The notes beneath the pieces are model-generated. The model had not been told where the DNA came from. It saw only the letters and a program-made list of their open reading frames with translations, and ran no database searches. From the NCBI GenBank assembly GCA_903902705.1, contig CAIUVX010000064.1:1-64000 (forward strand): a stretch of 64,000 nucleotides of DNA, in the 5' to 3' direction. Origin of the DNA: an uncultured Methylococcales bacterium. Lineage in GTDB: Bacteria > Pseudomonadota > Gammaproteobacteria > Methylococcales > Methylomonadaceae. Made by a program: the position numbers and the translations under genes. Below, in pieces: positions 1 to 64,000 of the stretch; position 1 is the stretch's first letter, and each line of letters opens with the position of its first letter.

Positions 1-45
1 AAGCAATCTTGAGGGCGTTAAACTGAAACCAACCGAGTGACATTA

Positions 46-91
46 CGCGTTAGAAAATCAATAAATGACTGACGTATGATTTTCTAACGCG
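46..91. repeat. Perfect 15-bp inverted repeat upstream of hemC
   Basis: CGCGTTAGAAAATCA at 46-60 is matched exactly by its reverse complement at 77-91, around a 16-nt spacer. No T-run follows on either strand, so this is not a clear intrinsic terminator. It could be the tail structure of the gene lying before the window, a protein-binding palindrome or an interspersed repeat. The rest of 1-271 holds no ORF that I can support. Confidence 0.55.
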
Positions 92-271
92 CTTTCCAAA
101 TCATTGCTCTCATTCGTTGAGCAAGGTGAAAACAAAGAAAATTTTCAATGTTATCATTGATAAGCAGGGCAATTTTTCACACAGCGGCAAATTTTTAACT
201 TCCAATAACATACCGTTCACAAAATTAAGGGTACAATGGGCGAATTTTATTGTCGTTAATTAGGGTTTGTT

Positions 272-1201
272 TTGGCTAAAAAAATTATTCGTATCGCAAC
301 ACGGCAAAGCCCTTTGGCGTTATGGCAAGCAGAACACGTTGCTGAACGCTTAGAGAAGTATTTTCCTAATGTGCAAACAGAATTGGTTAAAATGGTCACG
401 CGGGGTGATAAAATTCTTGACGCACCCTTGGCTAAAGTAGGGGGCAAGGGTTTATTCGTTAAAGAACTGGAACAAGGAATGTTGGAAGGTATTGCCGATA
501 TTGCCGTACATTCCATGAAAGATGTGCCTGTTGAATTTCCAGAAGGATTGCATTTAGCGGCGATTTTAACTCGTGAAGACCCCAGTGATGCCTTTGTTTC
601 TAATCACTATGCGTCATTTGCCGATTTGCCCACTCACGCTAGAATCGGTACCTCTAGTTTGCGCCGCCAATGCCAAATCAAAGAGCTTTATCCAGATGCA
701 GAAATTATTTCTTTGCGCGGTAATGTCAATACTCGTTTAGCCAAGCTAGATGCAGGTGATTATGATGCCATTATTTTGGCTTCCGCAGGTTTGAAGCGAT
801 TAGGGATGGCAAACCGTATTACCCAATGTTTGCCTACATCGGTGAGTTTACCCGCCTGTGGACAAGGAGCTATCGGCATTGAATGCCGTATAAATGACAT
901 TGAAACCAATGAATTACTAAATGTGTTGCATGACAATGAAACGGGATTGTGCGTCCGTGCCGAACGGGCGATGAATGCACGTTTGAATGGCGGTTGCCAA
1001 GTACCCATCGCGGGCTTTGCCGAGTTGCGAGCTAATCAATTATTTATGCGTGGTTTGGTCGGTAATCCCGATGGTAGCGTGCTATATCGCAGTGAACGCT
1101 CAGGCACAGTAGAACAAGCGGATGAAGTAGGGCGATTAATTGCCGAGGATTTATTAGCACAAGGTGCAGACAAGATTCTGCAAGCATTGTTTGCTGAATG
1201 A
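272..1201 (+). CDS. hemC: Hydroxymethylbilane synthase (porphobilinogen deaminase)
   Basis: A cytosolic enzyme that joins four porphobilinogen molecules into hydroxymethylbilane, the third step from 5-aminolevulinate towards haem, sirohaem and cobalamin. The 309-residue length is normal for the family. The N-terminal [14 protein letters not shown], the GTSSLRR substrate-binding motif and the [10 protein letters not shown] motif are all present. Cys242 in that last motif is the attachment residue for the dipyrromethane cofactor. The start is TTG at 272, with only a weak GGGT-like ribosome site before it; no better start lies nearby. The gene heads the hemC-hemD-hemX-hemY operon and its stop overlaps the hemD start by 4 nt, suggesting translational coupling. 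Confidence 0.97.
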
Positions 1202-1980
1202 TAGAATTAAAAGGAGCGCGGGTGTTAGTCACACGACCCTCGCATCAGGCTGAAAATCTAAGTCGGTTAATCGAACAGCACGGTGGTATAGCAGTTCGCT
1301 TACCAACAGTCGCGATTATTGAATGTGATAATTTATTGGCTATACAAAAAAAATTGGCTAATTTGGATGAATTTCAGTGGCTAATTTTTGTCAGTAGCAA
1401 TGCAGTAAATTTTGCACTCAAGGCGAATGGTGGCAAAATAGCCCAGCCAAAAAAGCTACGACTGGGGGCAATCGGCAAAGCAACGGCAAATGCCTTAGCG
1501 GTAGCTGGGCTATCAGTCGATTTACTACCTGAACACCCCTATAATAGCGAAGCCTTATTAGCCTTACCAGATATGCAGGACATAGAAGGGCAGCGGGTTT
1601 TAATTGTGCGTGGTGAAGGCGGACGCGAAGAATTAGCAAATATTTTGCGGCACAGAGGCGCGAGTGTGCATTATTTGAATGTTTATAAAAGAACAATACC
1701 CAGCATAACTAACGACGAACTTATTTCATTGTTGGAACAAAAAAAGTTGGATGTAATTACCGCAACCAGTGGTGAAATCTTGCAAAATTTATTAATCATA
1801 CTGGGTGTAGAGCATCATCGACAGTTGTTTGCCTTACCGCTAGTTGTTGTTAGTGATAGAATTAAACAATTAGCTGTCGAGATGGGATTTAAGCAAATTG
1901 CCGTGGCGAGCAGCCCTTCAGATGAAGCAATTCTTGAAACAGTAAACCAGAATAACAGGGGAATAGCGTGGCCGAATTGA
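1198..1980 (+). CDS. hemD: Uroporphyrinogen-III synthase
   Basis: Closes and inverts ring D of hydroxymethylbilane to give uroporphyrinogen III, the branch point to haem, sirohaem and B12. The 260-residue length and the two-lobed pattern fit the HemD family: an N-terminal [21 protein letters not shown], a middle [16 protein letters not shown] and a C-terminal ITATSGEIL segment. HemD sequences diverge strongly, so the operon position between hemC and hemX is important support. The ATG overlaps the hemC stop by 4 nt, and the 3' end overlaps the GTG start of hemX by 13 nt. Confidence 0.93.
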
Positions 1981-3260
1981 ACGAACAACAAGCACAAGAC
2001 CAAGGCGATAACAAAAAATCCCACAGGTCACGGAGTGGATTCTGGTTTGGCATTATTATTCTGCTGGTTGTTATTGGCGTGGCAGGTGTCGGTTTTTATT
2101 TCTTGCAAAGCTTGCGTGATAAACAAAAAGATTTAGGCGGCGAAGTTAAAGATCAAGTATCCAAACAAATCAGTGAAAATCAAGCGCAAATTACTGCGAT
2201 TCGTGCGCAAATTGACCGAGTATCCGACAAAATAGACAGTAAAGACGAGCATTTCAACAAAGCTCTCGAAGATGTTAGCGCGTTACACAAAGAACAATTA
2301 ACTAGCACTCGCAAAGAACTGACCGAGTCTATTGAAAAAATGCAACGACAACTGGGCAAAACCCGCAGTGATTGGTTAATTGCTGATGCTGAATATCTAT
2401 TAGGTGTCGCAGGGGAGCGACTGAGTTTAGCTGGTGATAAAAATACTGCCCTAGAAGCATTAGAGGCCGCAGATCAACGCTTAATAGAAAGCGGCGACAC
2501 AGGTGTCGTTGAAGTACGCAAAGAAATTAGGGAAGAAATTAGATTAGTTAATGCGATTACCCCAATTGATATGTCAGGTAAGTACGTTGCCATTCAGGTA
2601 CAACAAGACCACATTGACGAATTGACCTTGTTACTGCCGCTGGCAGGTAAAAGCACACCCGCCAACACAACTGAGCAAACTGACACCACTAAAAATCAGA
2701 GTTTGTTGGATGTTATTGGTGTTAAGCAATCAGATCAGCCCATTGAGGGCGTATTAATGCAAGAAGAAGCCAAGTTTATTCATGAGCAACTGCGAATAAA
2801 ATTGGAAATGGTGAAAATCGCGTTGGTTCAGCGCAATGAAAAACTTTATCAAACCGCGTTAACTGATGCTAAGGCATGGCTAGAAAAGCATTTCGCTAAG
2901 AACGATGCTAGCCATAACTTTGCTGAAGAGTTAAATAAGTTTAGTGCCGTTGAAATTCAAAACCAGATTCCTGATATTAGCGCGTCTTTAAACAAGCTCA
3001 AAGGTATTAGTAATCGCCGTATAGAAGCCGATAAAGCAGCACAACAACCTAACGAAACCGCGCCTAAAGAGCCTGTTGAGCCGCTAAAACCCGTTGAAAA
3101 AACTGAGCTTCAAAAACCTACAGAAGTTACAAAACCAACTGAAAAAACTGAACTTAGCGTACCTGTTGACAGTGTGAAAGCACCCGAAAAAACTGAACCT
3201 AAAAAGCCTGTTGAAGATGTAAAATCAACCCAACCCGCACCCGCTATTAAAAAGAAATAA
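1968..3260 (+). CDS. hemX: HemX-like membrane-anchored coiled-coil protein
   Basis: An inner-membrane protein encoded between hemD and hemY in many gammaproteobacteria. The family was once called a uroporphyrin-III C-methyltransferase, but it lacks the methyltransferase motifs and its role is unsettled. One transmembrane helix lies at about residues 25-47 (FGIIILLVVIGVAGVGFYFL). A coiled coil of about 100 residues follows, then a globular region with LIADAEYLLGVAGERLSLAGD, typical of HemX. The last 80 residues are a Lys/Pro/Glu repeat tract (KPVEKTEL, KPTEKTEL, APEKTEPKKPVE), probably a periplasmic tether. Translation starts at GTG 1968 inside the end of hemD. The repeat tract is longer than I would expect for the family. 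Confidence 0.9.
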   Translation: MAELNEQQAQDQGDNKKSHRSRSGFWFGIIILLVVIGVAGVGFYFLQSLRDKQKDLGGEVKDQVSKQISENQAQITAIRAQIDRVSDKIDSKDEHFNKALEDVSALHKEQLTSTRKELTESIEKMQRQLGKTRSDWLIADAEYLLGVAGERLSLAGDKNTALEALEAADQRLIESGDTGVVEVRKEIREEIRLVNAITPIDMSGKYVAIQVQQDHIDELTLLLPLAGKSTPANTTEQTDTTKNQSLLDVIGVKQSDQPIEGVLMQEEAKFIHEQLRIKLEMVKIALVQRNEKLYQTALTDAKAWLEKHFAKNDASHNFAEELNKFSAVEIQNQIPDISASLNKLKGISNRRIEADKAAQQPNETAPKEPVEPLKPVEKTELQKPTEVTKPTEKTELSVPVDSVKAPEKTEPKKPVEDVKSTQPAPAIKKK

Positions 3261-3274
3261 GTTAAGAAAACATA

Positions 3275-4489
3275 ATGAAAAAATTATTTTATTTTTTGCT
3301 GCCTTTTGTTGGCGTAATAGCAATCGCTGTTTTGGCTTATTGGTGGTTGCGTAACTTGGGTGATCCTGGTTATGTCATTATCGGCATGAGTCATTGGTAT
3401 TTGGAAAAGACGCTGGTTGATTTTGTAGTCGGTCTGAGTATTGTTTTTTTTATCCTGTATATTGTTTTTAGATGGCTAGGCTGGCTGTATCGCATCCCCA
3501 GTCAATTAAAACGCCGTGGTATCCACATCAAATTTAATCGCTCTCCAGAAGCCTTGATTGCAGGCTTAGTCGATAGTGCGGAAGGTAATTTTGAAAGAGC
3601 GGAATCGTTGTTAATTAAACACGCTCCTCATAGTGGCGCACCGTTAATTCACTATTTAACTGCCGCAAGAGCTGCGCAATCGCGTGGCGCGTTAGATAAA
3701 AGAGATCAATACTTAAAACAAGCTGTCGATCAAGCCCCTGATTCCAGTATTACGATTGGACTCACTCAAGCAGAACTGTATTTATCTAGCAAAGAATTTG
3801 ATCAAGCACTGGGTACACTTACCCAATTGCATTCCATCGATCCCGCTCATGCCAATGTTTTAAAATTATTACATCAAACCTATCAGCATTTAGGTGACTG
3901 GGAAAGCCTACAAAAACTCATTCCATCCTTGCATAAAAATAAAGTGCTGATGGAAGTTGAGGTAAAGCTACTGGAAGCTAAAACTTTCTGTGAATTATTA
4001 AAGCAAGCAGCTAGTCAAGGCGATCTCGAAAAAATCGAGTTGTTATGGGCAGAAATGCCCAATTATATAAAAACCATGCACACTGTGTCAGCGGTTTATT
4101 TTACTGTGATGATTGAAGTGGGTGCGGGTGCAAAAATCGAAGGGGCTTTAACAAAAGCCTTATCGCAAAATTGGGATGAAAACTTGCTGGTGTTATTCGG
4201 CAATATTGTTTCCAACGATGTTGAAAAACAACTCAAAATGGCAGAATTATGGCTACCTTTTCATCCTGATAACGCGCTGTTGTTGATGATATTGGGCAAG
4301 CTAAGTGTTAAATGCAACGATAGTGACAAAGCTAAGTCCTATTTAACCCGCAGTATCACCGCCACGCCTAGCATTGAGGCTTATCATACACTAGGGGATT
4401 TAATGTTTGCACAAGGCGATAAAGACAGTGCCAGTCAATGTTATAAACAGGGCTTAGAGCTGGTGTTAGCCGCAGGACAAAGCGCGTAA
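3275..4489 (+). CDS. hemY: HemY-type membrane TPR protein
   Basis: Last gene of the haem operon, 14 nt after hemX. It is the enterobacterial-type HemY and is unrelated to the Bacillus protoporphyrinogen oxidase of the same name. Two hydrophobic segments lie at about residues 4-26 and 45-68, followed by a cytoplasmic or periplasmic array of TPR-like helices (ALIAGLVDSAEGNFERAESLL, PDSSITIGLTQAELYL, HTLGDLMFAQGDKDSASQCY). The family is thought to organise or regulate tetrapyrrole synthesis, but no catalytic role is established. The 404-residue length is standard. Confidence 0.92.
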   Translation: MKKLFYFLLPFVGVIAIAVLAYWWLRNLGDPGYVIIGMSHWYLEKTLVDFVVGLSIVFFILYIVFRWLGWLYRIPSQLKRRGIHIKFNRSPEALIAGLVDSAEGNFERAESLLIKHAPHSGAPLIHYLTAARAAQSRGALDKRDQYLKQAVDQAPDSSITIGLTQAELYLSSKEFDQALGTLTQLHSIDPAHANVLKLLHQTYQHLGDWESLQKLIPSLHKNKVLMEVEVKLLEAKTFCELLKQAASQGDLEKIELLWAEMPNYIKTMHTVSAVYFTVMIEVGAGAKIEGALTKALSQNWDENLLVLFGNIVSNDVEKQLKMAELWLPFHPDNALLLMILGKLSVKCNDSDKAKSYLTRSITATPSIEAYHTLGDLMFAQGDKDSASQCYKQGLELVLAAGQSA

Positions 4490-4503
4490 AACAACTTCAA
4501 GCT

Positions 4504-4529
4504 TGGAGTCAAAACACGTTTTGACTCCA
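4504..4529. terminator. Bidirectional hairpin between hemY and the dksA-like gene
   Basis: TGGAGTCAAAA and TTTTGACTCCA form an 11-bp stem around the loop CACG. It lies 15 nt after the hemY stop and just after the end of the convergent minus-strand gene. The A-rich and T-rich arms allow function on both strands. The core GGAGTCAAAA recurs in the hairpin at 41714-41744. Confidence 0.7.
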
Positions 4530-4540
4530 GTTGCCAATGC

Positions 4541-4882
4541 TCAGTGCGAAGCCACACTCGCACATTTAACGCACATATTAGAATACGGGATAACCTTCAA
4601 ACGTTCGATATTGATAGGTTCACCGCACACTTGACACACTCCATATTCACCACTCTCTATACGAGACAGAGCCTGTTTTATCATTCCTATTTCCGTTCTG
4701 GCAGAATTACCTAAATAATCTTGAACTTCATTATTTTCATTTTGGGTTGCTTGTTCAGAAAAATCTTTTTCCGCAGGCTCATCCGTGTGTCTCACGTCGT
4801 CGGTAATTTTTGCTAGCCTATCATCCAGCTCTTCCAGCATTTCACACAGTACCAGCTTAACTTCTTCAAAGTTACTCATCAT
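4541..4882 (-). CDS. TraR/DksA-family C4 zinc-finger protein
   Basis: A 113-residue protein with an N-terminal helical hairpin and a C-terminal C4 zinc finger (CQVCGEPIN ... YSNMCVKCA). This is the DksA/TraR architecture, whose members reach into the secondary channel of RNA polymerase and alter promoter choice with ppGpp. It is shorter than E. coli DksA (151 residues), and the DPADRA-type coiled-coil tip is not clear: the corresponding stretch reads EPAEKDFSEQA. It is therefore a DksA relative and probably not DksA itself. The gene stands alone and converges on hemY. The track start gives MM; the second ATG at 4879 is equally possible. Confidence 0.88.
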   Translation of the reverse strand: MMSNFEEVKLVLCEMLEELDDRLAKITDDVRHTDEPAEKDFSEQATQNENNEVQDYLGNSARTEIGMIKQALSRIESGEYGVCQVCGEPINIERLKVIPYSNMCVKCASVASH

Positions 4883-4976
4883 CTATTCCTATATTTACTA
4901 ATAACAAGGCGTTTGTTTTATACTATCGCCCATACAACATCGATGTCTTCATAATCCAGCATCCTACCATCACCTC

Positions 4977-5882
4977 ATGCAAAAATATACACACCAACTA
5001 CTCGATTCAGCTAATCAAATTATTTTGGGTAAAGAACATAAAATTCGGCTGGCATTTTGCTGTTTACTGGCGCGGGGGCATTTACTGATTGAAGATATTC
5101 CTGGAGTAGGTAAAACCACGTTAGCGCATACTTTAGCAAAATTATTGGGCTTACATTATCAGCGCATTCAGTTTACCAGTGACATACTTCCCGCTGATAT
5201 TTTAGGTGCGTCAGTGTTTGATGGTAAAAGCCACGAATTTACTTTTCATCCAGGTCCTATCTTTAATCAAATGGTGTTAGCTGATGAAATTAACCGCGCC
5301 ACGCCTAAAGCACAAAGCGCGTTATTAGAAGCGATGGAAGAAGGTCAGGTAACGATTGAAAATAAAACCTATCCATTACCTAAACCATTTTTTGTCATTG
5401 CCACTCAAAACCCATCGCATCAAATCGGCACGTTTCCATTGCCCGAATCACAGCTAGATCGGTTTTTAATGCGCATTGAATTAGGTTATCCAGACCCTAA
5501 AGCAGAACGCGCCTTACTGACAGGACAAAGCCGCCATACTTTAATTGAATCCTTGTCTGTGCAGTTGCCGCCCGAACAGCTTCAACAAATGCAGGATTTA
5601 GTCACTAAAGTACATACCTCTGATGCCTTGCTGGATTATTGTCAGGCGATTATTACCTTTACGCGTGAATCATCAGAATACCATTGCGGGCTGTCACCCA
5701 GAGCAGGTTTAGCACTACTGAGTGCAGCAAAGGCATGGGCTTTTTTAGAACTGCGTGATGCAGTGATTCCCGAAGACATACAAACCGTACTAGCGGCTGT
5801 TGCGGGACACCGTTTACGCTCAGGAAACACCGATTCAGAGGCGATTGTTGCCCCAATATTAGCTAAAGTGGCAGTGTTTTGA
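4977..5882 (+). CDS. MoxR-family AAA+ ATPase
   Basis: A chaperone-like ATPase of the MoxR/RavA class. The Walker A motif IPGVGKTT (residues 41-48) and Walker B LADEIN (101-106) are intact, as is the sensor region IATQNP. The 301-residue length matches short MoxR proteins. It opens a three-gene unit with a DUF58 protein and a transglutaminase, a combination widespread in proteobacteria. MoxR proteins help assemble or insert metals into other proteins; the client here is unknown. The stop codon overlaps the TTG start of the next gene by 4 nt. Confidence 0.94.
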   Translation: MQKYTHQLLDSANQIILGKEHKIRLAFCCLLARGHLLIEDIPGVGKTTLAHTLAKLLGLHYQRIQFTSDILPADILGASVFDGKSHEFTFHPGPIFNQMVLADEINRATPKAQSALLEAMEEGQVTIENKTYPLPKPFFVIATQNPSHQIGTFPLPESQLDRFLMRIELGYPDPKAERALLTGQSRHTLIESLSVQLPPEQLQQMQDLVTKVHTSDALLDYCQAIITFTRESSEYHCGLSPRAGLALLSAAKAWAFLELRDAVIPEDIQTVLAAVAGHRLRSGNTDSEAIVAPILAKVAVF

Positions 5883-6829
5883 ATCGTCTGCTATTTAAAC
5901 TACGCTGGACAGTGCCGAATTTTTACACCAGCAAACCATTAAATTCTGAGTCAATTACCCTAACTGTTAGACGAATTGGCATTGTGCCATCCAAACGTGG
6001 TTTCGGTTTTGTATTGCTGATGATTTTGTTAGTGCTGATTGCCTTTGTTTATAACAATAACCTTGCTTACTTACTGACGTTTTTATTGGCGAGTGTATTT
6101 TTTATTACCATTTTACATACTTATAATTCTTTAGCGGGTCTGGTGTTAAAAGAGGGGAAATGCAAAAATGTTTTTTTAGGAGAAGCCGCAGGTTTTGATA
6201 TTCATATTCATAACCCAACAGCGGTTGAGCGTTTTAATCTACAGATTCAACTGGAAAAAACAGAAAACTTTACCCTAGCCGCACACAGTAAAATTGCAAT
6301 AACACTGTATGAAATCGCTCAAAAAAGAGGCTGGCAAACCATTGGTAAAGTAACGATTTCCACAAGCTATCCGCTTGGATTATTTTATGCGTGGTCGCCT
6401 ATTCGTTTTGACAGCAAAGCTCTGATTTATCCAAAACCCGCTACCATAGAAATTCCTTTTCCAGAAACGCCCTTAGCCGATGCCGAACAAGGGGTCAATC
6501 AAAAAAAAGGCGCGGATGATTTTTACGGCTTACACGAATATCAAGCAGGCGATTCCATCAAACATATACACTGGAAAGCCTTTGCCAAAGGACAAGGGCT
6601 ATACAGCAAACAATACAGCGGTGCGAACAACACAACCGAAGTCTGGCTGCATTACGACTACGCCGCAGGCTATGATACCGAACAACGCTTAAGTCAATTA
6701 TGTCGCTGGGTGATTGATGCCGAACGCGCCGATATTCGTTATGGATTGGTATTGCCAAATTTAAAAATTATGCCAGATCGGGGTTCAGCACATTACCGCC
6801 ACTGTTTGGAAGCTCTTGCCCTGTTATGA
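5879..6829 (+). CDS. DUF58 domain membrane protein
   Basis: A 316-residue protein with two adjacent transmembrane helices at about residues 37-80, followed by a soluble region containing the DUF58 core motif GADDFYGLHEYQAGDSIKHIHWKAFAKG. DUF58 proteins almost always sit next to MoxR ATPases and resemble von Willebrand factor A domains; they are the likely partner or client of the ATPase. Start is TTG at 5879, overlapping the MoxR stop. The last codons overlap the ATG of the transglutaminase gene, so all three are probably translationally coupled. Confidence 0.93.
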   Translation: MNRLLFKLRWTVPNFYTSKPLNSESITLTVRRIGIVPSKRGFGFVLLMILLVLIAFVYNNNLAYLLTFLLASVFFITILHTYNSLAGLVLKEGKCKNVFLGEAAGFDIHIHNPTAVERFNLQIQLEKTENFTLAAHSKIAITLYEIAQKRGWQTIGKVTISTSYPLGLFYAWSPIRFDSKALIYPKPATIEIPFPETPLADAEQGVNQKKGADDFYGLHEYQAGDSIKHIHWKAFAKGQGLYSKQYSGANNTTEVWLHYDYAAGYDTEQRLSQLCRWVIDAERADIRYGLVLPNLKIMPDRGSAHYRHCLEALALL

Positions 6830-8790
6830 ATTCACCCCATTTTAAAAAAATCCTCATTTTTTTACTGTCGTCCATTGGACTGATTGTCGCGCCACATATT
6901 GCCAATATTCCCATCGCACTGTTTGGTTTTTTTAGTTTGGTGCTAGGCTGGCGTTTTGTCGCTGTTTGGCGACCCCAGTATTTACCACGTTCACGGGTGC
7001 TGCTTTTCCTCACCCTGCTTGCGCTGACATTACTACTCAGTCAGCATAAACACCTACTTGGACGTGATGCAGGCACCAACTTATTCATACTCGCGCTGGG
7101 TTTAAAGCTACTGGAAATCAAAACCGAGCGTGATATTTACCTAGTCACTTATTTAGCGTTTATTGTTGCCGCTTCGTTATTTTTATATCAACAAAGCTTG
7201 TTCATGGCAGCGTATATTCTGGCAGTGTGCTGTGTGCTATTTGCCACCTTGGTTGCAATTAACAGCATTGAAATTCAAACCCGCGTGGCATTAAAAACAG
7301 CTACCCTAATTATTCTGCAAGCCATACCGATAGCGGTCGTTATCTTCATTTTGTTTCCCCGCGTAGAAGCTCCACGCTGGATGATATTTGAAGAAAAAAA
7401 TAAAGCTAAAATTGGCTTAAGCGATAGCATGGAACCTGGGTCTATCAGCGATTTAGGTACATCGGAAGAACTGGTGTTTCGCGTCAAATTTACAGGTGCG
7501 ATGCCACCACCCAAACAGCGTTATTGGCGCGGCCCTGTGTTAGCACACACCGATGGTAAACGCTGGTCACAGTTCAATACGCAACTATTCAAAGGACTAG
7601 CACTCACTAAGCCTATCTACACAGGTACAGCCTATCAGTACACGCTGTTGATGGAAGCACAAGAAAAAAATTGGGTGTTTGGATTGGATATGCCTGAACA
7701 ATTTTCCGCGCCGTTAGCACTCACAGGATATTACCAATTAGTTACCCAAGAAAATTCAAAAAAACGCGCAGAATACAAAATCACCTCCTATCCACAATAC
7801 AATACGGGCAAACTGACTCAAGTTGAATACCAAGATGCGACCCAACTACCGCGTGAACCGTCCGATAAAATTAAACAATTCGTCACTCAACTGCATGGTT
7901 TTGACACTAAGCCAGAAGATTTTATTAACCAGTTACTCAATCATTTTAGAAAAGAAGATTTTCATTACACGCTCACGCCGCCTTTGATGGAAGAAAACCC
8001 GATAGAAAGCTTTTTATTTACCACCAAGCGCGGTTTTTGCAGTCATTACGCCTCCGCATTTGTCTATTTAATGCGCGTTGCTCACATTCCAGCACGAGTC
8101 GTGACGGGTTATCAAGGCGGTGAATTTAATGGCGTTGGTAATTTCTTAGAAGTCCGTCAAGCCAATGCTCATGCGTGGGCAGAAGTATGGATAGAAAATC
8201 AAGGTTGGGCGCGGGTTGATCCAACTGCCGCTGTTGCACCAGAGCGCATTGAACAACAATTAAATCTCGATTTATTAGAACTCGGTGGTGAAATTCGCTT
8301 TGACCCAAACATGATTAATCAGCAACAAAACTGGCTAAAACAAATGGATCAGCTTTGGAATAATGCCGATTACCAGTGGCAACGCTGGGTAGTCAACTAT
8401 GACAGCGACAATCAAGCCAATTTTCTGTCTGAGTTTGGCATTCACGACTTCAAAGCCATGATGAAATGGTTAATGATCTTGGTTGCCTTAATCACCATCT
8501 TATTAAGCGCATTTTTATTGCGCAAAAAACAAAAATCCATAGCCCCCGTGTTGCGTCTTTATAATCGGTTTTGTACAAAGTTAAAACCAGCAGGATTAAT
8601 CAGAACCAACCGAGAAGGTGCTGTTGATTTTGCCCAACGCGCTAAAATAGCATTGCCAGAACAGGCAGACGCTATCGAACAAATTACCGCTGATTTTATT
8701 CAGCTACAGTATGGAAGGATTTCAACACGCGAGGATTTTGTCAGATTTGCTAAAGCAGTGGCTAAGTTTAAACTGACTGTCCATCGGTAA
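6826..8790 (+). CDS. TgpA-like transmembrane transglutaminase
   Basis: A 654-residue inner-membrane protein. Several N-terminal helices (DUF3488/TgpA_N, about residues 1-190) precede a periplasmic transglutaminase-like domain. A further helix at about 545-565 and a C-terminal DUF4129-type tail follow. The catalytic triad is visible: Cys405 in RGFCSHYAS, His449 in NAHAWAEVW and Asp465 in RVDPTAA. The layout matches TgpA of Pseudomonas aeruginosa, which has transglutaminase activity and is essential there. It is the third gene of the MoxR-DUF58-transglutaminase unit and starts inside the end of the DUF58 gene. Confidence 0.94.
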   Translation: MNSPHFKKILIFLLSSIGLIVAPHIANIPIALFGFFSLVLGWRFVAVWRPQYLPRSRVLLFLTLLALTLLLSQHKHLLGRDAGTNLFILALGLKLLEIKTERDIYLVTYLAFIVAASLFLYQQSLFMAAYILAVCCVLFATLVAINSIEIQTRVALKTATLIILQAIPIAVVIFILFPRVEAPRWMIFEEKNKAKIGLSDSMEPGSISDLGTSEELVFRVKFTGAMPPPKQRYWRGPVLAHTDGKRWSQFNTQLFKGLALTKPIYTGTAYQYTLLMEAQEKNWVFGLDMPEQFSAPLALTGYYQLVTQENSKKRAEYKITSYPQYNTGKLTQVEYQDATQLPREPSDKIKQFVTQLHGFDTKPEDFINQLLNHFRKEDFHYTLTPPLMEENPIESFLFTTKRGFCSHYASAFVYLMRVAHIPARVVTGYQGGEFNGVGNFLEVRQANAHAWAEVWIENQGWARVDPTAAVAPERIEQQLNLDLLELGGEIRFDPNMINQQQNWLKQMDQLWNNADYQWQRWVVNYDSDNQANFLSEFGIHDFKAMMKWLMILVALITILLSAFLLRKKQKSIAPVLRLYNRFCTKLKPAGLIRTNREGAVDFAQRAKIALPEQADAIEQITADFIQLQYGRISTREDFVRFAKAVAKFKLTVHR

Positions 8791-8798
8791 GCATAAAT

Positions 8799-8833
8799 GT
8801 AGCTTGGCTTAGGCGATAGCCTAATCAACCTAC
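8799..8833. repeat. Small palindromic element after the transglutaminase gene
   Basis: The core TTAGGCGATAGCCTAA (8809-8824) is a near-perfect palindrome and is flanked by GTAG and CTAC ends. It has the look of an interspersed REP/BIME-type repeat. It lies 9 nt after the transglutaminase stop, so it may also work as that operon's terminator, although there is no T-run. Confidence 0.5.
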
Positions 8834-8935
8834 TTGGCTACGCTTATACAAGCTTTCCTGTGTTAATCATTGCCTTACCCGCCTAAACCTTATCCTCTCC
8901 AAAAAACAACGGTTACTTTATGGAATTCAGCCTTC

Positions 8936-9265
8936 ATGTCGCGTTCTCTTAATCCCTACATCGCTGGTAATCCAGTCGGCAATAGCAATGCGTTTACTGG
9001 TCGAGCGGATATTGTCCGTGAAGTGCTGCATATCTTTTCCCGTCCCGAAGAAAATGCCATTGTGCTTTATGGACAGCGGCGGATTGGCAAAACCTCAGTC
9101 TTACAATTTTTGAAAAAAACCTTGGCGCAAGAAACAGCCACTGGGCATTATTTTCCTGTGTATTTCGACTTGCAGGATAAAGCCACGTTTTCATTGGGTG
9201 ATGTGCTAAAAGATTTGGCTAACACCATTGCCAATGAATTGGGATTTCCCGCGCCGCCGTGCTAA
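8936..9265 (+). pseudogene. Truncated AAA ATPase remnant
   Basis: About 110 residues match the start of a stand-alone AAA/STAND-like ATPase: SLNPYIAGNPVGNSNAFTGR, then a P-loop YGQRRIGKTSVLQ and YFPVYFDLQDKATFSLGDVL. The frame then stops at 9265, directly after ANELGFPAPPC. No Walker B or C-terminal domains follow in any frame, so it is a 5' fragment of a gene several times longer. The track start at 8870 is TTG; ATG 8936 gives MSRSLNPYIAG and is more natural. It marks one edge of the AT-rich accessory island. Confidence 0.72.
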
Positions 9266-9294
9266 AGCTATTACACCTTACGAGCTTGGTATTT

Positions 9295-10488
9295 TTAAAA
9301 TGTATAGGGAATGTTGATACCAAAACTTACATTTTTTGAGCTGGCATCATTCAATCCAAAACTTACAGTAGGTTCAATAAATAAGTTATCTGTTATCAAA
9401 GATGTCAATCCCAACTGTAAATCATATTTTTCAACAGAAGGTGTAGAAGAATTTGCAAAATGCGTAACCCTCCCTGAAATAGCTGTACTTAATGTTAATG
9501 TATCATTTAAAGCATACGCAATACCTACTGTACCATCAAAGATATTATCTATCTGCGAATATAAAGTAGTATCTGAATTGATTTCAGAGGTAGCATTCGT
9601 GTTTTTTTCTGAAAAACTATGTAAATAACGGAAGTTAGCAAACAACACAGCAGGGTCAATACTTTTAGTTAATGAAACACCGCCACCAATAGCATAATTA
9701 TTATGACTTGTTGGAATATGCCCTTCTAAACTAAAAATAACAGTTGGATAACCAACATTTTCTTTTAATATAACCTGACGTAATGTAAATGCGGCATCGC
9801 CCCAAAGAGTATCAGTGGTTTTTTCAGGAGACTGTAAAGTAGCAACACTATTCATGCGATGATATAAAGGAATGCTCGCTGAAAACTGTAAATCATCCCA
9901 CAATCCATAACGTACACTATAATTTGATGTAAATGTATCTGTTGAATTTAAACCAAATAATCCACCTTGTTCAAATTTAGAATAATATAAATCCGTTTCT
10001 ACCGTTACTTGGTTACGTTTTAATAAAACACCCTGATCACGCAAAAATACATCTTCTGATGTTTTTTGATTCGAGTTTTCACCTATTGGTTGAGTTGATT
10101 TATTCTCAGACGTTTTTTTATCTGATGGTTTATTTGAAGTTAATTCTGATATTTTTTGAGTTGATTTTTCATTTTGAGCCGATGTTATTTTTTTATCTTG
10201 ATTTGCCAAATTCTCAGAATTTAAATCAGACTTTGCTTGTTGTTTAGCATTTTGTGAATCATCGCCTTTTAACCATTCTAATAATAACGCATGACTAAAT
10301 CGCCATTGTGTTCCAATATGTCTAGCAGGAATTGCTTTATCTTGTGCTAACTTTTCTAACTCAGTAGGATTAAATTTTAAAAACTTAGCGGCTTCATTCA
10401 ACGTCATTACTTCAGTTTCTGCTTGAGAAACTGTCGTTAAACTGGAAATAAATATAATACAAACAATCTTGAATAAATAAGAACGCAT
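9295..10488 (-). CDS. Outer-membrane beta-barrel with exported excisionase-like HTH domain (FapF-like)
   Basis: A 397-residue exported protein in three parts. A Sec signal lies at residues 1-23. A winged-helix/excisionase-type HTH follows at about 26-76 (VMTLNEAAKFLKF ... HIGTQWRFSHALLLEWL). A polar Lys/Ser/Asn/Gln linker runs from about 77 to 148. The last 250 residues alternate in the manner of a beta barrel and end in YTF, the terminal aromatic expected of outer-membrane proteins. The signal peptide and barrel make a DNA-binding role implausible, so the HTH fold probably binds protein in the periplasm. It follows the C39 peptidase gene by 4 nt. The pair resembles FapD/FapF, where FapF is the amyloid export pore, but similarity to FapF rests on context and architecture only. 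Confidence 0.75.
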   Translation of the reverse strand: MRSYLFKIVCIIFISSLTTVSQAETEVMTLNEAAKFLKFNPTELEKLAQDKAIPARHIGTQWRFSHALLLEWLKGDDSQNAKQQAKSDLNSENLANQDKKITSAQNEKSTQKISELTSNKPSDKKTSENKSTQPIGENSNQKTSEDVFLRDQGVLLKRNQVTVETDLYYSKFEQGGLFGLNSTDTFTSNYSVRYGLWDDLQFSASIPLYHRMNSVATLQSPEKTTDTLWGDAAFTLRQVILKENVGYPTVIFSLEGHIPTSHNNYAIGGGVSLTKSIDPAVLFANFRYLHSFSEKNTNATSEINSDTTLYSQIDNIFDGTVGIAYALNDTLTLSTAISGRVTHFANSSTPSVEKYDLQLGLTSLITDNLFIEPTVSFGLNDASSKNVSFGINIPYTF

Positions 10489-10492
10489 AAAA

Positions 10493-11200
10493 TTACCGAG
10501 TTAATAAAGGAAAACGAATATTAGGATTACCAACTTCTAACATTTGACGAATTGTTAACATTTCAGGATGTGTTAATGGATTAGAAGGCGTTTTGAGTGG
10601 GGAATTATTAATTAATTGTCCATCTTGTCTTTCTACAATAAAAATAATACCTTTAGTTTCATTCTCCTTAATCCACATATCTAAAAACTGATATAAAGGC
10701 ATTCGGACATTACCTGATGATGGGTCAGCGAGATAAACCCTATTGCCAACTATACCTTTTAAAACAGCGAAGTGTTCATGTCCTCGAGGTTTAATATAAA
10801 CAATTACTGGAGCTTTTAACTCTAGTAAATATTCTGGTAATAATTTCATTCCTTTTGTTTTATAACCATGACGCTCAGAAACCGTTTTTAAATCTAATAA
10901 GTTTAATCCTTCCTTTTGCCTTAGTTTTTCTTGGTCATTATTTAAAGAAGTTAGAATTTCTTGCAAAATAATTTCTTCACCAACAGGGTCATTAAAATAA
11001 TATGTCAATAATGTTGCTAATGCACCAGAACCACAAGAATAATCAAAACCTTGTTTAACTACACCAGCATCACGAAAATCTTTAATGGAATGCACTGAAC
11101 TGAAAATACGAGTATCCGTTCCAATATTGACAGTGACGGGCGCGGCTATTAACGTTGATGAAAAACTTAAAACAAAAATAAACCTCAAAAAATAATTCAT
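10493..11200 (-). CDS. Sec-exported stand-alone C39-family cysteine peptidase (FapD-like)
   Basis: I place the start at ATG 11200 (235 residues) because it yields a clean signal peptide, NYFLRFIFVLSFSSTLIAA. The track start at 11284 adds 28 unlikely residues that overlap the upstream gene. The C39 peptidase core is complete: Gln50 and Cys56 in KQGFDYSCGSGALATLL, His143 in GHEHFAVLKG and Asp159 in YLADPSSGN. Unlike bacteriocin exporters it has no ABC-transporter membrane or ATPase domain. FapD of the Pseudomonas amyloid operon has this form. It lies between a CHAP protein with a C39-leader-like motif and a barrel protein, suggesting it matures or helps export that CHAP protein in the periplasm. 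Confidence 0.85.
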   Translation of the reverse strand: MNYFLRFIFVLSFSSTLIAAPVTVNIGTDTRIFSSVHSIKDFRDAGVVKQGFDYSCGSGALATLLTYYFNDPVGEEIILQEILTSLNNDQEKLRQKEGLNLLDLKTVSERHGYKTKGMKLLPEYLLELKAPVIVYIKPRGHEHFAVLKGIVGNRVYLADPSSGNVRMPLYQFLDMWIKENETKGIIFIVERQDGQLINNSPLKTPSNPLTHPEMLTIRQMLEVGNPNIRFPLLTR

Positions 11201-11216
11201 ACAGACACTTAAAAGA

Positions 11217-11243
11217 AAGGCAGAATAACTACTATTCTGCCTT
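11217..11243 (-). terminator. Intercistronic terminator/attenuator between CHAP and C39 genes
   Basis: Read on the minus strand, AAGGCAGAATA pairs with TATTCTGCCTT around a 5-nt loop, and TCTTTT follows at once. This is the form of an intrinsic terminator. It lies after the CHAP stop and 17 nt before the C39 start, so it should reduce transcription into the peptidase and barrel genes compared with the CHAP gene. Confidence 0.7.
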
Positions 11244-11267
11244 ATTAAAGAGAATAAAGAGACAAAA

Positions 11268-11780
11268 TTATTTGCCGTAAACAAATCCTGCTATTTTTGC
11301 AGAATTTGTTACAATATTATCAGTTCTAGTACTCGCAACGTTCCAACCTTTTACATTCATTTCCCTTACAGTGAAGTTGTTACCACTAACACTTGTAACA
11401 TACGCAACATGACCATAGGTAGCAAAGAATTTTGTGTTATACACTACCACTGAACCCTGTGTAGGAGTTTTACCTGTTGAAAAACCTTTAGCTTTTGCAT
11501 TTGCAAGCCAATTAACCGCATTACCTTGCCAAGGTACACCGTTTGCTGCATATTTACTGCCCCAACCATTCAAACCGCCAATTTTTCCTCTCACTATTTG
11601 GTCAACAAACCAAGTACAATAGCCTTTATCAAAAACTCCTTTGGCTTCCACACTAGCTAGTTCATGGTCGTTCAAACTTTCACCAACCACGCCATTTAAT
11701 GTAGAAAAACTGCTTTCAGCATTAGCATTTAAGGCGGTAATTGCCAATAAAGCCAACACAACATGAGTTAAAATTTTCAT
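11268..11780 (-). CDS. Secreted CHAP-domain protein with C39-leader-like motif
   Basis: The start is ATG 11780, with AGAGG 5 nt upstream; the GTG at 11786 used by the track overlaps that ribosome site. The 170-residue product has a Sec signal (ILTHVVLALLAITALNANA), then a segment LNDHELASVEAKG at 36-48. Leu36, Glu40, Leu41 and Val44 match the spacing of double-glycine leaders cut by C39 peptidases, although the usual GG is AK here. The CHAP domain has Cys55 (GYCTWFVD), His124 (YGHVAYVTS) and Glu140/Asn142 (VREMN), so it is probably active as a peptidoglycan amidase or endopeptidase. It is the first gene of the three-gene cassette and a probable substrate of the next two products. Confidence 0.82.
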   Translation of the reverse strand: MKILTHVVLALLAITALNANAESSFSTLNGVVGESLNDHELASVEAKGVFDKGYCTWFVDQIVRGKIGGLNGWGSKYAANGVPWQGNAVNWLANAKAKGFSTGKTPTQGSVVVYNTKFFATYGHVAYVTSVSGNNFTVREMNVKGWNVASTRTDNIVTNSAKIAGFVYGK

Positions 11781-12120
11781 AAACACCTCTCAATTAAAAT
11801 TGCTAATTTGCTATAATCCCTAAATAATTCGGGCTTAATGACTATGGCTAAAGCAATTTATTTACCAATATAATGAAATTGAGATACGATAGTGGTAAAA
11901 GAGTTTTTGACCTGATTTTACTGCTAATTTAGGGTTTAAAAGATGACTATAATTGTCATATATATCTATTTTTTGTCACAAACATACATTTTTTAGCATA
12001 ACGAAGCGCGACTGGATATGTTACCCCTCGTCACAATATTTTGATTGTAACGTTGTGCTGAATATCATATCAGAATCCAAACTGTTTGAGCGGGTTAAAT
12101 AACCTACCCCCCGCTCTAGC
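11781..12120. other. AT-rich intergenic region upstream of the CHAP cassette
   Basis: About 340 bp with no supportable ORF. It should contain the minus-strand promoter of the CHAP-C39-barrel unit. The composition is markedly AT-rich compared with the flanking mltA gene. I could not pick out a convincing -35/-10 pair or operator. Confidence 0.4.
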
Positions 12121-12207
12121 TGCGTAGGTTGGGTTGCCGTCTTTTTGGCAACCCAACATTCTCTGGTATTCGTTGGGTTGCGAAAGAGCCGCAACCCAAT
12201 CTACGCG
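12121..12207. repeat. Interspersed double-hairpin repeat (TTGGGTTGC family)
   Basis: Two hairpins lie side by side: TTGGGTTGCC/GGCAACCCAA (12129-12156) and GTTGGGTTGCG/CGCAACCCAA (12172-12199). Both are enclosed by an outer inverted repeat, GCGTAGGTTGGGTTGC against GCAACCCAATCTACGC, with one mismatch. A partial copy in the opposite orientation lies at 39375-39432. The element has no coding capacity and looks like a REP/BIME or MITE-type mobile palindrome. Confidence 0.75.
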
Positions 12208-12295
12208 CTTTCTATTCATTTTTAAAAACAAAATCAACCTGTAAAACACATCATTAAGGACAATTTAAATCGCCCTTAATGAAAAACACTGTCTA

Positions 12296-13501
12296 TTAAA
12301 GATTACGCGGCACCAATAAATAATAATGCCCTTTGGATTTCATAGGGCCTGCCATAAGACTGGCTTTATCTCCCTGTCCCCAGTAAACATCGCCACGAAT
12401 TACGCCTTTAATCGCGCCGCCTGTGTCTTGTGCCATGAGTAAACATTGTAATCTTTTCCCTTGTATGGGATGTTCAGCATCTAACCAGACAGGAATGCCA
12501 TAGGGTAGATTTTTATGGTCGATGGCTAAGCTGTGTTGTGCGGTTAATGGTACTGCCATTGCACCTGTCGGCCCTACATTGGGGTCTACGGGGCTAAACT
12601 GAAAATACACATAAGAGGCATTGCTGAGCATAAGTTGCTCACCTTCTACGGGATGTTGTTCTATCCACGCACGGATGGTTTGCATGGAAATATCTTCTTT
12701 AGAAATTTCACCGTTATTGACTAGCGTTTTGCCGATTGCATAGTAGGCATGACCATTGCCGCCTGCAAAACTTAAGCCTCGAATACTACCATCTTCCATA
12801 ATTACGCGCCCTGAGCCTTGTATTTCCATAAAAAAGGCATCTATTTCATTATCAACCCAAAGTAGTTCTAGTCCTTTGTTGGCTAACGCGCCTGATTTAA
12901 TGGCTGCGCGGCTTTGAGAGCGTAAACTTGGATTGCTAGGTATCGGATAGATAGGCACGTTGTAACGGGCAGATTGTCGGTATGAGCCATGCAGTTCAGG
13001 CAAATAATAGCCTGTAAACATTCCATCAAACAAGCCGTTTTCACAGACGGCATAAGGCTTAAACCATTGTTCAAAAAATTGTCGTTCTTGTCCGCGTATC
13101 ACAGGTTTGGAACAAATTGCTTGCCAATCAGACATGCGACCTAATTGAAATGAGCCACTCAATACCTTATCGGCTGGCATGGTACGCCAACGCTTGCAAG
13201 AATGGTGAAAGGCTTTTAATGCGGCAACGTGATCGTCTTTTTCCCAACCAGGTAATAAATTAAAATCACTAGGATAAAGCTGAACATTGGACAATCGAGT
13301 GCCAATAGGTGCGCCTGTAATCACTGGCGGAGTTTCTTGAACAGGGGTGTTAGGATGTGTAATAGTGACAGGTGGTTTAGTCACGGTGTTGTTGTTAGGG
13401 TAGTAAACAATGGGCTGGTCGATTGGTGGTGTTTCGGAACAACCGCCGAGTAAAAATAATGCTGTCAAAACAGCACTATAGCGAATTAAAGAGAGTTTCA
13501 T
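12296..13501 (-). CDS. mltA: Membrane-bound lytic murein transglycosylase A
   Basis: An outer-membrane lipoprotein that cleaves the MurNAc-GlcNAc bond of peptidoglycan to leave 1,6-anhydro ends. I take ATG 13501 (401 residues), which gives a lipoprotein signal with lipobox LLGGC (Cys21); the track start adds 20 unsupported residues. The MltA domain includes FDGMFTGYYLPELHGS and VDNEIDAFFMEIQGSGRV. The C-terminal 3D domain has three conserved Asp positions, seen in MAQDTGGAIKGVIRGDVYWG. A Pro/Thr-rich linker (residues about 30-60) separates the lipid anchor from the enzyme. Monocistronic as far as I can see. Confidence 0.95.
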   Translation of the reverse strand: MKLSLIRYSAVLTALFLLGGCSETPPIDQPIVYYPNNNTVTKPPVTITHPNTPVQETPPVITGAPIGTRLSNVQLYPSDFNLLPGWEKDDHVAALKAFHHSCKRWRTMPADKVLSGSFQLGRMSDWQAICSKPVIRGQERQFFEQWFKPYAVCENGLFDGMFTGYYLPELHGSYRQSARYNVPIYPIPSNPSLRSQSRAAIKSGALANKGLELLWVDNEIDAFFMEIQGSGRVIMEDGSIRGLSFAGGNGHAYYAIGKTLVNNGEISKEDISMQTIRAWIEQHPVEGEQLMLSNASYVYFQFSPVDPNVGPTGAMAVPLTAQHSLAIDHKNLPYGIPVWLDAEHPIQGKRLQCLLMAQDTGGAIKGVIRGDVYWGQGDKASLMAGPMKSKGHYYLLVPRNL

Positions 13502-13590
13502 AATGGGTTTCCTGATAAAAAAGCGTGTTATTGATGCCATACATTTGGGTGCATGAAACAACTGTTTTGTAATTATTAATGGGGGGGTTG

Positions 13591-13932
13591 TTAGCGCGAT
13601 ATAGTATGCACTGGTAAAAAACGTGTGACTTTTATTTGTAGCAAACGAATCAATGCACTGTCCATAAAATCATATTCATCAGGAATATCAAGACAGATGA
13701 GGCGTTTATTTAACAAATGCGCTTTGAATTTTGCCGTTAGTTTGTTTCGATGCGATTTTTCCATCACGAATATCAGTTCAGCCCAGTCAATAAGTTCTAA
13801 ACTCACAGGAATAACAGCATCGTGGTCTAAACCTGCTGACAAGCATTGAATGCCTGCATAAGTAGAAAATACTTGTTGCGCCGTTGGGCTACGCAAACGA
13901 TTTTGACTACAGATAAATAAAACATTGCGCAT
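13591..13932 (-). CDS. Low-molecular-weight protein tyrosine phosphatase-like protein
   Basis: A short (113-residue) phosphatase of the low-molecular-weight family. Starting at ATG 13932, the sequence MRNVLFICSQNRLRSPTAQQ places the CX5R phosphate loop at Cys8-Arg14. A C-terminal DIPDEYDFMD supplies the acidic loop. This short subgroup is seen next to diverse housekeeping genes, and its substrate is not known. The track's extra 10 N-terminal residues overlap a palindrome and are unlikely. It follows mazG after 57 nt. Confidence 0.86.
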   Translation of the reverse strand: MRNVLFICSQNRLRSPTAQQVFSTYAGIQCLSAGLDHDAVIPVSLELIDWAELIFVMEKSHRNKLTAKFKAHLLNKRLICLDIPDEYDFMDSALIRLLQIKVTRFLPVHTISR

Positions 13933-13953
13933 TGAAACTACCGACTTAAATGT

Positions 13954-13979
13954 GGCGTTCAAACCTAGGTTTGAACGCC
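13954..13979. terminator. 26-bp perfect palindrome after mazG
   Basis: GGCGTTCAAACC pairs with GGTTTGAACGCC with no mismatch, giving an 11-bp stem and a CTAG loop. It sits between the mazG stop and the phosphatase start on the minus strand. No strong T-run follows, so it may be a weak terminator, a transcript-stabilising hairpin or an operator. Confidence 0.5.
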
Positions 13980-13989
13980 TGTGAATGAA

Positions 13990-14802
13990 CTACACGGTAT
14001 TGCTATTTCTCAATACTATTTTTGCTTCATGCCAAAGTGCATCTAATTCGTTTAGCGTGCAGTCTTTTAAATCGCGTCCTGACAGCCCCACTTTTAGTTC
14101 GATGTAATTGAAGCGTTTAGTAAATTTTTTGGTACTTTGTCGAAGTGCTACTTCAGGACTCACCTTTAAATGGCGGGCGAGATTAACAGCAACCAATAAT
14201 AAATCACCAATTTCTTCTTGAATATGCTCTTGGTTGCCTGATTCCCACGCTTCTTTAACCTCTGCCAATTCCTCTAATACTTTATCAAACACAGGCGGCA
14301 CATCAGGCCAATCAAAACCATGATGGGCAGCACGGTCTTGAATTTTTTCACATTCAATCAGGGCAGGCAGATTGCTCGCTACTCCTGATAGCACACTGCG
14401 CGAATCAGAAGCACTCGGGTGTTTTTCCTGACGCTCGTCAGCTTTGGATTGCTCCCATGCGTGATGACGCTGCGCATCGGTAGTAAACACGGTATCACCA
14501 AATATATGAGGATGTCGGCGAACAAGCTTGTCGCAAATACCTTCAGCCACTTGTTCAAAGGTAAATAAATCCCGCTCTTTGGCAATTTGCGAATGAAAGA
14601 CTACTTGGAGCAATAAATCACCCAGTTCTGAGCGCAAATCATCGTAATCATTACGGTCAATAGCATCAACGACTTCGTAAGCTTCTTCAATAAGGTAAGG
14701 AATTAAGCTGGTAAAATCTTGCTTAATGTCCCACGCACAACCCACTTTAGGCTGACGTAACCGAGACATGATGTTTAATAACCGTTGTGTGTGTGTTAGC
14801 AT
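13990..14802 (-). CDS. mazG: Nucleoside triphosphate pyrophosphohydrolase
   Basis: Hydrolyses (d)NTPs to monophosphate and pyrophosphate, cleaning damaged nucleotides and lowering ppGpp under stress. The 270-residue length fits the full two-domain MazG. Both helical MazG repeats keep their acidic metal-binding motifs: EEAYEVVDAI with ELGDLLLQVVFH, and EELAEVKEAW with EIGDLLLVAVNLARH. The typical CPWD motif reads CAWD here (GCAWDIKQDF), a mild deviation. It lies 19 nt downstream of the PfkB-family kinase gene and is probably co-transcribed with it. Confidence 0.95.
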   Translation of the reverse strand: MLTHTQRLLNIMSRLRQPKVGCAWDIKQDFTSLIPYLIEEAYEVVDAIDRNDYDDLRSELGDLLLQVVFHSQIAKERDLFTFEQVAEGICDKLVRRHPHIFGDTVFTTDAQRHHAWEQSKADERQEKHPSASDSRSVLSGVASNLPALIECEKIQDRAAHHGFDWPDVPPVFDKVLEELAEVKEAWESGNQEHIQEEIGDLLLVAVNLARHLKVSPEVALRQSTKKFTKRFNYIELKVGLSGRDLKDCTLNELDALWHEAKIVLRNSNTV

Positions 14803-14821
14803 GATAAGCTACTGTAATGCC

Positions 14822-15757
14822 TTAGAAAGAATGCCCAAAGTTTTCATGATAGCGTTGTTTAAAGCTATCCATGTCGAAATGATGATTTTGCGTGCCGTGA
14901 TGTTCGATTTTAATCGCGCCCAATAAGGAAGCAATCCGCCCTGTGATTTCCCAATCCAATTCATTCATTAATCCGTATAACAAGCCAGCACGATACGCAT
15001 CACCGCAACCTGTCGGATCATTAAGACTATTCACTTGCGCGGCTGGAATATCAATGACTCGCCCTTGGGTATAAATTTTAGAACCTTTGCTGCCTAAGGT
15101 AATGATGAGAGCCTGCACACGTTCTGCCAGTTGCTCTAATGACAAGCCAGTACGCTCCTGCATTAATTCAGATTCATAGTCATTTAACGTCATCCAAGTC
15201 GCTTGATCGATAAATTTTAGCAGTTCCGCGCCATTGAACATGGGCATTCCTTGACCTGGATCAAAAATGAATGGAATGTCTAATTCAACAAACTGTTCTG
15301 CGTGTAACTGCATACCGTCTTTACCATCGGGTGAAACAATACCGATGCTGATGTCATTGTTGTTGGTAGGGACAGCATTCAAATGAGAAAAACTCATTGC
15401 GCCTGGGTGAAAAGCGGTAATTTGATTATCGTCTTCGTCGGTGGTGATATAGGCTTGCCCTGTATATTGATTATCCAGAACATGAATAAATTGGCTAGAC
15501 AGTCCGTTTTGATTTAGCCATTGACTGTATGGCTCAAAATCATGCCCAACCACCGCCATAATTAACGGTTCTTCGCCTAATAAATTCAGATTATAAGCAA
15601 TATTACCCGCACAACCGCCAAATTCACGACGCAATACTGGCACTAAGAAGGAAACGTTTAGAATATGAACTTTCTCTGGCAGAATGTGATGTTTAAATTT
15701 ATCATGAAACACCATGATGGTGTCGTAAGCCATAGAACCGCATATTAATGCACTCAT
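14822..15757 (-). CDS. PfkB-family kinase, adenosine kinase-like
   Basis: A 311-residue ribokinase-fold enzyme. The N-terminal substrate motif FGGCAGNIAYNLNLLGEEP and the C-terminal anion-hole/catalytic motif NDPTGCGDAYRAGLLYG are clear. In this subgroup Cys replaces Ala in the usual GAGD, and the base Asp is retained. Proteins of this type in beta- and gammaproteobacteria are often named adenosine kinase, but the sugar or nucleoside substrate cannot be settled from sequence. It starts 12 nt after dgkA and is followed by mazG. Confidence 0.85.
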   Translation of the reverse strand: MSALICGSMAYDTIMVFHDKFKHHILPEKVHILNVSFLVPVLRREFGGCAGNIAYNLNLLGEEPLIMAVVGHDFEPYSQWLNQNGLSSQFIHVLDNQYTGQAYITTDEDDNQITAFHPGAMSFSHLNAVPTNNNDISIGIVSPDGKDGMQLHAEQFVELDIPFIFDPGQGMPMFNGAELLKFIDQATWMTLNDYESELMQERTGLSLEQLAERVQALIITLGSKGSKIYTQGRVIDIPAAQVNSLNDPTGCGDAYRAGLLYGLMNELDWEITGRIASLLGAIKIEHHGTQNHHFDMDSFKQRYHENFGHSF

Positions 15758-15769
15758 TTATAATCCTCT

Positions 15770-16129
15770 TTATAATAAAATTAATGCCCATGTCACGCCC
15801 GCCCAAATAAGCGACAGCATAACAGCGGCTGAACCAATATCTTTGGCTCTACCTGATAATTCGTGATGATCTAAGCCGACACGGTCAACGACTGCTTCCA
15901 CGGCTGAATTTAATAATTCTACAAGTAACACCAATACGATACTACCAATAAGCAGCAATATTTCAATATTGGTTTTACCTAGCCAAATAGCTAAAGGTGT
16001 AGTAACTACAAATAAAGCCACTTCCTGTCTGAAAGCTTCTTCATGTGTCCACGTCGCTTTAAAGCCCGCCGCTGAAAAGAAACACGCGTTAATTAAACGT
16101 TTAAAGCCTTTTGCATTTTGATTTGCCAT
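15770..16129 (-). CDS. dgkA: Diacylglycerol kinase
   Basis: A 119-residue integral membrane enzyme that phosphorylates diacylglycerol from membrane-derived oligosaccharide and lipid A modification back to phosphatidate. Three transmembrane helices are seen, with the conserved EEAFRQE near the first and ELLNSAVEAVVDR in the active site, followed by AKDIGSAAVMLSL. Length and motifs match E. coli DgkA. It lies 6 nt after gcvH and 12 nt before the kinase gene. Confidence 0.95.
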   Translation of the reverse strand: MANQNAKGFKRLINACFFSAAGFKATWTHEEAFRQEVALFVVTTPLAIWLGKTNIEILLLIGSIVLVLLVELLNSAVEAVVDRVGLDHHELSGRAKDIGSAAVMLSLIWAGVTWALILL

Positions 16130-16135
16130 AATAAG

Positions 16136-16519
16136 TTATTGGTTCATAAGTTGTTGGTAGGCATCTGCGTCTAGCAAATGATCCAAATCAGCAAGATCAT
16201 CAGCTTGAATACGAAATAGCCATGTTTGATAAGGCTTGTCGTTCACTTGTTCTGGTTCATCAGCCGCCGCTTCATTAATGGTAATAATTTCTCCAGCCAC
16301 AGGGCTAAATAAATCTGAGGCAGTTTTAACTGATTCTACGATGGCGCATTGCTCACGGACGGTTACTTTACGCCCTAGCTTAGGCAGTTCAATATAAACT
16401 AAATCGCCTAATTGCTGTTGCGCAAAATCGGTGATGCCTACTTGAACAATATTCCCTTCTTCTACTTTCACCCATTCATGGGACGTTGCATACTTTAAAT
16501 CTTTAGGTAACTCACTCAT
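16136..16519 (-). CDS. gcvH: Glycine cleavage system H protein
   Basis: The lipoyl carrier of the glycine cleavage complex, shuttling the aminomethyl group from the P to the T protein. The 127-residue length is standard and Lys65 in VESVKTASD is the lipoylation site. EWVKVEEGN and LGDLVYIELP are family motifs. No gcvP or gcvT is in the window, so gcvH is detached from its complex. It leads a tight minus-strand unit with dgkA, the PfkB kinase and mazG. Confidence 0.96.
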   Translation of the reverse strand: MSELPKDLKYATSHEWVKVEEGNIVQVGITDFAQQQLGDLVYIELPKLGRKVTVREQCAIVESVKTASDLFSPVAGEIITINEAAADEPEQVNDKPYQTWLFRIQADDLADLDHLLDADAYQQLMNQ

Positions 16520-16622
16520 TGTTAGCTCTCAAAAATAATTGATACAGGCGTAAAGTTCAAGGCAAATTGCCTAATCCTTCTGTTAAACTACAAGCTATTA
16601 TATTAGCAAACCTCAATAAACT

Positions 16623-16880
16623 ATGCCTAAAATACTCATTTATACCACCAAAATATGTCCTTATTGTGTAATGGCTAAGCGATTACTCGATCAAAAGGGT
16701 GCGAGTTATAGCGAAATTAATGTTGATAGCGAGCCACACTTAAGAGAAGAAATGATGCGTAAAACCAACCGCCGAACCGTGCCGCAAATTTATATCGGTG
16801 ATTTTCATGTCGGAGGTTTTGATGAGTTGTACGCGCTGAATCAACAAAAGAAATTGGATGAGCTACTCTCAGCTCCCTAA
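16623..16880 (+). CDS. grxC: Glutaredoxin 3
   Basis: An 85-residue dithiol glutaredoxin with the active site CPYC (Cys12, Cys15), the TVPQIYIG cis-proline loop and the GGFDEL glutathione-binding motif. It reduces disulfides in the cytosol using glutathione. It is divergent from gcvH, with about 100 nt between them holding both promoters. Confidence 0.96.
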   Translation: MPKILIYTTKICPYCVMAKRLLDQKGASYSEINVDSEPHLREEMMRKTNRRTVPQIYIGDFHVGGFDELYALNQQKKLDELLSAP

Positions 16881-16958
16881 TTAACGCTTTTCGTTCAAGT
16901 ATACCGACAATCTGCTATTATTGCGCCCCTCATTACCCAACTTCAGTCAGGATAAATC

Positions 16959-17270
16959 ATGTCAGAATTTCATAACGTCACTGTGATTAAAAAAGCCAAC
17001 GTCTATTTTGGCGGTAATGTCAGTAGCCGTACCCTTAAATTTGCCGATGGCACCATGAAAACGCTAGGCTTTATGTTGGCGGGCGAATACACCTTTAATA
17101 CAGCCGATGCTGAATTGATGGAAATTATCGACGGCGAGCTTGAGGTGTTATTACCCGAAAGTGAGTGGCAAACTGTTAAAGGTGGCGAAGCGTTTAGTGT
17201 GCCTGCTAATGCCAAGTTCACTGTAAAAGTTAACACGCCTACCGATTATATTTGTTCGTTTCTCAAATAA
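16959..17270 (+). CDS. ppnP: Pyrimidine/purine nucleoside phosphorylase (YaiE/PpnP family)
   Basis: A 103-residue single-domain cupin of the former DUF1255 family, with FGGNVSSRTLKFADGTMKTLG and a C-terminal EAFSVPANAKFTVKV. E. coli PpnP cleaves several nucleosides phosphorolytically. It starts with ATG after a plausible AGGA site. Only 4 nt separate it from the following NYN-domain gene. Confidence 0.95.
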   Translation: MSEFHNVTVIKKANVYFGGNVSSRTLKFADGTMKTLGFMLAGEYTFNTADAELMEIIDGELEVLLPESEWQTVKGGEAFSVPANAKFTVKVNTPTDYICSFLK

Positions 17271-17274
17271 CTGC

Positions 17275-17748
17275 GTGGAAAAAATTGCCCTGTTTGTCGA
17301 TGTGCAGAACATCTACTACACCACTAAACAAGCGTATCAGCGGCATTTTGATTACCAGCGGTTTTGGAATCAGGCGACCGCTAATCGTGAAGTAGTGGCG
17401 GCGTGTGCGTATGCCATCGACAAAGGCGACAGTAAACAACGGGGCTTTCAGGATATACTCAGATACATCGGTTTTGAGGTAAAGCTAAAGCCCTATATTC
17501 AACGGCGTGATGGTACTGCCAAAGGCGATTGGGATGTCGGTATCACCCTAGATGTCATGGAATTAGCGGAACAAGTCGATGTCATTACCCTGTTATCAGG
17601 CGATGGTGATTTTGATTTATTATTGGCTAAAGTGCATCAGCGTTATGGTGTAAGCACTGAAGTCTATGGTGTACCAGCCTTAACCGCCCCCTCACTTATT
17701 AATGCCTCTCAACGGTTTATTGCCATAGACGATAAGTTGCTGTTGTAG
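17275..17748 (+). CDS. NYN-domain (LabA/DUF88) putative ribonuclease
   Basis: A 157-residue PIN-like protein. Acidic motifs of the NYN active site are present: FVDVQN at residues 7-12, KGDWDVGITLDVM near 85 and LLSGDGDFDLLL near 105. The family includes LabA of cyanobacteria and probable RNA nucleases. The GTG start lies 4 nt after the ppnP stop, so the two genes are probably coupled. Specific targets are unknown. Confidence 0.9.
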   Translation: MEKIALFVDVQNIYYTTKQAYQRHFDYQRFWNQATANREVVAACAYAIDKGDSKQRGFQDILRYIGFEVKLKPYIQRRDGTAKGDWDVGITLDVMELAEQVDVITLLSGDGDFDLLLAKVHQRYGVSTEVYGVPALTAPSLINASQRFIAIDDKLLL

Positions 17749-17774
17749 TTTCTAGGCTTACTGCTCACAGGAAT

Positions 17775-17794
17775 AAAACAGCTTTAGCTGTTTT
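17775..17794 (+). terminator. Intrinsic terminator after the NYN gene
   Basis: AAAACAGC and GCTGTTTT form a stem around TTTA, ending in a short T-run, 26 nt after the stop codon. Confidence 0.65.
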
Positions 17795-17897
17795 CTAGCT
17801 AATAGCTGAGGCTATTGGACTCCTAACTGAATACGCTCAAAACCTGATAGAATGCCCATCTAATCCCTCTTATTAAAACTCACTCGGAAAACAAACT

Positions 17898-19484
17898 TTG
17901 ATTTCTACAGCTAATATCACCATGCAGTTTGGGGCAAAACCCCTGTTTGAAAACGTCTCTGTCAAATTTGGCGACGGCAATCGTTACGGCTTAATCGGCG
18001 CGAACGGCTGCGGCAAATCGACTTTTATGAAAATATTAAGCGGCGATTTAGAACCGTCCGCAGGCAATGTCAGTATCAGTCCTAATGAACGCCTAGGCGT
18101 ATTGCGTCAAGATCAATTCGCTTATGAAGAATTTACGGTACTTGATACCGTCATAATGGGTCATAAAGAACTATGGCACATTAAACAAGAACGCGACCGT
18201 ATTTATTCACTACCTGAAATGAGTGAAGAAGATGGAATGCAGGTTGCTGATTTAGAAGTGGAGTTTGCCGAATTAGATGGTTATACCGCTGAATCGCGTG
18301 CAGGTGAATTATTGTTGGGGCTAGATATTCCGCTAGAACAACACACTGGTTTAATGAGTGCAGTTGCACCTGGTTGGAAATTACGGGTGTTACTAGCGCA
18401 AGCGTTGTTCGCTAACCCAGACATCATGTTATTAGACGAACCGACTAACAACCTTGATATTAATACCATCCGCTGGCTGGAAGATATGCTGAATGCGCGT
18501 GATTGTACGATGGTCATTATCTCGCATGATCGCCATTTTTTAAACAGCGTTTGCACCCACATGGCAGACATGGATTATGGTGAATTGCGCGTTTATCCTG
18601 GCAACTATGATGATTACATGGTCGCTGTTAGTGAAGTTCGCGCCAGTTTATTGGCAGGTAATGCCAAGAAAAAAACTCAAATTGTTGAATTACAAGCCTT
18701 TGTACGTCGCTTTTCGGCGAATGCCTCAAAAGCAAAACAAGCGACTTCACGCGCCAAGCAATTAGATAAAATTAAACTCGATGAGGTAAAACCATCTAGC
18801 CGCGTCAATCCTTTTATACGCTTTGAGCAAACTAAAAAATTGCATCGTTTAGCCTTAGAAGTCGAAGGCTTGAGCAAAGGCTATGGTAGCGAACCATTAT
18901 TTAAAAATCTGAATTTAATGGTGGCAGTCGGTGAACGCATTGCGGTGATAGGACCTAATGGTATTGGTAAATCGACCTTGTTAAAAACGCTGGTCGGTGA
19001 ATTAACACCCGATACGGGCATCGTCAAATGGTCAGAAAATTCAGAAGTTGGTTATTTTGCTCAAGACCACGCCGATGATTTTGCTGAAGATTTAACGCTG
19101 ATTGAATGGATGGGGCAGTGGCGTAAAGAGTCCGATGACGATCAAACCATGCGCGGTACGCTGGGGCGTTTATTATTTACTTCGGATGATATTAATAAAC
19201 CAGTGAAAGTGCTATCAGGTGGTGAACAAGGTCGAATGTTATTTGGTAAATTAATCCTGCAAAAAAATAACATTATGGTATTGGATGAACCGACCAACCA
19301 TTTAGATATGGAGTCGATTGAGTCCTTAAATAACGCTTTAGAAAGTTATCCAGGCACGCTAATTTTTGTCAGTCATGATAGAGAATTTGTTTCCTCACTA
19401 GCAACACGCATTATCGAATTAACACCACACGGTATCGTTGATTTTAACGGTAATTATGAAGATTATTTAACTACTCAGGGTTAA
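17898..19484 (+). CDS. ybiT: ABC-F family ATPase YbiT
   Basis: A soluble ribosome-associated ABC-F protein with two ATPase domains and no transmembrane domain. The sequence follows E. coli YbiT closely from the start ([20 protein letters not shown]). Walker A motifs GANGCGKST and GPNGIGKST and Walker [10 protein letters not shown] and MVLDEPTNH are intact. The first signature motif is [10 protein letters not shown], the YbiT-type departure from LSGG, while the second is VLSGGEQGR. The inter-domain linker with [16 protein letters not shown] contacts the ribosomal exit or P-site region in this family. Translation starts at TTG 17898. The gene appears to be a single transcription unit. Confidence 0.95.
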
Positions 19485-19829
19485 ATTACTGGCTTAATTT
19501 ACGCATAAATAGCCACGTTAGCAGATAAAAACCCAAATCTTTGCTATATTTTGTTAGGTAGATAGAAAATATTAGGACATCAAAGTAGGTGCGATAAGTC
19601 GCACCTACTTTGTTTTAGTGAGTATGTTAAAATTTTTTCGTGACTACATCTAGCGATTGTAAAGCAATAAAAATAATGTTTCTGGTGCGATAAATGCTCT
19701 TTGATAACCCGTTAAGTCAACTGGAGTTGAAGTCTTAGCAAAAATCGACGCTGCCTCTGCCCTTTGATAGAGAGGTGATTTATTCATAAGTTATTATGGG
19801 TTACTTGACACCTGAAGTCAGGAGTTTTG
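19485..19829. other. Intergenic region after ybiT
   Basis: About 345 bp with no supportable ORF. It contains the palindromic repeat/terminator listed separately at 19581-19616. The remainder upstream of the next gene is AT-rich and should hold its promoter, but I see no confident -35/-10 pair. Confidence 0.4.
19581..19616 (+). terminator. Hairpin of the AAGTAGGTGCG repeat family, terminator-like
   Basis: CAAAGTAGGTGCG and CGCACCTACTTTG form a 13-bp stem around ATAAGT, followed by TTTT. It lies about 100 nt after ybiT. The arms resemble those at 47476-47505 (AAGTAGGCGCG), so this is probably a member of an interspersed palindrome family that acts as a terminator. Confidence 0.6.
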
Positions 19830-20303
19830 ATGATCATTATTTTAAAAAAAATACCTAGCACCACGTCGGATTATCATGTAGAAGCATTCATTAAGCCTGT
19901 ACTTAAGGGTGGGATGTTTACTGCCAGTGGTCGTATAGAAAGTATTTCATTTTGGCGGTATGAAATCGTCCAAACCAACACAATCGAATATTACGCATTG
20001 GTTGATATCGAGCCTGACTCTGTTGGTCGGCGCGTCATCAGACGATTGAATAAAAAACTAATCAATGGCAAATATATTGGTTTGCAAGAATTCCACGTTA
20101 GGCATTGGAGCAATGATAGACGAGTGTTTAAGTCTGTGGTTGATAGAGGAAAAAACAATAAACGCAAAGCTGAGCGCAGACGCAAAATTGTAAAAGTAGA
20201 AAGACGATTAAGAGTGGAGGATAGCAGAGCAGACAATGTAACTATTTCTACACATTCTGGTTTTTGGGCTGAGCCTCATGATACCAAAGGAAAAAAATTC
20301 TAA
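19830..20303 (+). CDS. Small basic protein, possible RRM-like RNA-binding fold
   Basis: I do not recognise this gene. ATG 19830 has GGAG 5 nt upstream; the track start is a TTG one codon earlier. The 157-residue product has a first half with alternating strands and a helix (EYYALVDIEPDS, RRVIRRLNKKL, LQEFHVRHW), a beta-alpha-beta pattern that could be RRM-like. The second half is strongly basic (NNKRKAERRRKIVKVERRLR) and would bind nucleic acid. No signal peptide or membrane segment is present. The RNA-binding suggestion is inference from charge and pattern. Confidence 0.6.
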   Translation: MIIILKKIPSTTSDYHVEAFIKPVLKGGMFTASGRIESISFWRYEIVQTNTIEYYALVDIEPDSVGRRVIRRLNKKLINGKYIGLQEFHVRHWSNDRRVFKSVVDRGKNNKRKAERRRKIVKVERRLRVEDSRADNVTISTHSGFWAEPHDTKGKKF

Positions 20304-20459
20304 AACGTGCGTTATTTTGTCCACTGCACAGCGACAATATTCAAATAAATCCCCCCCACCTGTACACAATTTTAAGTGCTATTCAACAAGCTTAAGCTTG
20401 CCAGTTTGCTTTGTAGTAGGTATAACTAACCTCAGTTTTAAACTTCCTACTAAAGAACT

Positions 20460-21374
20460 ATGACAAACAAATATACCCCGCTAAAAGATCACGACACACC
20501 GCTAAAAGTATTATTTACAGGCTATCTCTGTACCGTAGCCGTAGGTTATCTTTTTGCCCTTATTCAAATATTATTCACGCACGGCATGGCAGACGGTAAA
20601 TTCGGCTTATCGGTTGATGATATTGTGTACAGCTATTATGGCAACCGTTCGGGTACAGCATTAGAAGTCAAACTAAATGGGTCAATGAAAGAGAACGCCT
20701 CTGAACAAGAGCGTTTTGCTATTATGAAATGGGTCAGAGATGGTGCAGATACTGATGACTACAAAGACGATGGTATCGATAAAATCATCGAAAAAAAGTG
20801 CGTCATGTGTCACAACAAAGATTCGGGTGGCTTACCAGATTTTACCAAGTTTGAGACACTAAAATCCTACACCACTCAAGATGAAGGGGCGACTTTTTCT
20901 TCATTAACGCGCGTGTCACATATTCACTTATTTGGCATTAGTTTTATCTTTATGTTTGTCGGCTATATTTTTAGCTTTGCCGAAACAACGACTACCCAAT
21001 ATAAATGTATTGCTATCGGTATGCCTTATGTATTTTTACTGACTGATATTTTGTCATGGTGGCTAACGAAAATTCACCCGATGTTTGCGTGGTTAGTCAT
21101 TTTTGCAGGTATGGGTATGGGTATCTCCTTCACCTTTATGTTGGTCACCTCTGTGTTAGAAATGTGGCTCTTTAAACCTGTCTTTATCGATGGTTTTGGT
21201 TCGCGTTATTTACAACAACGTGACAGCACAGATGCGTCTGTTGCAGATAGAGTCTGGGTAGTGATTAAAACCTTAGCCAGTTCGATTAAACCCGCTACTG
21301 TGTTTGTAGTGGAACAATGGTTAACGCGTGTTTGGCCATTAATTAATAACCTATTTAACTCCTTGAAAAAATAA
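20460..21374 (+). CDS. Membrane-bound mono-haem c-type cytochrome-like protein
   Basis: A 304-residue membrane protein with one CxxCH haem-binding motif (EKKCVMCHNK, Cys114-His118) in a periplasmic loop. A helix at about 17-38 precedes the loop. After it come about four helices with conserved His residues (RVSHIHLFGISFIFMFVGYIF, IAIGMPYVFLLTDILSWWL). The layout suggests electron transfer at the inner membrane. I recall homologues in ammonia- and methane-oxidising bacteria that carry the misleading name elongation factor-1 alpha; that is memory and not a search result. It has no similarity to translation factors. Monocistronic, ending at the palindrome at 21401. Confidence 0.75.
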   Translation: MTNKYTPLKDHDTPLKVLFTGYLCTVAVGYLFALIQILFTHGMADGKFGLSVDDIVYSYYGNRSGTALEVKLNGSMKENASEQERFAIMKWVRDGADTDDYKDDGIDKIIEKKCVMCHNKDSGGLPDFTKFETLKSYTTQDEGATFSSLTRVSHIHLFGISFIFMFVGYIFSFAETTTTQYKCIAIGMPYVFLLTDILSWWLTKIHPMFAWLVIFAGMGMGISFTFMLVTSVLEMWLFKPVFIDGFGSRYLQQRDSTDASVADRVWVVIKTLASSIKPATVFVVEQWLTRVWPLINNLFNSLKK

Positions 21375-21400
21375 CCACGTTCTCACTAAAGAGCGATATT

Positions 21401-21436
21401 CATGACTGCCAGTCCTTTAAAGGACTGGCAGTCATG
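21401..21436. terminator. 36-bp perfect palindrome between convergent genes
   Basis: CATGACTGCCAGTCCTTT is followed immediately by its exact reverse complement. It lies 27 nt after the cytochrome-like gene and 65 nt before the end of the convergent TonB receptor gene, a position suited to a bidirectional terminator. The arms are unusually long and perfect for a terminator. Confidence 0.6.
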
Positions 21437-21500
21437 CCAAAAATAAAAACAATAGATTTAACCCACTACCAGTTTTTAATAGCGTTCAAAAAAACGTAGA

Positions 21501-23546
21501 TTAATAGCTCACTCGAATTCCGACTTCTCCACTACGCCCAGCCTCTGGTGCAAAATTACGCAGATAAGAGGTTGAATTACGGATATTTTCATTCAACAGA
21601 TTTTTAGCATTGGCAAATAGCATAATGTCAGCCTCGGCAATTGTGGCGATATGATATTGCGTACCAAGATTGAGCAATAAATAACTGGGAGTGCTGGTTT
21701 CATTCGCGCCTGTATGAGTTTGCGCTTCGCCGCGTGTTAAACGCACATTGCTAGTAAAGTTGTTTTTCTCATAACTTAGCTGCAAACCGTAACGCAGCGG
21801 TGGCATTCGAGGCACATCATTGCCTTTATTAAAGGTGCCGCGTGTGTAATCGCTGAACAAGCTTAAATCGACTAAGCCATAGTGATTTTCCATCAACGGG
21901 AATTTAAGCTGTGCTTCATAACCTTTAAACGTCGCACCTGCTTGTTGATTGATTTCGACAGGAATACAGGGTTCGCCTAATGCGCACGCATCGGTAAAAG
22001 CACCTGCATCAGTATTAAATAAATAATTTGCGCGTTGCTGATAAATGTAATTACTGACCCAGTTATGAAATACATTCACTTCCGCATTCATCCAATCGCT
22101 GTTAAAACGGTAGCCCAAGTCCAGATTATTGGAAAATTCTTTACTCAGTGTGGCATTGCCCAATTCATAGCTGCGTGAGGCTTCATGAACACCGTCATAA
22201 TAAAGCTCTTGGATTAACGGAGCGCGTTGCGAATGGGTGAACGCTAGACTGAGTTTGTGCTGTTTATTCACTTCCCATAAGGCAGAAGCTGAACCGCTAA
22301 TCGGTAAATACGTCAGGCTACTCGCGTTTTCGGGTGAAATTGTCACCCATTCACCGCGTCCACCTAGCTCATAAGTAACCGCGCCGTTTTTATAGGATTC
22401 AACGGCAAATAAACCGTAACTATCAATGTTGGATTTGGGGACTAACGGCGCAGAACCATCGGCATTAATCGCTGCAAACTCGCTGTTAGTCGATTGAAAA
22501 CCCAGTGAACCTGTTAATGCGCCGATAGCTTTTTGTTCTAATTCCAAACGGCTGGCGTAGGATTTGTTTAAAAACTGGGTCGCGGGTATACCACCATCTT
22601 TTTCTGTGTGTTGATAATCGGTATAGCCAAATTTCATTTTTAACTTTTCAGCGAAAGCAAATGGCTGATTGAGTTGGGCTTTAAAATCGTATTTGGTTTG
22701 TTTTAAATCGACCGTAACAGGTGCGCCGCCTGAACCATCAGTAGGAATGCCGTAGTTTTTTTCTAATTGATTAATTGATGCACCGACCAAGCCTGCCTCG
22801 CCTATCATGGAAACGCCGACTGAACCGCCGCGTGAACGGGCGTTACTGTTATTAATCACACCGTATGAATTTTCAGGCGCGGTAAAACTGGGATCATTAA
22901 TCTGTACTGCGGCTTCATCTATGGCTTGTCCGCCAATATGCGTGTTGCCTTGGTCACGATAAAAACCATCAACATGATACGCAAAGCCGTTGTGACTGCC
23001 TTCCACTTTCATCACGCTGGAGGTTTCATTGGTTGCTGAATCATAGCGTTGCTCTCCCGCCCCAGTGATTATTTTATCGAACGTTTTTTCAGGAATCCGA
23101 TTGTCTATTACATTGACGATACCGCCTATCGCACCATTACCGTATAACAAGGTAGATGGTCCGCGAAATACTTCAATGCGTTCAGCTAAAATGGGTTCAA
23201 CACCGTTGGCATGATCTGGACTCAATGAAGACATATCGTTATTGCCCATGCTATTTTGCAATACCTGTACGCGTGGCCCTGATTGTCCGCGTATCACAGG
23301 AGAACCAACACCCGCGCCAAACGATTGACTGGTCACTCCCAATTCATTTTTTAGGGTATCACCGATGGTCGTTCCCATTTTGGTATGCAGTGCATCACCT
23401 GTTAATACGGTGACAGGCATAGCCGATTTTGAAGTGCTTAGTGGCAAGGGCGAGCTAACCAGTATAGTATCTAATTCTTTAATTCCATTGTCAGCGGCTT
23501 GTGCTGTTGTGATGGATAGGAAAACAAGCGGGAGGATTTTTTGCAT
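21501..23546 (-). CDS. znuD: TonB-dependent receptor, ZnuD-type zinc receptor
   Basis: A 681-residue outer-membrane receptor with a signal peptide (QKILPLVFLSITTAQA), a plug domain (SAMPVTVLTGDAL ... VIRGQSGPRVQVLQN ... EVFRGPSTLLYGNGAIGGIVNVIDN) and a C-terminal barrel ending GEVGIRVSY. The plug wording is close to ZnuD of Neisseria and relatives. It lies directly downstream of a Zur-type repressor gene, with a Zur-like operator 42 nt before its start. The uptake of zinc (or a zinc complex) into the periplasm is therefore a strong inference. No znuABC transporter is present in the window. Confidence 0.88.
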   Translation of the reverse strand: MQKILPLVFLSITTAQAADNGIKELDTILVSSPLPLSTSKSAMPVTVLTGDALHTKMGTTIGDTLKNELGVTSQSFGAGVGSPVIRGQSGPRVQVLQNSMGNNDMSSLSPDHANGVEPILAERIEVFRGPSTLLYGNGAIGGIVNVIDNRIPEKTFDKIITGAGEQRYDSATNETSSVMKVEGSHNGFAYHVDGFYRDQGNTHIGGQAIDEAAVQINDPSFTAPENSYGVINNSNARSRGGSVGVSMIGEAGLVGASINQLEKNYGIPTDGSGGAPVTVDLKQTKYDFKAQLNQPFAFAEKLKMKFGYTDYQHTEKDGGIPATQFLNKSYASRLELEQKAIGALTGSLGFQSTNSEFAAINADGSAPLVPKSNIDSYGLFAVESYKNGAVTYELGGRGEWVTISPENASSLTYLPISGSASALWEVNKQHKLSLAFTHSQRAPLIQELYYDGVHEASRSYELGNATLSKEFSNNLDLGYRFNSDWMNAEVNVFHNWVSNYIYQQRANYLFNTDAGAFTDACALGEPCIPVEINQQAGATFKGYEAQLKFPLMENHYGLVDLSLFSDYTRGTFNKGNDVPRMPPLRYGLQLSYEKNNFTSNVRLTRGEAQTHTGANETSTPSYLLLNLGTQYHIATIAEADIMLFANAKNLLNENIRNSTSYLRNFAPEAGRSGEVGIRVSY

Positions 23547-23587
23547 GGTTTTTCAAAATTTTTATGAGTAGAATAAATTTAATGATA

Positions 23588-23601
23588 TGTTATAACATAA
23601 C
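23588..23601. promoter_or_regulatory. Zur operator upstream of znuD
   Basis: TGTTATAACATAAC contains half-sites GTTAT and ATAAC separated by 3 bp, the same half-sites and spacing as the operator before zur and like known gammaproteobacterial Zur boxes. On the minus strand it falls between a TTGCGT (-35-like) and a TAAATT (-10-like) sequence, where bound Zur would block RNA polymerase. Confidence 0.75.
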
Positions 23602-23644
23602 GCAATGCAACCACAGAAGCGCACAGAGTTTCCTCAATTATTTG

Positions 23645-23712
23645 GTAGGGCAATCCATTGTGGTTGCCCCGATGACATTCTATTGAAGGGCAGGCACAAG
23701 ACCATCCCCTAC
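23645..23712. repeat. Palindromic interspersed element overlapping the zur stop
   Basis: GTAGGG at the left end is mirrored by CCCCTAC at the right end, and GGGCAATCC/GGTTGCCCC lie inside. No coding capacity. The right end overlaps zur so that the TAG stop of zur (23709-23711) is part of the repeat, suggesting insertion at the very end of the gene. Confidence 0.5.
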
Positions 23713-24191
23713 ATTTGCGCCGCACATTGACTGCAAATTCCATGAATCTCAATGGCTTTACTATGCACAATAAATCCCGCATCATTGAACTCTTCCGACA
23801 ATGCTTGCATTACGTTAGGCGCGGTACGCTCCTCAACTTCCTGACAGTTTTTACAAATCAACAATAATTGCTCATGTGGCGCGTTTGAACAACGGCAACC
23901 AATAAACGCATTCAAACTTTCCACACGATGAATCAAGCCTTGTTCGCTCAAAAATTCTAAAGCACGGTAAATAGTCGGTGGTTTTGCTGCCATTTGTAGC
24001 GGCTTGATACGATCAAGTAATTCGTAAGCTTTGACCGCTTTGTGACTTTCCCAGATTAGTTCTAACACCTGATAACGAATCGACGTTAACTGCACGCCGC
24101 GTTCCAGACAAACCTGTTTAGCCATTGCGAGTGCGTTACTCACGCATTGTTTATGGTTGTGTTTTTGATTAGGTAAATCGTTTAGTGTCAT
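23709..24191 (-). CDS. zur: Zinc uptake regulator, Fur family
   Basis: A 160-residue Fur-family repressor. The winged-helix part reads LTSIRYQVLELIWESHKAVKAYELLDRI ... KPPTIYRALEFLSEQGLIHRV. The C-terminal dimerisation part has the structural zinc cysteine pairs CKNC and CSQC, and NAPHEQLLLICKNC. Residues NAFIGC are typical of Zur and not Fur. Its own promoter carries a matching operator (24216-24228), and the ZnuD-type receptor follows downstream, so it probably represses both when zinc is plentiful. Confidence 0.93.
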   Translation of the reverse strand: MTLNDLPNQKHNHKQCVSNALAMAKQVCLERGVQLTSIRYQVLELIWESHKAVKAYELLDRIKPLQMAAKPPTIYRALEFLSEQGLIHRVESLNAFIGCRCSNAPHEQLLLICKNCQEVEERTAPNVMQALSEEFNDAGFIVHSKAIEIHGICSQCAAQM

Positions 24192-24215
24192 GATGATAGC
24201 AGTAGGATAGTGAGT

Positions 24216-24228
24216 GTTATAGTATAAC
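24216..24228. promoter_or_regulatory. Zur operator upstream of zur (autoregulation)
   Basis: GTTATAGTATAAC has half-sites GTTAT/ATAAC with a 3-bp spacer, 25 bp upstream of the zur start. It matches the znuD operator in half-sites and spacing, and closely resembles the Zur box seen before znu genes in gammaproteobacteria. Confidence 0.82.
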
Positions 24229-24376
24229 GTTCAATTATAAAGTGTGTGTTGTGCGATCAACTACCAATGATTTTTTTCAACATAAACCACATACTTGTTG
24301 AGCAGTGTAATATAAATTTTTTACACGATAAAAATAAAAAATACACTATTTTAAAAAAGGTTGAAGGCTTATTTTC

Positions 24377-24406
24377 TTACAAACTCTATAGCCTAGACTG
24401 TACAAT
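24377..24406 (+). promoter_or_regulatory. Possible sigma-70 promoter of glgX
   Basis: TTACAA and TACAAT are separated by 18 bp and lie 66 bp upstream of the glgX ATG. The match is moderate. The region before it (24229-24376) is very AT-rich and includes the hairpin GTGTAA/TTACAC, with no ORF that I accept. Confidence 0.35.
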
Positions 24407-24471
24407 ACAATTTATTTACTATAAATAAAGACTGCGATACACGCAGCAGCTTAGTATTAAGGACAGTGATA

Positions 24472-26559
24472 ATGACGAGTAAAAATCCACTTTTTATAAC
24501 TACTATTGGTAATCGCTCTCCCTCAGGGGCATCGTGGAGCCCAGAGATAACCAATTTTTCTATTTTTAGCCGTGAGGCTACCGCTGTTGAATTATTGCTA
24601 TACCAGACAGAAGACAGTGATGAACCTATGCAGGTTATGGTGCTTGATCTGGAGGTACAGCGAACATTTTTTTCATGGCATATCGCCGTTGAAAATCTGC
24701 CAGTGGGTACTTGTTATACTTGGCGCATACAAAAACCTGATGGCTCTTGGTGGGAAATATTGGATCCTTGGGCGCGAGCAGTTAGCAATAAAAAATGGAA
24801 TCGTAGTGAGGCAATTCACAAAGCGAATAACAGTGGCTTACGCGGGATTGTTAGTGATATACGCCTTGATTTTACTCATTTACCTTTTAAGCCAAAATCG
24901 TTAGACGGTGCAGTTATTTATGAGGTTCATGTCGGCGGTTTTACCCGCCATCCCACGTCGGGTGTGCAGTATCCAAATACTTTTAAGGGCTTGATCGAAA
25001 AAATACCCTATCTTAAAGCCTTAGGTATCACCCATATCGAATTATTGCCCGTTATGGCATTTGATGAACAAGATGTACCCGATGGTGTGGCAGAACTTGG
25101 TAATCTTAATTACTGGGGTTATAGTCCTTATGGCTTTTACGCACCACATCCTAATTTTTGTGCCACACCTGACCCCGTACACGAATTTAGAGAATTAGTC
25201 GATGCCTTGCATAATGCTGATCTGGGTATTCTTTTAGATGTGGTTTTCAATCACACCAGTGAAGGAAATGAAGGTGGTCCTACGATACATTTCAAAGCCT
25301 TGTTGGATGATATTTTTTATCATCGCTCGTCTGACCGTAAGCATTATCGTGATTACACAGGCTGTGGCAATACCATCAACTGCAATCATCCATTGGTTAC
25401 TCATTTTCTGGTTCACTGCTTAGAATACTGGGTTAATAAAATGGGGGTAGATGGTTTTCGCTTTGACTTAGCCAGCGTGTTCACACGCGGCGAAGATGGA
25501 ACACCATTAGCCAATCCATCACTGCCTTGGAGCATTGAGTTATCGCATTCATTGGTAAATGCGCCGATTATTGCCGAAGCGTGGGATGCAGCTGGACTGT
25601 ATCAAGTGGGTTCATTTCCAGGTACACGCTGGGCAGAGTGGAATGGGCGTTATCGGGATGTCATGCGCCGCTTTGTGCGTGGGGATCGTGGTTTAATAGG
25701 CGAAGTAGCGACTTGCATAACAGGGTGTAGTGACCTTTTCGCTGATGATCATCGCTTACCGTCCAGTAGTATTAATTTTATCACTTGTCATGATGGCTTC
25801 ACGCTATGGGATTTAGTCAGTCACAATGGCAAACATAATATGGCGAATGGTGAAAATAATCGTGATGGCACTAACGATAATTTAAGCTGGAACTGTGGTG
25901 CTGAAGGCGTGACGGATAATCCTCATGTTCTAGCACTGCGTAGACAACAAGCGCGTAATTTCATGGCACTGCTATTTTTAAGCCAAGGCGTACCGATGTT
26001 TTTAGCGGGTGATGAGTTTTTACATACCCAAGGTGGCAATAACAACGCATGGTGTCAAAACAATGAGATTTCATGGCTAAACTGGCAGCTGACTGAAACC
26101 AATAATGATATGTTGCGTTTTGTGCGCGAGTTGATTGCCTTTCGTCATCGCCATCCCTGTTTATCACGTCCACGTTATTTAACAGGTCGTACGGAAGTAT
26201 CGCGTGGCATTCCTGATATTACTTGGCATGGCTTTCGTTTGAACGAACCGCTTTGGAATGATTCAGACGCTCAGGTTTTGGCTTTTACACTTGCGGGTTG
26301 CTCTAGCGAAGAAGAAGATTTGCATGTGGTTATTAATATGGCTGACTATTCTATTGACGTGCCATTGCCTGTTATTGCTCAACGTCGTTGGTATCTTGCA
26401 TTAAACACTGCAGCAATGTCACCTTACGATATAATTGAACGCGACAACCAAAAATTAGTGACAAGACACAATCAAACTATACAAGCGCGTAGCATTGTAG
26501 TTTTTGAGGCACGCGAAACACCGCCTACTACCTTCAGGAATTTAATTAAATTTTTTTAA
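24472..26559 (+). CDS. glgX: Glycogen debranching enzyme (GlgX/isoamylase type)
   Basis: Hydrolyses alpha-1,6 branches of glycogen or limit dextrin. The product is 695 residues from ATG 24472, which has AGGAC 7 nt before it; the track GTG at 24466 is less likely. An N-terminal CBM48 domain (about 1-130) precedes the GH13 barrel. The barrel shows VYEVHVGGFT, DVVFNHT, DGFRFDLASV (catalytic Asp), IAEAWDAAG (Glu) and FITCHDGFTLWD (Asp), followed by the GlgX signature NNAWCQNNEISWL. No other glycogen gene lies alongside. The last 110 residues form the usual C-terminal beta domain. Confidence 0.95.
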   Translation: MTSKNPLFITTIGNRSPSGASWSPEITNFSIFSREATAVELLLYQTEDSDEPMQVMVLDLEVQRTFFSWHIAVENLPVGTCYTWRIQKPDGSWWEILDPWARAVSNKKWNRSEAIHKANNSGLRGIVSDIRLDFTHLPFKPKSLDGAVIYEVHVGGFTRHPTSGVQYPNTFKGLIEKIPYLKALGITHIELLPVMAFDEQDVPDGVAELGNLNYWGYSPYGFYAPHPNFCATPDPVHEFRELVDALHNADLGILLDVVFNHTSEGNEGGPTIHFKALLDDIFYHRSSDRKHYRDYTGCGNTINCNHPLVTHFLVHCLEYWVNKMGVDGFRFDLASVFTRGEDGTPLANPSLPWSIELSHSLVNAPIIAEAWDAAGLYQVGSFPGTRWAEWNGRYRDVMRRFVRGDRGLIGEVATCITGCSDLFADDHRLPSSSINFITCHDGFTLWDLVSHNGKHNMANGENNRDGTNDNLSWNCGAEGVTDNPHVLALRRQQARNFMALLFLSQGVPMFLAGDEFLHTQGGNNNAWCQNNEISWLNWQLTETNNDMLRFVRELIAFRHRHPCLSRPRYLTGRTEVSRGIPDITWHGFRLNEPLWNDSDAQVLAFTLAGCSSEEEDLHVVINMADYSIDVPLPVIAQRRWYLALNTAAMSPYDIIERDNQKLVTRHNQTIQARSIVVFEARETPPTTFRNLIKFF

Positions 26560-26661
26560 CCGTTAGGCAGATGAACGAATAGTAATGTGTCAAAACTTTT
26601 CAGGACAGGTGATTGTTTAGTAGCAGTTAGCTCTATTAAGTTCTTAGCAGCGAGTATGGAT

Positions 26662-26743
26662 GTATTACTTAACGTTGGAGGTCAGGCTTTGCCTGACTTG
26701 CAAGCTCTGCTTGCAAAGCCTGACCTCCATCACACAGTAATAC
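26662..26743. terminator. Multi-arm inverted repeat between glgX and hldD
   Basis: GTATTACT (26662) mirrors AGTAATAC (26736), and GGAGGTCAGGCTTTGC (26677) mirrors GCAAAGCCTGACCTCC (26713). A smaller CAAGC-TCT-GCTTG hairpin lies inside. The nested structure sits between convergent genes and ends exactly at the hldD stop, so it may act as a bidirectional terminator or be a repeat insertion. The ORF drawn across it at 26587-26796 is not credible. Confidence 0.6.
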
Positions 26744-27709
26744 TTACCGCGTTGAAGCTATTGAACGCCTATTCAACCAATCCAAATAGTGGGTAACGCC
26801 TTGTTGAACGCTTAGAAATTCACGCTCATAACCAGCGGCTCTTAAGCCTGAAATATCCGCTTGGGTATAGCTTTGATACGCACCTTTTAAATGGTCTGGA
26901 AAAGGAATATAACGGATCTCCCCTGTTTTATGCCAATCTATCACCGCTTGCGCCATAGTATTAAAGGTTTCAGCGCGACCTGTGCCGACGTTAAAAATAC
27001 CGCGTTGGTCTGGATGATCTAAAAACCAACAATTGACCGCAACCACATCATCAACATGAATAAAATCCCGTTGTTGTTCACCATCGGAAAACCCATCACA
27101 GCCTGCAAATAAACGCACTTGTTGATGCTCAAGCACTTGTTGATTGAAGTGAAACGGGGTGCTACTCATCGCGCCTTTGTGCTGTTCTCTAGGGCCATAG
27201 ACATTAAAATAACGTAAGCCAACAATCGGGCTTTTGGTTTCTGGCAATATCGAACGCACATGTTGATCGAATTGAAATTTTGAATAGGCGTACATATTAA
27301 TCGGTTGTTCACACGCTCGATCTACTCGAAAACCCTGTTCACCATTGCCATAAACTGAGGCAGACGACGCATAAATAAAGGCGATATTTTTCGTAATACA
27401 GGCGTGTAGTAATCGCTTGGAATAGTCATAATTATTTTTCATCACATACTGCCCATTCCATTCGGTAGTTGCTGAACACGCGCCTTGATGAAAAACCGCT
27501 CTGACTTTGTTTAGAAATTTTGGCAGATTAATATTTTCCAAAAATTCTGCTTTATCCATGTAATCGGCGATATTCAAATCGGCAATATTAAGGATTTTAT
27601 GACCATTGGCTAGATTATCGACCAGCAGAATATTGTCGAGTCCACGCTCATTCAAAGCGCGAATTAAATTGCTACCGATAAAACCAGAACCCCCTGTGAC
27701 AACTATCAT
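26744..27709 (-). CDS. hldD: ADP-L-glycero-D-manno-heptose 6-epimerase
   Basis: Last step in making ADP-L-glycero-beta-D-manno-heptose for the inner core of lipopolysaccharide. A 321-residue short-chain epimerase with the NADP-binding GGSGFIGSN, the ASSASVYG segment and catalytic Tyr/Lys in YAYSKFQFDQ. FNVYGPREQHKGAMSS is typical of HldD. The start overlaps the end of hldE by 4 nt; the gmhA-hldE-hldD operon is compact. Confidence 0.96.
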   Translation of the reverse strand: MIVVTGGSGFIGSNLIRALNERGLDNILLVDNLANGHKILNIADLNIADYMDKAEFLENINLPKFLNKVRAVFHQGACSATTEWNGQYVMKNNYDYSKRLLHACITKNIAFIYASSASVYGNGEQGFRVDRACEQPINMYAYSKFQFDQHVRSILPETKSPIVGLRYFNVYGPREQHKGAMSSTPFHFNQQVLEHQQVRLFAGCDGFSDGEQQRDFIHVDDVVAVNCWFLDHPDQRGIFNVGTGRAETFNTMAQAVIDWHKTGEIRYIPFPDHLKGAYQSYTQADISGLRAAGYEREFLSVQQGVTHYLDWLNRRSIASTR

Positions 27710-29130
27710 TCCCCAGCCCTCGCTTTGTTAATCATGCGTGTTGTTGATTGTCCATCGACAAACGATAAAATAATGACCTCGCCACCTGCGTTAAGTACGC
27801 ATTCACCACCTGCGACTTGATCGGGCGTGTAATCACCGCCTTTGACAATGACATCAGGTAATACCCGACAATACAAACGTTCGGGCGTGTCTTCGCTAAA
27901 ATCAACCACCCAATCGACACACGCTAACGCTGATAATACCGTCATGCGTTCTTGTAAGCCATTGATAGGACGAGTTTCACCTTTCAAGCGTTTTACTGAA
28001 TCATCAGAATTGACCGCAACAATTAATCTATCGCCCAAGGCTTTCGCTTGCTGTAAATAAGTGACGTGTCCTGCGTGAAGTAAATCAAAACACCCGTTAG
28101 TCATAATGACGCGTTCATCAGAGGCTCTTGCGGCGGCAATTATGTGGACTAATTGATCTTCGGAGACCACACCAAAAGACGAATCACGGTCGCCGTGCAT
28201 AGCGCGAGTCAATTCCAGTATGGAAACGGTAGATGTGCCTAGTTTTCCAACCACGACTCCAGCCGCTAAGTTTGCCAAATACATGGCTTCGGTGAGCGGC
28301 TTTTGAATGGCAACACTTAACGCCATTACGGCAATGACGGTATCACCAGCACCTGTGACATCAAATACATCTTTGGCTTGTGCGGGCAAAGAATGGCTTT
28401 GTTCGGACTGGATTAAGGTCATGCCCGCTTCGCCGCGTGTTAATAATAGGTTTGGAATTCGTTGTTGCTGTAATAATTGCCGCGTTTTTACCAGTAATTC
28501 AGCTTCATCGCTATACGAACCAATCACCGCGTTTAATTCGGCTAAGTTGGGCGTGAGTATATCAGCATGGGCGTAACGCTGATAATCAACGCCTTTAGGA
28601 TCGACCAGCGTTGTTAAACCTTGGCTTTTGGCGAGTTGAATATAATCAGCCACATCAGTTAATGTGCCTTTGCCATAATCAGAAAACACAATCACATCGT
28701 AATCGGGTAGATGGTTTTGCAAACGGCTTGATAATGTGGCGCGGTCAAAATATAGCGTCGGCTCTTCAAAATCCACGCGAATTAATTGCTGATGTTGCGC
28801 CATGATACGCAATTTACATATCGTGCGAATTGCATTCTCAACCACAAAGTCACAGACCACGCCGTTGCTTTCTAACAGTTGTTTAAGTGTATCGCCTTCC
28901 GCATCCGCACCGACTACGCCCAATAAAGTAACTTGACCGCCCAACTTGGCAATATTTAACGCCACGTTACCCGCACCACCCACACGCTCTTCGGTACTTT
29001 TAACTCGCACCACAGGCACGGGAGCTTCGGGTGAAATACGCGCCGCGTGTCCAGACCAATAACGATCCAGCATCAAATCGCCGATGACTAAAATCCGTGC
29101 TTTATTAAATTCAGGGCTTGTCGCTAACAC
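27706..29130 (-). CDS. hldE: Bifunctional heptose-7-phosphate kinase / heptose-1-phosphate adenylyltransferase
   Basis: A 474-residue fusion carrying out two steps of ADP-heptose synthesis. The N-terminal PfkB-type kinase (about 1-320) has VGGAGNVALNIAKLGG and DVTGAGDTVIAVM. The C-terminal nucleotidyltransferase (about 340-474) has MTNGCFDLLHAGHVTYLQQAK and VNSDDSVKRLKG. Length and order match E. coli HldE. The 5' end overlaps gmhA by 20 nt and the 3' end overlaps hldD by 4 nt. Confidence 0.97.
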   Translation of the reverse strand: MLATSPEFNKARILVIGDLMLDRYWSGHAARISPEAPVPVVRVKSTEERVGGAGNVALNIAKLGGQVTLLGVVGADAEGDTLKQLLESNGVVCDFVVENAIRTICKLRIMAQHQQLIRVDFEEPTLYFDRATLSSRLQNHLPDYDVIVFSDYGKGTLTDVADYIQLAKSQGLTTLVDPKGVDYQRYAHADILTPNLAELNAVIGSYSDEAELLVKTRQLLQQQRIPNLLLTRGEAGMTLIQSEQSHSLPAQAKDVFDVTGAGDTVIAVMALSVAIQKPLTEAMYLANLAAGVVVGKLGTSTVSILELTRAMHGDRDSSFGVVSEDQLVHIIAAARASDERVIMTNGCFDLLHAGHVTYLQQAKALGDRLIVAVNSDDSVKRLKGETRPINGLQERMTVLSALACVDWVVDFSEDTPERLYCRVLPDVIVKGGDYTPDQVAGGECVLNAGGEVIILSFVDGQSTTRMINKARAGE

Positions 29131-29686
29131 TTAATCTCTCCTCAACCGCACCACACCAATAGTGACCAATTAAAATATGGGCTTCTTGAATACGCGCTGT
29201 CACCCTAGAAGGCACAAGCACAGTTAAAGTCGCTTGTGCGCGTATCATGCCACCGCTCGCACCCGTTAACGCAATGACGGCCATGCCTTTATTGCGTGCT
29301 GCTATTGCTGCTTTTAACACATTATTACTGTTGCCCGATGTGGAAATGGCAATCAAACAATCGTTTGAATTACCAAGAGCTTCAACTTGACGGGAAAAAA
29401 CCGTTTCAAAATCAAAGTCATTGGCATGAGCGGTTAAAATTGAGCTATCAGTGGTTAACGCAATCGCCGCTAATGCACGACGTTTTTTTTCATAACGCAC
29501 CACAAATTCTGCCGCGATATGCTGACAATCTGCCGCACTACCACCATTACCGCACAGTAAAATTTTACCGCCTTGTTGTAAGGTGTTAATCAGCAACTCA
29601 GCGGCTGCTTCAATCACTCCATTACAACTGGCTAAGTTATTCATTGTTTCACGATGCTGTTCAAGCTCGTCTATAAAGAGTTTCAA
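29111..29686 (-). CDS. gmhA: Sedoheptulose-7-phosphate isomerase
   Basis: First committed step of heptose synthesis, converting sedoheptulose 7-phosphate to D-glycero-D-manno-heptose 7-phosphate. A 191-residue SIS-domain protein with GNGGSAADCQHIAAEFV, STSGNSNNVLKA and the C-terminal QEAHILIGHYWCGAVEE. The His and Glu zinc/active-site residues are in place. It is the first gene of the gmhA-hldE-hldD operon; its end overlaps the hldE start. Confidence 0.96.
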   Translation of the reverse strand: MKLFIDELEQHRETMNNLASCNGVIEAAAELLINTLQQGGKILLCGNGGSAADCQHIAAEFVVRYEKKRRALAAIALTTDSSILTAHANDFDFETVFSRQVEALGNSNDCLIAISTSGNSNNVLKAAIAARNKGMAVIALTGASGGMIRAQATLTVLVPSRVTARIQEAHILIGHYWCGAVEERLSVSDKP

Positions 29687-29938
29687 TACCTTGTCTCCGC
29701 TGTCGCATTTTTATAATGAGTTTATTTTATCATTACTAGCGGGGCTATGAGGGATGTTGTGTGTTATTGGTAAAACGACAAGTTTCAGTTTTGTAATTAT
29801 CATGCGGGGGCATTGGGTGACTCAGTGGGTTTTATAGTTTCCACGCCAGAGAGAGGGAACGATGTATGCTGAGTCATTATATCGTACAATGTACCCCATA
29901 AACTGCCACTACCCACTAGAACCCCTCATTAAACCTCC

Positions 29939-31822
29939 ATGCTAAATTTTAAAAATATCGCCTTGCGCCGTGGTGCGCGGGTTTTGTTTGCTAACTCTAC
30001 TTTCACGATACACAAAGGACAAAAAGTCGGTTTTACAGGCGCGAATGGCGCGGGTAAATCGAGTTTTTTCGCGCTGGTTAAAGACGAGCTGCATTTGGAT
30101 GAAGGTGAATTTACTTTGCCGCCCAATTTGGCGATTGCCCATGTTTCGCAGGAAATGCCCGCCACTGAACGCGCCGCGATTGATTATATTATCGATGGTG
30201 ATGCTGAATTAAGACGCTTGCAGCAACAACTTGCCCAAGCTGAACAAGCCGACAATGGTTTAAAACAAGCGGAACTACACGCGGCGTTAGATATTATTGG
30301 TGGCTATACTGCCCAAACTCGCGCCGCTCGATTAATGAATGGTTTGGGTTTTAACGATAGCCAACACCAAAATCCTGTTAGTTCCTTTTCAGGCGGTTGG
30401 CGTATGCGTTTGAATTTAGCGCAAGCCTTGATGTGTCGCTCCGATGTGTTGTTATTGGACGAACCGACTAACCATCTGGATTTAGACGCGGTTATCTGGT
30501 TACAGGACTGGCTGTGTAAATACGAAGGCACGTTGTTATTGGTTTCGCATGACAGGGATTTTTTGGACACGATTACTGACCACATCGTCCATATTGAACA
30601 AGGCAAAGCGGAAATCTACACTGGCAATTATTCAGCGTTTGAACGCATGAGAGCGGAAAAACTGGCACAACAACAATCTGCTTATCTCAAACAACAACGT
30701 GAAATCGCGCATATTCAAAGTTTTGTCACGCGCTTCAAAGCCCAAGCCACTAAAGCACGGCAAGCGCAAAGCCGTATTAAAGCCTTGGAGCGTATGGAAT
30801 TGATTGCCCTTGCCCATGTCGATTCACCGTTTGATTTTAGTTTTCCTGCGCCGTTAAAAATGCCTAATCCGCTATTGACGCTGGAAAAAGTTGATATTGG
30901 TTATGGCGATAAGTGCATTATTAAACAGGCAAGTTTAACGATTGCCGCGGGCGATAGAATCGGTTTATTAGGGCCAAACGGCGCGGGTAAATCCAGCTTA
31001 ATTAAAGTATTGGCGGGCGATATGTTGCCCTTATTAGGTACACGCCGCGAAGCGCAAGACTTAAAAATCGGTTATTTTGCCCAGCATCAACTGGAACAAT
31101 TACGGCTAGATGAAAGTCCGTTATGGCACGTTCAACAACTCGATAAAACCGCAACTGAAAAAGAGCTGCGCAATTTTTTAGGCGGCTTTGATTTTCGGGG
31201 CGATAAAGTATCGGAAGTGGTTCGACCGTTTTCGGGTGGTGAAAAAGCCCGTTTAGTGCTGGCGTTGTTGGTTTATCAAAATCCTAATTTATTATTATTG
31301 GACGAGCCAACCAACCATTTAGATTTAGAAATGCGCCATGCCTTAAGCGTTGCTTTGCAGGATTTTCAAGGTGCGATGGTGGTAGTGTCGCATGATCGGC
31401 ATTTATTGCGTTCGGTGACAGACCAATTATTATTGGTATCAGGCGGTAAAGTACAGCCGTTTGATGGTGATTTAGATGATTACCGACTCTGGTTGACTGA
31501 ACAGAAAAAAGCCGAAGAAAAACCTGCTGAAAACCTTGAACCGAGTGTGTCGCGTAAAGATCAGCGCAAGGTAGATGCTGAAAATCGCCGTAAATATAAA
31601 CCGCTCTACGATGCCTTGAAAAAAGCCGAAGACGCAGTGGAAAAATATCATGCGGAACAAAAACAGTTAGAGCAACAATTGGCTGATCCTGCTATTTATG
31701 AAGACGGCGAAAAACCCCGTTTGAAACAAGTGCTGGATCGTAAAGTGCAAGTCGATAAATTACTAGAAGAGGCAGAAATGGCGTGGATGGATGCCGAAGA
31801 ACAAGTGGCTGCGATACAATAA
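29939..31822 (+). CDS. yheS: ABC-F family ATPase YheS
   Basis: A 627-residue cytosolic ABC-F protein. Domain 1 has Walker A GANGAGKSS, signature SSFSGGWRMR and Walker B LLLDEPTNH. Domain 2 has GPNGAGKSS, PFSGGEKAR and LLLDEPTNH. The linker between them (KAQATKARQAQSRIKALERM) is the ribosome-contacting hairpin. A charged C-terminal coiled-coil extension of about 100 residues (KADAENRR-like, EKYHAEQKQLEQQLADPAIYEDG) marks the YheS/Uup side of the family. The 252-bp gap before it is shared with the divergent gmhA operon. Confidence 0.94.
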   Translation: MLNFKNIALRRGARVLFANSTFTIHKGQKVGFTGANGAGKSSFFALVKDELHLDEGEFTLPPNLAIAHVSQEMPATERAAIDYIIDGDAELRRLQQQLAQAEQADNGLKQAELHAALDIIGGYTAQTRAARLMNGLGFNDSQHQNPVSSFSGGWRMRLNLAQALMCRSDVLLLDEPTNHLDLDAVIWLQDWLCKYEGTLLLVSHDRDFLDTITDHIVHIEQGKAEIYTGNYSAFERMRAEKLAQQQSAYLKQQREIAHIQSFVTRFKAQATKARQAQSRIKALERMELIALAHVDSPFDFSFPAPLKMPNPLLTLEKVDIGYGDKCIIKQASLTIAAGDRIGLLGPNGAGKSSLIKVLAGDMLPLLGTRREAQDLKIGYFAQHQLEQLRLDESPLWHVQQLDKTATEKELRNFLGGFDFRGDKVSEVVRPFSGGEKARLVLALLVYQNPNLLLLDEPTNHLDLEMRHALSVALQDFQGAMVVVSHDRHLLRSVTDQLLLVSGGKVQPFDGDLDDYRLWLTEQKKAEEKPAENLEPSVSRKDQRKVDAENRRKYKPLYDALKKAEDAVEKYHAEQKQLEQQLADPAIYEDGEKPRLKQVLDRKVQVDKLLEEAEMAWMDAEEQVAAIQ

Positions 31823-31871
31823 CGAAAACACTGCCATGCCTATACCTTCCCTGAGTTTTTTATAATCAATC

Positions 31872-33245
31872 ATGCCATTAGCTAAACGTCAACTTGCAAC
31901 GCTTCCTTACTTTACTGATAGTACCGCGCTTTTTTCTCAGCTTGCCAATAAACCGTGGTCAGTGTTTCTCGATAGCGGTTATCCACATAGTCAGCAAGGG
32001 CGTTATGATATTCTTGCCGCTGATCCTGTGTGTACCTTAGTGACACAGGGTGATATAACTGAAATAAATCAACGGGGTTGCGTGACACACTCTAGCGATA
32101 ATCCTTTTGATTTAGTCAAAGAGCAGTTACTTGCTCACGGTACGGGCGAGTTGTCTGATTTGCCGTTTAATGGCGGTGCTATCGGTTATTTTTCCTATGA
32201 TTTAGCTCGCCGTTTAGAGCATTTACCTGTGTTGGCAGAAGATGCAGAAGGCATTGCTGAAATGGCAGTGGGTATTTATGCGTGGGCGGTGATTGTTGAC
32301 CATCAACAACAACAAAGTTTTTTAATTGCTCATGCACTTGATGAAACCACTTGGCAGGATTTGCTTGCCCAGTTTAGCCAGTTACCGATTACGCCACTTT
32401 ATCAGCCATTTCAAGTGACTAGCCCCGTGCAGTCGAATATGGATAAAGCGGGTTATCGCAAAGCCTTTGAACGCATTAAGCATTATTTGAAAGAAGGCGA
32501 TTGTTATCAGGTTAATTTAACGCAACGCTTTTCTGCCAGTTGTTTAGGTAATCCGTGGACTGCGTATCAAACATTACGCGAGTTAAACGCTGCGCCATTC
32601 AGTGCGTATTTGAATTTGCCTGAGGTGCGAATACTCAGTTCTTCGCCTGAGCGTTTTTTGCATCTAGCCGATGGTATTGTGGAAACCAAACCCATTAAAG
32701 GTACTCGTCCGCGTAAAGCAGATGAAGCGGAAGATCAGCAACAAATACAACAGCTTATTGCCAGCAACAAAGATCGCGCTGAAAACCTGATGATTGTTGA
32801 TTTATTGCGTAATGATATTAGTAAAACCTGTACTAAGGTGAAAGTTCCCGTGATTTTTGATGTCGAAACCTATACAACCGTGCATCATTTGGTTAGTACG
32901 GTAACGGGCGTGTTAGGCGACAATCAACACGCGCTGGATGTATTAAAAAGTTGTTTCCCTGGTGGTTCAATTACAGGTGCGCCGAAAATTCGGGCAATGG
33001 AAGTGATTGAAGAACTTGAGCCACATCGGCGCGGCGTTTATTGCGGTTCTATCGGTTATATCGGTTTTAACGGTAATATGGACAGTAATATTGCAATAAG
33101 AACGCTGGTACATTCCAATAATACTATTCGTTTTTGGGCAGGTGGTGGTATTGTCAATGATTCAGTGGTGGAAGCAGAATATCAAGAATGTTTTGATAAA
33201 GCTGCCGCACTGTTGGATTTATTGCAACAATTCACGGTGTTATGA
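31872..33245 (+). CDS. pabB: Aminodeoxychorismate synthase component I
   Basis: Uses ammonia from the glutaminase subunit to convert chorismate to 4-amino-4-deoxychorismate, the precursor of p-aminobenzoate for folate (and tetrahydromethanopterin where made). The 457-residue length fits PabB. Chorismate-binding motifs include KEGDCYQVNLTQRF, SSSPERFL, ETKPIKGTRPR, DLLRNDISKTC and GGSITGAPKIRAMEVIEELE. The PIKGT motif is the PabB variant with its key Lys. The stop overlaps the next start by 4 nt. Confidence 0.94.
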   Translation: MPLAKRQLATLPYFTDSTALFSQLANKPWSVFLDSGYPHSQQGRYDILAADPVCTLVTQGDITEINQRGCVTHSSDNPFDLVKEQLLAHGTGELSDLPFNGGAIGYFSYDLARRLEHLPVLAEDAEGIAEMAVGIYAWAVIVDHQQQQSFLIAHALDETTWQDLLAQFSQLPITPLYQPFQVTSPVQSNMDKAGYRKAFERIKHYLKEGDCYQVNLTQRFSASCLGNPWTAYQTLRELNAAPFSAYLNLPEVRILSSSPERFLHLADGIVETKPIKGTRPRKADEAEDQQQIQQLIASNKDRAENLMIVDLLRNDISKTCTKVKVPVIFDVETYTTVHHLVSTVTGVLGDNQHALDVLKSCFPGGSITGAPKIRAMEVIEELEPHRRGVYCGSIGYIGFNGNMDSNIAIRTLVHSNNTIRFWAGGGIVNDSVVEAEYQECFDKAAALLDLLQQFTVL

Positions 33246-33793
33246 TTGTTATTAAACTTGGCGGTAGTTTAGCGGCGGCTAATACCTTGCTGGATTGTTT
33301 AAACCGACTGGAACAAAACTATCAGGGCAGGGCGGTAGTGATTGTTCCAGGTGGTGGTGTGTTTGCGGAGCAAGTTAGAATTGCTCAACAATACTGGCAG
33401 TTTGATGACTACAGCGCACACGCAATGGCAGTATTAGCCATGCAGCAAATGGCGTGGTTATTTAAAGGCTTGAAAGCTGATTTTGTGCTGGTGCATTCAG
33501 TCAGTGCGATTGCCCAACAGAGTGAACAAAAAATCCTTATTTGGTCGCCTAACCTTGATGAGCTTAATAATGCTGGCATTCCTGCAACGTGGGATATTAG
33601 CTCTGATAGTCTTGCCGCGTGGTTGGCTAAAACGTTATTAGCCGATGAATTAATTTTAGTAAAATCAGCGGCAATTGATTCCAAACTGAGCCTTGCACAA
33701 TTTGCCGACTACGGCATTATTGATAAGGCTTTTTGTGAATGCGTAGCGAATACTGGCTTTAGCATTCGTATAATTAATCAACAATATATCTAG
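33242..33793 (+). CDS. Small amino-acid-kinase superfamily protein (MfnE-like?)
   Basis: A 183-residue kinase with the fold's IKLGGSL start, a VPGGGVFAEQV phosphate loop, a DELNNAG-like segment and WDISSDSLAAWLAK before a C-terminal LVKSA strand. It is too short for aspartokinase or acetylglutamate kinase. It resembles the compact archaeal-type kinases, such as MfnE of methanofuran synthesis, whose relatives occur in bacteria using tetrahydromethanopterin-linked C1 transfer. The direct coupling to pabB (4-nt overlap) fits a role in a p-aminobenzoate-derived cofactor. This functional link is inference. Confidence 0.68.
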   Translation: MIVIKLGGSLAAANTLLDCLNRLEQNYQGRAVVIVPGGGVFAEQVRIAQQYWQFDDYSAHAMAVLAMQQMAWLFKGLKADFVLVHSVSAIAQQSEQKILIWSPNLDELNNAGIPATWDISSDSLAAWLAKTLLADELILVKSAAIDSKLSLAQFADYGIIDKAFCECVANTGFSIRIINQQYI

Positions 33794-34284
33794 CTCAGAT
33801 TTTTTAATCGTTCACGACAATACTGCAAACCTTTCATAATATGTTTTTCAACACCGCTTTCTGATATACCAACAGTTTGTGCAACTTCGCAATAACTCAT
33901 ATCGTGTACTTTATTCAAAATAAATGTATCTCGACAACGCGGCGGTAATTCATCAATCACTTTTTTTATCGTGTCTACACATTGATTCTTTTCCAGCAGT
34001 TGTTCAATAGAGGGGGTTTCAATACTTGACTCTAGGATTGGATAGTGAGATTGGACATAATTGTCGGTTACTTTTTTATGTTTGAGATGATCGAATGCCA
34101 GATTTTTGGCAACACAAAATAAAAATGCTCTGGGATTTTCAATATTTTTCCGTTTAACTTCGCAGAATAACACCATAAAACTTTCTTGAGTAATATCTTC
34201 GGCAGATTCACGGCAGGCAGTGATTCGTGTTGTGTAGTGAATTAATTCGTTTTGATGTTGCCGATAAACCGTTGCTATATTCAA
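33790..34284 (-). CDS. ECF-type RNA polymerase sigma factor, FecI-like
   Basis: A 164-residue extracytoplasmic-function sigma factor. Region 2 reads AEDITQESFMVLF and FLFCVAKNLAFDHLKHKK; region 4 reads LPPRCRDTFILNKVHDMSYCEVAQTVGISESGVEKHIMKGLQYCRERL, close to the FecI class. FecI-type factors usually sit beside a FecR anti-sigma gene and a TonB receptor with an N-terminal signalling domain; neither is adjacent. The receptor at 39.6 kb lacks such a domain. The 3' end overlaps the convergent kinase gene by 4 nt. Confidence 0.92.
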   Translation of the reverse strand: MNIATVYRQHQNELIHYTTRITACRESAEDITQESFMVLFCEVKRKNIENPRAFLFCVAKNLAFDHLKHKKVTDNYVQSHYPILESSIETPSIEQLLEKNQCVDTIKKVIDELPPRCRDTFILNKVHDMSYCEVAQTVGISESGVEKHIMKGLQYCRERLKNLS

Positions 34285-34762
34285 AATAGACTCCTTGTTT
34301 TTTTAAGTTAAGGTTGGTAAGACACTAAACATAGCACTTGGTGTGCCAAAAATATTGAGCGATATTTTTAATATAAAAATCAATTTGATACCAATAAATA
34401 ATTCAATAAACAAACGGTTTAACGCTGAATTAATTTATGTAAGTGCGGCATATAACACGGTTAGTGCGTGATATGCCTTATTTTTGAGTAGGCAAGGGAT
34501 GAGGTAAAGTAAGCGGTAAAACGTCTTAGTTCTTCGCTATCAACACAGCGTAAATTATTAGGCGTTGTGACTATATGTAGAAACGCCTGCAAAAGCAGGC
34601 GTTAAAAATCAGGTTGGTACAAAAATGCAGGAAGAAATACACAATATCAAATATCGATAAGCTCTTATCAATTAGTGCTGTGTAGGGAGAGTGCAAGCTC
34701 TGCCACACGGTAACACCAATACTTGTCGATTTATTATTAAGAGCTTACCAATACTATTTTAA
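34285..34762. other. Intergenic region between sigma factor and hns
   Basis: About 480 bp without a supportable gene. It holds the sigma-factor promoter, the hairpin at 34582-34603 and a small GATAAGCTCTTATC palindrome (34657-34670). I see no tRNA or known small RNA. Confidence 0.4.
34582..34603 (-). terminator. Hairpin, probable hns terminator
   Basis: AACGCCTGC and GCAGGCGTT form a 9-bp GC-rich stem around AAAA. On the minus strand TTTCTA follows. It lies about 160 nt after the hns stop, which is rather far, so part of the intervening RNA may be a long 3' untranslated region. Confidence 0.55.
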
Positions 34763-35077
34763 TTAGATTTCAAACTCAGAACGTTGACGACCTGTATCCA
34801 ATAAAGCTTTTAACCATTTTGGCATAACACCACGTCCTGTCCATGTGTTTTCATAATTGTCAGGGTTACGATACTTAATTGCTACTTTAGCGGTTTCACG
34901 AACTGGTTTTTTATCATTTTCATGAATATCAACCGTTGCGTCTATAGATGCCGCTAATTCTTTAATCTGTGCTATTATTTCTTTGCGTTTATTAAGTTTA
35001 ATATCCTTTAATGCTTTTTCTGCATTGCTAATAATCGCTTTTAATTCAGGTGCTGAAAGACCATTTAAATCAGTCAT
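34763..35077 (-). CDS. hns: H-NS family nucleoid-associated protein
   Basis: A 104-residue H-NS-type DNA-binding protein that coats and silences AT-rich DNA. An N-terminal oligomerisation helix (about 1-45, LSAPELKAIISNAEKALKDIKLNKR) precedes a linker. The C-terminal domain has the H-NS core KYRNPDNYENTWTGRGVMPKWLKALLDTG; the TGRG loop contacts the minor groove. It is shorter than enterobacterial H-NS (137 residues), as in many BpH3-like proteins. Likely silencing targets in this window are the AT-rich islands at 9.3-12 kb and around its own promoter. Confidence 0.93.
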   Translation of the reverse strand: MTDLNGLSAPELKAIISNAEKALKDIKLNKRKEIIAQIKELAASIDATVDIHENDKKPVRETAKVAIKYRNPDNYENTWTGRGVMPKWLKALLDTGRQRSEFEI

Positions 35078-35746
35078 TGTTACTACTCTCTATATTATAA
35101 AAAAATGTTCAAGTGATAATATTTAAAAATATTAAGTTCTCTTTTTTAGTATACTACCAAATATTTTATTTGCATAGATTAAAAATTATAATTTATTGGA
35201 GAATTTATATTTATATCGTTAGAATGCGCCAGTTGGATGGCGAGATTACCGATGACTCAACTGCACATGAATATATTATTTACATACTTAGGCTTGAGCC
35301 ATTTGCCTCCTAGATCGATAAATTCTTAGAGAAAAGTCAGTATGTACAACAGATAACATCCCTTCAAGGGATATTATCTGTAAAAATTTATAGGTTTTCT
35401 AATTAGGAAAAGATTAAGGGGTATTATCTGTGACGACTTGAATAACACCTGTCAATTATTATAAGAAACTCAAACCTTCAAGGTATTCGAAGACCACTGA
35501 GGTTTATTTATGCAGTTGAATTTATTGTGATGAATTTAGGTGTTGAGTGCTTGTGGATGGCTGTTTCGTCTTGGTTAAATACGCTCATACTAGGGTATAT
35601 GTTGGTGATGAAAAGTGAGTGCTAGTGGTCAAAAATAGCAATAACTTCACAGGCTATGATGGATTAAAAGCGAGCATTTAATGCCAGCAATTAGGCGAAT
35701 TAGTCAGTATTTACTATAATCAAACTTTTTATATTGTTATTCCATT
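35078..35746. other. 669-bp AT-rich region between hns and nadK
   Basis: No gene that I can support. It should hold the divergent hns and nadK promoters. Near 35350-35380 is the palindromic hairpin listed separately, and a related TATTATCTGT tail recurs near 35422. Two short ORFs (35113-35313 and 35530-35625) have no ribosome site and no recognisable sequence. Confidence 0.4.
35350..35380. repeat. Long imperfect palindrome in the hns-nadK gap
   Basis: CAGATAA-c-ATCCCTT is mirrored by AAGGGAT-a-TTATCTG around a single C. The 31-bp structure has no T-run on either side. It may be a binding site or a hairpin in a leader transcript. A second copy of the right arm, GGGGTATTATCTGT, lies at about 35418. 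Confidence 0.45.
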
Positions 35747-36637
35747 ATGCAACGTTCTTTTAAAGCCATTGGTATTATAGGGAAACCTAGTGATCCCAGT
35801 ATTACTGAAACATTAGCAGTGCTGTGTGGTTATTTAAAACAGCAGCATTACACTGTATTGATCGATAGTGAAAGTGCGCATTTCATTCAAGATCTAAAAA
35901 TTACCGCCTGCTCGATAGACGCATTAGCACGACATTGTGATTTAGTGATTGCGGTGGGTGGTGATGGTACGTTTCTCGCTACTGCTAGGGCCATTGCTGA
36001 ATATGATATTCCATTAATTGGGATTAATTTAGGGCGATTAGGATTTTTAACCGATATATCACCTAACGACTTGCCCGATAAACTACACCGTATTTTGCAG
36101 GGGCATTATATCGAAGAAAAGCGTGATTTATTACGCACTAAAGTTATTCGTGACCATCAGGTGATACACGAAGAAACCGCACTTAATGAAGTGGCTGTGC
36201 ATCGGTGGGTCACACCCAGTATGATTGAAATTGTCACCAAAATTGATGGGGTGTTTTTAAACTCGCAACGTTCTGACGGCTTGATTGTGTCTACGCCTAC
36301 GGGTTCAACTGCATATTCGCTATCAGCAGGCGGACCTATTTTACATCCTACACTGAACGCGTTAATCTTAGTGCCGATCAATCCGCACGTCTTATCCAAT
36401 CGCCCCATCGTCATTCATGACACGGCGGAAATTGAAATTAGCTTTCCCCAAACCAAACAAATAAATGCTTTAGTGACGTGCGATCACATTCAAATTCCCG
36501 ACGTATTCATCAGCGATAAAATTTTAATTAAAAAAGATATAAAACCCATTAGAATTCTGCATCCAGAAGGGCATGACTTCTTTCATATTCTCAGACATAA
36601 ATTAAATTGGAGTAGCGGCTATCACACCGTCTCATAA
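35747..36637 (+). CDS. nadK: NAD kinase
   Basis: Phosphorylates NAD to NADP in the cytosol. The 296-residue protein has the diagnostic GGDGTFLATAR, NLGRLGFLTDI, an NEVAVHR segment and STPTGSTAYSLSAGGPI. The placement directly before recN is the usual gammaproteobacterial arrangement; the TAA stop is immediately followed by the recN ATG at 36638. Confidence 0.97.
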   Translation: MQRSFKAIGIIGKPSDPSITETLAVLCGYLKQQHYTVLIDSESAHFIQDLKITACSIDALARHCDLVIAVGGDGTFLATARAIAEYDIPLIGINLGRLGFLTDISPNDLPDKLHRILQGHYIEEKRDLLRTKVIRDHQVIHEETALNEVAVHRWVTPSMIEIVTKIDGVFLNSQRSDGLIVSTPTGSTAYSLSAGGPILHPTLNALILVPINPHVLSNRPIVIHDTAEIEISFPQTKQINALVTCDHIQIPDVFISDKILIKKDIKPIRILHPEGHDFFHILRHKLNWSSGYHTVS

Positions 36638-38302
36638 ATGTTACTAAATCTGACTATACTCGACCTCGCGGTCGTTAAATCATTAAATCTCGATCTCGCA
36701 CAAGGTATGTCGGTGTTAACTGGCGAAACAGGCGCGGGCAAGTCGATTTTATTAACTGCTTTGGGGCTGGCATTAGGTGATAGAGCGGATTCTGGCTATA
36801 TTCGCCCCGATTGTGCGCGTGCAGAAGTGAATCTGGAATTCGATTTAAGCGACGCGCCCCAAGCGCGTCAATGGTTACAGGAGCATGAATTAGATGATGA
36901 GCAATGTTTAATTAGGCGTGTGGTTAGTGCGGACGGACGTTCTAAAGCTTATATTAATAATCGCCCTGTCACCTTACAAGCATTGCAAGCGTTAAGTGAA
37001 AAACTGGTAGAAATTCACGGACAACACGCGCATTTAAGCTTGTTAAATACCGATGAGCAACGTCGCTTATTGGATGTGTTTGCCAAATCCCAAGATTTAC
37101 TGGATAAAGTGAATGACTGTTATAAAAAATGGCAATACGTCCATAAAGAATTAGCTTCGTTACAAAAAGCCAGTAGTGAAAAAAGCCAGCGCGAAGAATT
37201 ATTACGTTATCAACTCGAAGAATTGCAACAACTGGATTTTAGTCATTACGACTACGCGGCATTATCCGAAGAACATAATAAACTAGCCAATCTGGAACAG
37301 ATTTTAACGACAGGAACAATGCAGTTAGACGCGTTATATGAAAACGATCATTCCCTTCATGCTAGTTTTAATCAAAGCATCAAAGATTTAAACCATATTG
37401 CCCGTTTTGCACCTGAATTGACTGGCATTACTACTTTATTATCCGAAGCACAAATCCAAACCGAAGAAGCTGCCTTGCAATTGCGCAGTTTTCTAAAAGA
37501 TCAAGAAGCCGACCCGCAACACATGGCAGAAATTGAAAATCAGATTGCTGTCATTCAAAACTTTAGCCGTAAACATCATGTTAGCCCTAATAAACTACCC
37601 GAATTAGTGATGCAATTGGAAACGGAGTTAAGTGGTTTAACCCATAGTGGTGAGCGTATTGAACAGCTAACACAAGAAGCGGTATTATTGCTTAGCCAAT
37701 ACAATCAACTGGCTCAACAGCTGTCAGAAAAACGTCAGCAACAAGCTAAGAAGCTACAAAAACAGATTTCTGCTACCATAAAAGAACTGGGAATGCCGCA
37801 CGGTGAATTTATCGTTGAATTAACCCAGTCAAATCCTGATACGCCTAAACTAAACGGACTCGATATGGTTACTTTTTTAGTCAGTGCTAACGTTGGCTTG
37901 CCGCCCAAGCCTTTGGCAAAAGTCGCTTCGGGTGGTGAATTATCACGGATTAGTTTAGCAATACAAGTCACTACCGCTAGCGACAAATCCATACCGACTA
38001 TGATTTTTGACGAAGTCGATTCAGGTATAGGCGGTGGTATCGCAGAAATAGTCGGGCAAAAATTACGCCATCTGAGTCATAATCGACAAGTATTATGCGT
38101 GACTCACTTGCCCCAAGTCGCCGCTCAAGCGCATCAGCATTTATATGTTGAAAAAAATAATAAAACTGATATTACCGCGTCTACGGTTCGATTATTAACA
38201 GAACCACAACGCATCACCGAAGTAGCTAGAATGTTAGGTGGTGTAACCATTACTGCCAACACCATAGCTCATGCTCAAGAGATGTTATGCCAATCCTCGT
38301 AG
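36638..38302 (+). CDS. recN: DNA repair protein RecN
   Basis: An SMC-like ATPase that helps recombination repair of double-strand breaks. The 554-residue protein has an N-terminal Walker A (TGETGAGKSI), two coiled-coil arms (about 165-220 and 300-375), then the signature ASGGELSRISLAIQV and Walker B MIFDEVDSGIGG. It directly abuts nadK. I see no convincing LexA box in the immediate upstream sequence, which lies inside nadK. Confidence 0.96.
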   Translation: MLLNLTILDLAVVKSLNLDLAQGMSVLTGETGAGKSILLTALGLALGDRADSGYIRPDCARAEVNLEFDLSDAPQARQWLQEHELDDEQCLIRRVVSADGRSKAYINNRPVTLQALQALSEKLVEIHGQHAHLSLLNTDEQRRLLDVFAKSQDLLDKVNDCYKKWQYVHKELASLQKASSEKSQREELLRYQLEELQQLDFSHYDYAALSEEHNKLANLEQILTTGTMQLDALYENDHSLHASFNQSIKDLNHIARFAPELTGITTLLSEAQIQTEEAALQLRSFLKDQEADPQHMAEIENQIAVIQNFSRKHHVSPNKLPELVMQLETELSGLTHSGERIEQLTQEAVLLLSQYNQLAQQLSEKRQQQAKKLQKQISATIKELGMPHGEFIVELTQSNPDTPKLNGLDMVTFLVSANVGLPPKPLAKVASGGELSRISLAIQVTTASDKSIPTMIFDEVDSGIGGGIAEIVGQKLRHLSHNRQVLCVTHLPQVAAQAHQHLYVEKNNKTDITASTVRLLTEPQRITEVARMLGGVTITANTIAHAQEMLCQSS

Positions 38303-38350
38303 CTTTTTCATGGCTACAACTTCATAAACATAATAATAAGGACAACACTT

Positions 38351-39364
38351 ATGAACCGATTTCCAGCTGAATGGGAAAAACAATCCGCCGTGTTAATCGC
38401 TTGGCCTCATGCCACAGGCGATTTTAGCAACCGTCTTGAATCCGTAGAGCAATCCTACAGCATCATTGCCGACACCATTACTCAATATCAACGTCTGATT
38501 ATTGTTTGTCGTGATGAGCAACATCAAAAACATATTGAAACGTTGGTTAGTCACAGAGAGGACATTGATTTTATTCACGCGCCTGTTAATGATATTTGGG
38601 TGCGTGATACCGCGTTTTTGAGTCTCGAAAAAGACGGTGTTATCAGTCACCTTAATTTTAAATTTAATGGTTGGGGAGAAAAATATAACCACGCCGATGA
38701 CAACGCACTGAATCATAAACTGGCGAATGCCAAACCCTTTAAAGGTAAAAGCCATCATGACATCGACTTTATTTTAGAAGGCGGCAGTATAGAAAGTGAT
38801 GGGCTGGGTACAATTCTTACCACCCGCCAATGCCTGTTAAACCCAAATAGAAATAACGGCTTAAGCCAACAAGACATCGAGCAGCAATTAGCCAAACACC
38901 TAGCTGCGAAACGGGTACTATGGATAGATCAAGCTAACCTATCAGGCGATGATACCGATGCTCACATCGACACGCTTGCGCGTTTCTGTTCAGCGAATAC
39001 TATCGCCTATACCAGTTGTGATGATACCCAAGACTCGCATTATGACAGCCTGAAAATCATGGAAATGCAGTTACAAGTATTGCGTACTCAAAGGGATGAG
39101 CCTTATAACTTAGTCGCTTTACCCTTACCTAAGGCTATTTTTGATGAAGAAGGCGAACAACTACCCGCCAATTATGCCAATTTTTTAATTGTCAATCATG
39201 CGGTGTTAGTCCCTGTGTATGGTGATGATAATGACGCAGTCGCTTTGGAACGGCTTGGCAAAGTATTTCCAACTCACCACATTATCGCCATTCCTTGCCG
39301 CCCCTTAGTGCATCAATACGGCAGTTTGCATTGTATGACTATGCAATTTCCTGAGGGGTATTAA
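38351..39364 (+). CDS. aguA: Agmatine deiminase family protein
   Basis: Hydrolyses agmatine to N-carbamoylputrescine and ammonia, a step of putrescine synthesis from arginine. The 337-residue guanidine-modifying enzyme has NDIWVRDTAFL, ILEGGSIESDGLGTILTT, DDTDAHIDTLARF and the nucleophile Cys328 in YGSLHCMTMQ. ATG 38351 follows AAGGACAAC. The last 44 bp are repeated exactly at 43280-43323, within a decayed copy of the gene's end. Confidence 0.92.
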   Translation: MNRFPAEWEKQSAVLIAWPHATGDFSNRLESVEQSYSIIADTITQYQRLIIVCRDEQHQKHIETLVSHREDIDFIHAPVNDIWVRDTAFLSLEKDGVISHLNFKFNGWGEKYNHADDNALNHKLANAKPFKGKSHHDIDFILEGGSIESDGLGTILTTRQCLLNPNRNNGLSQQDIEQQLAKHLAAKRVLWIDQANLSGDDTDAHIDTLARFCSANTIAYTSCDDTQDSHYDSLKIMEMQLQVLRTQRDEPYNLVALPLPKAIFDEEGEQLPANYANFLIVNHAVLVPVYGDDNDAVALERLGKVFPTHHIIAIPCRPLVHQYGSLHCMTMQFPEGY

Positions 39365-39374
39365 ACTGTAGTGC

Positions 39375-39432
39375 TTGGGTTGCGGCTCTGTCGCAACCCA
39401 ACAAATCTCAGAGAATGTTGGGTTGCCAAAAT
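39375..39432. repeat. Partial copy of the TTGGGTTGC double-hairpin repeat
   Basis: TTGGGTTGCG/CGCAACCCAA (39375-39401) and the following AGAGAATGTTGGGTTGCC match the 12121-12207 element in reverse orientation. The final arm is missing and the copy ends at TACGCG. It lies 11 nt after the aguA stop. Confidence 0.7.
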
Positions 39433-39570
39433 ACGCGACTATTTCGCATTACAGATTATTGTGGCAAGCGTTTTTTTTGCTTGCACACCGCTTATGTCTA
39501 TTCTGCGTGGGCAAACGATAGAGCTGTTCGTCCACCCTCTCGGCTTGCTCAAACTGCTATTTATAATGAG

Positions 39571-41664
39571 TTAAAATTTGGCAATCACACCGCCCATAAT
39601 CGTAAATCCTGGTGCCATGTAGCCTATACCTTGATATTTATTGTCACCAATATTCAGGAAATTTATCCGAGCGGTAACATCTTTTAGCTTAGCCACATCT
39701 TTTACCAGCGTTTTAGTCAGTCCTAAATCAAATGTGCTGTAATAACGATAAAAACTGCTATTGTTTTCTACCGAGAATCTATCTCCAACATAGTTATAAG
39801 CACCATAAGCTGTCATGTCGTACGGTAGCGTAAAATCTAAACGTAAATTGGCTTGATCGCGTGGCACGTTAGTTAGTTGCTTACCTACCAAGGTAGGATT
39901 TTGATTGAATTTGGTGATGACGGAATCATTTTTAGTATAGCTGGCGTATAAAGTGAGAAAATCAGTAGCGTGCCACATCCCTTCCATTTCAATGCCTTGC
40001 GCACGAACGCCGCCATAATTGACTTTATCCGTTGTCCCTACTGGCGAACCAACGCGCTGAATAGTGGAAATAAAATCTTCTGCGGTTGTGCGGTAAAGAG
40101 TGGTTTTTAAAAACGCGGTTTTGCCAAAGTAATAATCAAGACCAATATCACTGGACAATGCAGTTTCTGGTTTTAAAAACGGATTACCGTAAGCCACCGT
40201 TGTGCCACGCCGACTACTGCCATACATTTGTGACACATCGGGGGCATTAAAAGACAAACCAGCAGAGCCACGCAAAACCAGTTCATCCATTAATTTATAA
40301 GAAAAACCACCTTTGGGCGAGAAGAAATTTTTTGACCGCTCTGACCAATTGCCTTGACCTGGAAAAGCGGCTTTAGTGTCATAAAGGCTGCCGCTGGTTT
40401 GCCATAAGTCCCAACGCCCCGCTAAGTTAATATTGAGTGCGCCAAATTTAAGTTCATCCTGTAAAAAAATACCACTCAGTTTGACGGTGCCGTCAGTCAC
40501 CTGTTCACGTCCTGTCTCGTAGGGATAACTATTGGTCATAGTCATTTTACTGTCAGAATATTGACCGCCCAACGTGACTTTTTGATGTTCGCCCAGATTG
40601 TAGCTGGCTTGCGCTCTAACCCCTGTTTCCATATCGTCAAACTTACCGCGATAAGAAATCAGTGTTGCGCCGCGAATGCCACGAGCGGCGGGAAAAGTGA
40701 CATCGGGGCTGGTGGCATTGGGTGCATTGACACTATCGGCAGTCATTTTCCCAATTCGACTATAGGCAAGGACAGTTGCTTCAAGATTATCACCTAAATA
40801 ACGATAGCGAGCAGAACCAAGGTATTGTTCACGGTCTTGTGCAATATAATCAGGGATGTAATACAACCCCTTGGCGACATCATCTAAATAAGAGAAATTA
40901 AAATCAAGCAGATTGCGATCATTGATGTCATAAGAAAACTTAGCACCGACATTGAGTTTTTCAGTTCCCATTTTGGCTTGCTGAGACAGCGGCGTATTGG
41001 TCAAATTGGTATCTGCTCGCCACATATCGTAACCAGCACTGTCCAAGTAGTTGGCATAAACCAGTATTCCAGCGTTTTTACCACCATAAGAGCCAATCCC
41101 AGCAGTGTGCTTGGTGTCCATCGTACCGTAATCCGCTTCAATACGACCTTTAGCTCCTAGAGTGATAGCTTTGGAAATGACATTAATGACACCACCCATC
41201 GCGTGATTGCCATATAAACCAGAACCCGCTCCACGCACGACTTCAATACGTTGAACGTCGATAGTGCTAAGTTGTGACCAATCAACTTGACCGTCATAAG
41301 CGACATTCATAGGTACATCATCAATTAGCACCAAGCTACGCCCGTTGCCAGGTAGACCTCGCATATAAGTTTGGGCTATACGGTTGGGTGAGGATGCGTC
41401 CATACGCGCTGCATAAACACCTGGCACACCTCTTAGTAGCTGGTCTACCGTGGTTGCGGGGGATTTTTCAATACGCTCCGAATCAATGACAGTGACCGCT
41501 GAAGAAACCTCTTTAATGTTACGTTCAGTTTTTGTTGCTGTAGTCACCGTCATTTCTTCAAGGACAACCACTTCATTGTTGTCTTTTTTTTCTTTTTTCT
41601 CCGCCGCATTCACTTCGGTAATGAGACAACAGGCAATAAAACAGGGCAGTAAATGTTTGGACAT
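39571..41664 (-). CDS. TonB-dependent outer-membrane receptor
   Basis: A 697-residue receptor with a signal peptide (LLPCFIACCLITEVNA), a TonB box region (EEMTVTTATKTER), a plug (SAVTVIDSERIE ... YMRGLPGNGRSLVLIDDVPMN ... IEVVRGAGSGLYGNHAMGGVINVI) and a barrel ending VIAKF. There is no N-terminal signalling domain, so it cannot drive a FecI-FecR cascade. The upstream PepSY reductase-like gene suggests uptake of an iron, haem or copper complex released by reduction; the substrate is not decidable from sequence. Confidence 0.9.
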   Translation of the reverse strand: MSKHLLPCFIACCLITEVNAAEKKEKKDNNEVVVLEEMTVTTATKTERNIKEVSSAVTVIDSERIEKSPATTVDQLLRGVPGVYAARMDASSPNRIAQTYMRGLPGNGRSLVLIDDVPMNVAYDGQVDWSQLSTIDVQRIEVVRGAGSGLYGNHAMGGVINVISKAITLGAKGRIEADYGTMDTKHTAGIGSYGGKNAGILVYANYLDSAGYDMWRADTNLTNTPLSQQAKMGTEKLNVGAKFSYDINDRNLLDFNFSYLDDVAKGLYYIPDYIAQDREQYLGSARYRYLGDNLEATVLAYSRIGKMTADSVNAPNATSPDVTFPAARGIRGATLISYRGKFDDMETGVRAQASYNLGEHQKVTLGGQYSDSKMTMTNSYPYETGREQVTDGTVKLSGIFLQDELKFGALNINLAGRWDLWQTSGSLYDTKAAFPGQGNWSERSKNFFSPKGGFSYKLMDELVLRGSAGLSFNAPDVSQMYGSSRRGTTVAYGNPFLKPETALSSDIGLDYYFGKTAFLKTTLYRTTAEDFISTIQRVGSPVGTTDKVNYGGVRAQGIEMEGMWHATDFLTLYASYTKNDSVITKFNQNPTLVGKQLTNVPRDQANLRLDFTLPYDMTAYGAYNYVGDRFSVENNSSFYRYYSTFDLGLTKTLVKDVAKLKDVTARINFLNIGDNKYQGIGYMAPGFTIMGGVIAKF

Positions 41665-41713
41665 AAGATGTATTTCTCTTGATTCGTTAAATTAAAGCGG
41701 CAGCAAGTCCGCT

Positions 41714-41744
41714 AAGGAGTCAAAAACTTGTTTTTTGACTCCTT
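41714..41744 (-). terminator. Hairpin between PepSY and TonB receptor genes
   Basis: AAGGAGTCAAAAA and TTTTTGACTCCTT form a 13-bp stem around CTTGT. On the minus strand it lies after the PepSY stop and 50 nt before the receptor start, so it could attenuate or separate their transcription. The core GGAGTCAAAA equals that of the 4504-4529 hairpin. Confidence 0.6.
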
Positions 41745-41774
41745 GGTCTTTCCACTACCAAATGGGGAAGGTGG

Positions 41775-43019
41775 TTAAAGACGACTTAAACGAGTATTGT
41801 GAATTTGTTTGGCTTTGCGTTTTTTCAGCCAGTGAATAATGCCAGTGACCATTAAAATCAGCGGTGCGAAACCAACGATAATGACGAGGATACGTCCGAC
41901 TGTGCCGAGAATTTCGCCGTTATGTAAAGGTAATTGCAAATTGATAAAAGCATCACCTGCATTAAATTCATTGGGATCACGCACTTGAAGAATTTTCCCC
42001 GTGTATTGATCTACCCACACCATCGTCCCGCCTTTGTGACGTAGTTCATTGGCTTGGCGAGCAGATACCATATAACTGCCTTGTGGATTAGCGGGGAAAA
42101 ATACCCGTTGAATTTGCGCATCGGGAAAACGTGCGGCAACCGTACTCATCACCGCTTCTGGAGAAATGACCGTGCCGACAGCTTCGGATTTAACATTGCG
42201 CGGCATTTCAGTCAGTGGTGAGAAAAAACCGACGGCTGGTCTGAATATAAAAGGAAAGTTGAAATAAAAACCCGATAAAGCCACCGCAAACATAACAACG
42301 GCAGTATAAATACCGACGGTTTTATGAAGATCAAAATTAAAACGGGTAAAGCTGGCATTACGTTTAATAATGAAAGCCTGCTTAATCTTGCTTAATTTCG
42401 GCCACCATAAATAAATGCCCGACAGGGTCAGCACCAAGGTGAGCAGCGCGGTAATCCCCATCAACAATTGCCCCGTCTCACCTGCCAATAACTTGTAATG
42501 GATTTGCAGAATAAACGTCATCAAGGCATCATCCCGATCTCGACCGCCTAGCACCTGACCTGTGTAGGGGTTCATCATCACCTCGTAAAAATGATGATTC
42601 ATACCCTTGTGTCCCTCGCCGTGCATAGGAACTTGATAACGTACAATCAACGCGTCGTCCGCTTCTTTAGGTAACTCAAGATGGGCAGGCGGCGATTTAA
42701 TAAGTGACACTTGATTCGCCGCCGCAATTAAATCGAATAAAGGTTGTCGTTCTGTACCCACTTCTACACGCAGTAATTCGGGATTAAGCCAAGTATCCAG
42801 TTCGTGGGTATAAACCAGCAAACTACCTGTTAATCCTGCAATAACGAGAAACGCACCTAGCCACAGAGTGATATAAAGATGCAGTTTTAACAGCACCTTA
42901 CGCAAAGTGATTTTTTTTAGTCTACTCAAGACTTTTTCACTATAATTATCCGCACTGGGATAAGTCAAATCGGTCACTTTTGACTTATCCAATGATGATA
43001 AAGGGTCAACATTTGCCAT
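41775..43019 (-). CDS. PepSY-associated membrane protein (PiuB-like)
   Basis: A 414-residue inner-membrane protein of the iron-regulated PepSY_TM family. Four main transmembrane helices (about residues 50-75, 185-205, 230-255 and 375-395) bracket periplasmic PepSY regions, with family motifs LHLYITLWLGAFLVIAGLTGSLLVY, FDLHKTVGIYTAVV and LPLHNGEILGTVGR. The conserved His residues in helices may bind haem and support reduction of an imported metal complex. It is encoded upstream of a TonB receptor on the same strand. Confidence 0.9.
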   Translation of the reverse strand: MANVDPLSSLDKSKVTDLTYPSADNYSEKVLSRLKKITLRKVLLKLHLYITLWLGAFLVIAGLTGSLLVYTHELDTWLNPELLRVEVGTERQPLFDLIAAANQVSLIKSPPAHLELPKEADDALIVRYQVPMHGEGHKGMNHHFYEVMMNPYTGQVLGGRDRDDALMTFILQIHYKLLAGETGQLLMGITALLTLVLTLSGIYLWWPKLSKIKQAFIIKRNASFTRFNFDLHKTVGIYTAVVMFAVALSGFYFNFPFIFRPAVGFFSPLTEMPRNVKSEAVGTVISPEAVMSTVAARFPDAQIQRVFFPANPQGSYMVSARQANELRHKGGTMVWVDQYTGKILQVRDPNEFNAGDAFINLQLPLHNGEILGTVGRILVIIVGFAPLILMVTGIIHWLKKRKAKQIHNTRLSRL

Positions 43020-43169
43020 AGCAGTTACTCCTTGAAACGGGTGATGTTTTTGATAAAAACTTATCCGTTTAAATTAGCAATAACAATGCCACAATTTAAA
43101 GTGTTGAGAATACTGGTTTCATGGAGGTAATCAGTAGATGCCATCTAAAAAACCGAGTTAAATAACCTA

Positions 43170-43335
43170 TTTTTTTAATTTTTTATGGCAAATCACGCAA
43201 TGTTTTTGTTTGTATGGTGATAAGCATGAAGCGGTTGCGCTAGAACGACTGGACAAAATGTTTCCTCGCTGCCCATTCGCATCAATACGGCAGTTTGCAT
43301 TGTATGACTATGCAATTTCCTGAAGGTTTCTAACG
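43170..43335 (+). pseudogene. Decayed copy of the aguA 3' end
   Basis: From about 43170 the DNA follows the aguA C-terminus: TGTATGGTGAT, then codons for EAVALERL-KMFP with many third-position changes. A deletion of about 35 bp with a frame change follows. The last part, 43280-43323, is identical to aguA over 44 bp. It cannot be translated as a protein. The TonB/PepSY pair lies between aguA and this fragment. Confidence 0.85.
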
Positions 43336-43360
43336 GGGTATTTTGAATTACACGAGAATA

Positions 43361-43410
43361 GAAGTGTTCATAAAAGCACGGAGGTATCATAATTTTAATA
43401 TGAACACTTC
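43361..43410. repeat. Inverted repeat GAAGTGTTCAT / ATGAACACTTC
   Basis: Perfect 11-bp arms at 43361-43371 and 43400-43410 enclose 28 nt; AAAAAAA follows the right arm. It lies between the aguA remnant and the putative riboswitch. Function unknown; it may be a binding site or the end of a transferred segment. Confidence 0.45.
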
Positions 43411-43472
43411 AAAAAAAGTAGAAGCCAACAAAGTTTGCTTTTATACTAATAAACAAGTAATTTAAAGCCTAG

Positions 43473-43596
43473 CCAAGAAAAAGCCGAACCTATTGAAAGA
43501 TAGGAAACGGAAAGTCGTGGATCCTGAGAATGGAAAGCCAGACTGCCTTGAAAAAACCCGACAAAAAGGTGGATTAGGGCGGTTTGGTTTTTTTTT
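43473..43596 (+). promoter_or_regulatory. Candidate c-di-GMP-I (GEMM-like) riboswitch with terminator
   Basis: The RNA would form CCG-AA-CCTATT-GAAA-GATAGG-AAA-CGG (43484-43510), a stem with a GAAA tetraloop in the same arrangement as GEMM-I aptamers. AAAGTCGTGGATCC and AAAGCCAGACTGCC follow, resembling the consensus AAAGCCACGG and AGCCAGGUUGCC segments. CAAG (43474) and CTTG (43547) can close the P1 helix. Downstream, GGGCGGTTTGG is followed by nine T residues (43588-43596), 43 nt before the adhesin start. Identification is by eye; the G and C that contact the ligand cannot be assigned with certainty. Confidence 0.55.
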
Positions 43597-43638
43597 GCCT
43601 TTTTCTAATTTTATTAATTTGTTAACTGGAATACTCTG

Positions 43639-46600
43639 ATGAACAAAAGTTTTTATATCCAATCAAGTTTTAAAAAATCCATGAGTTATTCTCAGTGTTT
43701 AGCATTAGAAAGCCGTATGGTATTTGATGGGGCAGGGGTTGCAACCGCAGTAGACGCACAACAGACTATTAGCGATCAACCCAGTGCTAATCCAGTCAGT
43801 GTGGCTGGTGTTCAGCCTAGTGATCCTGTTGCTAGTTTTTTGCCAGAAAATATTCCGCAAGCCATTGATTATTCGCCTAATGTAGATGCTGCAAATAACC
43901 AAGATCAGTTTTTTATCGCCCCTGATGTATCAAATTCAGTCGATACCTCTGTTGTCACGGGAGCAAACACAGGGCAGGCAACCGCCATTTTTATCGTTGA
44001 TCCGCGTACTGAAGAAGCTGCGTTATTATCATTAAACCCGCCCGTCAATGCTCAAGTTATTATTCTTGATCCTACGCGTGACGGTTTTTTGCAAGTCACC
44101 GAACAGTTACAAAATCGCCATGATGTGACAGAACTGCACATCATACCGTGGACTAAAGACAACCAGCAGTGGTTAGGTAGTCAATCAGTATCGGCAACAC
44201 TAGATCCCGCAGTCAGCAATAATTTAATAGCGTGGGATAACGCGCTTGTCGATAATGCCAAGCTGGTATTTCATGGACAAACTAGCATGGACGCAAGTTG
44301 GCTTGATCATGTCGGGGCAATAACCACTACTCAAACAAGCTGGTTGCTCGATAGCAAAACCGATAGCCTATCCTCTGAACAAGCTAAAACGGTTATTTTT
44401 ATTGATAGCGCGGTACAAAATGTAGCCGACATTATTAGTTCGATTGATTCGAGTACAGAAGTTGTTTATCTTGATGCGACAAAAGACGGTTTGACTCAAA
44501 TTGCTGATTATTTGGATGGACGCACGGGTATAGACAGTGTGCAAATTATTAGCCATGCCAATCAAGGGACACTGCAACTAGGCAACGAAATTTTAACGAA
44601 TGCTAATTTAGCCGATCACGCCGCTCAACTTGCTACCATTGGACACTCACTAACGATGAATGGCGATATTTTGCTTTATGGTTGCGACTTGGCAAAATCT
44701 ACTGAGGGTTCACAGTTTGTCGATAGTTTTTCTTATCTTACCAAAGCGGATGTAGCTGCCTCAACTGACATCACTGGCGCGGCTAGTAAAGGGGGTAACT
44801 GGACGCTGGAATATACAACGGGGACTATTGAAGCGAGCATTTTAGCGGCAAATCATTATCAAGATATACTTGCGTTGCCGACTTTTGATGTTGCAGGGGC
44901 AACTTTAGTGTTTGGTACTCCAGTCCTGAAAAGTGGCACTGGACTAAATGCAGGGAGTATTATTGTATTTGATCATGTCATCACCTTTGGCACTCAAGGG
45001 ATAGATGCCGTTGTAACAATTGTGAGTACTGACACTGGCGTAGCAATTTCTGCTCTCGATAGCTTACCTATACCACCTACACCTGGACCAGGATTGAGCA
45101 TTCCTCTTGACCCTAATTGGTTTGCGTTAGACACTCAGTCTACTCTTGCTGGTGCAGCAGCTAATGCAGCAGTAACTATCAAATTTGATTTTATCCTAAG
45201 TGGTACTTATAACGCTGCAATAGGAGATGGAACAGACGTATTATTGCAAAATGTCACAGTTAATTCCTACGATATCGATAATACACAATTTCAGGACTTT
45301 AGTGGCTTTTCTAGTTATTCATTAGCAGGAGGACTGGTAACACCAACTAACTTAACGGTATCGACAGGCAATGGTTTTACACATTTTGTTAATACCTTGG
45401 CTACAGATAATACTGGACTTAACCCAGCTACCTTTGACGTACCTCTACTTAATCAAGCCCGTGTCACAGCTACCTATGACGCAATTAACACTTTTCAAAT
45501 AAAAGTAGGATCAGGTAACGATAGTACTGCCCGTTTCTATTTGGATTTTGGTCAGGGTTATACTTTGACTAATCCGACTGACACTGTCATTGTCCATCCT
45601 CCAACTGCAGTTAATGATACTGGGATCGGTAGCACTGGCAATCCCGTTAGTGTCAATGTAACAGCCAATGATAGCGATCCAGACATTAATTCACCTTTAG
45701 ATCCAGCAAGCGTAAAAATCGTTGGTGCAGACCCAACGGGTAAGCTAACTACTAATGAAGGCACTTGGACAGTGGTTGCAGGGGCAATTATCTTTACCCC
45801 AGCTAGCGGCTTTACGGGTAATCCCACGCCGATTAGCTACACAGTCAAAGATACAGGCGGATTGGAATCAAACCCTGCCACAGTAACGATAACTTACCCA
45901 CCGATTGTCAGACCAGACACAGCGACAGGTATCACGGGTAATCCTGTCACACTCTCTGTACTAGGCAATGATGGCGATACGGGTGTTATATTGAATCCAG
46001 CCAGTGTGAAAATTGTGGGTACGACTACCGCAGGTGCGCCGCTAGATGTTCCAAATGAAGGCACTTGGACGGTAAATACCACCACAGGGGCAATTACCTT
46101 TACGCCTCTTTCTACCTTTACGGGTAATCCCACACCGATTCAATACACGGCTAAAGATACAGGTGGATTGGAATCAAACGTTACCACAGTAACGATAACT
46201 TACCCACCGATTGTCAGACCAGACACAGCGACAGGTATTACGGGTAATCCTGTCACACTCTCTGTACTAGGCAATGATGGCGATACGGGTGTTATATTAA
46301 ATCCAGCCAGTGTGAAAATTGTGGGTACGACTACCGCAGGTGCGCCGCTAGATGTTCCAAATGAAGGCACTTGGACGGTAAATACCACCACAGGGGCAAT
46401 TACCTTTACGCCTCTTTCTACCTTTACAGGTAATCCCACACCGATTCAATACACGGCTAAAGATACAGGTGGATTAGAATCCGTCGTTCCTGCCAGAGTA
46501 ACAGTGATAATGAATTCTCTGCCCCTTGCAAATCCCGACAGGAATACCGCTTCTGTGGGTGGTGCTACTGTGACAGGTGATCTGATTACTAATGACCAAC

Positions 46601-47469
46601 CAGGAGCTATACCAACCTTCGTAACATCTGCCAGCCAAGGTACAAACCCTATCATCATAGGTTCTGCATTCACGACAACAGCAGGCGGTATTTTACTACT
46701 TAAAGCGGATGGCAGTTACAATTATACGCCACCAAACAGCGTTGCATCCAGCGGCTTAACGGAACTTTTTAACTATACTATCACCGATTCTAATGGCAGC
46801 ACCAGTAGCTCGATACTGACTATAATTGTCGCACCCACTACTACTGGTGGTGGTTCATTAATACAATTAAGCAATCCGTCAGCATTTGTTTCAAGTGATC
46901 GGTCGATTTTCTTTGTCGCTAAACCACTTGAAGCAGTAAAGGTCTCAAACTTGGGATTATATATACCCTCAGCCAATGATATTATTTCGTTGACGGGTTC
47001 TTTGCGTGATCAAGTGGTATTAGAGCTTAAACGTTTTTCTTTTGATATTCCAAGCTGGTCATTTCGGCACACTAATCCGAATGCACAATTGGAATTTGAA
47101 GCAACTCGTCCCGACGGTTCAGCTTTACCTGAGTGGTTACAATTTAATCCCAAGCTGTTACGCTTTTCTGGTGTACCGCCTAAAGGTGCTCATCACGAAG
47201 AAGTGATGGTAACGGCAAGAGATGTTTACGGGAATGAGGTTCATGCGATATTTTATGTTCACGTTAACAAAGAAAGCGTCCGTCCTGAGCATAAATCATT
47301 GGCTGTTGATTTAAAGCTGATGGGCTTATCGAGTAAAGTGCTGGAAAAAAATACCCATAAAGAAAAAGTTATTGGTAAGCCTGCACTATCGGAACGAATG
47401 AACAAGATAGGTAAAATGGGCAAACTACAAGAAAGTCGTGCATTACTCGATAGTTTGAACGCTAGGTAA
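43639..47469 (+). CDS. Large DUF4347 / CshA-type repeat surface protein
   Basis: A 1276-residue secreted or surface protein. The N-terminus ALESRMVFDGAGVATA resembles the LEPR-XLL-type head of large exported proteins; there is no normal Sec signal, so type I export is likely. Two DUF4347 domains follow: a degenerate one (about 105-235) and an intact one (about 250-400) with His306 (IISHANQG) and Cys349 (LLYGCDLA). A beta-rich region spans about 410-650. Three CshA-type fibril repeats lie at about 652-754, 755-856 and 857-958; the last two are nearly identical. After another Ig-like unit, an He_PIG-like cadherin fold (LPEWLQFNPKLLRFSGVPP) and a basic tail end the protein. A role as adhesin or biofilm matrix protein is inferred. 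Confidence 0.85.
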   Translation: MNKSFYIQSSFKKSMSYSQCLALESRMVFDGAGVATAVDAQQTISDQPSANPVSVAGVQPSDPVASFLPENIPQAIDYSPNVDAANNQDQFFIAPDVSNSVDTSVVTGANTGQATAIFIVDPRTEEAALLSLNPPVNAQVIILDPTRDGFLQVTEQLQNRHDVTELHIIPWTKDNQQWLGSQSVSATLDPAVSNNLIAWDNALVDNAKLVFHGQTSMDASWLDHVGAITTTQTSWLLDSKTDSLSSEQAKTVIFIDSAVQNVADIISSIDSSTEVVYLDATKDGLTQIADYLDGRTGIDSVQIISHANQGTLQLGNEILTNANLADHAAQLATIGHSLTMNGDILLYGCDLAKSTEGSQFVDSFSYLTKADVAASTDITGAASKGGNWTLEYTTGTIEASILAANHYQDILALPTFDVAGATLVFGTPVLKSGTGLNAGSIIVFDHVITFGTQGIDAVVTIVSTDTGVAISALDSLPIPPTPGPGLSIPLDPNWFALDTQSTLAGAAANAAVTIKFDFILSGTYNAAIGDGTDVLLQNVTVNSYDIDNTQFQDFSGFSSYSLAGGLVTPTNLTVSTGNGFTHFVNTLATDNTGLNPATFDVPLLNQARVTATYDAINTFQIKVGSGNDSTARFYLDFGQGYTLTNPTDTVIVHPPTAVNDTGIGSTGNPVSVNVTANDSDPDINSPLDPASVKIVGADPTGKLTTNEGTWTVVAGAIIFTPASGFTGNPTPISYTVKDTGGLESNPATVTITYPPIVRPDTATGITGNPVTLSVLGNDGDTGVILNPASVKIVGTTTAGAPLDVPNEGTWTVNTTTGAITFTPLSTFTGNPTPIQYTAKDTGGLESNVTTVTITYPPIVRPDTATGITGNPVTLSVLGNDGDTGVILNPASVKIVGTTTAGAPLDVPNEGTWTVNTTTGAITFTPLSTFTGNPTPIQYTAKDTGGLESVVPARVTVIMNSLPLANPDRNTASVGGATVTGDLITNDQPGAIPTFVTSASQGTNPIIIGSAFTTTAGGILLLKADGSYNYTPPNSVASSGLTELFNYTITDSNGSTSSSILTIIVAPTTTGGGSLIQLSNPSAFVSSDRSIFFVAKPLEAVKVSNLGLYIPSANDIISLTGSLRDQVVLELKRFSFDIPSWSFRHTNPNAQLEFEATRPDGSALPEWLQFNPKLLRFSGVPPKGAHHEEVMVTARDVYGNEVHAIFYVHVNKESVRPEHKSLAVDLKLMGLSSKVLEKNTHKEKVIGKPALSERMNKIGKMGKLQESRALLDSLNAR
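45901..46512 (+). repeat. Tandem 306-bp direct repeat within the adhesin gene
   Basis: The segments starting at CCGATTGTCAGACC (45901 and 46207) are exactly 306 bp (102 codons) apart and differ at only a few, mostly silent, positions. A third, more diverged unit precedes them. This indicates recent in-frame duplication of a CshA-type repeat. Confidence 0.92.
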
Positions 47470-47475
47470 GCTTAG

Positions 47476-47505
47476 AAGTAGGCGCGAATGAATTCGCGCC
47501 TACTT
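47476..47505. terminator. Palindrome of the AAGTAGG(C/T)GCG family after the adhesin gene
   Basis: AAGTAGGCGCGAAT and ATTCGCGCCTACTT form a 14-bp stem around GA. It lies between the adhesin stop and the end of the convergent rpe gene, so it can serve both. The arms match the 19581-19616 hairpin at most positions. Confidence 0.65.
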
Positions 47506-47524
47506 AAGTTGTCGTGAAATGGGC

Positions 47525-48193
47525 TTATGCTAACGCCAATTCCGCACGCATTTCATCAATAACTTTTTTGTAGTCAGGCTGACTAAAAATAGCTGACCCA
47601 GCAACAAAAGTATCTGCACCAGCCGCTTTAATTGAACGGATGTTGTCAGTTTTAACACCGCCGTCAATTTCTAAACGAATGTTACGACCACTGGCATCAA
47701 TCATTTTTCTGACCTGACGTAATTTATCCAACGCCGACGGAATAAATGATTGACCACCAAAACCAGGATTGACTGACATCAATAAAATGATATCAATTTT
47801 GTCCATCACATAATCCAAATGGCTTAACGGTGTCGCTGGGTTAAATACTAAACCCGCTTGACAGCCATTATCTTTAATCAACTGCAAGGTGCGATCGATA
47901 TGGACTGAGGCTTCAGGATGGAAAGTGATAATACTCGCGCCTGCTTTAGCAAAATCAGGAATCAATCTATCCACTGGAGCAACCATTAAATGCACATCAA
48001 TCGGTGCAGTTACGCCGTGTTTTCTTAAGGCTTCACAAACCAATGGACCAATAGTTAAGTTGGGTACAAAATGATTGTCCATGACATCAAAATGCACAAC
48101 ATCCGCACCAGCGGCTAACACGTTATCAACCTCTTCGCCCAATTTAGCAAAGTTAGCAGACAGGATGGAAGGTGCTATCCAATTTTTATTCAT
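47525..48193 (-). CDS. rpe: Ribulose-phosphate 3-epimerase
   Basis: Interconverts ribulose 5-phosphate and xylulose 5-phosphate in the pentose phosphate (or ribulose monophosphate/Calvin) pathways. A 222-residue TIM barrel with [50 protein letters not shown] and LEIDGGV, including the metal-binding His and Asp residues. It is a lone gene converging on the adhesin gene. Confidence 0.97.
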
Positions 48194-48257
48194 ATTTTTA
48201 TCCTCTTGAGTGTTAAAAGTTCGCCATTATATCTTTTTTGTACGCGTGCTGTTGCGT

Positions 48258-49355
48258 TTACATTGGCTTAGTTTGATTGGTTTGTATCTTGCGTAACTCA
48301 CTGAGCATAATGTCACCCAGATATAAAAAACCATTGGTGCTTAAATGGGTATCATTGGGCATATAAAAATCTTTAATGATTCGACTTTTTTGGATAAATA
48401 GCCCACCCAAATCGGGTGTGATAAGTTCGGGGTATTGGGCAAATAACTGCCAGATATTTTGATACGGGTATTGATTTAATGCGCCATAGCCTAAATAAAC
48501 TGTTGATTTATTTGGTACAATCGCCCATATCGGTTTAATGCCCGCCGCTTGCAGATTTTTATTAACCGTTAGTACGTTGGCAATCGAATTGAAGGTTTTT
48601 TGCTCAAACTCCACATCAGTAAAGAGGCTATAGTTGCATAATCGATGCGAAAAAAACTGACAGCCATTAAATTTAATGGCTCGAATATTACCTGATGAAT
48701 AGATTTCAGAGGAGTTAAAAAACAACTTGATTTTATTGCATAATGCTTTAACCCCCCAATCGACACCATTAAGTTTACTCAATGATATATGTTCACGCCG
48801 TGTAAATGGATATAAAGGGAATGATGTATTAATAACAACCTCATGCTTAACAATTGGATTGCTTTCCTTAGAAAGTGATTTCATGCGCTCTTGAAAAAGC
48901 CACTCTACACTTTCAATGATAACGTAACGACCTTTAAAACCAGCGGTACGCAAAGCATCACCCAAATCACTACGCAAAGGGTTGGCAAGGTTGGCAAGAC
49001 CACCAAGCAAAATTTGAGACGGTGACCTTAGGTCTTGCCAGTGCATAGTGCCAACTTTTAAACCATTGGCAGCCAGTTTAGTTTGCCAGACATGTGACAT
49101 GGAAAATGAATCACCAATCACTAAGACATCAGCCTCAGCGAGCGAATAGTCCTTAAGGTCTTCTGAAGAAATGGCTGGTCGTTGTATTTGCCAACCAAAA
49201 TCACGTTCAGTAAAACTACCAGCTCGTGTTAAATCTCCAGACAGTTTTTCAAAATAAAATTCCATGAACCACGCAATAATTGCCATGATGAAAAATGAAT
49301 AAATGAGTATTACGCTATATTTTCTGAGACTAACAGGTTTTAAGTGGATGTTCAT
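48258..49355 (-). CDS. SGNH-hydrolase-like membrane-anchored O-acetyltransferase partner
   Basis: A 365-residue protein with one N-terminal transmembrane helix (about 12-33) and a periplasmic SGNH-like domain. The nucleophile block is LVIGDSFSMSHVW, and the Asp-His pair lies near the C-terminus in MPNDTHLSTNGFLYLGD. This form is like AlgJ/AlgX-type proteins and DltD-like partners that transfer acetyl groups to polysaccharides. It follows the MBOAT gene by 16 nt, supporting joint acetylation of an exported polymer. The polymer is unknown, as no polysaccharide synthase is nearby. Confidence 0.82.
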   Translation of the reverse strand: MNIHLKPVSLRKYSVILIYSFFIMAIIAWFMEFYFEKLSGDLTRAGSFTERDFGWQIQRPAISSEDLKDYSLAEADVLVIGDSFSMSHVWQTKLAANGLKVGTMHWQDLRSPSQILLGGLANLANPLRSDLGDALRTAGFKGRYVIIESVEWLFQERMKSLSKESNPIVKHEVVINTSFPLYPFTRREHISLSKLNGVDWGVKALCNKIKLFFNSSEIYSSGNIRAIKFNGCQFFSHRLCNYSLFTDVEFEQKTFNSIANVLTVNKNLQAAGIKPIWAIVPNKSTVYLGYGALNQYPYQNIWQLFAQYPELITPDLGGLFIQKSRIIKDFYMPNDTHLSTNGFLYLGDIMLSELRKIQTNQTKPM

Positions 49356-49371
49356 TATTTTTGAATTGTAC

Positions 49372-50928
49372 TTAGAATTGAAAGTATAAAAAGGTCGATT
49401 GTTTGTTTAGGTTAATTAGCACAAAGTAAGCAATTAACACGATAATAACAGCATCAACTAATGAGGGTTGCCACGCAAAATTGCTTGGCTTTTTCAATAC
49501 GGTTTCCATATTTAAAGTGGGTGCATAATTTGCCATAATTTGCTGAATATTGGGCATTTTAAATACAATGAATAGCCCGATAATTAACAGCTTGATAATT
49601 CCACTAGAGCCTAAATTGGCTAACGTAAACGTACCATTAAACTGTGCGCCAAACCCTTGCATCGCTTGCCAAAAGGCACTGAGTTCACCGTGTTGTTTAG
49701 CAAACGAACAGCCATTCAATCCCACCATACCACTCAGCATTTCCGTGGCAACGGTGAAATTATCGGCACGAAAAAATACCCAACCGACCACTACCGCTAA
49801 AAATGTTAGCAATCCCGCGCCAAATCGCGCCAAGCGACCACCTTCTTGCCAGTCCATGCGTTGTTTTAAGCCCCGCCAACCATGATTAATGACTAAATAC
49901 ACGCCATGCAAGCCGCCCCAGATGACAAACGTCCAGCCCGCACCATGCCATAAGCCGCCTAGCAACATGGTAATCATCAAATTTACATAGCGTCTAATTT
50001 TACCATCGCGACTACCACCGAGCGGAATGTATAAATAATCACGCAAAAAACGCGACAGAGTGATATGCCAGCATCGCCAAAATTCGATAATGCTCAATGA
50101 TTTATACGGCGAATTAAAATTGATAGGTAAACGCACATTGAACATTAATGACAAACCAATTGCCATATCGGAATACCCAGAAAAATCAAAATACAATTGT
50201 AGTGAGTACGATAACGCGCCAAACCACGCTTCAAACAGCATTGGCTGTCCGCCTGCTTGCACGGCATTAAAAATAGGTGTGGCATACTCGCCCAAGCTAT
50301 CCGCCAGTAATACTTTTTTAGCTAAACCCAGTACAAAGATGGTCAAACCTACCGCGATATGTTCCCACTGCACTCGACAGGTATCGGGTTTGCCAAATTG
50401 CGGCATCATTTCCTTATGATGCAACACAGGACCTGCGATTAAATGCGGAAAATAAGTCACAAACAGCGTGTAATGCACGAAGTTATACTCTTTGACTTTA
50501 CCTTGATAGGTATCGACTAAAAATGCTAGCTGGGTAAAAGTGAAAAACGAAATACCTAAGGGCAAAAACACCTTCGCCATCGTAATGGCTGAACCCGTCA
50601 AGCTGTTGAGATTATCAACGAAAAAATTCGCATATTTGAAATAGCCCAACAAACTCAAATTGGCAATAATTGACGTGATTAATAGTAGTTTTGCACGACG
50701 ATTGCTGTGCGTAAGGCTATGCCCTATGAGATAACCAGCACCATAATTAAAGACGATAGAGCCTAGCAGTAAGCCAACAAAACGCGCATCCCACCAACCG
50801 TAAAAAAATAATGAAGCGGCAGCCAACCAGAGCATCGCTAAATGATGACTGTAACGACCTAGCCCATAAAATCCTAATATAACAATGGGTAGAAAGGCAA
50901 AAATAAAAACGTAAGAATTGAATATCAT
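49372..50928 (-). CDS. MBOAT-family O-acyltransferase (AlgI-like)
   Basis: A 518-residue inner-membrane acyltransferase with about 11 transmembrane helices. The family core is present: FTQLAFLVDTYQGK, SYSLQLYFDFSGYSDMAIGLSLMF, FWRCWHITLSRFLRDYLYIPLGGSR and the catalytic His in MLLGGLWHGAGWTFVIWGGLHG. It moves acetyl groups across the membrane for AlgI-type polysaccharide acetylation. It is the first gene of a two-gene unit with the SGNH protein. Confidence 0.94.
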   Translation of the reverse strand: MIFNSYVFIFAFLPIVILGFYGLGRYSHHLAMLWLAAASLFFYGWWDARFVGLLLGSIVFNYGAGYLIGHSLTHSNRRAKLLLITSIIANLSLLGYFKYANFFVDNLNSLTGSAITMAKVFLPLGISFFTFTQLAFLVDTYQGKVKEYNFVHYTLFVTYFPHLIAGPVLHHKEMMPQFGKPDTCRVQWEHIAVGLTIFVLGLAKKVLLADSLGEYATPIFNAVQAGGQPMLFEAWFGALSYSLQLYFDFSGYSDMAIGLSLMFNVRLPINFNSPYKSLSIIEFWRCWHITLSRFLRDYLYIPLGGSRDGKIRRYVNLMITMLLGGLWHGAGWTFVIWGGLHGVYLVINHGWRGLKQRMDWQEGGRLARFGAGLLTFLAVVVGWVFFRADNFTVATEMLSGMVGLNGCSFAKQHGELSAFWQAMQGFGAQFNGTFTLANLGSSGIIKLLIIGLFIVFKMPNIQQIMANYAPTLNMETVLKKPSNFAWQPSLVDAVIIVLIAYFVLINLNKQSTFLYFQF

Positions 50929-51021
50929 AAATAGGTTTAACGGTTATTTTTAGAGTAAGACTGCCGAGGTTTTAAAAAAAATCAGCGGTCTCTATGCTGA
51001 AATTATAACTTTAAAATGCTA

Positions 51022-53769
51022 TTAGACTTCATTGATTAGCTTTAATCCAGGTGGCAGGGCTTCACCAAATAATTGTTTTTCTTCTTTTTCATCTAACTCT
51101 TTAATTTGCTCAACCATCTCTAACCATGATGTTGGGGCTTTGCTGAGCTTTAGTTTTTCGCTGATTTGTAGCCGTAAAGTGCCGTCAATATCTCGCGCTC
51201 TATCGCCACTCATACGCGCCATTAAAGTAGCTGCAAAACCAATATGGGGATTTTTGCGCCAATCTTCGCTGAGCATAGCGGTCAACCAGCCACTGACTAT
51301 CTCTACTGAGACCACGTTATGGCTGCTACCATGAAACGGTACACGCGCTCCGAGTCGCCCGACTGCCCACCATGTTTGACTGGGTTCACTCGTTTTTTTG
51401 CAGGCGTTTGTGAACCATTCACCTAGCTGGATTTTTTTGTCAACGGGTAGACGCTCCAAAGTTGCCGATAGACGCACCATATCATCATAACCTCGTGACT
51501 TAATTTGCTTAGCAACACCCGCCTGTCTGGCAGCGGCGGGATTAAGGTATTTGGCAATATCGACAAAAATTTGTTCTTGGGCATTCGCATTTAAACCACC
51601 TGCAATACGCCGCCAGACTATCCACCACTCCGTCCAGTTTTGGGTTTCGTTGACGAACTGTAAACCCTGTGGGTAGAGCTTCCACAGTTGTTCCACGCGC
51701 CAATCATCCAAGGGATAACCAAAACCTGGTCGTAAACAAAAACCGATGAGACTGAGCCAAACACGCTCATGAGCTTCGGATCGGCGGCGAAATTTCGCGC
51801 CGTCCAATAAGGTGGTGAACATAGCTCTTAATAATGGCGTAGCCCATTCACTACGATCACAGGCTAATAATTTTTCTAACTCAGCGCGTAGGTTTTTAAC
51901 CGCCTTCGGGTCGATTTGTTTGGATTTAGAGCCGAACACTGCCTGTATTTTTTCCACCACTGCGGGAAACTGTGTCGGTAAGGTCGCATCGAATGTAGCG
52001 CGGGCTTTTTTTCTAATTTGAAATTCGACATCCCAGCGTTGAGCAGGATTTTCCACTGATACGCATTGAATTTTTAACGTGCCGATTTCGGTTTGAGTGA
52101 CACCTAATTGTACAATCGCTTCCGCTTGCAAATTATTGCTGGCAAAGGCAACGGCTAACGGCGGCAAGGAATGGAATTCATCGCTTATGTCGGTCACGTC
52201 ACCCGATTTAAACTCGTTGTCGCCTGTGGTGGAGGCTAAATGAAAACGGACAGGTGTGCCTAAACGCAAGGCAAAGCGGTGATTTGTTAGAATGACTTCC
52301 TCACCTTCTTCACTACCTCTGGGTAAAATACATATCCCTTGCTGATTAGCTGAATCATCGGTATCGACTAATAGAAAATAACTCCGCGCCGCGCCGCCAC
52401 CAATTTTTAATTTTTTATCACGTCTAGCAATCGCATAACTGACTGCACCAAACGCTACCGCCAACTCAGGGTGGCTGTTTTCCAGCAGGGTAGGGGAGGC
52501 ATCGCCCCATGAAGCCAATAAGCCTAGTGTTCTTTCAGTAATAGGTTGACTACGAAATACGCCACCGTTTAATAACAGTGCGTCAGGAACTACGCCTTGT
52601 CCACCTAGCGCGTCTTGTGCGGCGACTCGATGCAAATTTAAAAATGCCGCGATATGTTTACTAATGGCGGGGTCGGCAGTGTATGGCAAGCCAAATTCCA
52701 CCACGCCACTGCGTTTTTTATCGGGTAAATCATGCAAACCTGACAGCGGGAAAAAACCATCTAACGCTAGTGTTCTCACTTCTTCACGGCTTAATGTCAC
52801 TGAACGCGAACCGCCGATTAATTTTGAACCACCGCCCAATAACGTGACGGTCATGGATTCAGGCGCGTCTTCTGCCAATAAGCGTTCTTTAACTAAGCGA
52901 CACTGTTCAATTAATTGCGATAATTCTGCTGCTGATAAGCGTTTTTCGCCATTGTTTAAACGGTTTTCTGTGAGTCGGGCTAAGGCTAAATCAATATTGT
53001 CGCCGCCTAGCATTAAATGATTGCCGACACCGATACGCGTCAGTTTGGGTTCGATGTCACCTTGTTCGACTTTAATTAGCGTTAAATCAGTGGTGCCGCC
53101 GCCCACATCACAGACCAGCAATAAATGCACGTTCGCCAATTTTTGTTTTAGCTGTCCCGCATTACGCCGTAACCAGTCATAACACACGGCTTGCGGCTCT
53201 TCCAGCAAGCGCACATTATGCAAGCCAACGCTACGCGCCGCTTCCAAGGTCAGAGAACGCGCCCCTTCATCAAATGACGCAGGAACGGTAATGACTAAAT
53301 CCTGATTTTCTAACGGTGCATCGGGGAATTTATGTCCCCATACGGTACGAATATGGGCTAAATAACTGGCACTGGCATCAATCGGCGATACTTTGGCTAT
53401 TTCATCGCTACTACCCCACGGCAAAATTTCCGCGCTATGATCGACAGACGGATGCGATAACCAACTTTTCGCGCTGGTTACTAAGCGTCCTGTGGTTTTC
53501 GCGCCTAATAAACGTGCCGCTTCACCAATAATAGCATTATCACCTTCGGTAGAAAAAACTAGGTCTGTCGCCGATAATTCACCTTCGGCAGGATGATAGC
53601 GCACCGAGGGTAATAACGGTCTAGCCGCTACTTGCCCTAAATCAACTAACTGCTCAACCTGAAAAAGTTGAATGTCTCGATTGCTATTATCGGCTTTGGT
53701 GTATGCCACAACCGTATGCGTTGTTCCTAAGTCGATACCGACTAAATAATGTGGAGTTTGTTTATGCAC
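51022..53769 (-). CDS. Large Hsp70-family protein
   Basis: A 915-residue chaperone relative with an intact actin-like ATPase: VGIDLGTTHTVVAY (phosphate 1), LLEEPQAVCYDW, LLVCDVGGGTTDLTL (phosphate 2) and VPDALLLNGGVFRSQPI (adenosine). A short beta region (about 480-600) may be the substrate domain, and the last 300 residues form a helical extension not found in DnaK. Such enlarged Hsp70 proteins occur widely in proteobacteria, often next to a second Hsp70 gene; only one is present here. Clients are unknown. No DnaJ or GrpE gene is close. Confidence 0.9.
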   Translation of the reverse strand: MHKQTPHYLVGIDLGTTHTVVAYTKADNSNRDIQLFQVEQLVDLGQVAARPLLPSVRYHPAEGELSATDLVFSTEGDNAIIGEAARLLGAKTTGRLVTSAKSWLSHPSVDHSAEILPWGSSDEIAKVSPIDASASYLAHIRTVWGHKFPDAPLENQDLVITVPASFDEGARSLTLEAARSVGLHNVRLLEEPQAVCYDWLRRNAGQLKQKLANVHLLLVCDVGGGTTDLTLIKVEQGDIEPKLTRIGVGNHLMLGGDNIDLALARLTENRLNNGEKRLSAAELSQLIEQCRLVKERLLAEDAPESMTVTLLGGGSKLIGGSRSVTLSREEVRTLALDGFFPLSGLHDLPDKKRSGVVEFGLPYTADPAISKHIAAFLNLHRVAAQDALGGQGVVPDALLLNGGVFRSQPITERTLGLLASWGDASPTLLENSHPELAVAFGAVSYAIARRDKKLKIGGGAARSYFLLVDTDDSANQQGICILPRGSEEGEEVILTNHRFALRLGTPVRFHLASTTGDNEFKSGDVTDISDEFHSLPPLAVAFASNNLQAEAIVQLGVTQTEIGTLKIQCVSVENPAQRWDVEFQIRKKARATFDATLPTQFPAVVEKIQAVFGSKSKQIDPKAVKNLRAELEKLLACDRSEWATPLLRAMFTTLLDGAKFRRRSEAHERVWLSLIGFCLRPGFGYPLDDWRVEQLWKLYPQGLQFVNETQNWTEWWIVWRRIAGGLNANAQEQIFVDIAKYLNPAAARQAGVAKQIKSRGYDDMVRLSATLERLPVDKKIQLGEWFTNACKKTSEPSQTWWAVGRLGARVPFHGSSHNVVSVEIVSGWLTAMLSEDWRKNPHIGFAATLMARMSGDRARDIDGTLRLQISEKLKLSKAPTSWLEMVEQIKELDEKEEKQLFGEALPPGLKLINEV

Positions 53770-54101
53770 GACGTTCTTTTCAAAAAGTTTTCTATTTATT
53801 GTTATTGTCCCGCTATGGTCTCAAAACTGCTTGCTTTGGTAAAGTATTTAATCTCGTTAGATTTCTTGGCTATTTTTACCTGTTTTAGCGAACTCGCCCA
53901 TGCACTTACCCTCGTATTCGTAAGGCTGACGTGTAGTTTTGTCAGCACTATTTCGTACTCACGCCGTAAAATACGCTGTCAATTAGCTGGACTCAATTCT
54001 TGCAATCACTCACGCTATACAGGATGATGTTTAGAAATGTGAGCATTTTTTTTCACATTATTCTACTATGTACGGATTTATCCTTTAGTGACAGCCATAA
54101 A
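53770..54101. other. Divergent promoter region of the Hsp70-like gene and yoaA
   Basis: About 330 bp with no credible gene. The ORF at 53749-54027 and the first 34 codons of the track's helicase ORF have no family similarity. The short hairpin GCTGAC/GTCAGC lies near 53926. Promoters for both divergent genes should be here. Confidence 0.4.
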
Positions 54102-56021
54102 GTGACCATATTAACTGCATTTTTTAGCCATCATGGCGCGTTAGCGAAAATCATCAAGGGTTATCAGCCGCGAACTGCACAGCTTGAGATGGCTGAAGCA
54201 ATTAATAGCGCGATAGAAAACCAACAACATTTAATTGCCGAAGCGGGTACGGGGACGGGCAAAACCTTTGCCTATTTAGTGCCTGCAATTTTGTCGGGCA
54301 AGAAAGTAATTATCTCGACAGGCACAAAAAATTTACAAGACCAGTTATTTAATAAAGATTTACCGTTGATTCGTAAGGCAATTAAGCATCCGTTTGTTGC
54401 CACGCTATTAAAAGGACGGGCTAATTATTTATGCACTTATCGTTTAGAAAATTCACTCACTTCGCATATCGGTTTTAGTAAAGAAGATGCCAAATCGTTG
54501 GCAAAAATTAACACTTGGGCTAAACGCACTGAAACAGGCGATATTGCTGAAATGGGCAGTGTTGCTGATACTGATCCTGTTTGGTATCAAGCGACCTCTA
54601 CATTGGACAATTGTTTAGGGCAGGATTGTGATGATTATGGCGATTGTTTTTTAGTCAAAGCGCGTAAAAAAGCCAGAGAAGCCGATATTTTGGTGGTTAA
54701 CCATCATGTATTATGCGCGGATTGGTCATTGCGTGATGGTGGTTTTGGTGAATTGTTGCCCAATGCCGATGTGGTGATTATTGATGAAGCTCATCAACTT
54801 GCGGAAACTGCCTCGAATTTTTTAGGTATCACAGTGGGTGCGAAACAACTCAGTGATTTGGCAGAAGACGCGCTGATGGAATATTTTAAAGATGCCAGTG
54901 ATATTCCTGCACTACGCACCGCCGCTGAAGCCTTGGAACATCAAGTCAAAAACTTACGTCTCGCTTTTGGTGTGGAACAAAAACGTGGCGATTGGCAAGA
55001 AATCACCAACACACCTGATACAGTGAAGTCCTTGAATGGATTGCAAACCCAATTACACCAGCTTGGCGAGCAATTAACCCGTGCATCTGTTAAAAGTAAA
55101 GCCTTGGAAGCCTGTAGTAAACGCTGTGATGAGTTAAGCCAACATTTAAAATTGTTGTTAGACGCGCCCGATGGCAAATGGATACGCTGGTTTGAAACCC
55201 ATAAAAAAACCTTTAGCCTTAACCGCACGCCGTTGAATATTGCTAATGAATTCCAAGGCTTTATGCAGCAACACCCAGCAACGTGGATTTTTACCTCTGC
55301 AACCTTAAGCGTGGCTAATCGCTTCGATCATTTTGTGCATAATCTGGGTTTAACTAGCGCGACCAGCGAACGCTGGGAAAGCCCGTTTGATTATGCAACA
55401 CAAGCGTTGTTTTATCATCCCAAAGACTTGCCACAACCTAACGATTTTGATTTTATTCCGCGTGTTGTTGAATTTGCCATTCCCGTATTACAAGCCAGTC
55501 GCGGGCGTGCATTTTTTCTATTTACCAGTCATCGTGCCTTGAAACAAGCGGCTGAATTGTTGGAAGATCAATTAGATTATCCCTTATTAGTCCAAGGCAC
55601 GGTGTCAAAAAATAGATTATTAGAGCAATTTCAAAAAGCGGGCAATGCAGTGTTATTAGGCACGGCGAGTTTTTGGGAAGGTGTAGACGTGCGTGGCGAA
55701 GCCTTGTCCTGCGTCATTATTGATAAATTGCCGTTTGCTTCTCCAGGTGATCCTGTTTTAAAAGCCCGATTAGATGCGATGACCCAACAAGGTAAAAATG
55801 CGTTTATGGATTATCAAGTTCCCGCCGCTGTGTTGTCTTTACGGCAAGGCATAGGGCGATTATTGCGCGATGTGACCGACAGAGGTGTGTTGATGATTTG
55901 TGATCCACGGTTATTAAAAAAATCTTACGGACAAACTTTTTTAGATAGCATACCGCCTATGCGCCGCACGCGCGATATTGCCGATGTGCAAGCCTTTTTC
56001 CAATCAGAGACGAAACAATGA
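54102..56021 (+). CDS. yoaA: ATP-dependent DNA helicase YoaA (DinG-like, Fe-S)
   Basis: A superfamily-2 XPD-like helicase involved in repair of replication damage. I prefer the GTG start at 54102 (639 residues), because the family begins at about AFFSHHGALAKIIKGYQPRTAQLEMA and the extra 34 residues from TTG 54000 look non-coding. Walker A is AGTGTGKTFAYL and the DEAH box is IIDEAHQLAE. The 4Fe-4S cysteines are seen in NYLCTYRL, NCLGQDCDDYGDCFLVKA. Motifs GTASFWEGVDVRG and RQGIGRLLRD are in domain 2. The stop overlaps the tsaB start. Confidence 0.93.
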   Translation: MTILTAFFSHHGALAKIIKGYQPRTAQLEMAEAINSAIENQQHLIAEAGTGTGKTFAYLVPAILSGKKVIISTGTKNLQDQLFNKDLPLIRKAIKHPFVATLLKGRANYLCTYRLENSLTSHIGFSKEDAKSLAKINTWAKRTETGDIAEMGSVADTDPVWYQATSTLDNCLGQDCDDYGDCFLVKARKKAREADILVVNHHVLCADWSLRDGGFGELLPNADVVIIDEAHQLAETASNFLGITVGAKQLSDLAEDALMEYFKDASDIPALRTAAEALEHQVKNLRLAFGVEQKRGDWQEITNTPDTVKSLNGLQTQLHQLGEQLTRASVKSKALEACSKRCDELSQHLKLLLDAPDGKWIRWFETHKKTFSLNRTPLNIANEFQGFMQQHPATWIFTSATLSVANRFDHFVHNLGLTSATSERWESPFDYATQALFYHPKDLPQPNDFDFIPRVVEFAIPVLQASRGRAFFLFTSHRALKQAAELLEDQLDYPLLVQGTVSKNRLLEQFQKAGNAVLLGTASFWEGVDVRGEALSCVIIDKLPFASPGDPVLKARLDAMTQQGKNAFMDYQVPAAVLSLRQGIGRLLRDVTDRGVLMICDPRLLKKSYGQTFLDSIPPMRRTRDIADVQAFFQSETKQ

Positions 56022-56713
56022 AATTATTAGCCGTAGAAACCGCGACTGAAGCTTGCTCGGCGGCGTTATCTATCGATGGTGTGATTAGCGAACGCTTTGA
56101 ACTCGCACCTAGACACCACACGAAACTGATTTTACCGATGATTGATGAACTGATGCGGGAAGCGGGTTTAAAGCCTACCGAGCTAGACGCGCTGGCGTTT
56201 GGTTGTGGACCTGGTTCATTTACAGGCATACGCATTGCAACAGGTGTTATTCAAGGTCTGGCGTTTGGTTTGGATTTACCCGTGGTGCGGGTGTCAACAC
56301 TGGCAGCAATGGCACAAGAATTTTTTGACCGTAGCGAACAGTCGCTTGCTTTCACTGCTATGGATGCGCGTATGGAAGAAATTTTTTGGGGCGTGTATCA
56401 ACGTGATGAACAAGGCTTTGCTAAGTTGATTGGCAATGAAGCGGTGATTGCGGCTGAATTAGTGGATTGTCCCATTGAAAGTTTAGGTGTGGGTATTGGT
56501 TCAGCATGGGGTGTTTATGCGGACAAACTAATCAGTCGATTAGCGGAGCAAGTTAGCCACTATGAAAGTGATAATCTACCTAGAGCCGCGTTGATTGCCC
56601 GTTTAGGGGGGCAGGGTTTTATGCAAGGCTTAGCTGTTCCTGTTGAGCTGGCTATGCCAGTGTATTTACGCGATAAGGTGGCAAAAACAGAAGCGGAAAG
56701 AGCCGCACAATGA
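56018..56713 (+). CDS. tsaB: tRNA threonylcarbamoyladenosine synthesis protein TsaB
   Basis: A partner of TsaD and TsaE in forming t6A37 in tRNAs reading ANN codons. The 231-residue ASKHA-fold protein starts LLAVETATEACSAALSIDG and has HHTKLILPMIDELMREAG and the GCGPGSFTGIRIATGVIQGLAFG motif. The ATG overlaps the helicase stop by 4 nt, and its end overlaps the EVE gene by 4 nt. A yoaA-tsaB pairing is common in gammaproteobacteria. Confidence 0.95.
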   Translation: MKLLAVETATEACSAALSIDGVISERFELAPRHHTKLILPMIDELMREAGLKPTELDALAFGCGPGSFTGIRIATGVIQGLAFGLDLPVVRVSTLAAMAQEFFDRSEQSLAFTAMDARMEEIFWGVYQRDEQGFAKLIGNEAVIAAELVDCPIESLGVGIGSAWGVYADKLISRLAEQVSHYESDNLPRAALIARLGGQGFMQGLAVPVELAMPVYLRDKVAKTEAERAAQ

Positions 56714-57186
56714 ACTACTGGCTAATGAAATCCGAACCCGATACCTTTAGTATTGATGATTTAATGCACCGCCCCCAACAAACTGAACCGTGGGATGGGG
56801 TGCGTAATTATCAGGCACGAAATATGATGCGTGATGATATGAAATTAGGCGATAAAGTGTTTTTTTATCATTCTAATTGCGCCGAAGTGGGGATAGTTGG
56901 CATTATGGAGGTGGCTAAAGAAGGTTATCCCGATGGTTCAGCATTTAATCCTGATGACAAACATTTTGATCCAAAAAGCGATCCCGCTAAGCCGCGCTGG
57001 ATAAGAGTAGATGTGAAATATATCAGGCGATTATCGCGTACTATTACCCTTAAAGAACTCAAAACCAAAGTAGAGTTGGCAGATTTTACCCTGTTAAGAG
57101 CAGGTAATCGCTTATCCATTATGCCTGTCAGCAAAACGCAATGGGATTTTATTTTGTCATTGGAATCTTCTACAAATGAACGCTAA
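56710..57186 (+). CDS. EVE-domain protein
   Basis: A 158-residue EVE (PUA-like) protein, related to thymocyte nuclear protein 1, with YWLMKSEPDTFSIDDL, WDGVRNYQARNMMRD, GDKVFFYHSN, VGIMEVAKEGYPD and DFTLLRAGNRLSIMPVS. EVE domains bind modified bases in DNA or RNA. It overlaps tsaB (4 nt) and the next gene (11 nt). The tRNA-modification neighbour suggests an RNA-linked role, but this is weak inference. Confidence 0.94.
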   Translation: MNYWLMKSEPDTFSIDDLMHRPQQTEPWDGVRNYQARNMMRDDMKLGDKVFFYHSNCAEVGIVGIMEVAKEGYPDGSAFNPDDKHFDPKSDPAKPRWIRVDVKYIRRLSRTITLKELKTKVELADFTLLRAGNRLSIMPVSKTQWDFILSLESSTNER

Positions 57187-57733
57187 CACAGAATTAGATC
57201 AAGCCTACATCAGTGGGACACAAATGTGGTTGAACTCGGTTATTATCGGCTACAATCTTTGCCCTTTCGCAAGACATGAACAAGAACGTGGTAGTATTCA
57301 TTTTAGCGTCGATCAGCACGCAAAGATTGAAAACTGCTTGCTGGCTATGATGACTGAAATTGAACGGTTAGATAGTGATACTGATATTGAAACTACCTTG
57401 CTAATTTATGCACGAGCGTTTAGTAATTTTGATGATTATCTGGATTTTTTGGCATTAGCAGAAGCCTTATTAGATGAACAAGGTTACGAAGGCGTTTATC
57501 AACTGGCAAGTTTTCATCCTAATTATTGTTTTGAAGGGGCGACCCAAGATGACCCTGCCAATTATACTAACCGTTCACCTTATCCCATGTTGCATTTATT
57601 GCGAGAAAGCAGTATCGAAGAAGCGGTTCGTCATTACCCTAACCCTGATAATATTCCGCAACATAATATTGAATTAACTCGACGTTTAGGTTTGGCTAAG
57701 TTACAAAGCTTATTGGCTGCTTGTTATTCATAA
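57176..57733 (+). CDS. DUF1415 family protein
   Basis: A 185-residue protein of unknown function. Family features include WLNSVIIGYNLCPFARHE, ETTLLIYARAFSNFDDYLDFLALAE, GVYQLASFHPNYCFEG and NRSPYPMLHLLRE. The conserved CPF and HP-Y-F segments suggest an enzyme or metal site. The gene closes the yoaA-tsaB-EVE unit with overlapping reading frames. No signal peptide. Confidence 0.9.
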   Translation: MNANTELDQAYISGTQMWLNSVIIGYNLCPFARHEQERGSIHFSVDQHAKIENCLLAMMTEIERLDSDTDIETTLLIYARAFSNFDDYLDFLALAEALLDEQGYEGVYQLASFHPNYCFEGATQDDPANYTNRSPYPMLHLLRESSIEEAVRHYPNPDNIPQHNIELTRRLGLAKLQSLLAACYS

Positions 57734-57815
57734 ATTATGATGGTTTTTGCAGTAAAATACGACAGTCATTCTTTAAAGTTTAGTTTGCTCCACACTGTTA
57801 TGAGAAAACAATCAC

Positions 57816-58415
57816 ATGAACCCATTTAAAAAATTTTTTCGCGATGAGCGTTTTGACATGGATTGGCGACGCTTGGTCGCACAGGGCATTGTCATTATGC
57901 TAATAGGTGTCGGGCTAGTGTTAATCGGTACCGTGCGCTCTAATGTTGTTGTTTTGTCAGCAAAAGAACTGTCTTGGCTGCCTATTAGTGGCATGGTTAT
58001 TTTGGCGTTAGGCGTGGTTGAATGTCTTGATGCCTTCCTTGCCAAAGAAACCCGCGACTTTTTACAAAATCTGCAAGTTGGGGTGTTAGACACTGTTATC
58101 GGTGCCTTAATTGTTTTTAGCGTCGCAGAAGAACCCGCTCGTTTTAGTTTAATGATTGCCAGCTATCTTATTGCACGCGGTATTGTGCGCATTACTCTGA
58201 TTTATGCCATGCAGTTGCCGAATGCCGCTTTTTCTTCTATTGGCGGTTTTGCAGCGATTATTATGGGTTTTATGATATGGATGGGCTGGCCATCGACAGG
58301 TGGTTGGTTTCTGTCTTTGTGTTTGAATATCGAAATTGCGATACGCGGCTGGGCGATTATTATTTTCGCACTGTGGGTAAGAAAACAAAAAGACGATAAT
58401 CTATTTCAGCTTTGA
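57816..58415 (+). CDS. HdeD/DUF308-like membrane protein
   Basis: A 199-residue integral membrane protein with about six helices arranged as repeated hairpins (GIVIMLIGVGLVLIGTV, GMVILALGVVECLDAFL, VIGALIVFSV, IGGFAAIIMGFMIWMGWP). The pattern fits the DUF308/HdeD group, which is linked to acid or stress tolerance in E. coli. Function here is unknown. It has its own upstream gap of 82 nt and a terminator after it. Confidence 0.7.
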   Translation: MNPFKKFFRDERFDMDWRRLVAQGIVIMLIGVGLVLIGTVRSNVVVLSAKELSWLPISGMVILALGVVECLDAFLAKETRDFLQNLQVGVLDTVIGALIVFSVAEEPARFSLMIASYLIARGIVRITLIYAMQLPNAAFSSIGGFAAIIMGFMIWMGWPSTGGWFLSLCLNIEIAIRGWAIIIFALWVRKQKDDNLFQL

Positions 58416-58421
58416 CCCGAG

Positions 58422-58464
58422 TGTGGCTATCGAATATTGAATACCGATAGCCACAACAATTTTT
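58422..58464 (+). terminator. Intrinsic terminator after the HdeD-like gene
   Basis: TGTGGCTATCG and CGATAGCCACA form an 11-bp stem around 12 nt, followed by ACAATTTTT. It lies 7 nt after the stop codon. Confidence 0.75.
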
Positions 58465-58523
58465 AGCAAATAGCTTTTATTCGCTTATTCCGCATTAACA
58501 GTGTTTTTGTCGTTGATAGCTTT

Positions 58524-59195
58524 TTAGAGTTCTTTGGGTTCTACTGGCTCGCTTACAAGCTGGGTGTTTTCAGCGACAATAGTTTCCGATTTTTCATTCA
58601 ATGCCGCTAAAAATGCCACAAACCAAGGCTGGTCTTTAACCTTATCCAAGTCAGGATCGTTAACAATGCTATCAACGTCGGGTAAGCTGCCTTTGCTTTT
58701 AGATTCTTGTAAAGCCGCTAAACAGGCTTCACCTTCATCGCGTAAGCCATAAATACAGGCAAGATTATAAGAAGCCGTGCCTGCCTGAATGGCATTGCCT
58801 TGTTCAAAATTAATTCGTGCGGCTTCGTATAATTCATCATTAAAATCAACGGCTTTTAATCTGGCTAAATCCATATAAGCCACACCGCCATCAATCGCCG
58901 CACCTAAATATGAGGGGTTTAGCAGTAAGCAAAAAGAAAATTTAGCAATCGCCTCTTGAGTCAGCTTAATGGCTTCATCACCTGTTTTAGTTTTTGCTTG
59001 ATGTAACAACGCAAAGCCCCAGTTATACAATGTGTCAGAACGCAGTGGATCACCCACTAACACTTCGGCATAATCGTGATAAGCCCCTTTATACAAATGG
59101 TCGGCAGCTGTGCCTTCGCTACTACGCGCTTTTGCAGTTTGATTAATGGCGGCACTCAGTTTTTTTTTCTTAGTAAACGTCTCTAATAGTGACAT
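58524..59195 (-). CDS. TPR-repeat protein
   Basis: A 223-residue helical-repeat protein. TPR-like units appear from about residue 40 (AYHDYAEVLVGDPLRSDTLYNWGFALLHQA, AIAKFSFCLLLNPSYLGAAIDGGVAYMDLA, ASYNLACIYGLRDEGEACLAALQES). The end, DVDSIVNDPDLDKVKDQPWF, is the TPR end-of-group pattern. The N-terminus is basic and there is no signal peptide, so it is probably a cytosolic scaffold. It follows the next minus-strand gene by about 20 nt. Confidence 0.82.
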   Translation of the reverse strand: MSLLETFTKKKKLSAAINQTAKARSSEGTAADHLYKGAYHDYAEVLVGDPLRSDTLYNWGFALLHQAKTKTGDEAIKLTQEAIAKFSFCLLLNPSYLGAAIDGGVAYMDLARLKAVDFNDELYEAARINFEQGNAIQAGTASYNLACIYGLRDEGEACLAALQESKSKGSLPDVDSIVNDPDLDKVKDQPWFVAFLAALNEKSETIVAENTQLVSEPVEPKEL

Positions 59196-59218
59196 AGTTT
59201 ATTTTCCCCCTCAGATTG

Positions 59219-59545
59219 CTATTTAATAGCGAAGCTATGTACCCACGCGTGACCTTCGTCATCCCAACTCATACCTGCGTGCATTTTTAAAATAATATCT
59301 TTGTACAGTGCTAAGGTAGGATAACCCTCTGCTTGTGCGTGTTGGTCAGTCATATCACCTAAACGCTCATATTGTAAATCAGTGATGACAAAAGTTACGC
59401 CGTCTAAATCAAACTCTTCTTCAGGATAGCCATAGACACCATTACGGCGTTGCTGGGTTTTTAACCCTGCTTTGGCGGATGCAACTGATTTTGGATGCGT
59501 AATTAAGCGTTCTATTGAACAGGTTTTTTCTGGGTAATTTGCCAT
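59219..59545 (-). CDS. Small PUA/ASCH-like domain protein
   Basis: A 108-residue acidic protein: IERLITHPKSVASAKAGLKTQQRRNGVYGYPEEEFDLDGVTFVITDLQYERLGDMTDQHAQAEGY. The pattern of a basic loop, a beta strand and E-RL-D-(x)-A-EGY is like ASCH/PUA domains that bind RNA. It is encoded just before the TPR gene (23-nt gap), probably in one transcript. Family assignment is by pattern and is moderate at best. Confidence 0.6.
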   Translation of the reverse strand: MANYPEKTCSIERLITHPKSVASAKAGLKTQQRRNGVYGYPEEEFDLDGVTFVITDLQYERLGDMTDQHAQAEGYPTLALYKDIILKMHAGMSWDDEGHAWVHSFAIK

Positions 59546-59664
59546 GACGAACTCTATCTAAGTTAAAAGTAGGCATTGTATAGCACAATCGTTTAAAGCT
59601 AAGAAATTTAAAAATAACGCGTAGGATGATATTATGAAAACTTAAAATTGAATTGTTATTTCGT

Positions 59665-59692
59665 TTGAGGGTAATAGGAAATTATGTATAAT
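59665..59692 (+). promoter_or_regulatory. Sigma-70 promoter of the first OmpA-like gene
   Basis: TTGAGG (59665-59670) and TATAAT (59687-59692) are separated by 16 bp. A leader of about 115 nt follows, with the small hairpin ATTCA/TGAAT (near 59742). The same arrangement recurs at 60496-60523. Confidence 0.7.
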
Positions 59693-59816
59693 TGGCGGGG
59701 TTAGCTATAAATTTGTAACGCCGTTCACGCTCTGATAACTCATTCAGTCAAATGAATAAGCTACTAGCTTAGTTGGCTAAGCGTTCTTTGTTTTAATATT
59801 TCTTTGGGGTATTTTT

Positions 59817-60452
59817 ATGAAAACACAACACCTGTTATTTTGTCTGTTTGGCGTAATGATTTTAACCAATGTCGCTTATGCTGACGTTAATTTTGGTAAA
59901 AAAGTACCATCAGCCAATGACGTAATTAACGCTCTCGATCCTTCTAATGTTAATCCAAGTGCTACACCCGAAGATGCTGATTATGAAGGCGATGTTAAAA
60001 AAGACAACAGTCGCTCTATTGATATGAGTAAACTGGATGCCAGACCTTCGTCAACCAAACCAAGACCTAGCAAACCAAAACCCATTCCAATGCCCGCCTC
60101 AAGTAACAATGAGGCAGCGTTGTCTATGGAAATTATCTTTGGTTACAACTCCGCAGAGTTGACTGCGACTGCCAAGGAACAACTCAGACCTGTGGGTGAA
60201 GCATTGGCTTCTGGAAAATTATCAAACCTGAGTTTTGTCGTTGAAGGTCATACTGATGGTGTGGGTGGTCAAGCGTATAACAAAACCTTGTCTGAAGAAC
60301 GTGCCGCATCGGTAAAAAGTTTTTTAGTGACGGCTTTCAACCTGCCATCTACTAATATTCAGATTGTTGGTAAAGGAAAAAGTGACTTACTTGATCCTAA
60401 TAATCCAAGTAGCGAAGTCAATCGCCGAGTACGCATTATTGCTAGAAAGTAA
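59817..60452 (+). CDS. OmpA-family peptidoglycan-binding protein (copy 1)
   Basis: A 211-residue exported protein with signal peptide TQHLLFCLFGVMILTNVAYA, a variable region with a Pro/Lys-rich stretch (RPSSTKPRPSKPKP), and a C-terminal OmpA_C domain (about 103-211) with FVVEGHTDGVGGQAYNKTLSEERAASVKSFL and NRRVRI. It lacks a membrane barrel and lipobox, so it is probably a periplasmic peptidoglycan-binding protein. Its paralogue follows 180 nt later; signal peptide, leader and promoter are shared. Confidence 0.9.
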   Translation: MKTQHLLFCLFGVMILTNVAYADVNFGKKVPSANDVINALDPSNVNPSATPEDADYEGDVKKDNSRSIDMSKLDARPSSTKPRPSKPKPIPMPASSNNEAALSMEIIFGYNSAELTATAKEQLRPVGEALASGKLSNLSFVVEGHTDGVGGQAYNKTLSEERAASVKSFLVTAFNLPSTNIQIVGKGKSDLLDPNNPSSEVNRRVRIIARK

Positions 60453-60495
60453 AGCTATTGGCACGCGCTGTTTGCTATAGAATTGCGATGCTATG

Positions 60496-60523
60496 TTCGA
60501 GGCTAAGAGGATTTATGTATAAT
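60496..60523 (+). promoter_or_regulatory. Sigma-70 promoter of the second OmpA-like gene (duplicated)
   Basis: TTCGAG and TATAAT are 16 bp apart, in a sequence clearly duplicated from the first copy (ATTATGTATAATTG versus ATTTATGTATAATTG). The leader hairpin is retained with a G-T pair replacing an A-T pair (ATTCA/TGGAT). Confidence 0.65.
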
Positions 60524-60631
60524 TGCGGTGTTAGTAGGTTAATAAATTTATGCCGCTGTTAACTCATTCAACCAAATGGATAAGCCACTGGCGTAGCGTT
60601 CTTTGTTTTAATATTTCTTTGGGGTATTTTT

Positions 60632-61171
60632 ATGAAAACACAACATCTATTATTTTGTCTGTTTGGCATAATTGCACTGACAAACGTTGCTGGTGCTGAT
60701 GAAAAGAATGTTGGTAAGGGGAAGATAACAGCCGAAGAAGTTAAAGCTTTTTTTAAGCCTAAAGTTGTTGAGTTGGATGCAAATGGCAAACCCATAAAAA
60801 GCCGTAAAATAGCTCCAATAACAGAAGATCTGCCAGCAATATCTATGGAAATTGTCTTTGACTATAAGTCAGCAAAACTGACTGACGCTGCGAAGGAACA
60901 GCTTACACCTGTCGGGCAAGCATTGATTTCTGAAGACTTAAAAGATCAAAGTTTTATCGTTGAAGGTCATACCGATGCTGTTGGTAGTCAACCTTACAAC
61001 AAAACGCTATCTGAACAGCGAGCTGCGTCTGTAAAGGATTTTTTGGTTAATAATTTTAGTGTTCAACCTGACCATATTCAAATTGTTGGTAAAGGTAAAG
61101 AGGGTCTGCTCGACCCTAAGCATCCAGACAGTGAAGTTAATCGGCGAGTACGCTTTATTGCTAAACAGTGA
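60632..61171 (+). CDS. OmpA-family peptidoglycan-binding protein (copy 2)
   Basis: A 179-residue paralogue of the preceding gene with the same signal peptide start (MKTQHLLFCLFGI) and OmpA_C domain (FIVEGHTDAVGSQPYNKTLSEQRAASVKDFL). The variable middle region differs: it lacks the Pro/Lys stretch and is 32 residues shorter overall. Tandem duplication with divergence of the linker is the likely history. It lies before a Ser/Thr kinase gene; a terminator-like hairpin separates them. Confidence 0.9.
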   Translation: MKTQHLLFCLFGIIALTNVAGADEKNVGKGKITAEEVKAFFKPKVVELDANGKPIKSRKIAPITEDLPAISMEIVFDYKSAKLTDAAKEQLTPVGQALISEDLKDQSFIVEGHTDAVGSQPYNKTLSEQRAASVKDFLVNNFSVQPDHIQIVGKGKEGLLDPKHPDSEVNRRVRFIAKQ

Positions 61172-61303
61172 GAATATTGGCACTGTTGTTTGTCATAAAA
61201 CGCCGTTAGCCTAGTAAAATATCGTACTGAATTATTTGAATAATATTATCGCCCACCTTATTGTTGGAGGGCGAACAAGGATGCGTAGAGCTACTCCCCT
61301 CGC

Positions 61304-61344
61304 AAAAATCATCGCCAATTTTAAAAAATGGGCGATGATTTTTT
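61304..61344 (+). terminator. Terminator/attenuator between OmpA copy 2 and the kinase
   Basis: AAAAATCATCGCC and GGCGATGATTTTT form a 13-bp stem around 14 nt, ending in a T-run. It is 132 nt after the OmpA stop and only 33 nt before the kinase ATG, so it could also regulate entry into the kinase gene. The preceding stretch, GGAGGGCGAAC ... GTAGAGCTAC, is structured but not recognised. Confidence 0.65.
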
Positions 61345-61376
61345 GTCAAAGTTAATTTTTAAGGCTTGATTCTTTT

Positions 61377-63164
61377 ATGTCGGAAAAATCGCACACCGAT
61401 TCAAATGATACTGATGTTACCCGTGTTAAAAATGATACGGATGTTACGCTTGTTCAATCAGTAGACCTCAATGAAGAACAGACAATACTAAATTCAAATC
61501 CGTCTGCCAATTCTTCAACAGAGCAAACGACCAATGAACGGCGTGTTCAATCCAGTACAAGCGTAAGTAGCTACTCCAATACAGGTTCATTTCCTACCAT
61601 GCCGCTAGAAATAGGTAGCGTAGTAAAAAACACCTATGAACTGGTTCAGGTATTGGGTGAAGGTGGTATGGGTAGCGTTTTTAAAGCACTGAATAAAGAC
61701 TGGGAGGAAGTCGGCGCACGAGATCCTTATGTGGCTCTCAAAGTATTAAAATCAGAGTTGTCTGGTAACAAAGAGCTGGTCATGGGTTTATTCAGAGAGT
61801 TTGATCGTATCAAAATGCTCTCCGACTGTCCGAACAATATTAAAGTTCACGACTTTGGTCGAGACGGCGCAAATGTTTTCATGACCATGGAATACCTTAC
61901 TGGGCAAACATTGAGCGAATACATCAACCATCAACCAACGACCTTGGCTCACGCTTGGTTCATTATTGAAGGCGTTGGCAATGCCCTCGCTTTTGCGCAT
62001 GAACACAACATCGTCCATCGTGACATTAAACCTGGAAATATTTTCATCACTGAGAAAGGTGTGGTGAAGGTATTGGATTTTGGCATTGCATCTAAGATAA
62101 ACGAAAACGAAGACGATAGAACCAAATTTAATGGCGATGATCTTGGTGCATTTACACTAGCCTATGCGTCTCCTGACACCCGACTGGGTGATCCTCCCGA
62201 TTGCCGTGATGATATTTATTCATTTGCCTGTGTTATTTACGAAATACTAACGGGCAAAAAGTTTTTTGATCCAAAAAGAAGAAGTAAAAAAGCCGAACCG
62301 ATTCATGGTTTAAACACTAAGCAAATGGAAGCGTTAAACAAAGCCTTAGCGTTTGAAAGAGACTTACGCACCCCTAATATTCGTGAATTACTGGATAAAT
62401 TACGCCCTGTTAAAACACCTTGGTTAAAATACGGCAGCATTGGTGGTGGCGTAGTGCTTATTATTATAGGCTTGCTGGTAGTGTTCAAACCCGCTCCCGT
62501 TCCACCTCCTATTAATTATACAAAGCAAATTGAAAGCAAAGTGGACTCAGCTGAAAATGCCAAAAAAGAGGCTGATAGAATCGTGGCTGAAAATGCCAAA
62601 AAAGAGGCTGATAGAATCGTGGCTGAAAATGCCAAAAAAGAGGCTGATAGAATCGCGGCTGAAAATGCTAAAAAAGAAGCTGATAGAATCGCGGCTGAAA
62701 ATGCTAAAAAAGAAGCTGATAGAATCGCGGCTGAAAATGATAAAAAAGAAGCTGGTCAATTAACTCCCCCCTTTCAATTTGGAACAAGTAGTGATGGTGT
62801 TATACAGCTACAAACCTCAAAACTTGAGTATAAAAATGGCGAGTCATTTCATTTGAGTTTTACCCTAACACAGCCTAGTTATGTTCGAGTGAACGACCAT
62901 GATACTAAAGGTGAAATAACAACCTTACGTCCTAATCCCCGTCAGCCAGATAAATTACTCCCTGCCGATAGAGAGCAGCTTTTTCCACCTAAAGGCATTG
63001 ATCTTCCTATAGAAGGTAATTCTGGTGACGGTACTATAACTGTGGTAGCAAGCTCACAAGCTTTTTCAAAATCTGACCAATTACTTAATGCCGATGGCAG
63101 TATTTCTGAACAAGTGAAAAATGGCGCGTATTCATGGGTGCAAGTCCACTATAAGCTACGTTAA
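61377..63164 (+). CDS. Transmembrane Ser/Thr protein kinase with DUF4384-like tail
   Basis: A 595-residue Hanks-type kinase. After a Ser/Thr/Asn-rich N-terminus, the kinase domain (about 84-330) has LGEGGMGSVFKA, VALKVLK, HRDIKPGNIF, DFGIAS and the activation-segment YASPD. One transmembrane helix lies at about 353-372 (YGSIGGGVVLIIIGLLVVF). Outside it is a 12-residue repeat, ENAKKEADRI(V/A)A, six times at about 393-464. A final domain (SFHLSFTLTQPSYVRV ... LRPNPRQPDKLLP) is DUF4384-like. The protein could sense periplasmic or cell-wall state. Two OmpA genes lie upstream, in keeping with that. Confidence 0.9.
   Translation: MSEKSHTDSNDTDVTRVKNDTDVTLVQSVDLNEEQTILNSNPSANSSTEQTTNERRVQSSTSVSSYSNTGSFPTMPLEIGSVVKNTYELVQVLGEGGMGSVFKALNKDWEEVGARDPYVALKVLKSELSGNKELVMGLFREFDRIKMLSDCPNNIKVHDFGRDGANVFMTMEYLTGQTLSEYINHQPTTLAHAWFIIEGVGNALAFAHEHNIVHRDIKPGNIFITEKGVVKVLDFGIASKINENEDDRTKFNGDDLGAFTLAYASPDTRLGDPPDCRDDIYSFACVIYEILTGKKFFDPKRRSKKAEPIHGLNTKQMEALNKALAFERDLRTPNIRELLDKLRPVKTPWLKYGSIGGGVVLIIIGLLVVFKPAPVPPPINYTKQIESKVDSAENAKKEADRIVAENAKKEADRIVAENAKKEADRIAAENAKKEADRIAAENAKKEADRIAAENDKKEAGQLTPPFQFGTSSDGVIQLQTSKLEYKNGESFHLSFTLTQPSYVRVNDHDTKGEITTLRPNPRQPDKLLPADREQLFPPKGIDLPIEGNSGDGTITVVASSQAFSKSDQLLNADGSISEQVKNGAYSWVQVHYKLR
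62553..62768 (+). repeat. 36-bp tandem repeat in the kinase gene
   Basis: Six consecutive 36-bp units encode ENAKKEADRIVA-type 12-mers; the first five are almost identical in DNA and the last has diverged (ENDKKEAGQL). The peptide would form a long charged helix or coiled coil, similar in style to TolA. Copy number is likely to vary between strains. Confidence 0.93.
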
Positions 63165-63199
63165 CACACGCTATATTCAATTAAATCGTGTGTGTTTTT
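63165..63199. terminator. Terminator after the kinase gene
   Basis: CACACG and CGTGTG form a stem around 16 nt, with TGTTTTT following on the plus strand. It lies directly after the kinase stop and before the end of the convergent sensor gene. Confidence 0.55.
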
Positions 63200-63215
63200 C
63201 TGGGTTATACAGATT

Positions 63216-64000
63216 TCACTCACTGCCCGCCGCCGCAACCAAATCAATAATTTGGTCGAATTGATAATGAGCTGCCAATTGTTGCAAACCATCGGCAATG
63301 GCGGGAGCGATGAGGCGAATTTGAGCGAGTACCGCGTCGGTTTCTTCAATATCCAGATTTAACGCGGCTTCGTGTAATTGTTGTCGCAGTGCAATAGGTA
63401 GCGTGGTTAGCATTTCAGCGGTTATTTCCACAACAGGCGATGATGCGGATTCTAAGGCATCTTCATAAATAAAGTTAACCCCTAGCAGGTTTGCCAGTGC
63501 GGTAAAAATCTCTGGAATGTGAAACGGTTTGTGTAGCACTGCATCACAGCCCGCATTAATGATGCTATCGTGTTGATCTATAAAAGCACTGGCAGTCAAG
63601 GCAATGATTTTAACCGCCTTGCCTCCGTTCAATTGGCGAATGTTAGCCGTAGCTTGATAACCATCCATCACAGGCATACGCATATCCATCCAGATTAAAT
63701 GCGGTTGCCATTGTTCAAACGCGCTAATGCGGTATTCGCAGTCAAAGGCTAAATGCTGCTCGATAATGAACTTGAGATAATCCGCCATACTTTGGCGTGA
63801 CTCAGGCACAACCAGTGCTAACCAGTGTGCAGTGTCACGCAAATAATCGAGGGGGATACCAAAAATATCATCGAGAATAGCGGAACTTGTCCATAAATCA
63901 TGGCTTATGTCATAGTGATAGTTGCCCAGTTTGGCGAGCCTCTGAGCGTCATAGAGTGCTTGCTGATTGATTTTCAGCAACTCCATATCGTGTTCTTGGC
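63216..64000 (-). pseudogene. Hybrid sensor kinase fragment with apparent internal deletion (runs off window)
   Basis: The frame is open to the window end and the visible part has over 256 residues. A PAS-like start (AQRLAKLGNYHYDISHDLWTSSAILDDIFGI) reaches CEYRIS, then passes directly into the second half of a response-regulator receiver (PHLIWMDMRMPVMDGYQ, IIALTASAF, CDAVLHKPF). A C-terminal helical region follows. The remainder of PAS, HisKA, HATPase and the first receiver strand with its acidic pair are missing. The simplest reading is an in-frame deletion in a hybrid histidine kinase gene. The phospho-acceptor Asp remains, but a working receiver is unlikely. Confidence 0.72.

Follow-up and report, generated by a model that had tools for sequence, protein, structure and literature searches.

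Three genes lie in a row on the minus strand of the window (the whole stretch of 64,000 nucleotides that was analysed, from a methane-oxidising bacterium), as the preliminary description of this DNA had recognized. They encode a CHAP hydrolase precursor of 170 aa (11268-11780; Pfam, Foldseek), a Sec-exported, FapD-like C39 peptidase of 235 aa (10493-11200, with its start codon ATG at 11200; Pfam, FapD model) and a FapF-type outer-membrane barrel protein of 397 aa (9295-10488; profiles, Foldseek). The CHAP gene had been read from a GTG at 11786, but the ATG at 11780, preceded by GAGAGG at 11786-11791, is the most likely start. The genes are flanked by mltA (12296-13561) and by an AAA-type fragment on the plus strand (8870-9265); only these three genes lie in between, and amyloid subunit genes with repeats were not found beside the pore. 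No immunity gene was seen adjoining the three genes, as had been remarked earlier. The plus-strand fragment is an apparently truncated AAA/STAND-type ATPase of 131 aa with weak PADLOC matches to PDC-S60 and PDC-S01; PADLOC returned nothing for the three proteins themselves.

Three features had been overlooked, namely a leader on the CHAP precursor (residues 22-47), an HTH_17 domain on the barrel protein (residues 27-74) and a terminator-like hairpin in the CHAP/C39 intergenic region (11217-11243, minus strand). The hairpin has an 11-pair stem followed by the T-rich tail TCTTTT and a z of −2.9. Strong stem-loops, some of whose stems were read by eye, also occur in the cargo-C39 gaps of the related loci L033, L034, L037, L038 and L142. 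Placed between the gene of the cargo and those of the machinery, the hairpin probably serves to maintain more cargo than machinery transcripts.

The G+C content of the three genes is 33%, as compared to 42% in the rest of the window, and the low-G+C island spans 9270-12240. The sister genome G1049 shows 94.6% DNA identity next door and loses homology at 12241; its contig ends soon past this point, and the empty site is only partly visible. Inverted repeats (GGGTTGCGG...CAACCCAAC) are present at 12100-12240, the island edge where the sister homology stops. The C39 subfamily was detected in only 4 of all 311 genomes of the order and was not found in any of the seven other congeners. Horizontal transfer, apparently recent, is the simplest reading of the origin of the island. 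A viral origin was rejected, as viral contigs yielded only generic HTH, C39 and CHAP domains and no relatives of the same type.

Leader and enzyme domain of the CHAP precursor

The CHAP precursor begins with a Sec signal peptide (residues 1-21, ending in LNANA; 11718-11780, minus strand), judged, like the other signal peptides, by eye from the sequence. Between it and the enzyme domain lies a leader of 26 residues (residues 22-47; 11640-11717, minus strand) with a double-glycine-like site, LNDHELASVEAK followed by G, and the junction of leader and enzyme reads ESSFSTLNGVVGESLNDHELASVEAK followed by GVFDKGYC. The consensus of double-glycine leaders of C39 substrates is Leu at P12, Glu at P8, Leu at P7, Val at P4 and Gly or Ala at P2. 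The window leader has the same hydrophobic-acidic register (P12 Leu, P8 Glu, P7 Leu, P4 Val) and a small P2 residue (Ala), with a predicted cut after Lys47. Its site is A-K instead of the canonical G-G; close relatives have G-K, G-Q and G-E.

A PSSM built from nine relatives' leaders at related C39/barrel loci, with the window protein excluded, scored the CHAP leader at 25.4 bits, as compared to 9.2 bits for the runner-up among 38,428 25-mers of the window; none of 200,000 shuffles reached 25.4 bits. The held-out HMM likewise placed it first of 1,234 segments, with an E-value of 0.065 against 7.7 for the next. When the organism's own genome was searched with a model including the window leader, the CHAP leader was the sole full match, the next being partial (E 0.23), and further leader-tagged cargo in this genome was rejected for want of another full-length match. 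Across 66 C39 loci, proteins that combine a signal peptide with the motif number 82 of 203 in the vicinity of the C39 gene, as compared to 21 of 175 outside it, a descriptive enrichment whose p value is indicative only, many of the loci being related. By its sequence, the CHAP precursor carries the leader typical of cargo at related C39/barrel pairs, and trimming at Lys47 by the C39 peptidase is to be expected with considerable confidence.

The enzyme domain matches Pfam CHAP (E 8.7e-16) and displays the CHAP fold by Foldseek, the top match being the S. aureus amidase 5t1q (E 8e-8). Its Cys/His/Glu/Asn site, earlier described as full, is indeed complete (Cys55, His124, Glu140, Asn142), and a putative peptidoglycan-hydrolysing activity can be assigned. 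The predicted mature enzyme (residues 48-170; 11271-11639, minus strand) has 123 aa, a mass of 13.2 kDa and a pI of 9.9, and its single Cys leaves no disulfide to hinder passage. Its closest matches among CHAP proteins came from staphylococci and phages, in collections that are rich in staphylococci. With the SsaA-like and phage CHAP hydrolases of Gram-positive hosts (5t1q, 2lrj and the phage phi812 hub CHAP) it shares the fold, the Cys/His/Glu/Asn site and roughly 27-42% identity, whereas the window protein is a stand-alone domain with a Sec signal and a C39 leader in a Gram-negative bacterium. The predicted cut lies 7 residues ahead of the catalytic Cys55; hence, as a speculation, the leader may also keep the enzyme inactive until trimming, and an immunity gene would then be less necessary. 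At L161:1462-1887 (G099), a small CHAP protein exported by Sec but without the leader is encoded away from any C39 gene.

The C39 peptidase, the barrel and its winged helix

The peptidase matches Pfam Peptidase_C39 (E 1.1e-17); Cys56, His143 and Asp159 are present and an ABC part is absent, exactly as noted in the preliminary description. Its closest named models are FapD (E 4e-30) and FilB (E 2e-24), both under their cut-offs; the FapD score is 104.7 bits against an equivalog cut-off of 330 bits. Like FapD, it is a Sec-exported free C39 peptidase, and it is predicted to cut the CHAP leader in the periplasm; the leader itself is evident from the sequence.

The barrel protein ends in YTF, as read before, and a profile of the window barrel and three relatives matches the FapF crystal structure 5O65 with an E-value of 3e-26. 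The top Foldseek matches are also all FapF, despite a weak structure model, and the FapF equivalog cut-off is not reached. Since the AlphaFold model has a mean pLDDT of 45, with the winged helix alone being confident, claims about the barrel rest on sequence profiles. The β-barrel, modelled with low confidence, comprises about residues 161-397 (9298-10008, minus strand). It is preceded by a linker of about residues 75-151 (10036-10266, minus strand; sequence, AlphaFold), which terminates in a conserved EDVFLRDQ helix.

Directly after the signal peptide, residues 27-74 (10267-10410, minus strand) form an HTH_17 domain, an excisionase/MerR-type winged helix (Pfam E 2.8e-9), which from this position would be expected in the periplasm. 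Its core has a pLDDT of about 85 and its fold matches BldC (6ama) with a TM-score, taken by target, of 0.71-0.74. The domain is also found by Pfam in the barrels of L034 and L037, falls just under the cut-off in L038 and appears similar by sequence reading in L033. At L033:7680-9003 (Ca. Methylobacter favarea), the HTH-barrel gene is split by a frameshift, through decay or sequencing error.

In FapF, the N-terminal periplasmic position is held by a coiled coil (PMC5557850), and in the window barrel HTH_17 occupies that place. In other methanotroph loci (L045:5163-6701, L221:7137-8819 and L222:1296-2927), the FapF-type barrel has a SPOR domain at this position; the barrel genes lie beside C39 genes and genes for small leader-tagged proteins of the EDFRALGNIQAAPVQNAELAATEGG type. 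The periplasmic module of these pores thus appears to vary between systems. In a literature search, no paper was found that connects FapF to a helix-turn-helix or CHAP to Fap.

In L033, L034, L037, L038 and L141, the linker that joins HTH and barrel harbours a C39-like site with (G/A)-R-G at its end; this leader-like stretch ranks second among the scored 12-mers in L038 and first in the other four. As a second C39 site in the window barrel it was rejected, the stretch being degenerate there.

Related loci, exchange of cargo and known systems

The nearest C39/barrel loci are L033 (Ca. Methylobacter favarea), L034 (a betaproteobacterial MAG), L037, L038 and those of G408 (L142, L143); for several of these relatives, the assembly is fragmented or derived from a metagenome. 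Beside the C39 gene, L033, L034, L037, L038 and L142 encode small Sec proteins that share the leader of the CHAP precursor and have unrelated mature parts (leader examples are EEFSTLDGIPADAMSVAEMQSVEGK followed by G in L037 and DQFSTLEGVQAEAMTSAEMDSVQGK in L143). The mature cargo of the relatives is unlike CHAP and differs between loci, and that of the relatives tested gave no convincing match to a Pfam or NCBIfam family. The slot of the CHAP gene is thus filled in the relatives by small proteins that are unrelated behind their common leader, and the putative cargo is therefore exchangeable, the leader, C39 and barrel being kept while the mature part varies.

The boundary of the leader is seen in two cargo genes of L033, at 3718 and 6427. 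Their products are identical over residues 1-47 and dissimilar from the following codon on, and the DNA differs hardly at all between a point slightly upstream of the genes and the Lys47 codon. This divergence point places the leader/cargo junction after the Lys of V-E-G-K, which aligns with V-E-A-K in the window.

The preliminary description had named rare co-occurrence of the three genes as evidence against its reading, and taken literally this is what was found: CHAP is paired with C39 and barrel at no examined locus besides that of the window genome, so that a conserved CHAP-C39-barrel triad was rejected. Exchange of cargo in the relatives explains the lack of such a triad. CHAP as putative cargo is a single case, seen in the window genome only.

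Searches with the barrel profile in two draws of genomes (369 of the class, 399 of the phylum) returned mainly FapF-type barrels or lone HTH matches, G408 being the only genome in them that resembles the same barrel subfamily. Two further arrangements were observed beside C39 genes. Methanotroph Fap-like operons (L049, L052, L055, L057, L058, L065, L071) have two leader-like proteins, an ELDNARGREG protein upstream and an ELDQLRGGF protein downstream, which are possible FapD-type substrates. L075, L076, L079, L080, L082 and L084 have several small Sec proteins per locus with an LTDxQMDxVTAG-type site.

Among known systems, Fap of Pseudomonas shares with the window a C39 peptidase that is free and exported by Sec, as well as a homologous barrel with a linker and a conserved helix ahead of it. 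The window, in contrast, is devoid of the amyloid subunits FapA, FapB, FapC and FapE, has a winged helix in place of the coiled coil, and shows a recognisable leader, whereas FapD, which acts in the periplasm and is required for secretion, has a target reported as unclear (PMC5557850). The nap island of Neisseria gonorrhoeae, also a small acquired island of low G+C, encodes a C39 peptidase (NapP), a FapF homologue (NapF) and GG peptides (NapABC) (PMC11798529). The window resembles it in the C39 peptidase, the FapF-type pore and the leader-tagged basic cargo in a low-G+C island. It differs in that the cargo is a complete CHAP enzyme of 123 aa when mature rather than a short cationic peptide, carries a Sec signal peptide plus the leader, and is accompanied by HTH_17 on the barrel; equivalents of napR, napH and napI do not adjoin the genes. 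The fil genes of Acinetobacter (FilB C39, FilC) are matched far below curated cut-offs (NCBIfam FilB E 2e-24, FilC E 8e-7), and a pilus-type gene is absent from the window locus. The leader register is common to the double-glycine class II bacteriocins of ABC-dependent type 1 export, but the window C39 is free and periplasmic, and Sec rather than an ABC transporter would provide the passage across the inner membrane. By analogy, the window system works like Fap and most like Neisseria nap, and lacks defining features of each, namely the amyloid subunits and coiled coil of Fap, and the short peptides, regulator and holin-like gene of Nap.

Proposed export of an enzyme and alternative roles

The locus is best read, with a probability of about 0.6, as a compact, horizontally acquired cassette that exports an enzyme in two steps, in the manner of Fap and Nap. 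Sec would first export all three proteins (CHAP precursor, C39 peptidase and barrel), as their signal peptides suggest. The periplasmic C39 would then recognise the leader and cut after Lys47, baring the 13-kDa CHAP domain. The mature enzyme would then leave through the FapF-type barrel, with the periplasmic HTH_17 acting as gate or feeder, as the homology of the barrel to FapF suggests. Outside, the basic CHAP would hydrolyse peptidoglycan, most likely that of other cells or lysed neighbours. The earlier proposal of a CHAP enzyme processed and released by peptidase and barrel thus gains partial support from the leader on the precursor and the homology of the barrel to FapF. FapF exports unfolded, amyloid-type chains and the cargo here is an enzyme domain; release through the barrel is nevertheless regarded as reasonably probable. 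The enzyme may act on competitors, in self-lysis or on the own wall, and action mainly on other cells is put forward tentatively, at somewhat below even odds.

Self- or kin-lysis, in which processed CHAP accumulates and lyses the producer's population under certain conditions, freeing matrix or nutrients, is the rival that survives best, and is rather unlikely. The nap system, which among those described comes nearest in its set of genes (C39, FapF homologue, GG cargo), acts in autolysis and not against competitors (PMC11798529), the pI of 9.9 of mature CHAP resembles the pI of 9-10 of mNap peptides, and an adjoining immunity gene was not seen. However, Nap cargo consists of peptides of 16-36 residues rather than enzymes, and neither the regulator, the holin-like gene nor the LagC-like gene of the nap island was seen at the window locus.

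Peptidoglycan hydrolases are common companions of envelope-spanning machines, and the C39 peptidase could instead activate a CHAP zymogen in the producer's periplasm, opening the wall around the pore, with CHAP staying inside and the true cargo elsewhere. The peptidoglycan-binding SPOR domains at the N-terminal position of the barrel in sister systems would suit such local wall remodelling; yet the CHAP gene occupies the slot of leader-tagged, non-enzymatic cargo in the relatives, and no other gene of the genome carries the full leader, which renders this role improbable. That C39 processes CHAP while the barrel serves otherwise (for example as a porin-like protein or adhesin), adjacent only by shared acquisition, is very doubtful: HTH_17 is unlike any described part of FapF and the hairpin sets cargo apart from machinery, but C39 and HTH-barrel are adjacent in the same order in L033, L034, L037 and L038 (every HTH-barrel locus showing both) and the best PDB match of the barrel profile is a dedicated polypeptide exporter.

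Under the export reading, the question arises why a winged helix of the DNA-binding type sits on the periplasmic side of an outer-membrane pore. In RiPP pathways, leaders are bound by recognition elements of the winged-helix type. It is conceivable, though a long shot, that HTH_17 on the pore similarly reads the cargo leader, the system being a distinct Fap-like branch that would trim by C39, and export, whatever protein follows the leader, even an enzyme.

The leader with its sharp natural boundary predicts an exact cut for a FapD-type periplasmic C39 peptidase, whose target was called unclear (PMC5557850), and substrate recognition in this secretion class becomes directly testable. The occurrence of the leader on unrelated cargo suggests a portable export tag, and an enzyme would join amyloids and small peptides as likely cargo of the class.
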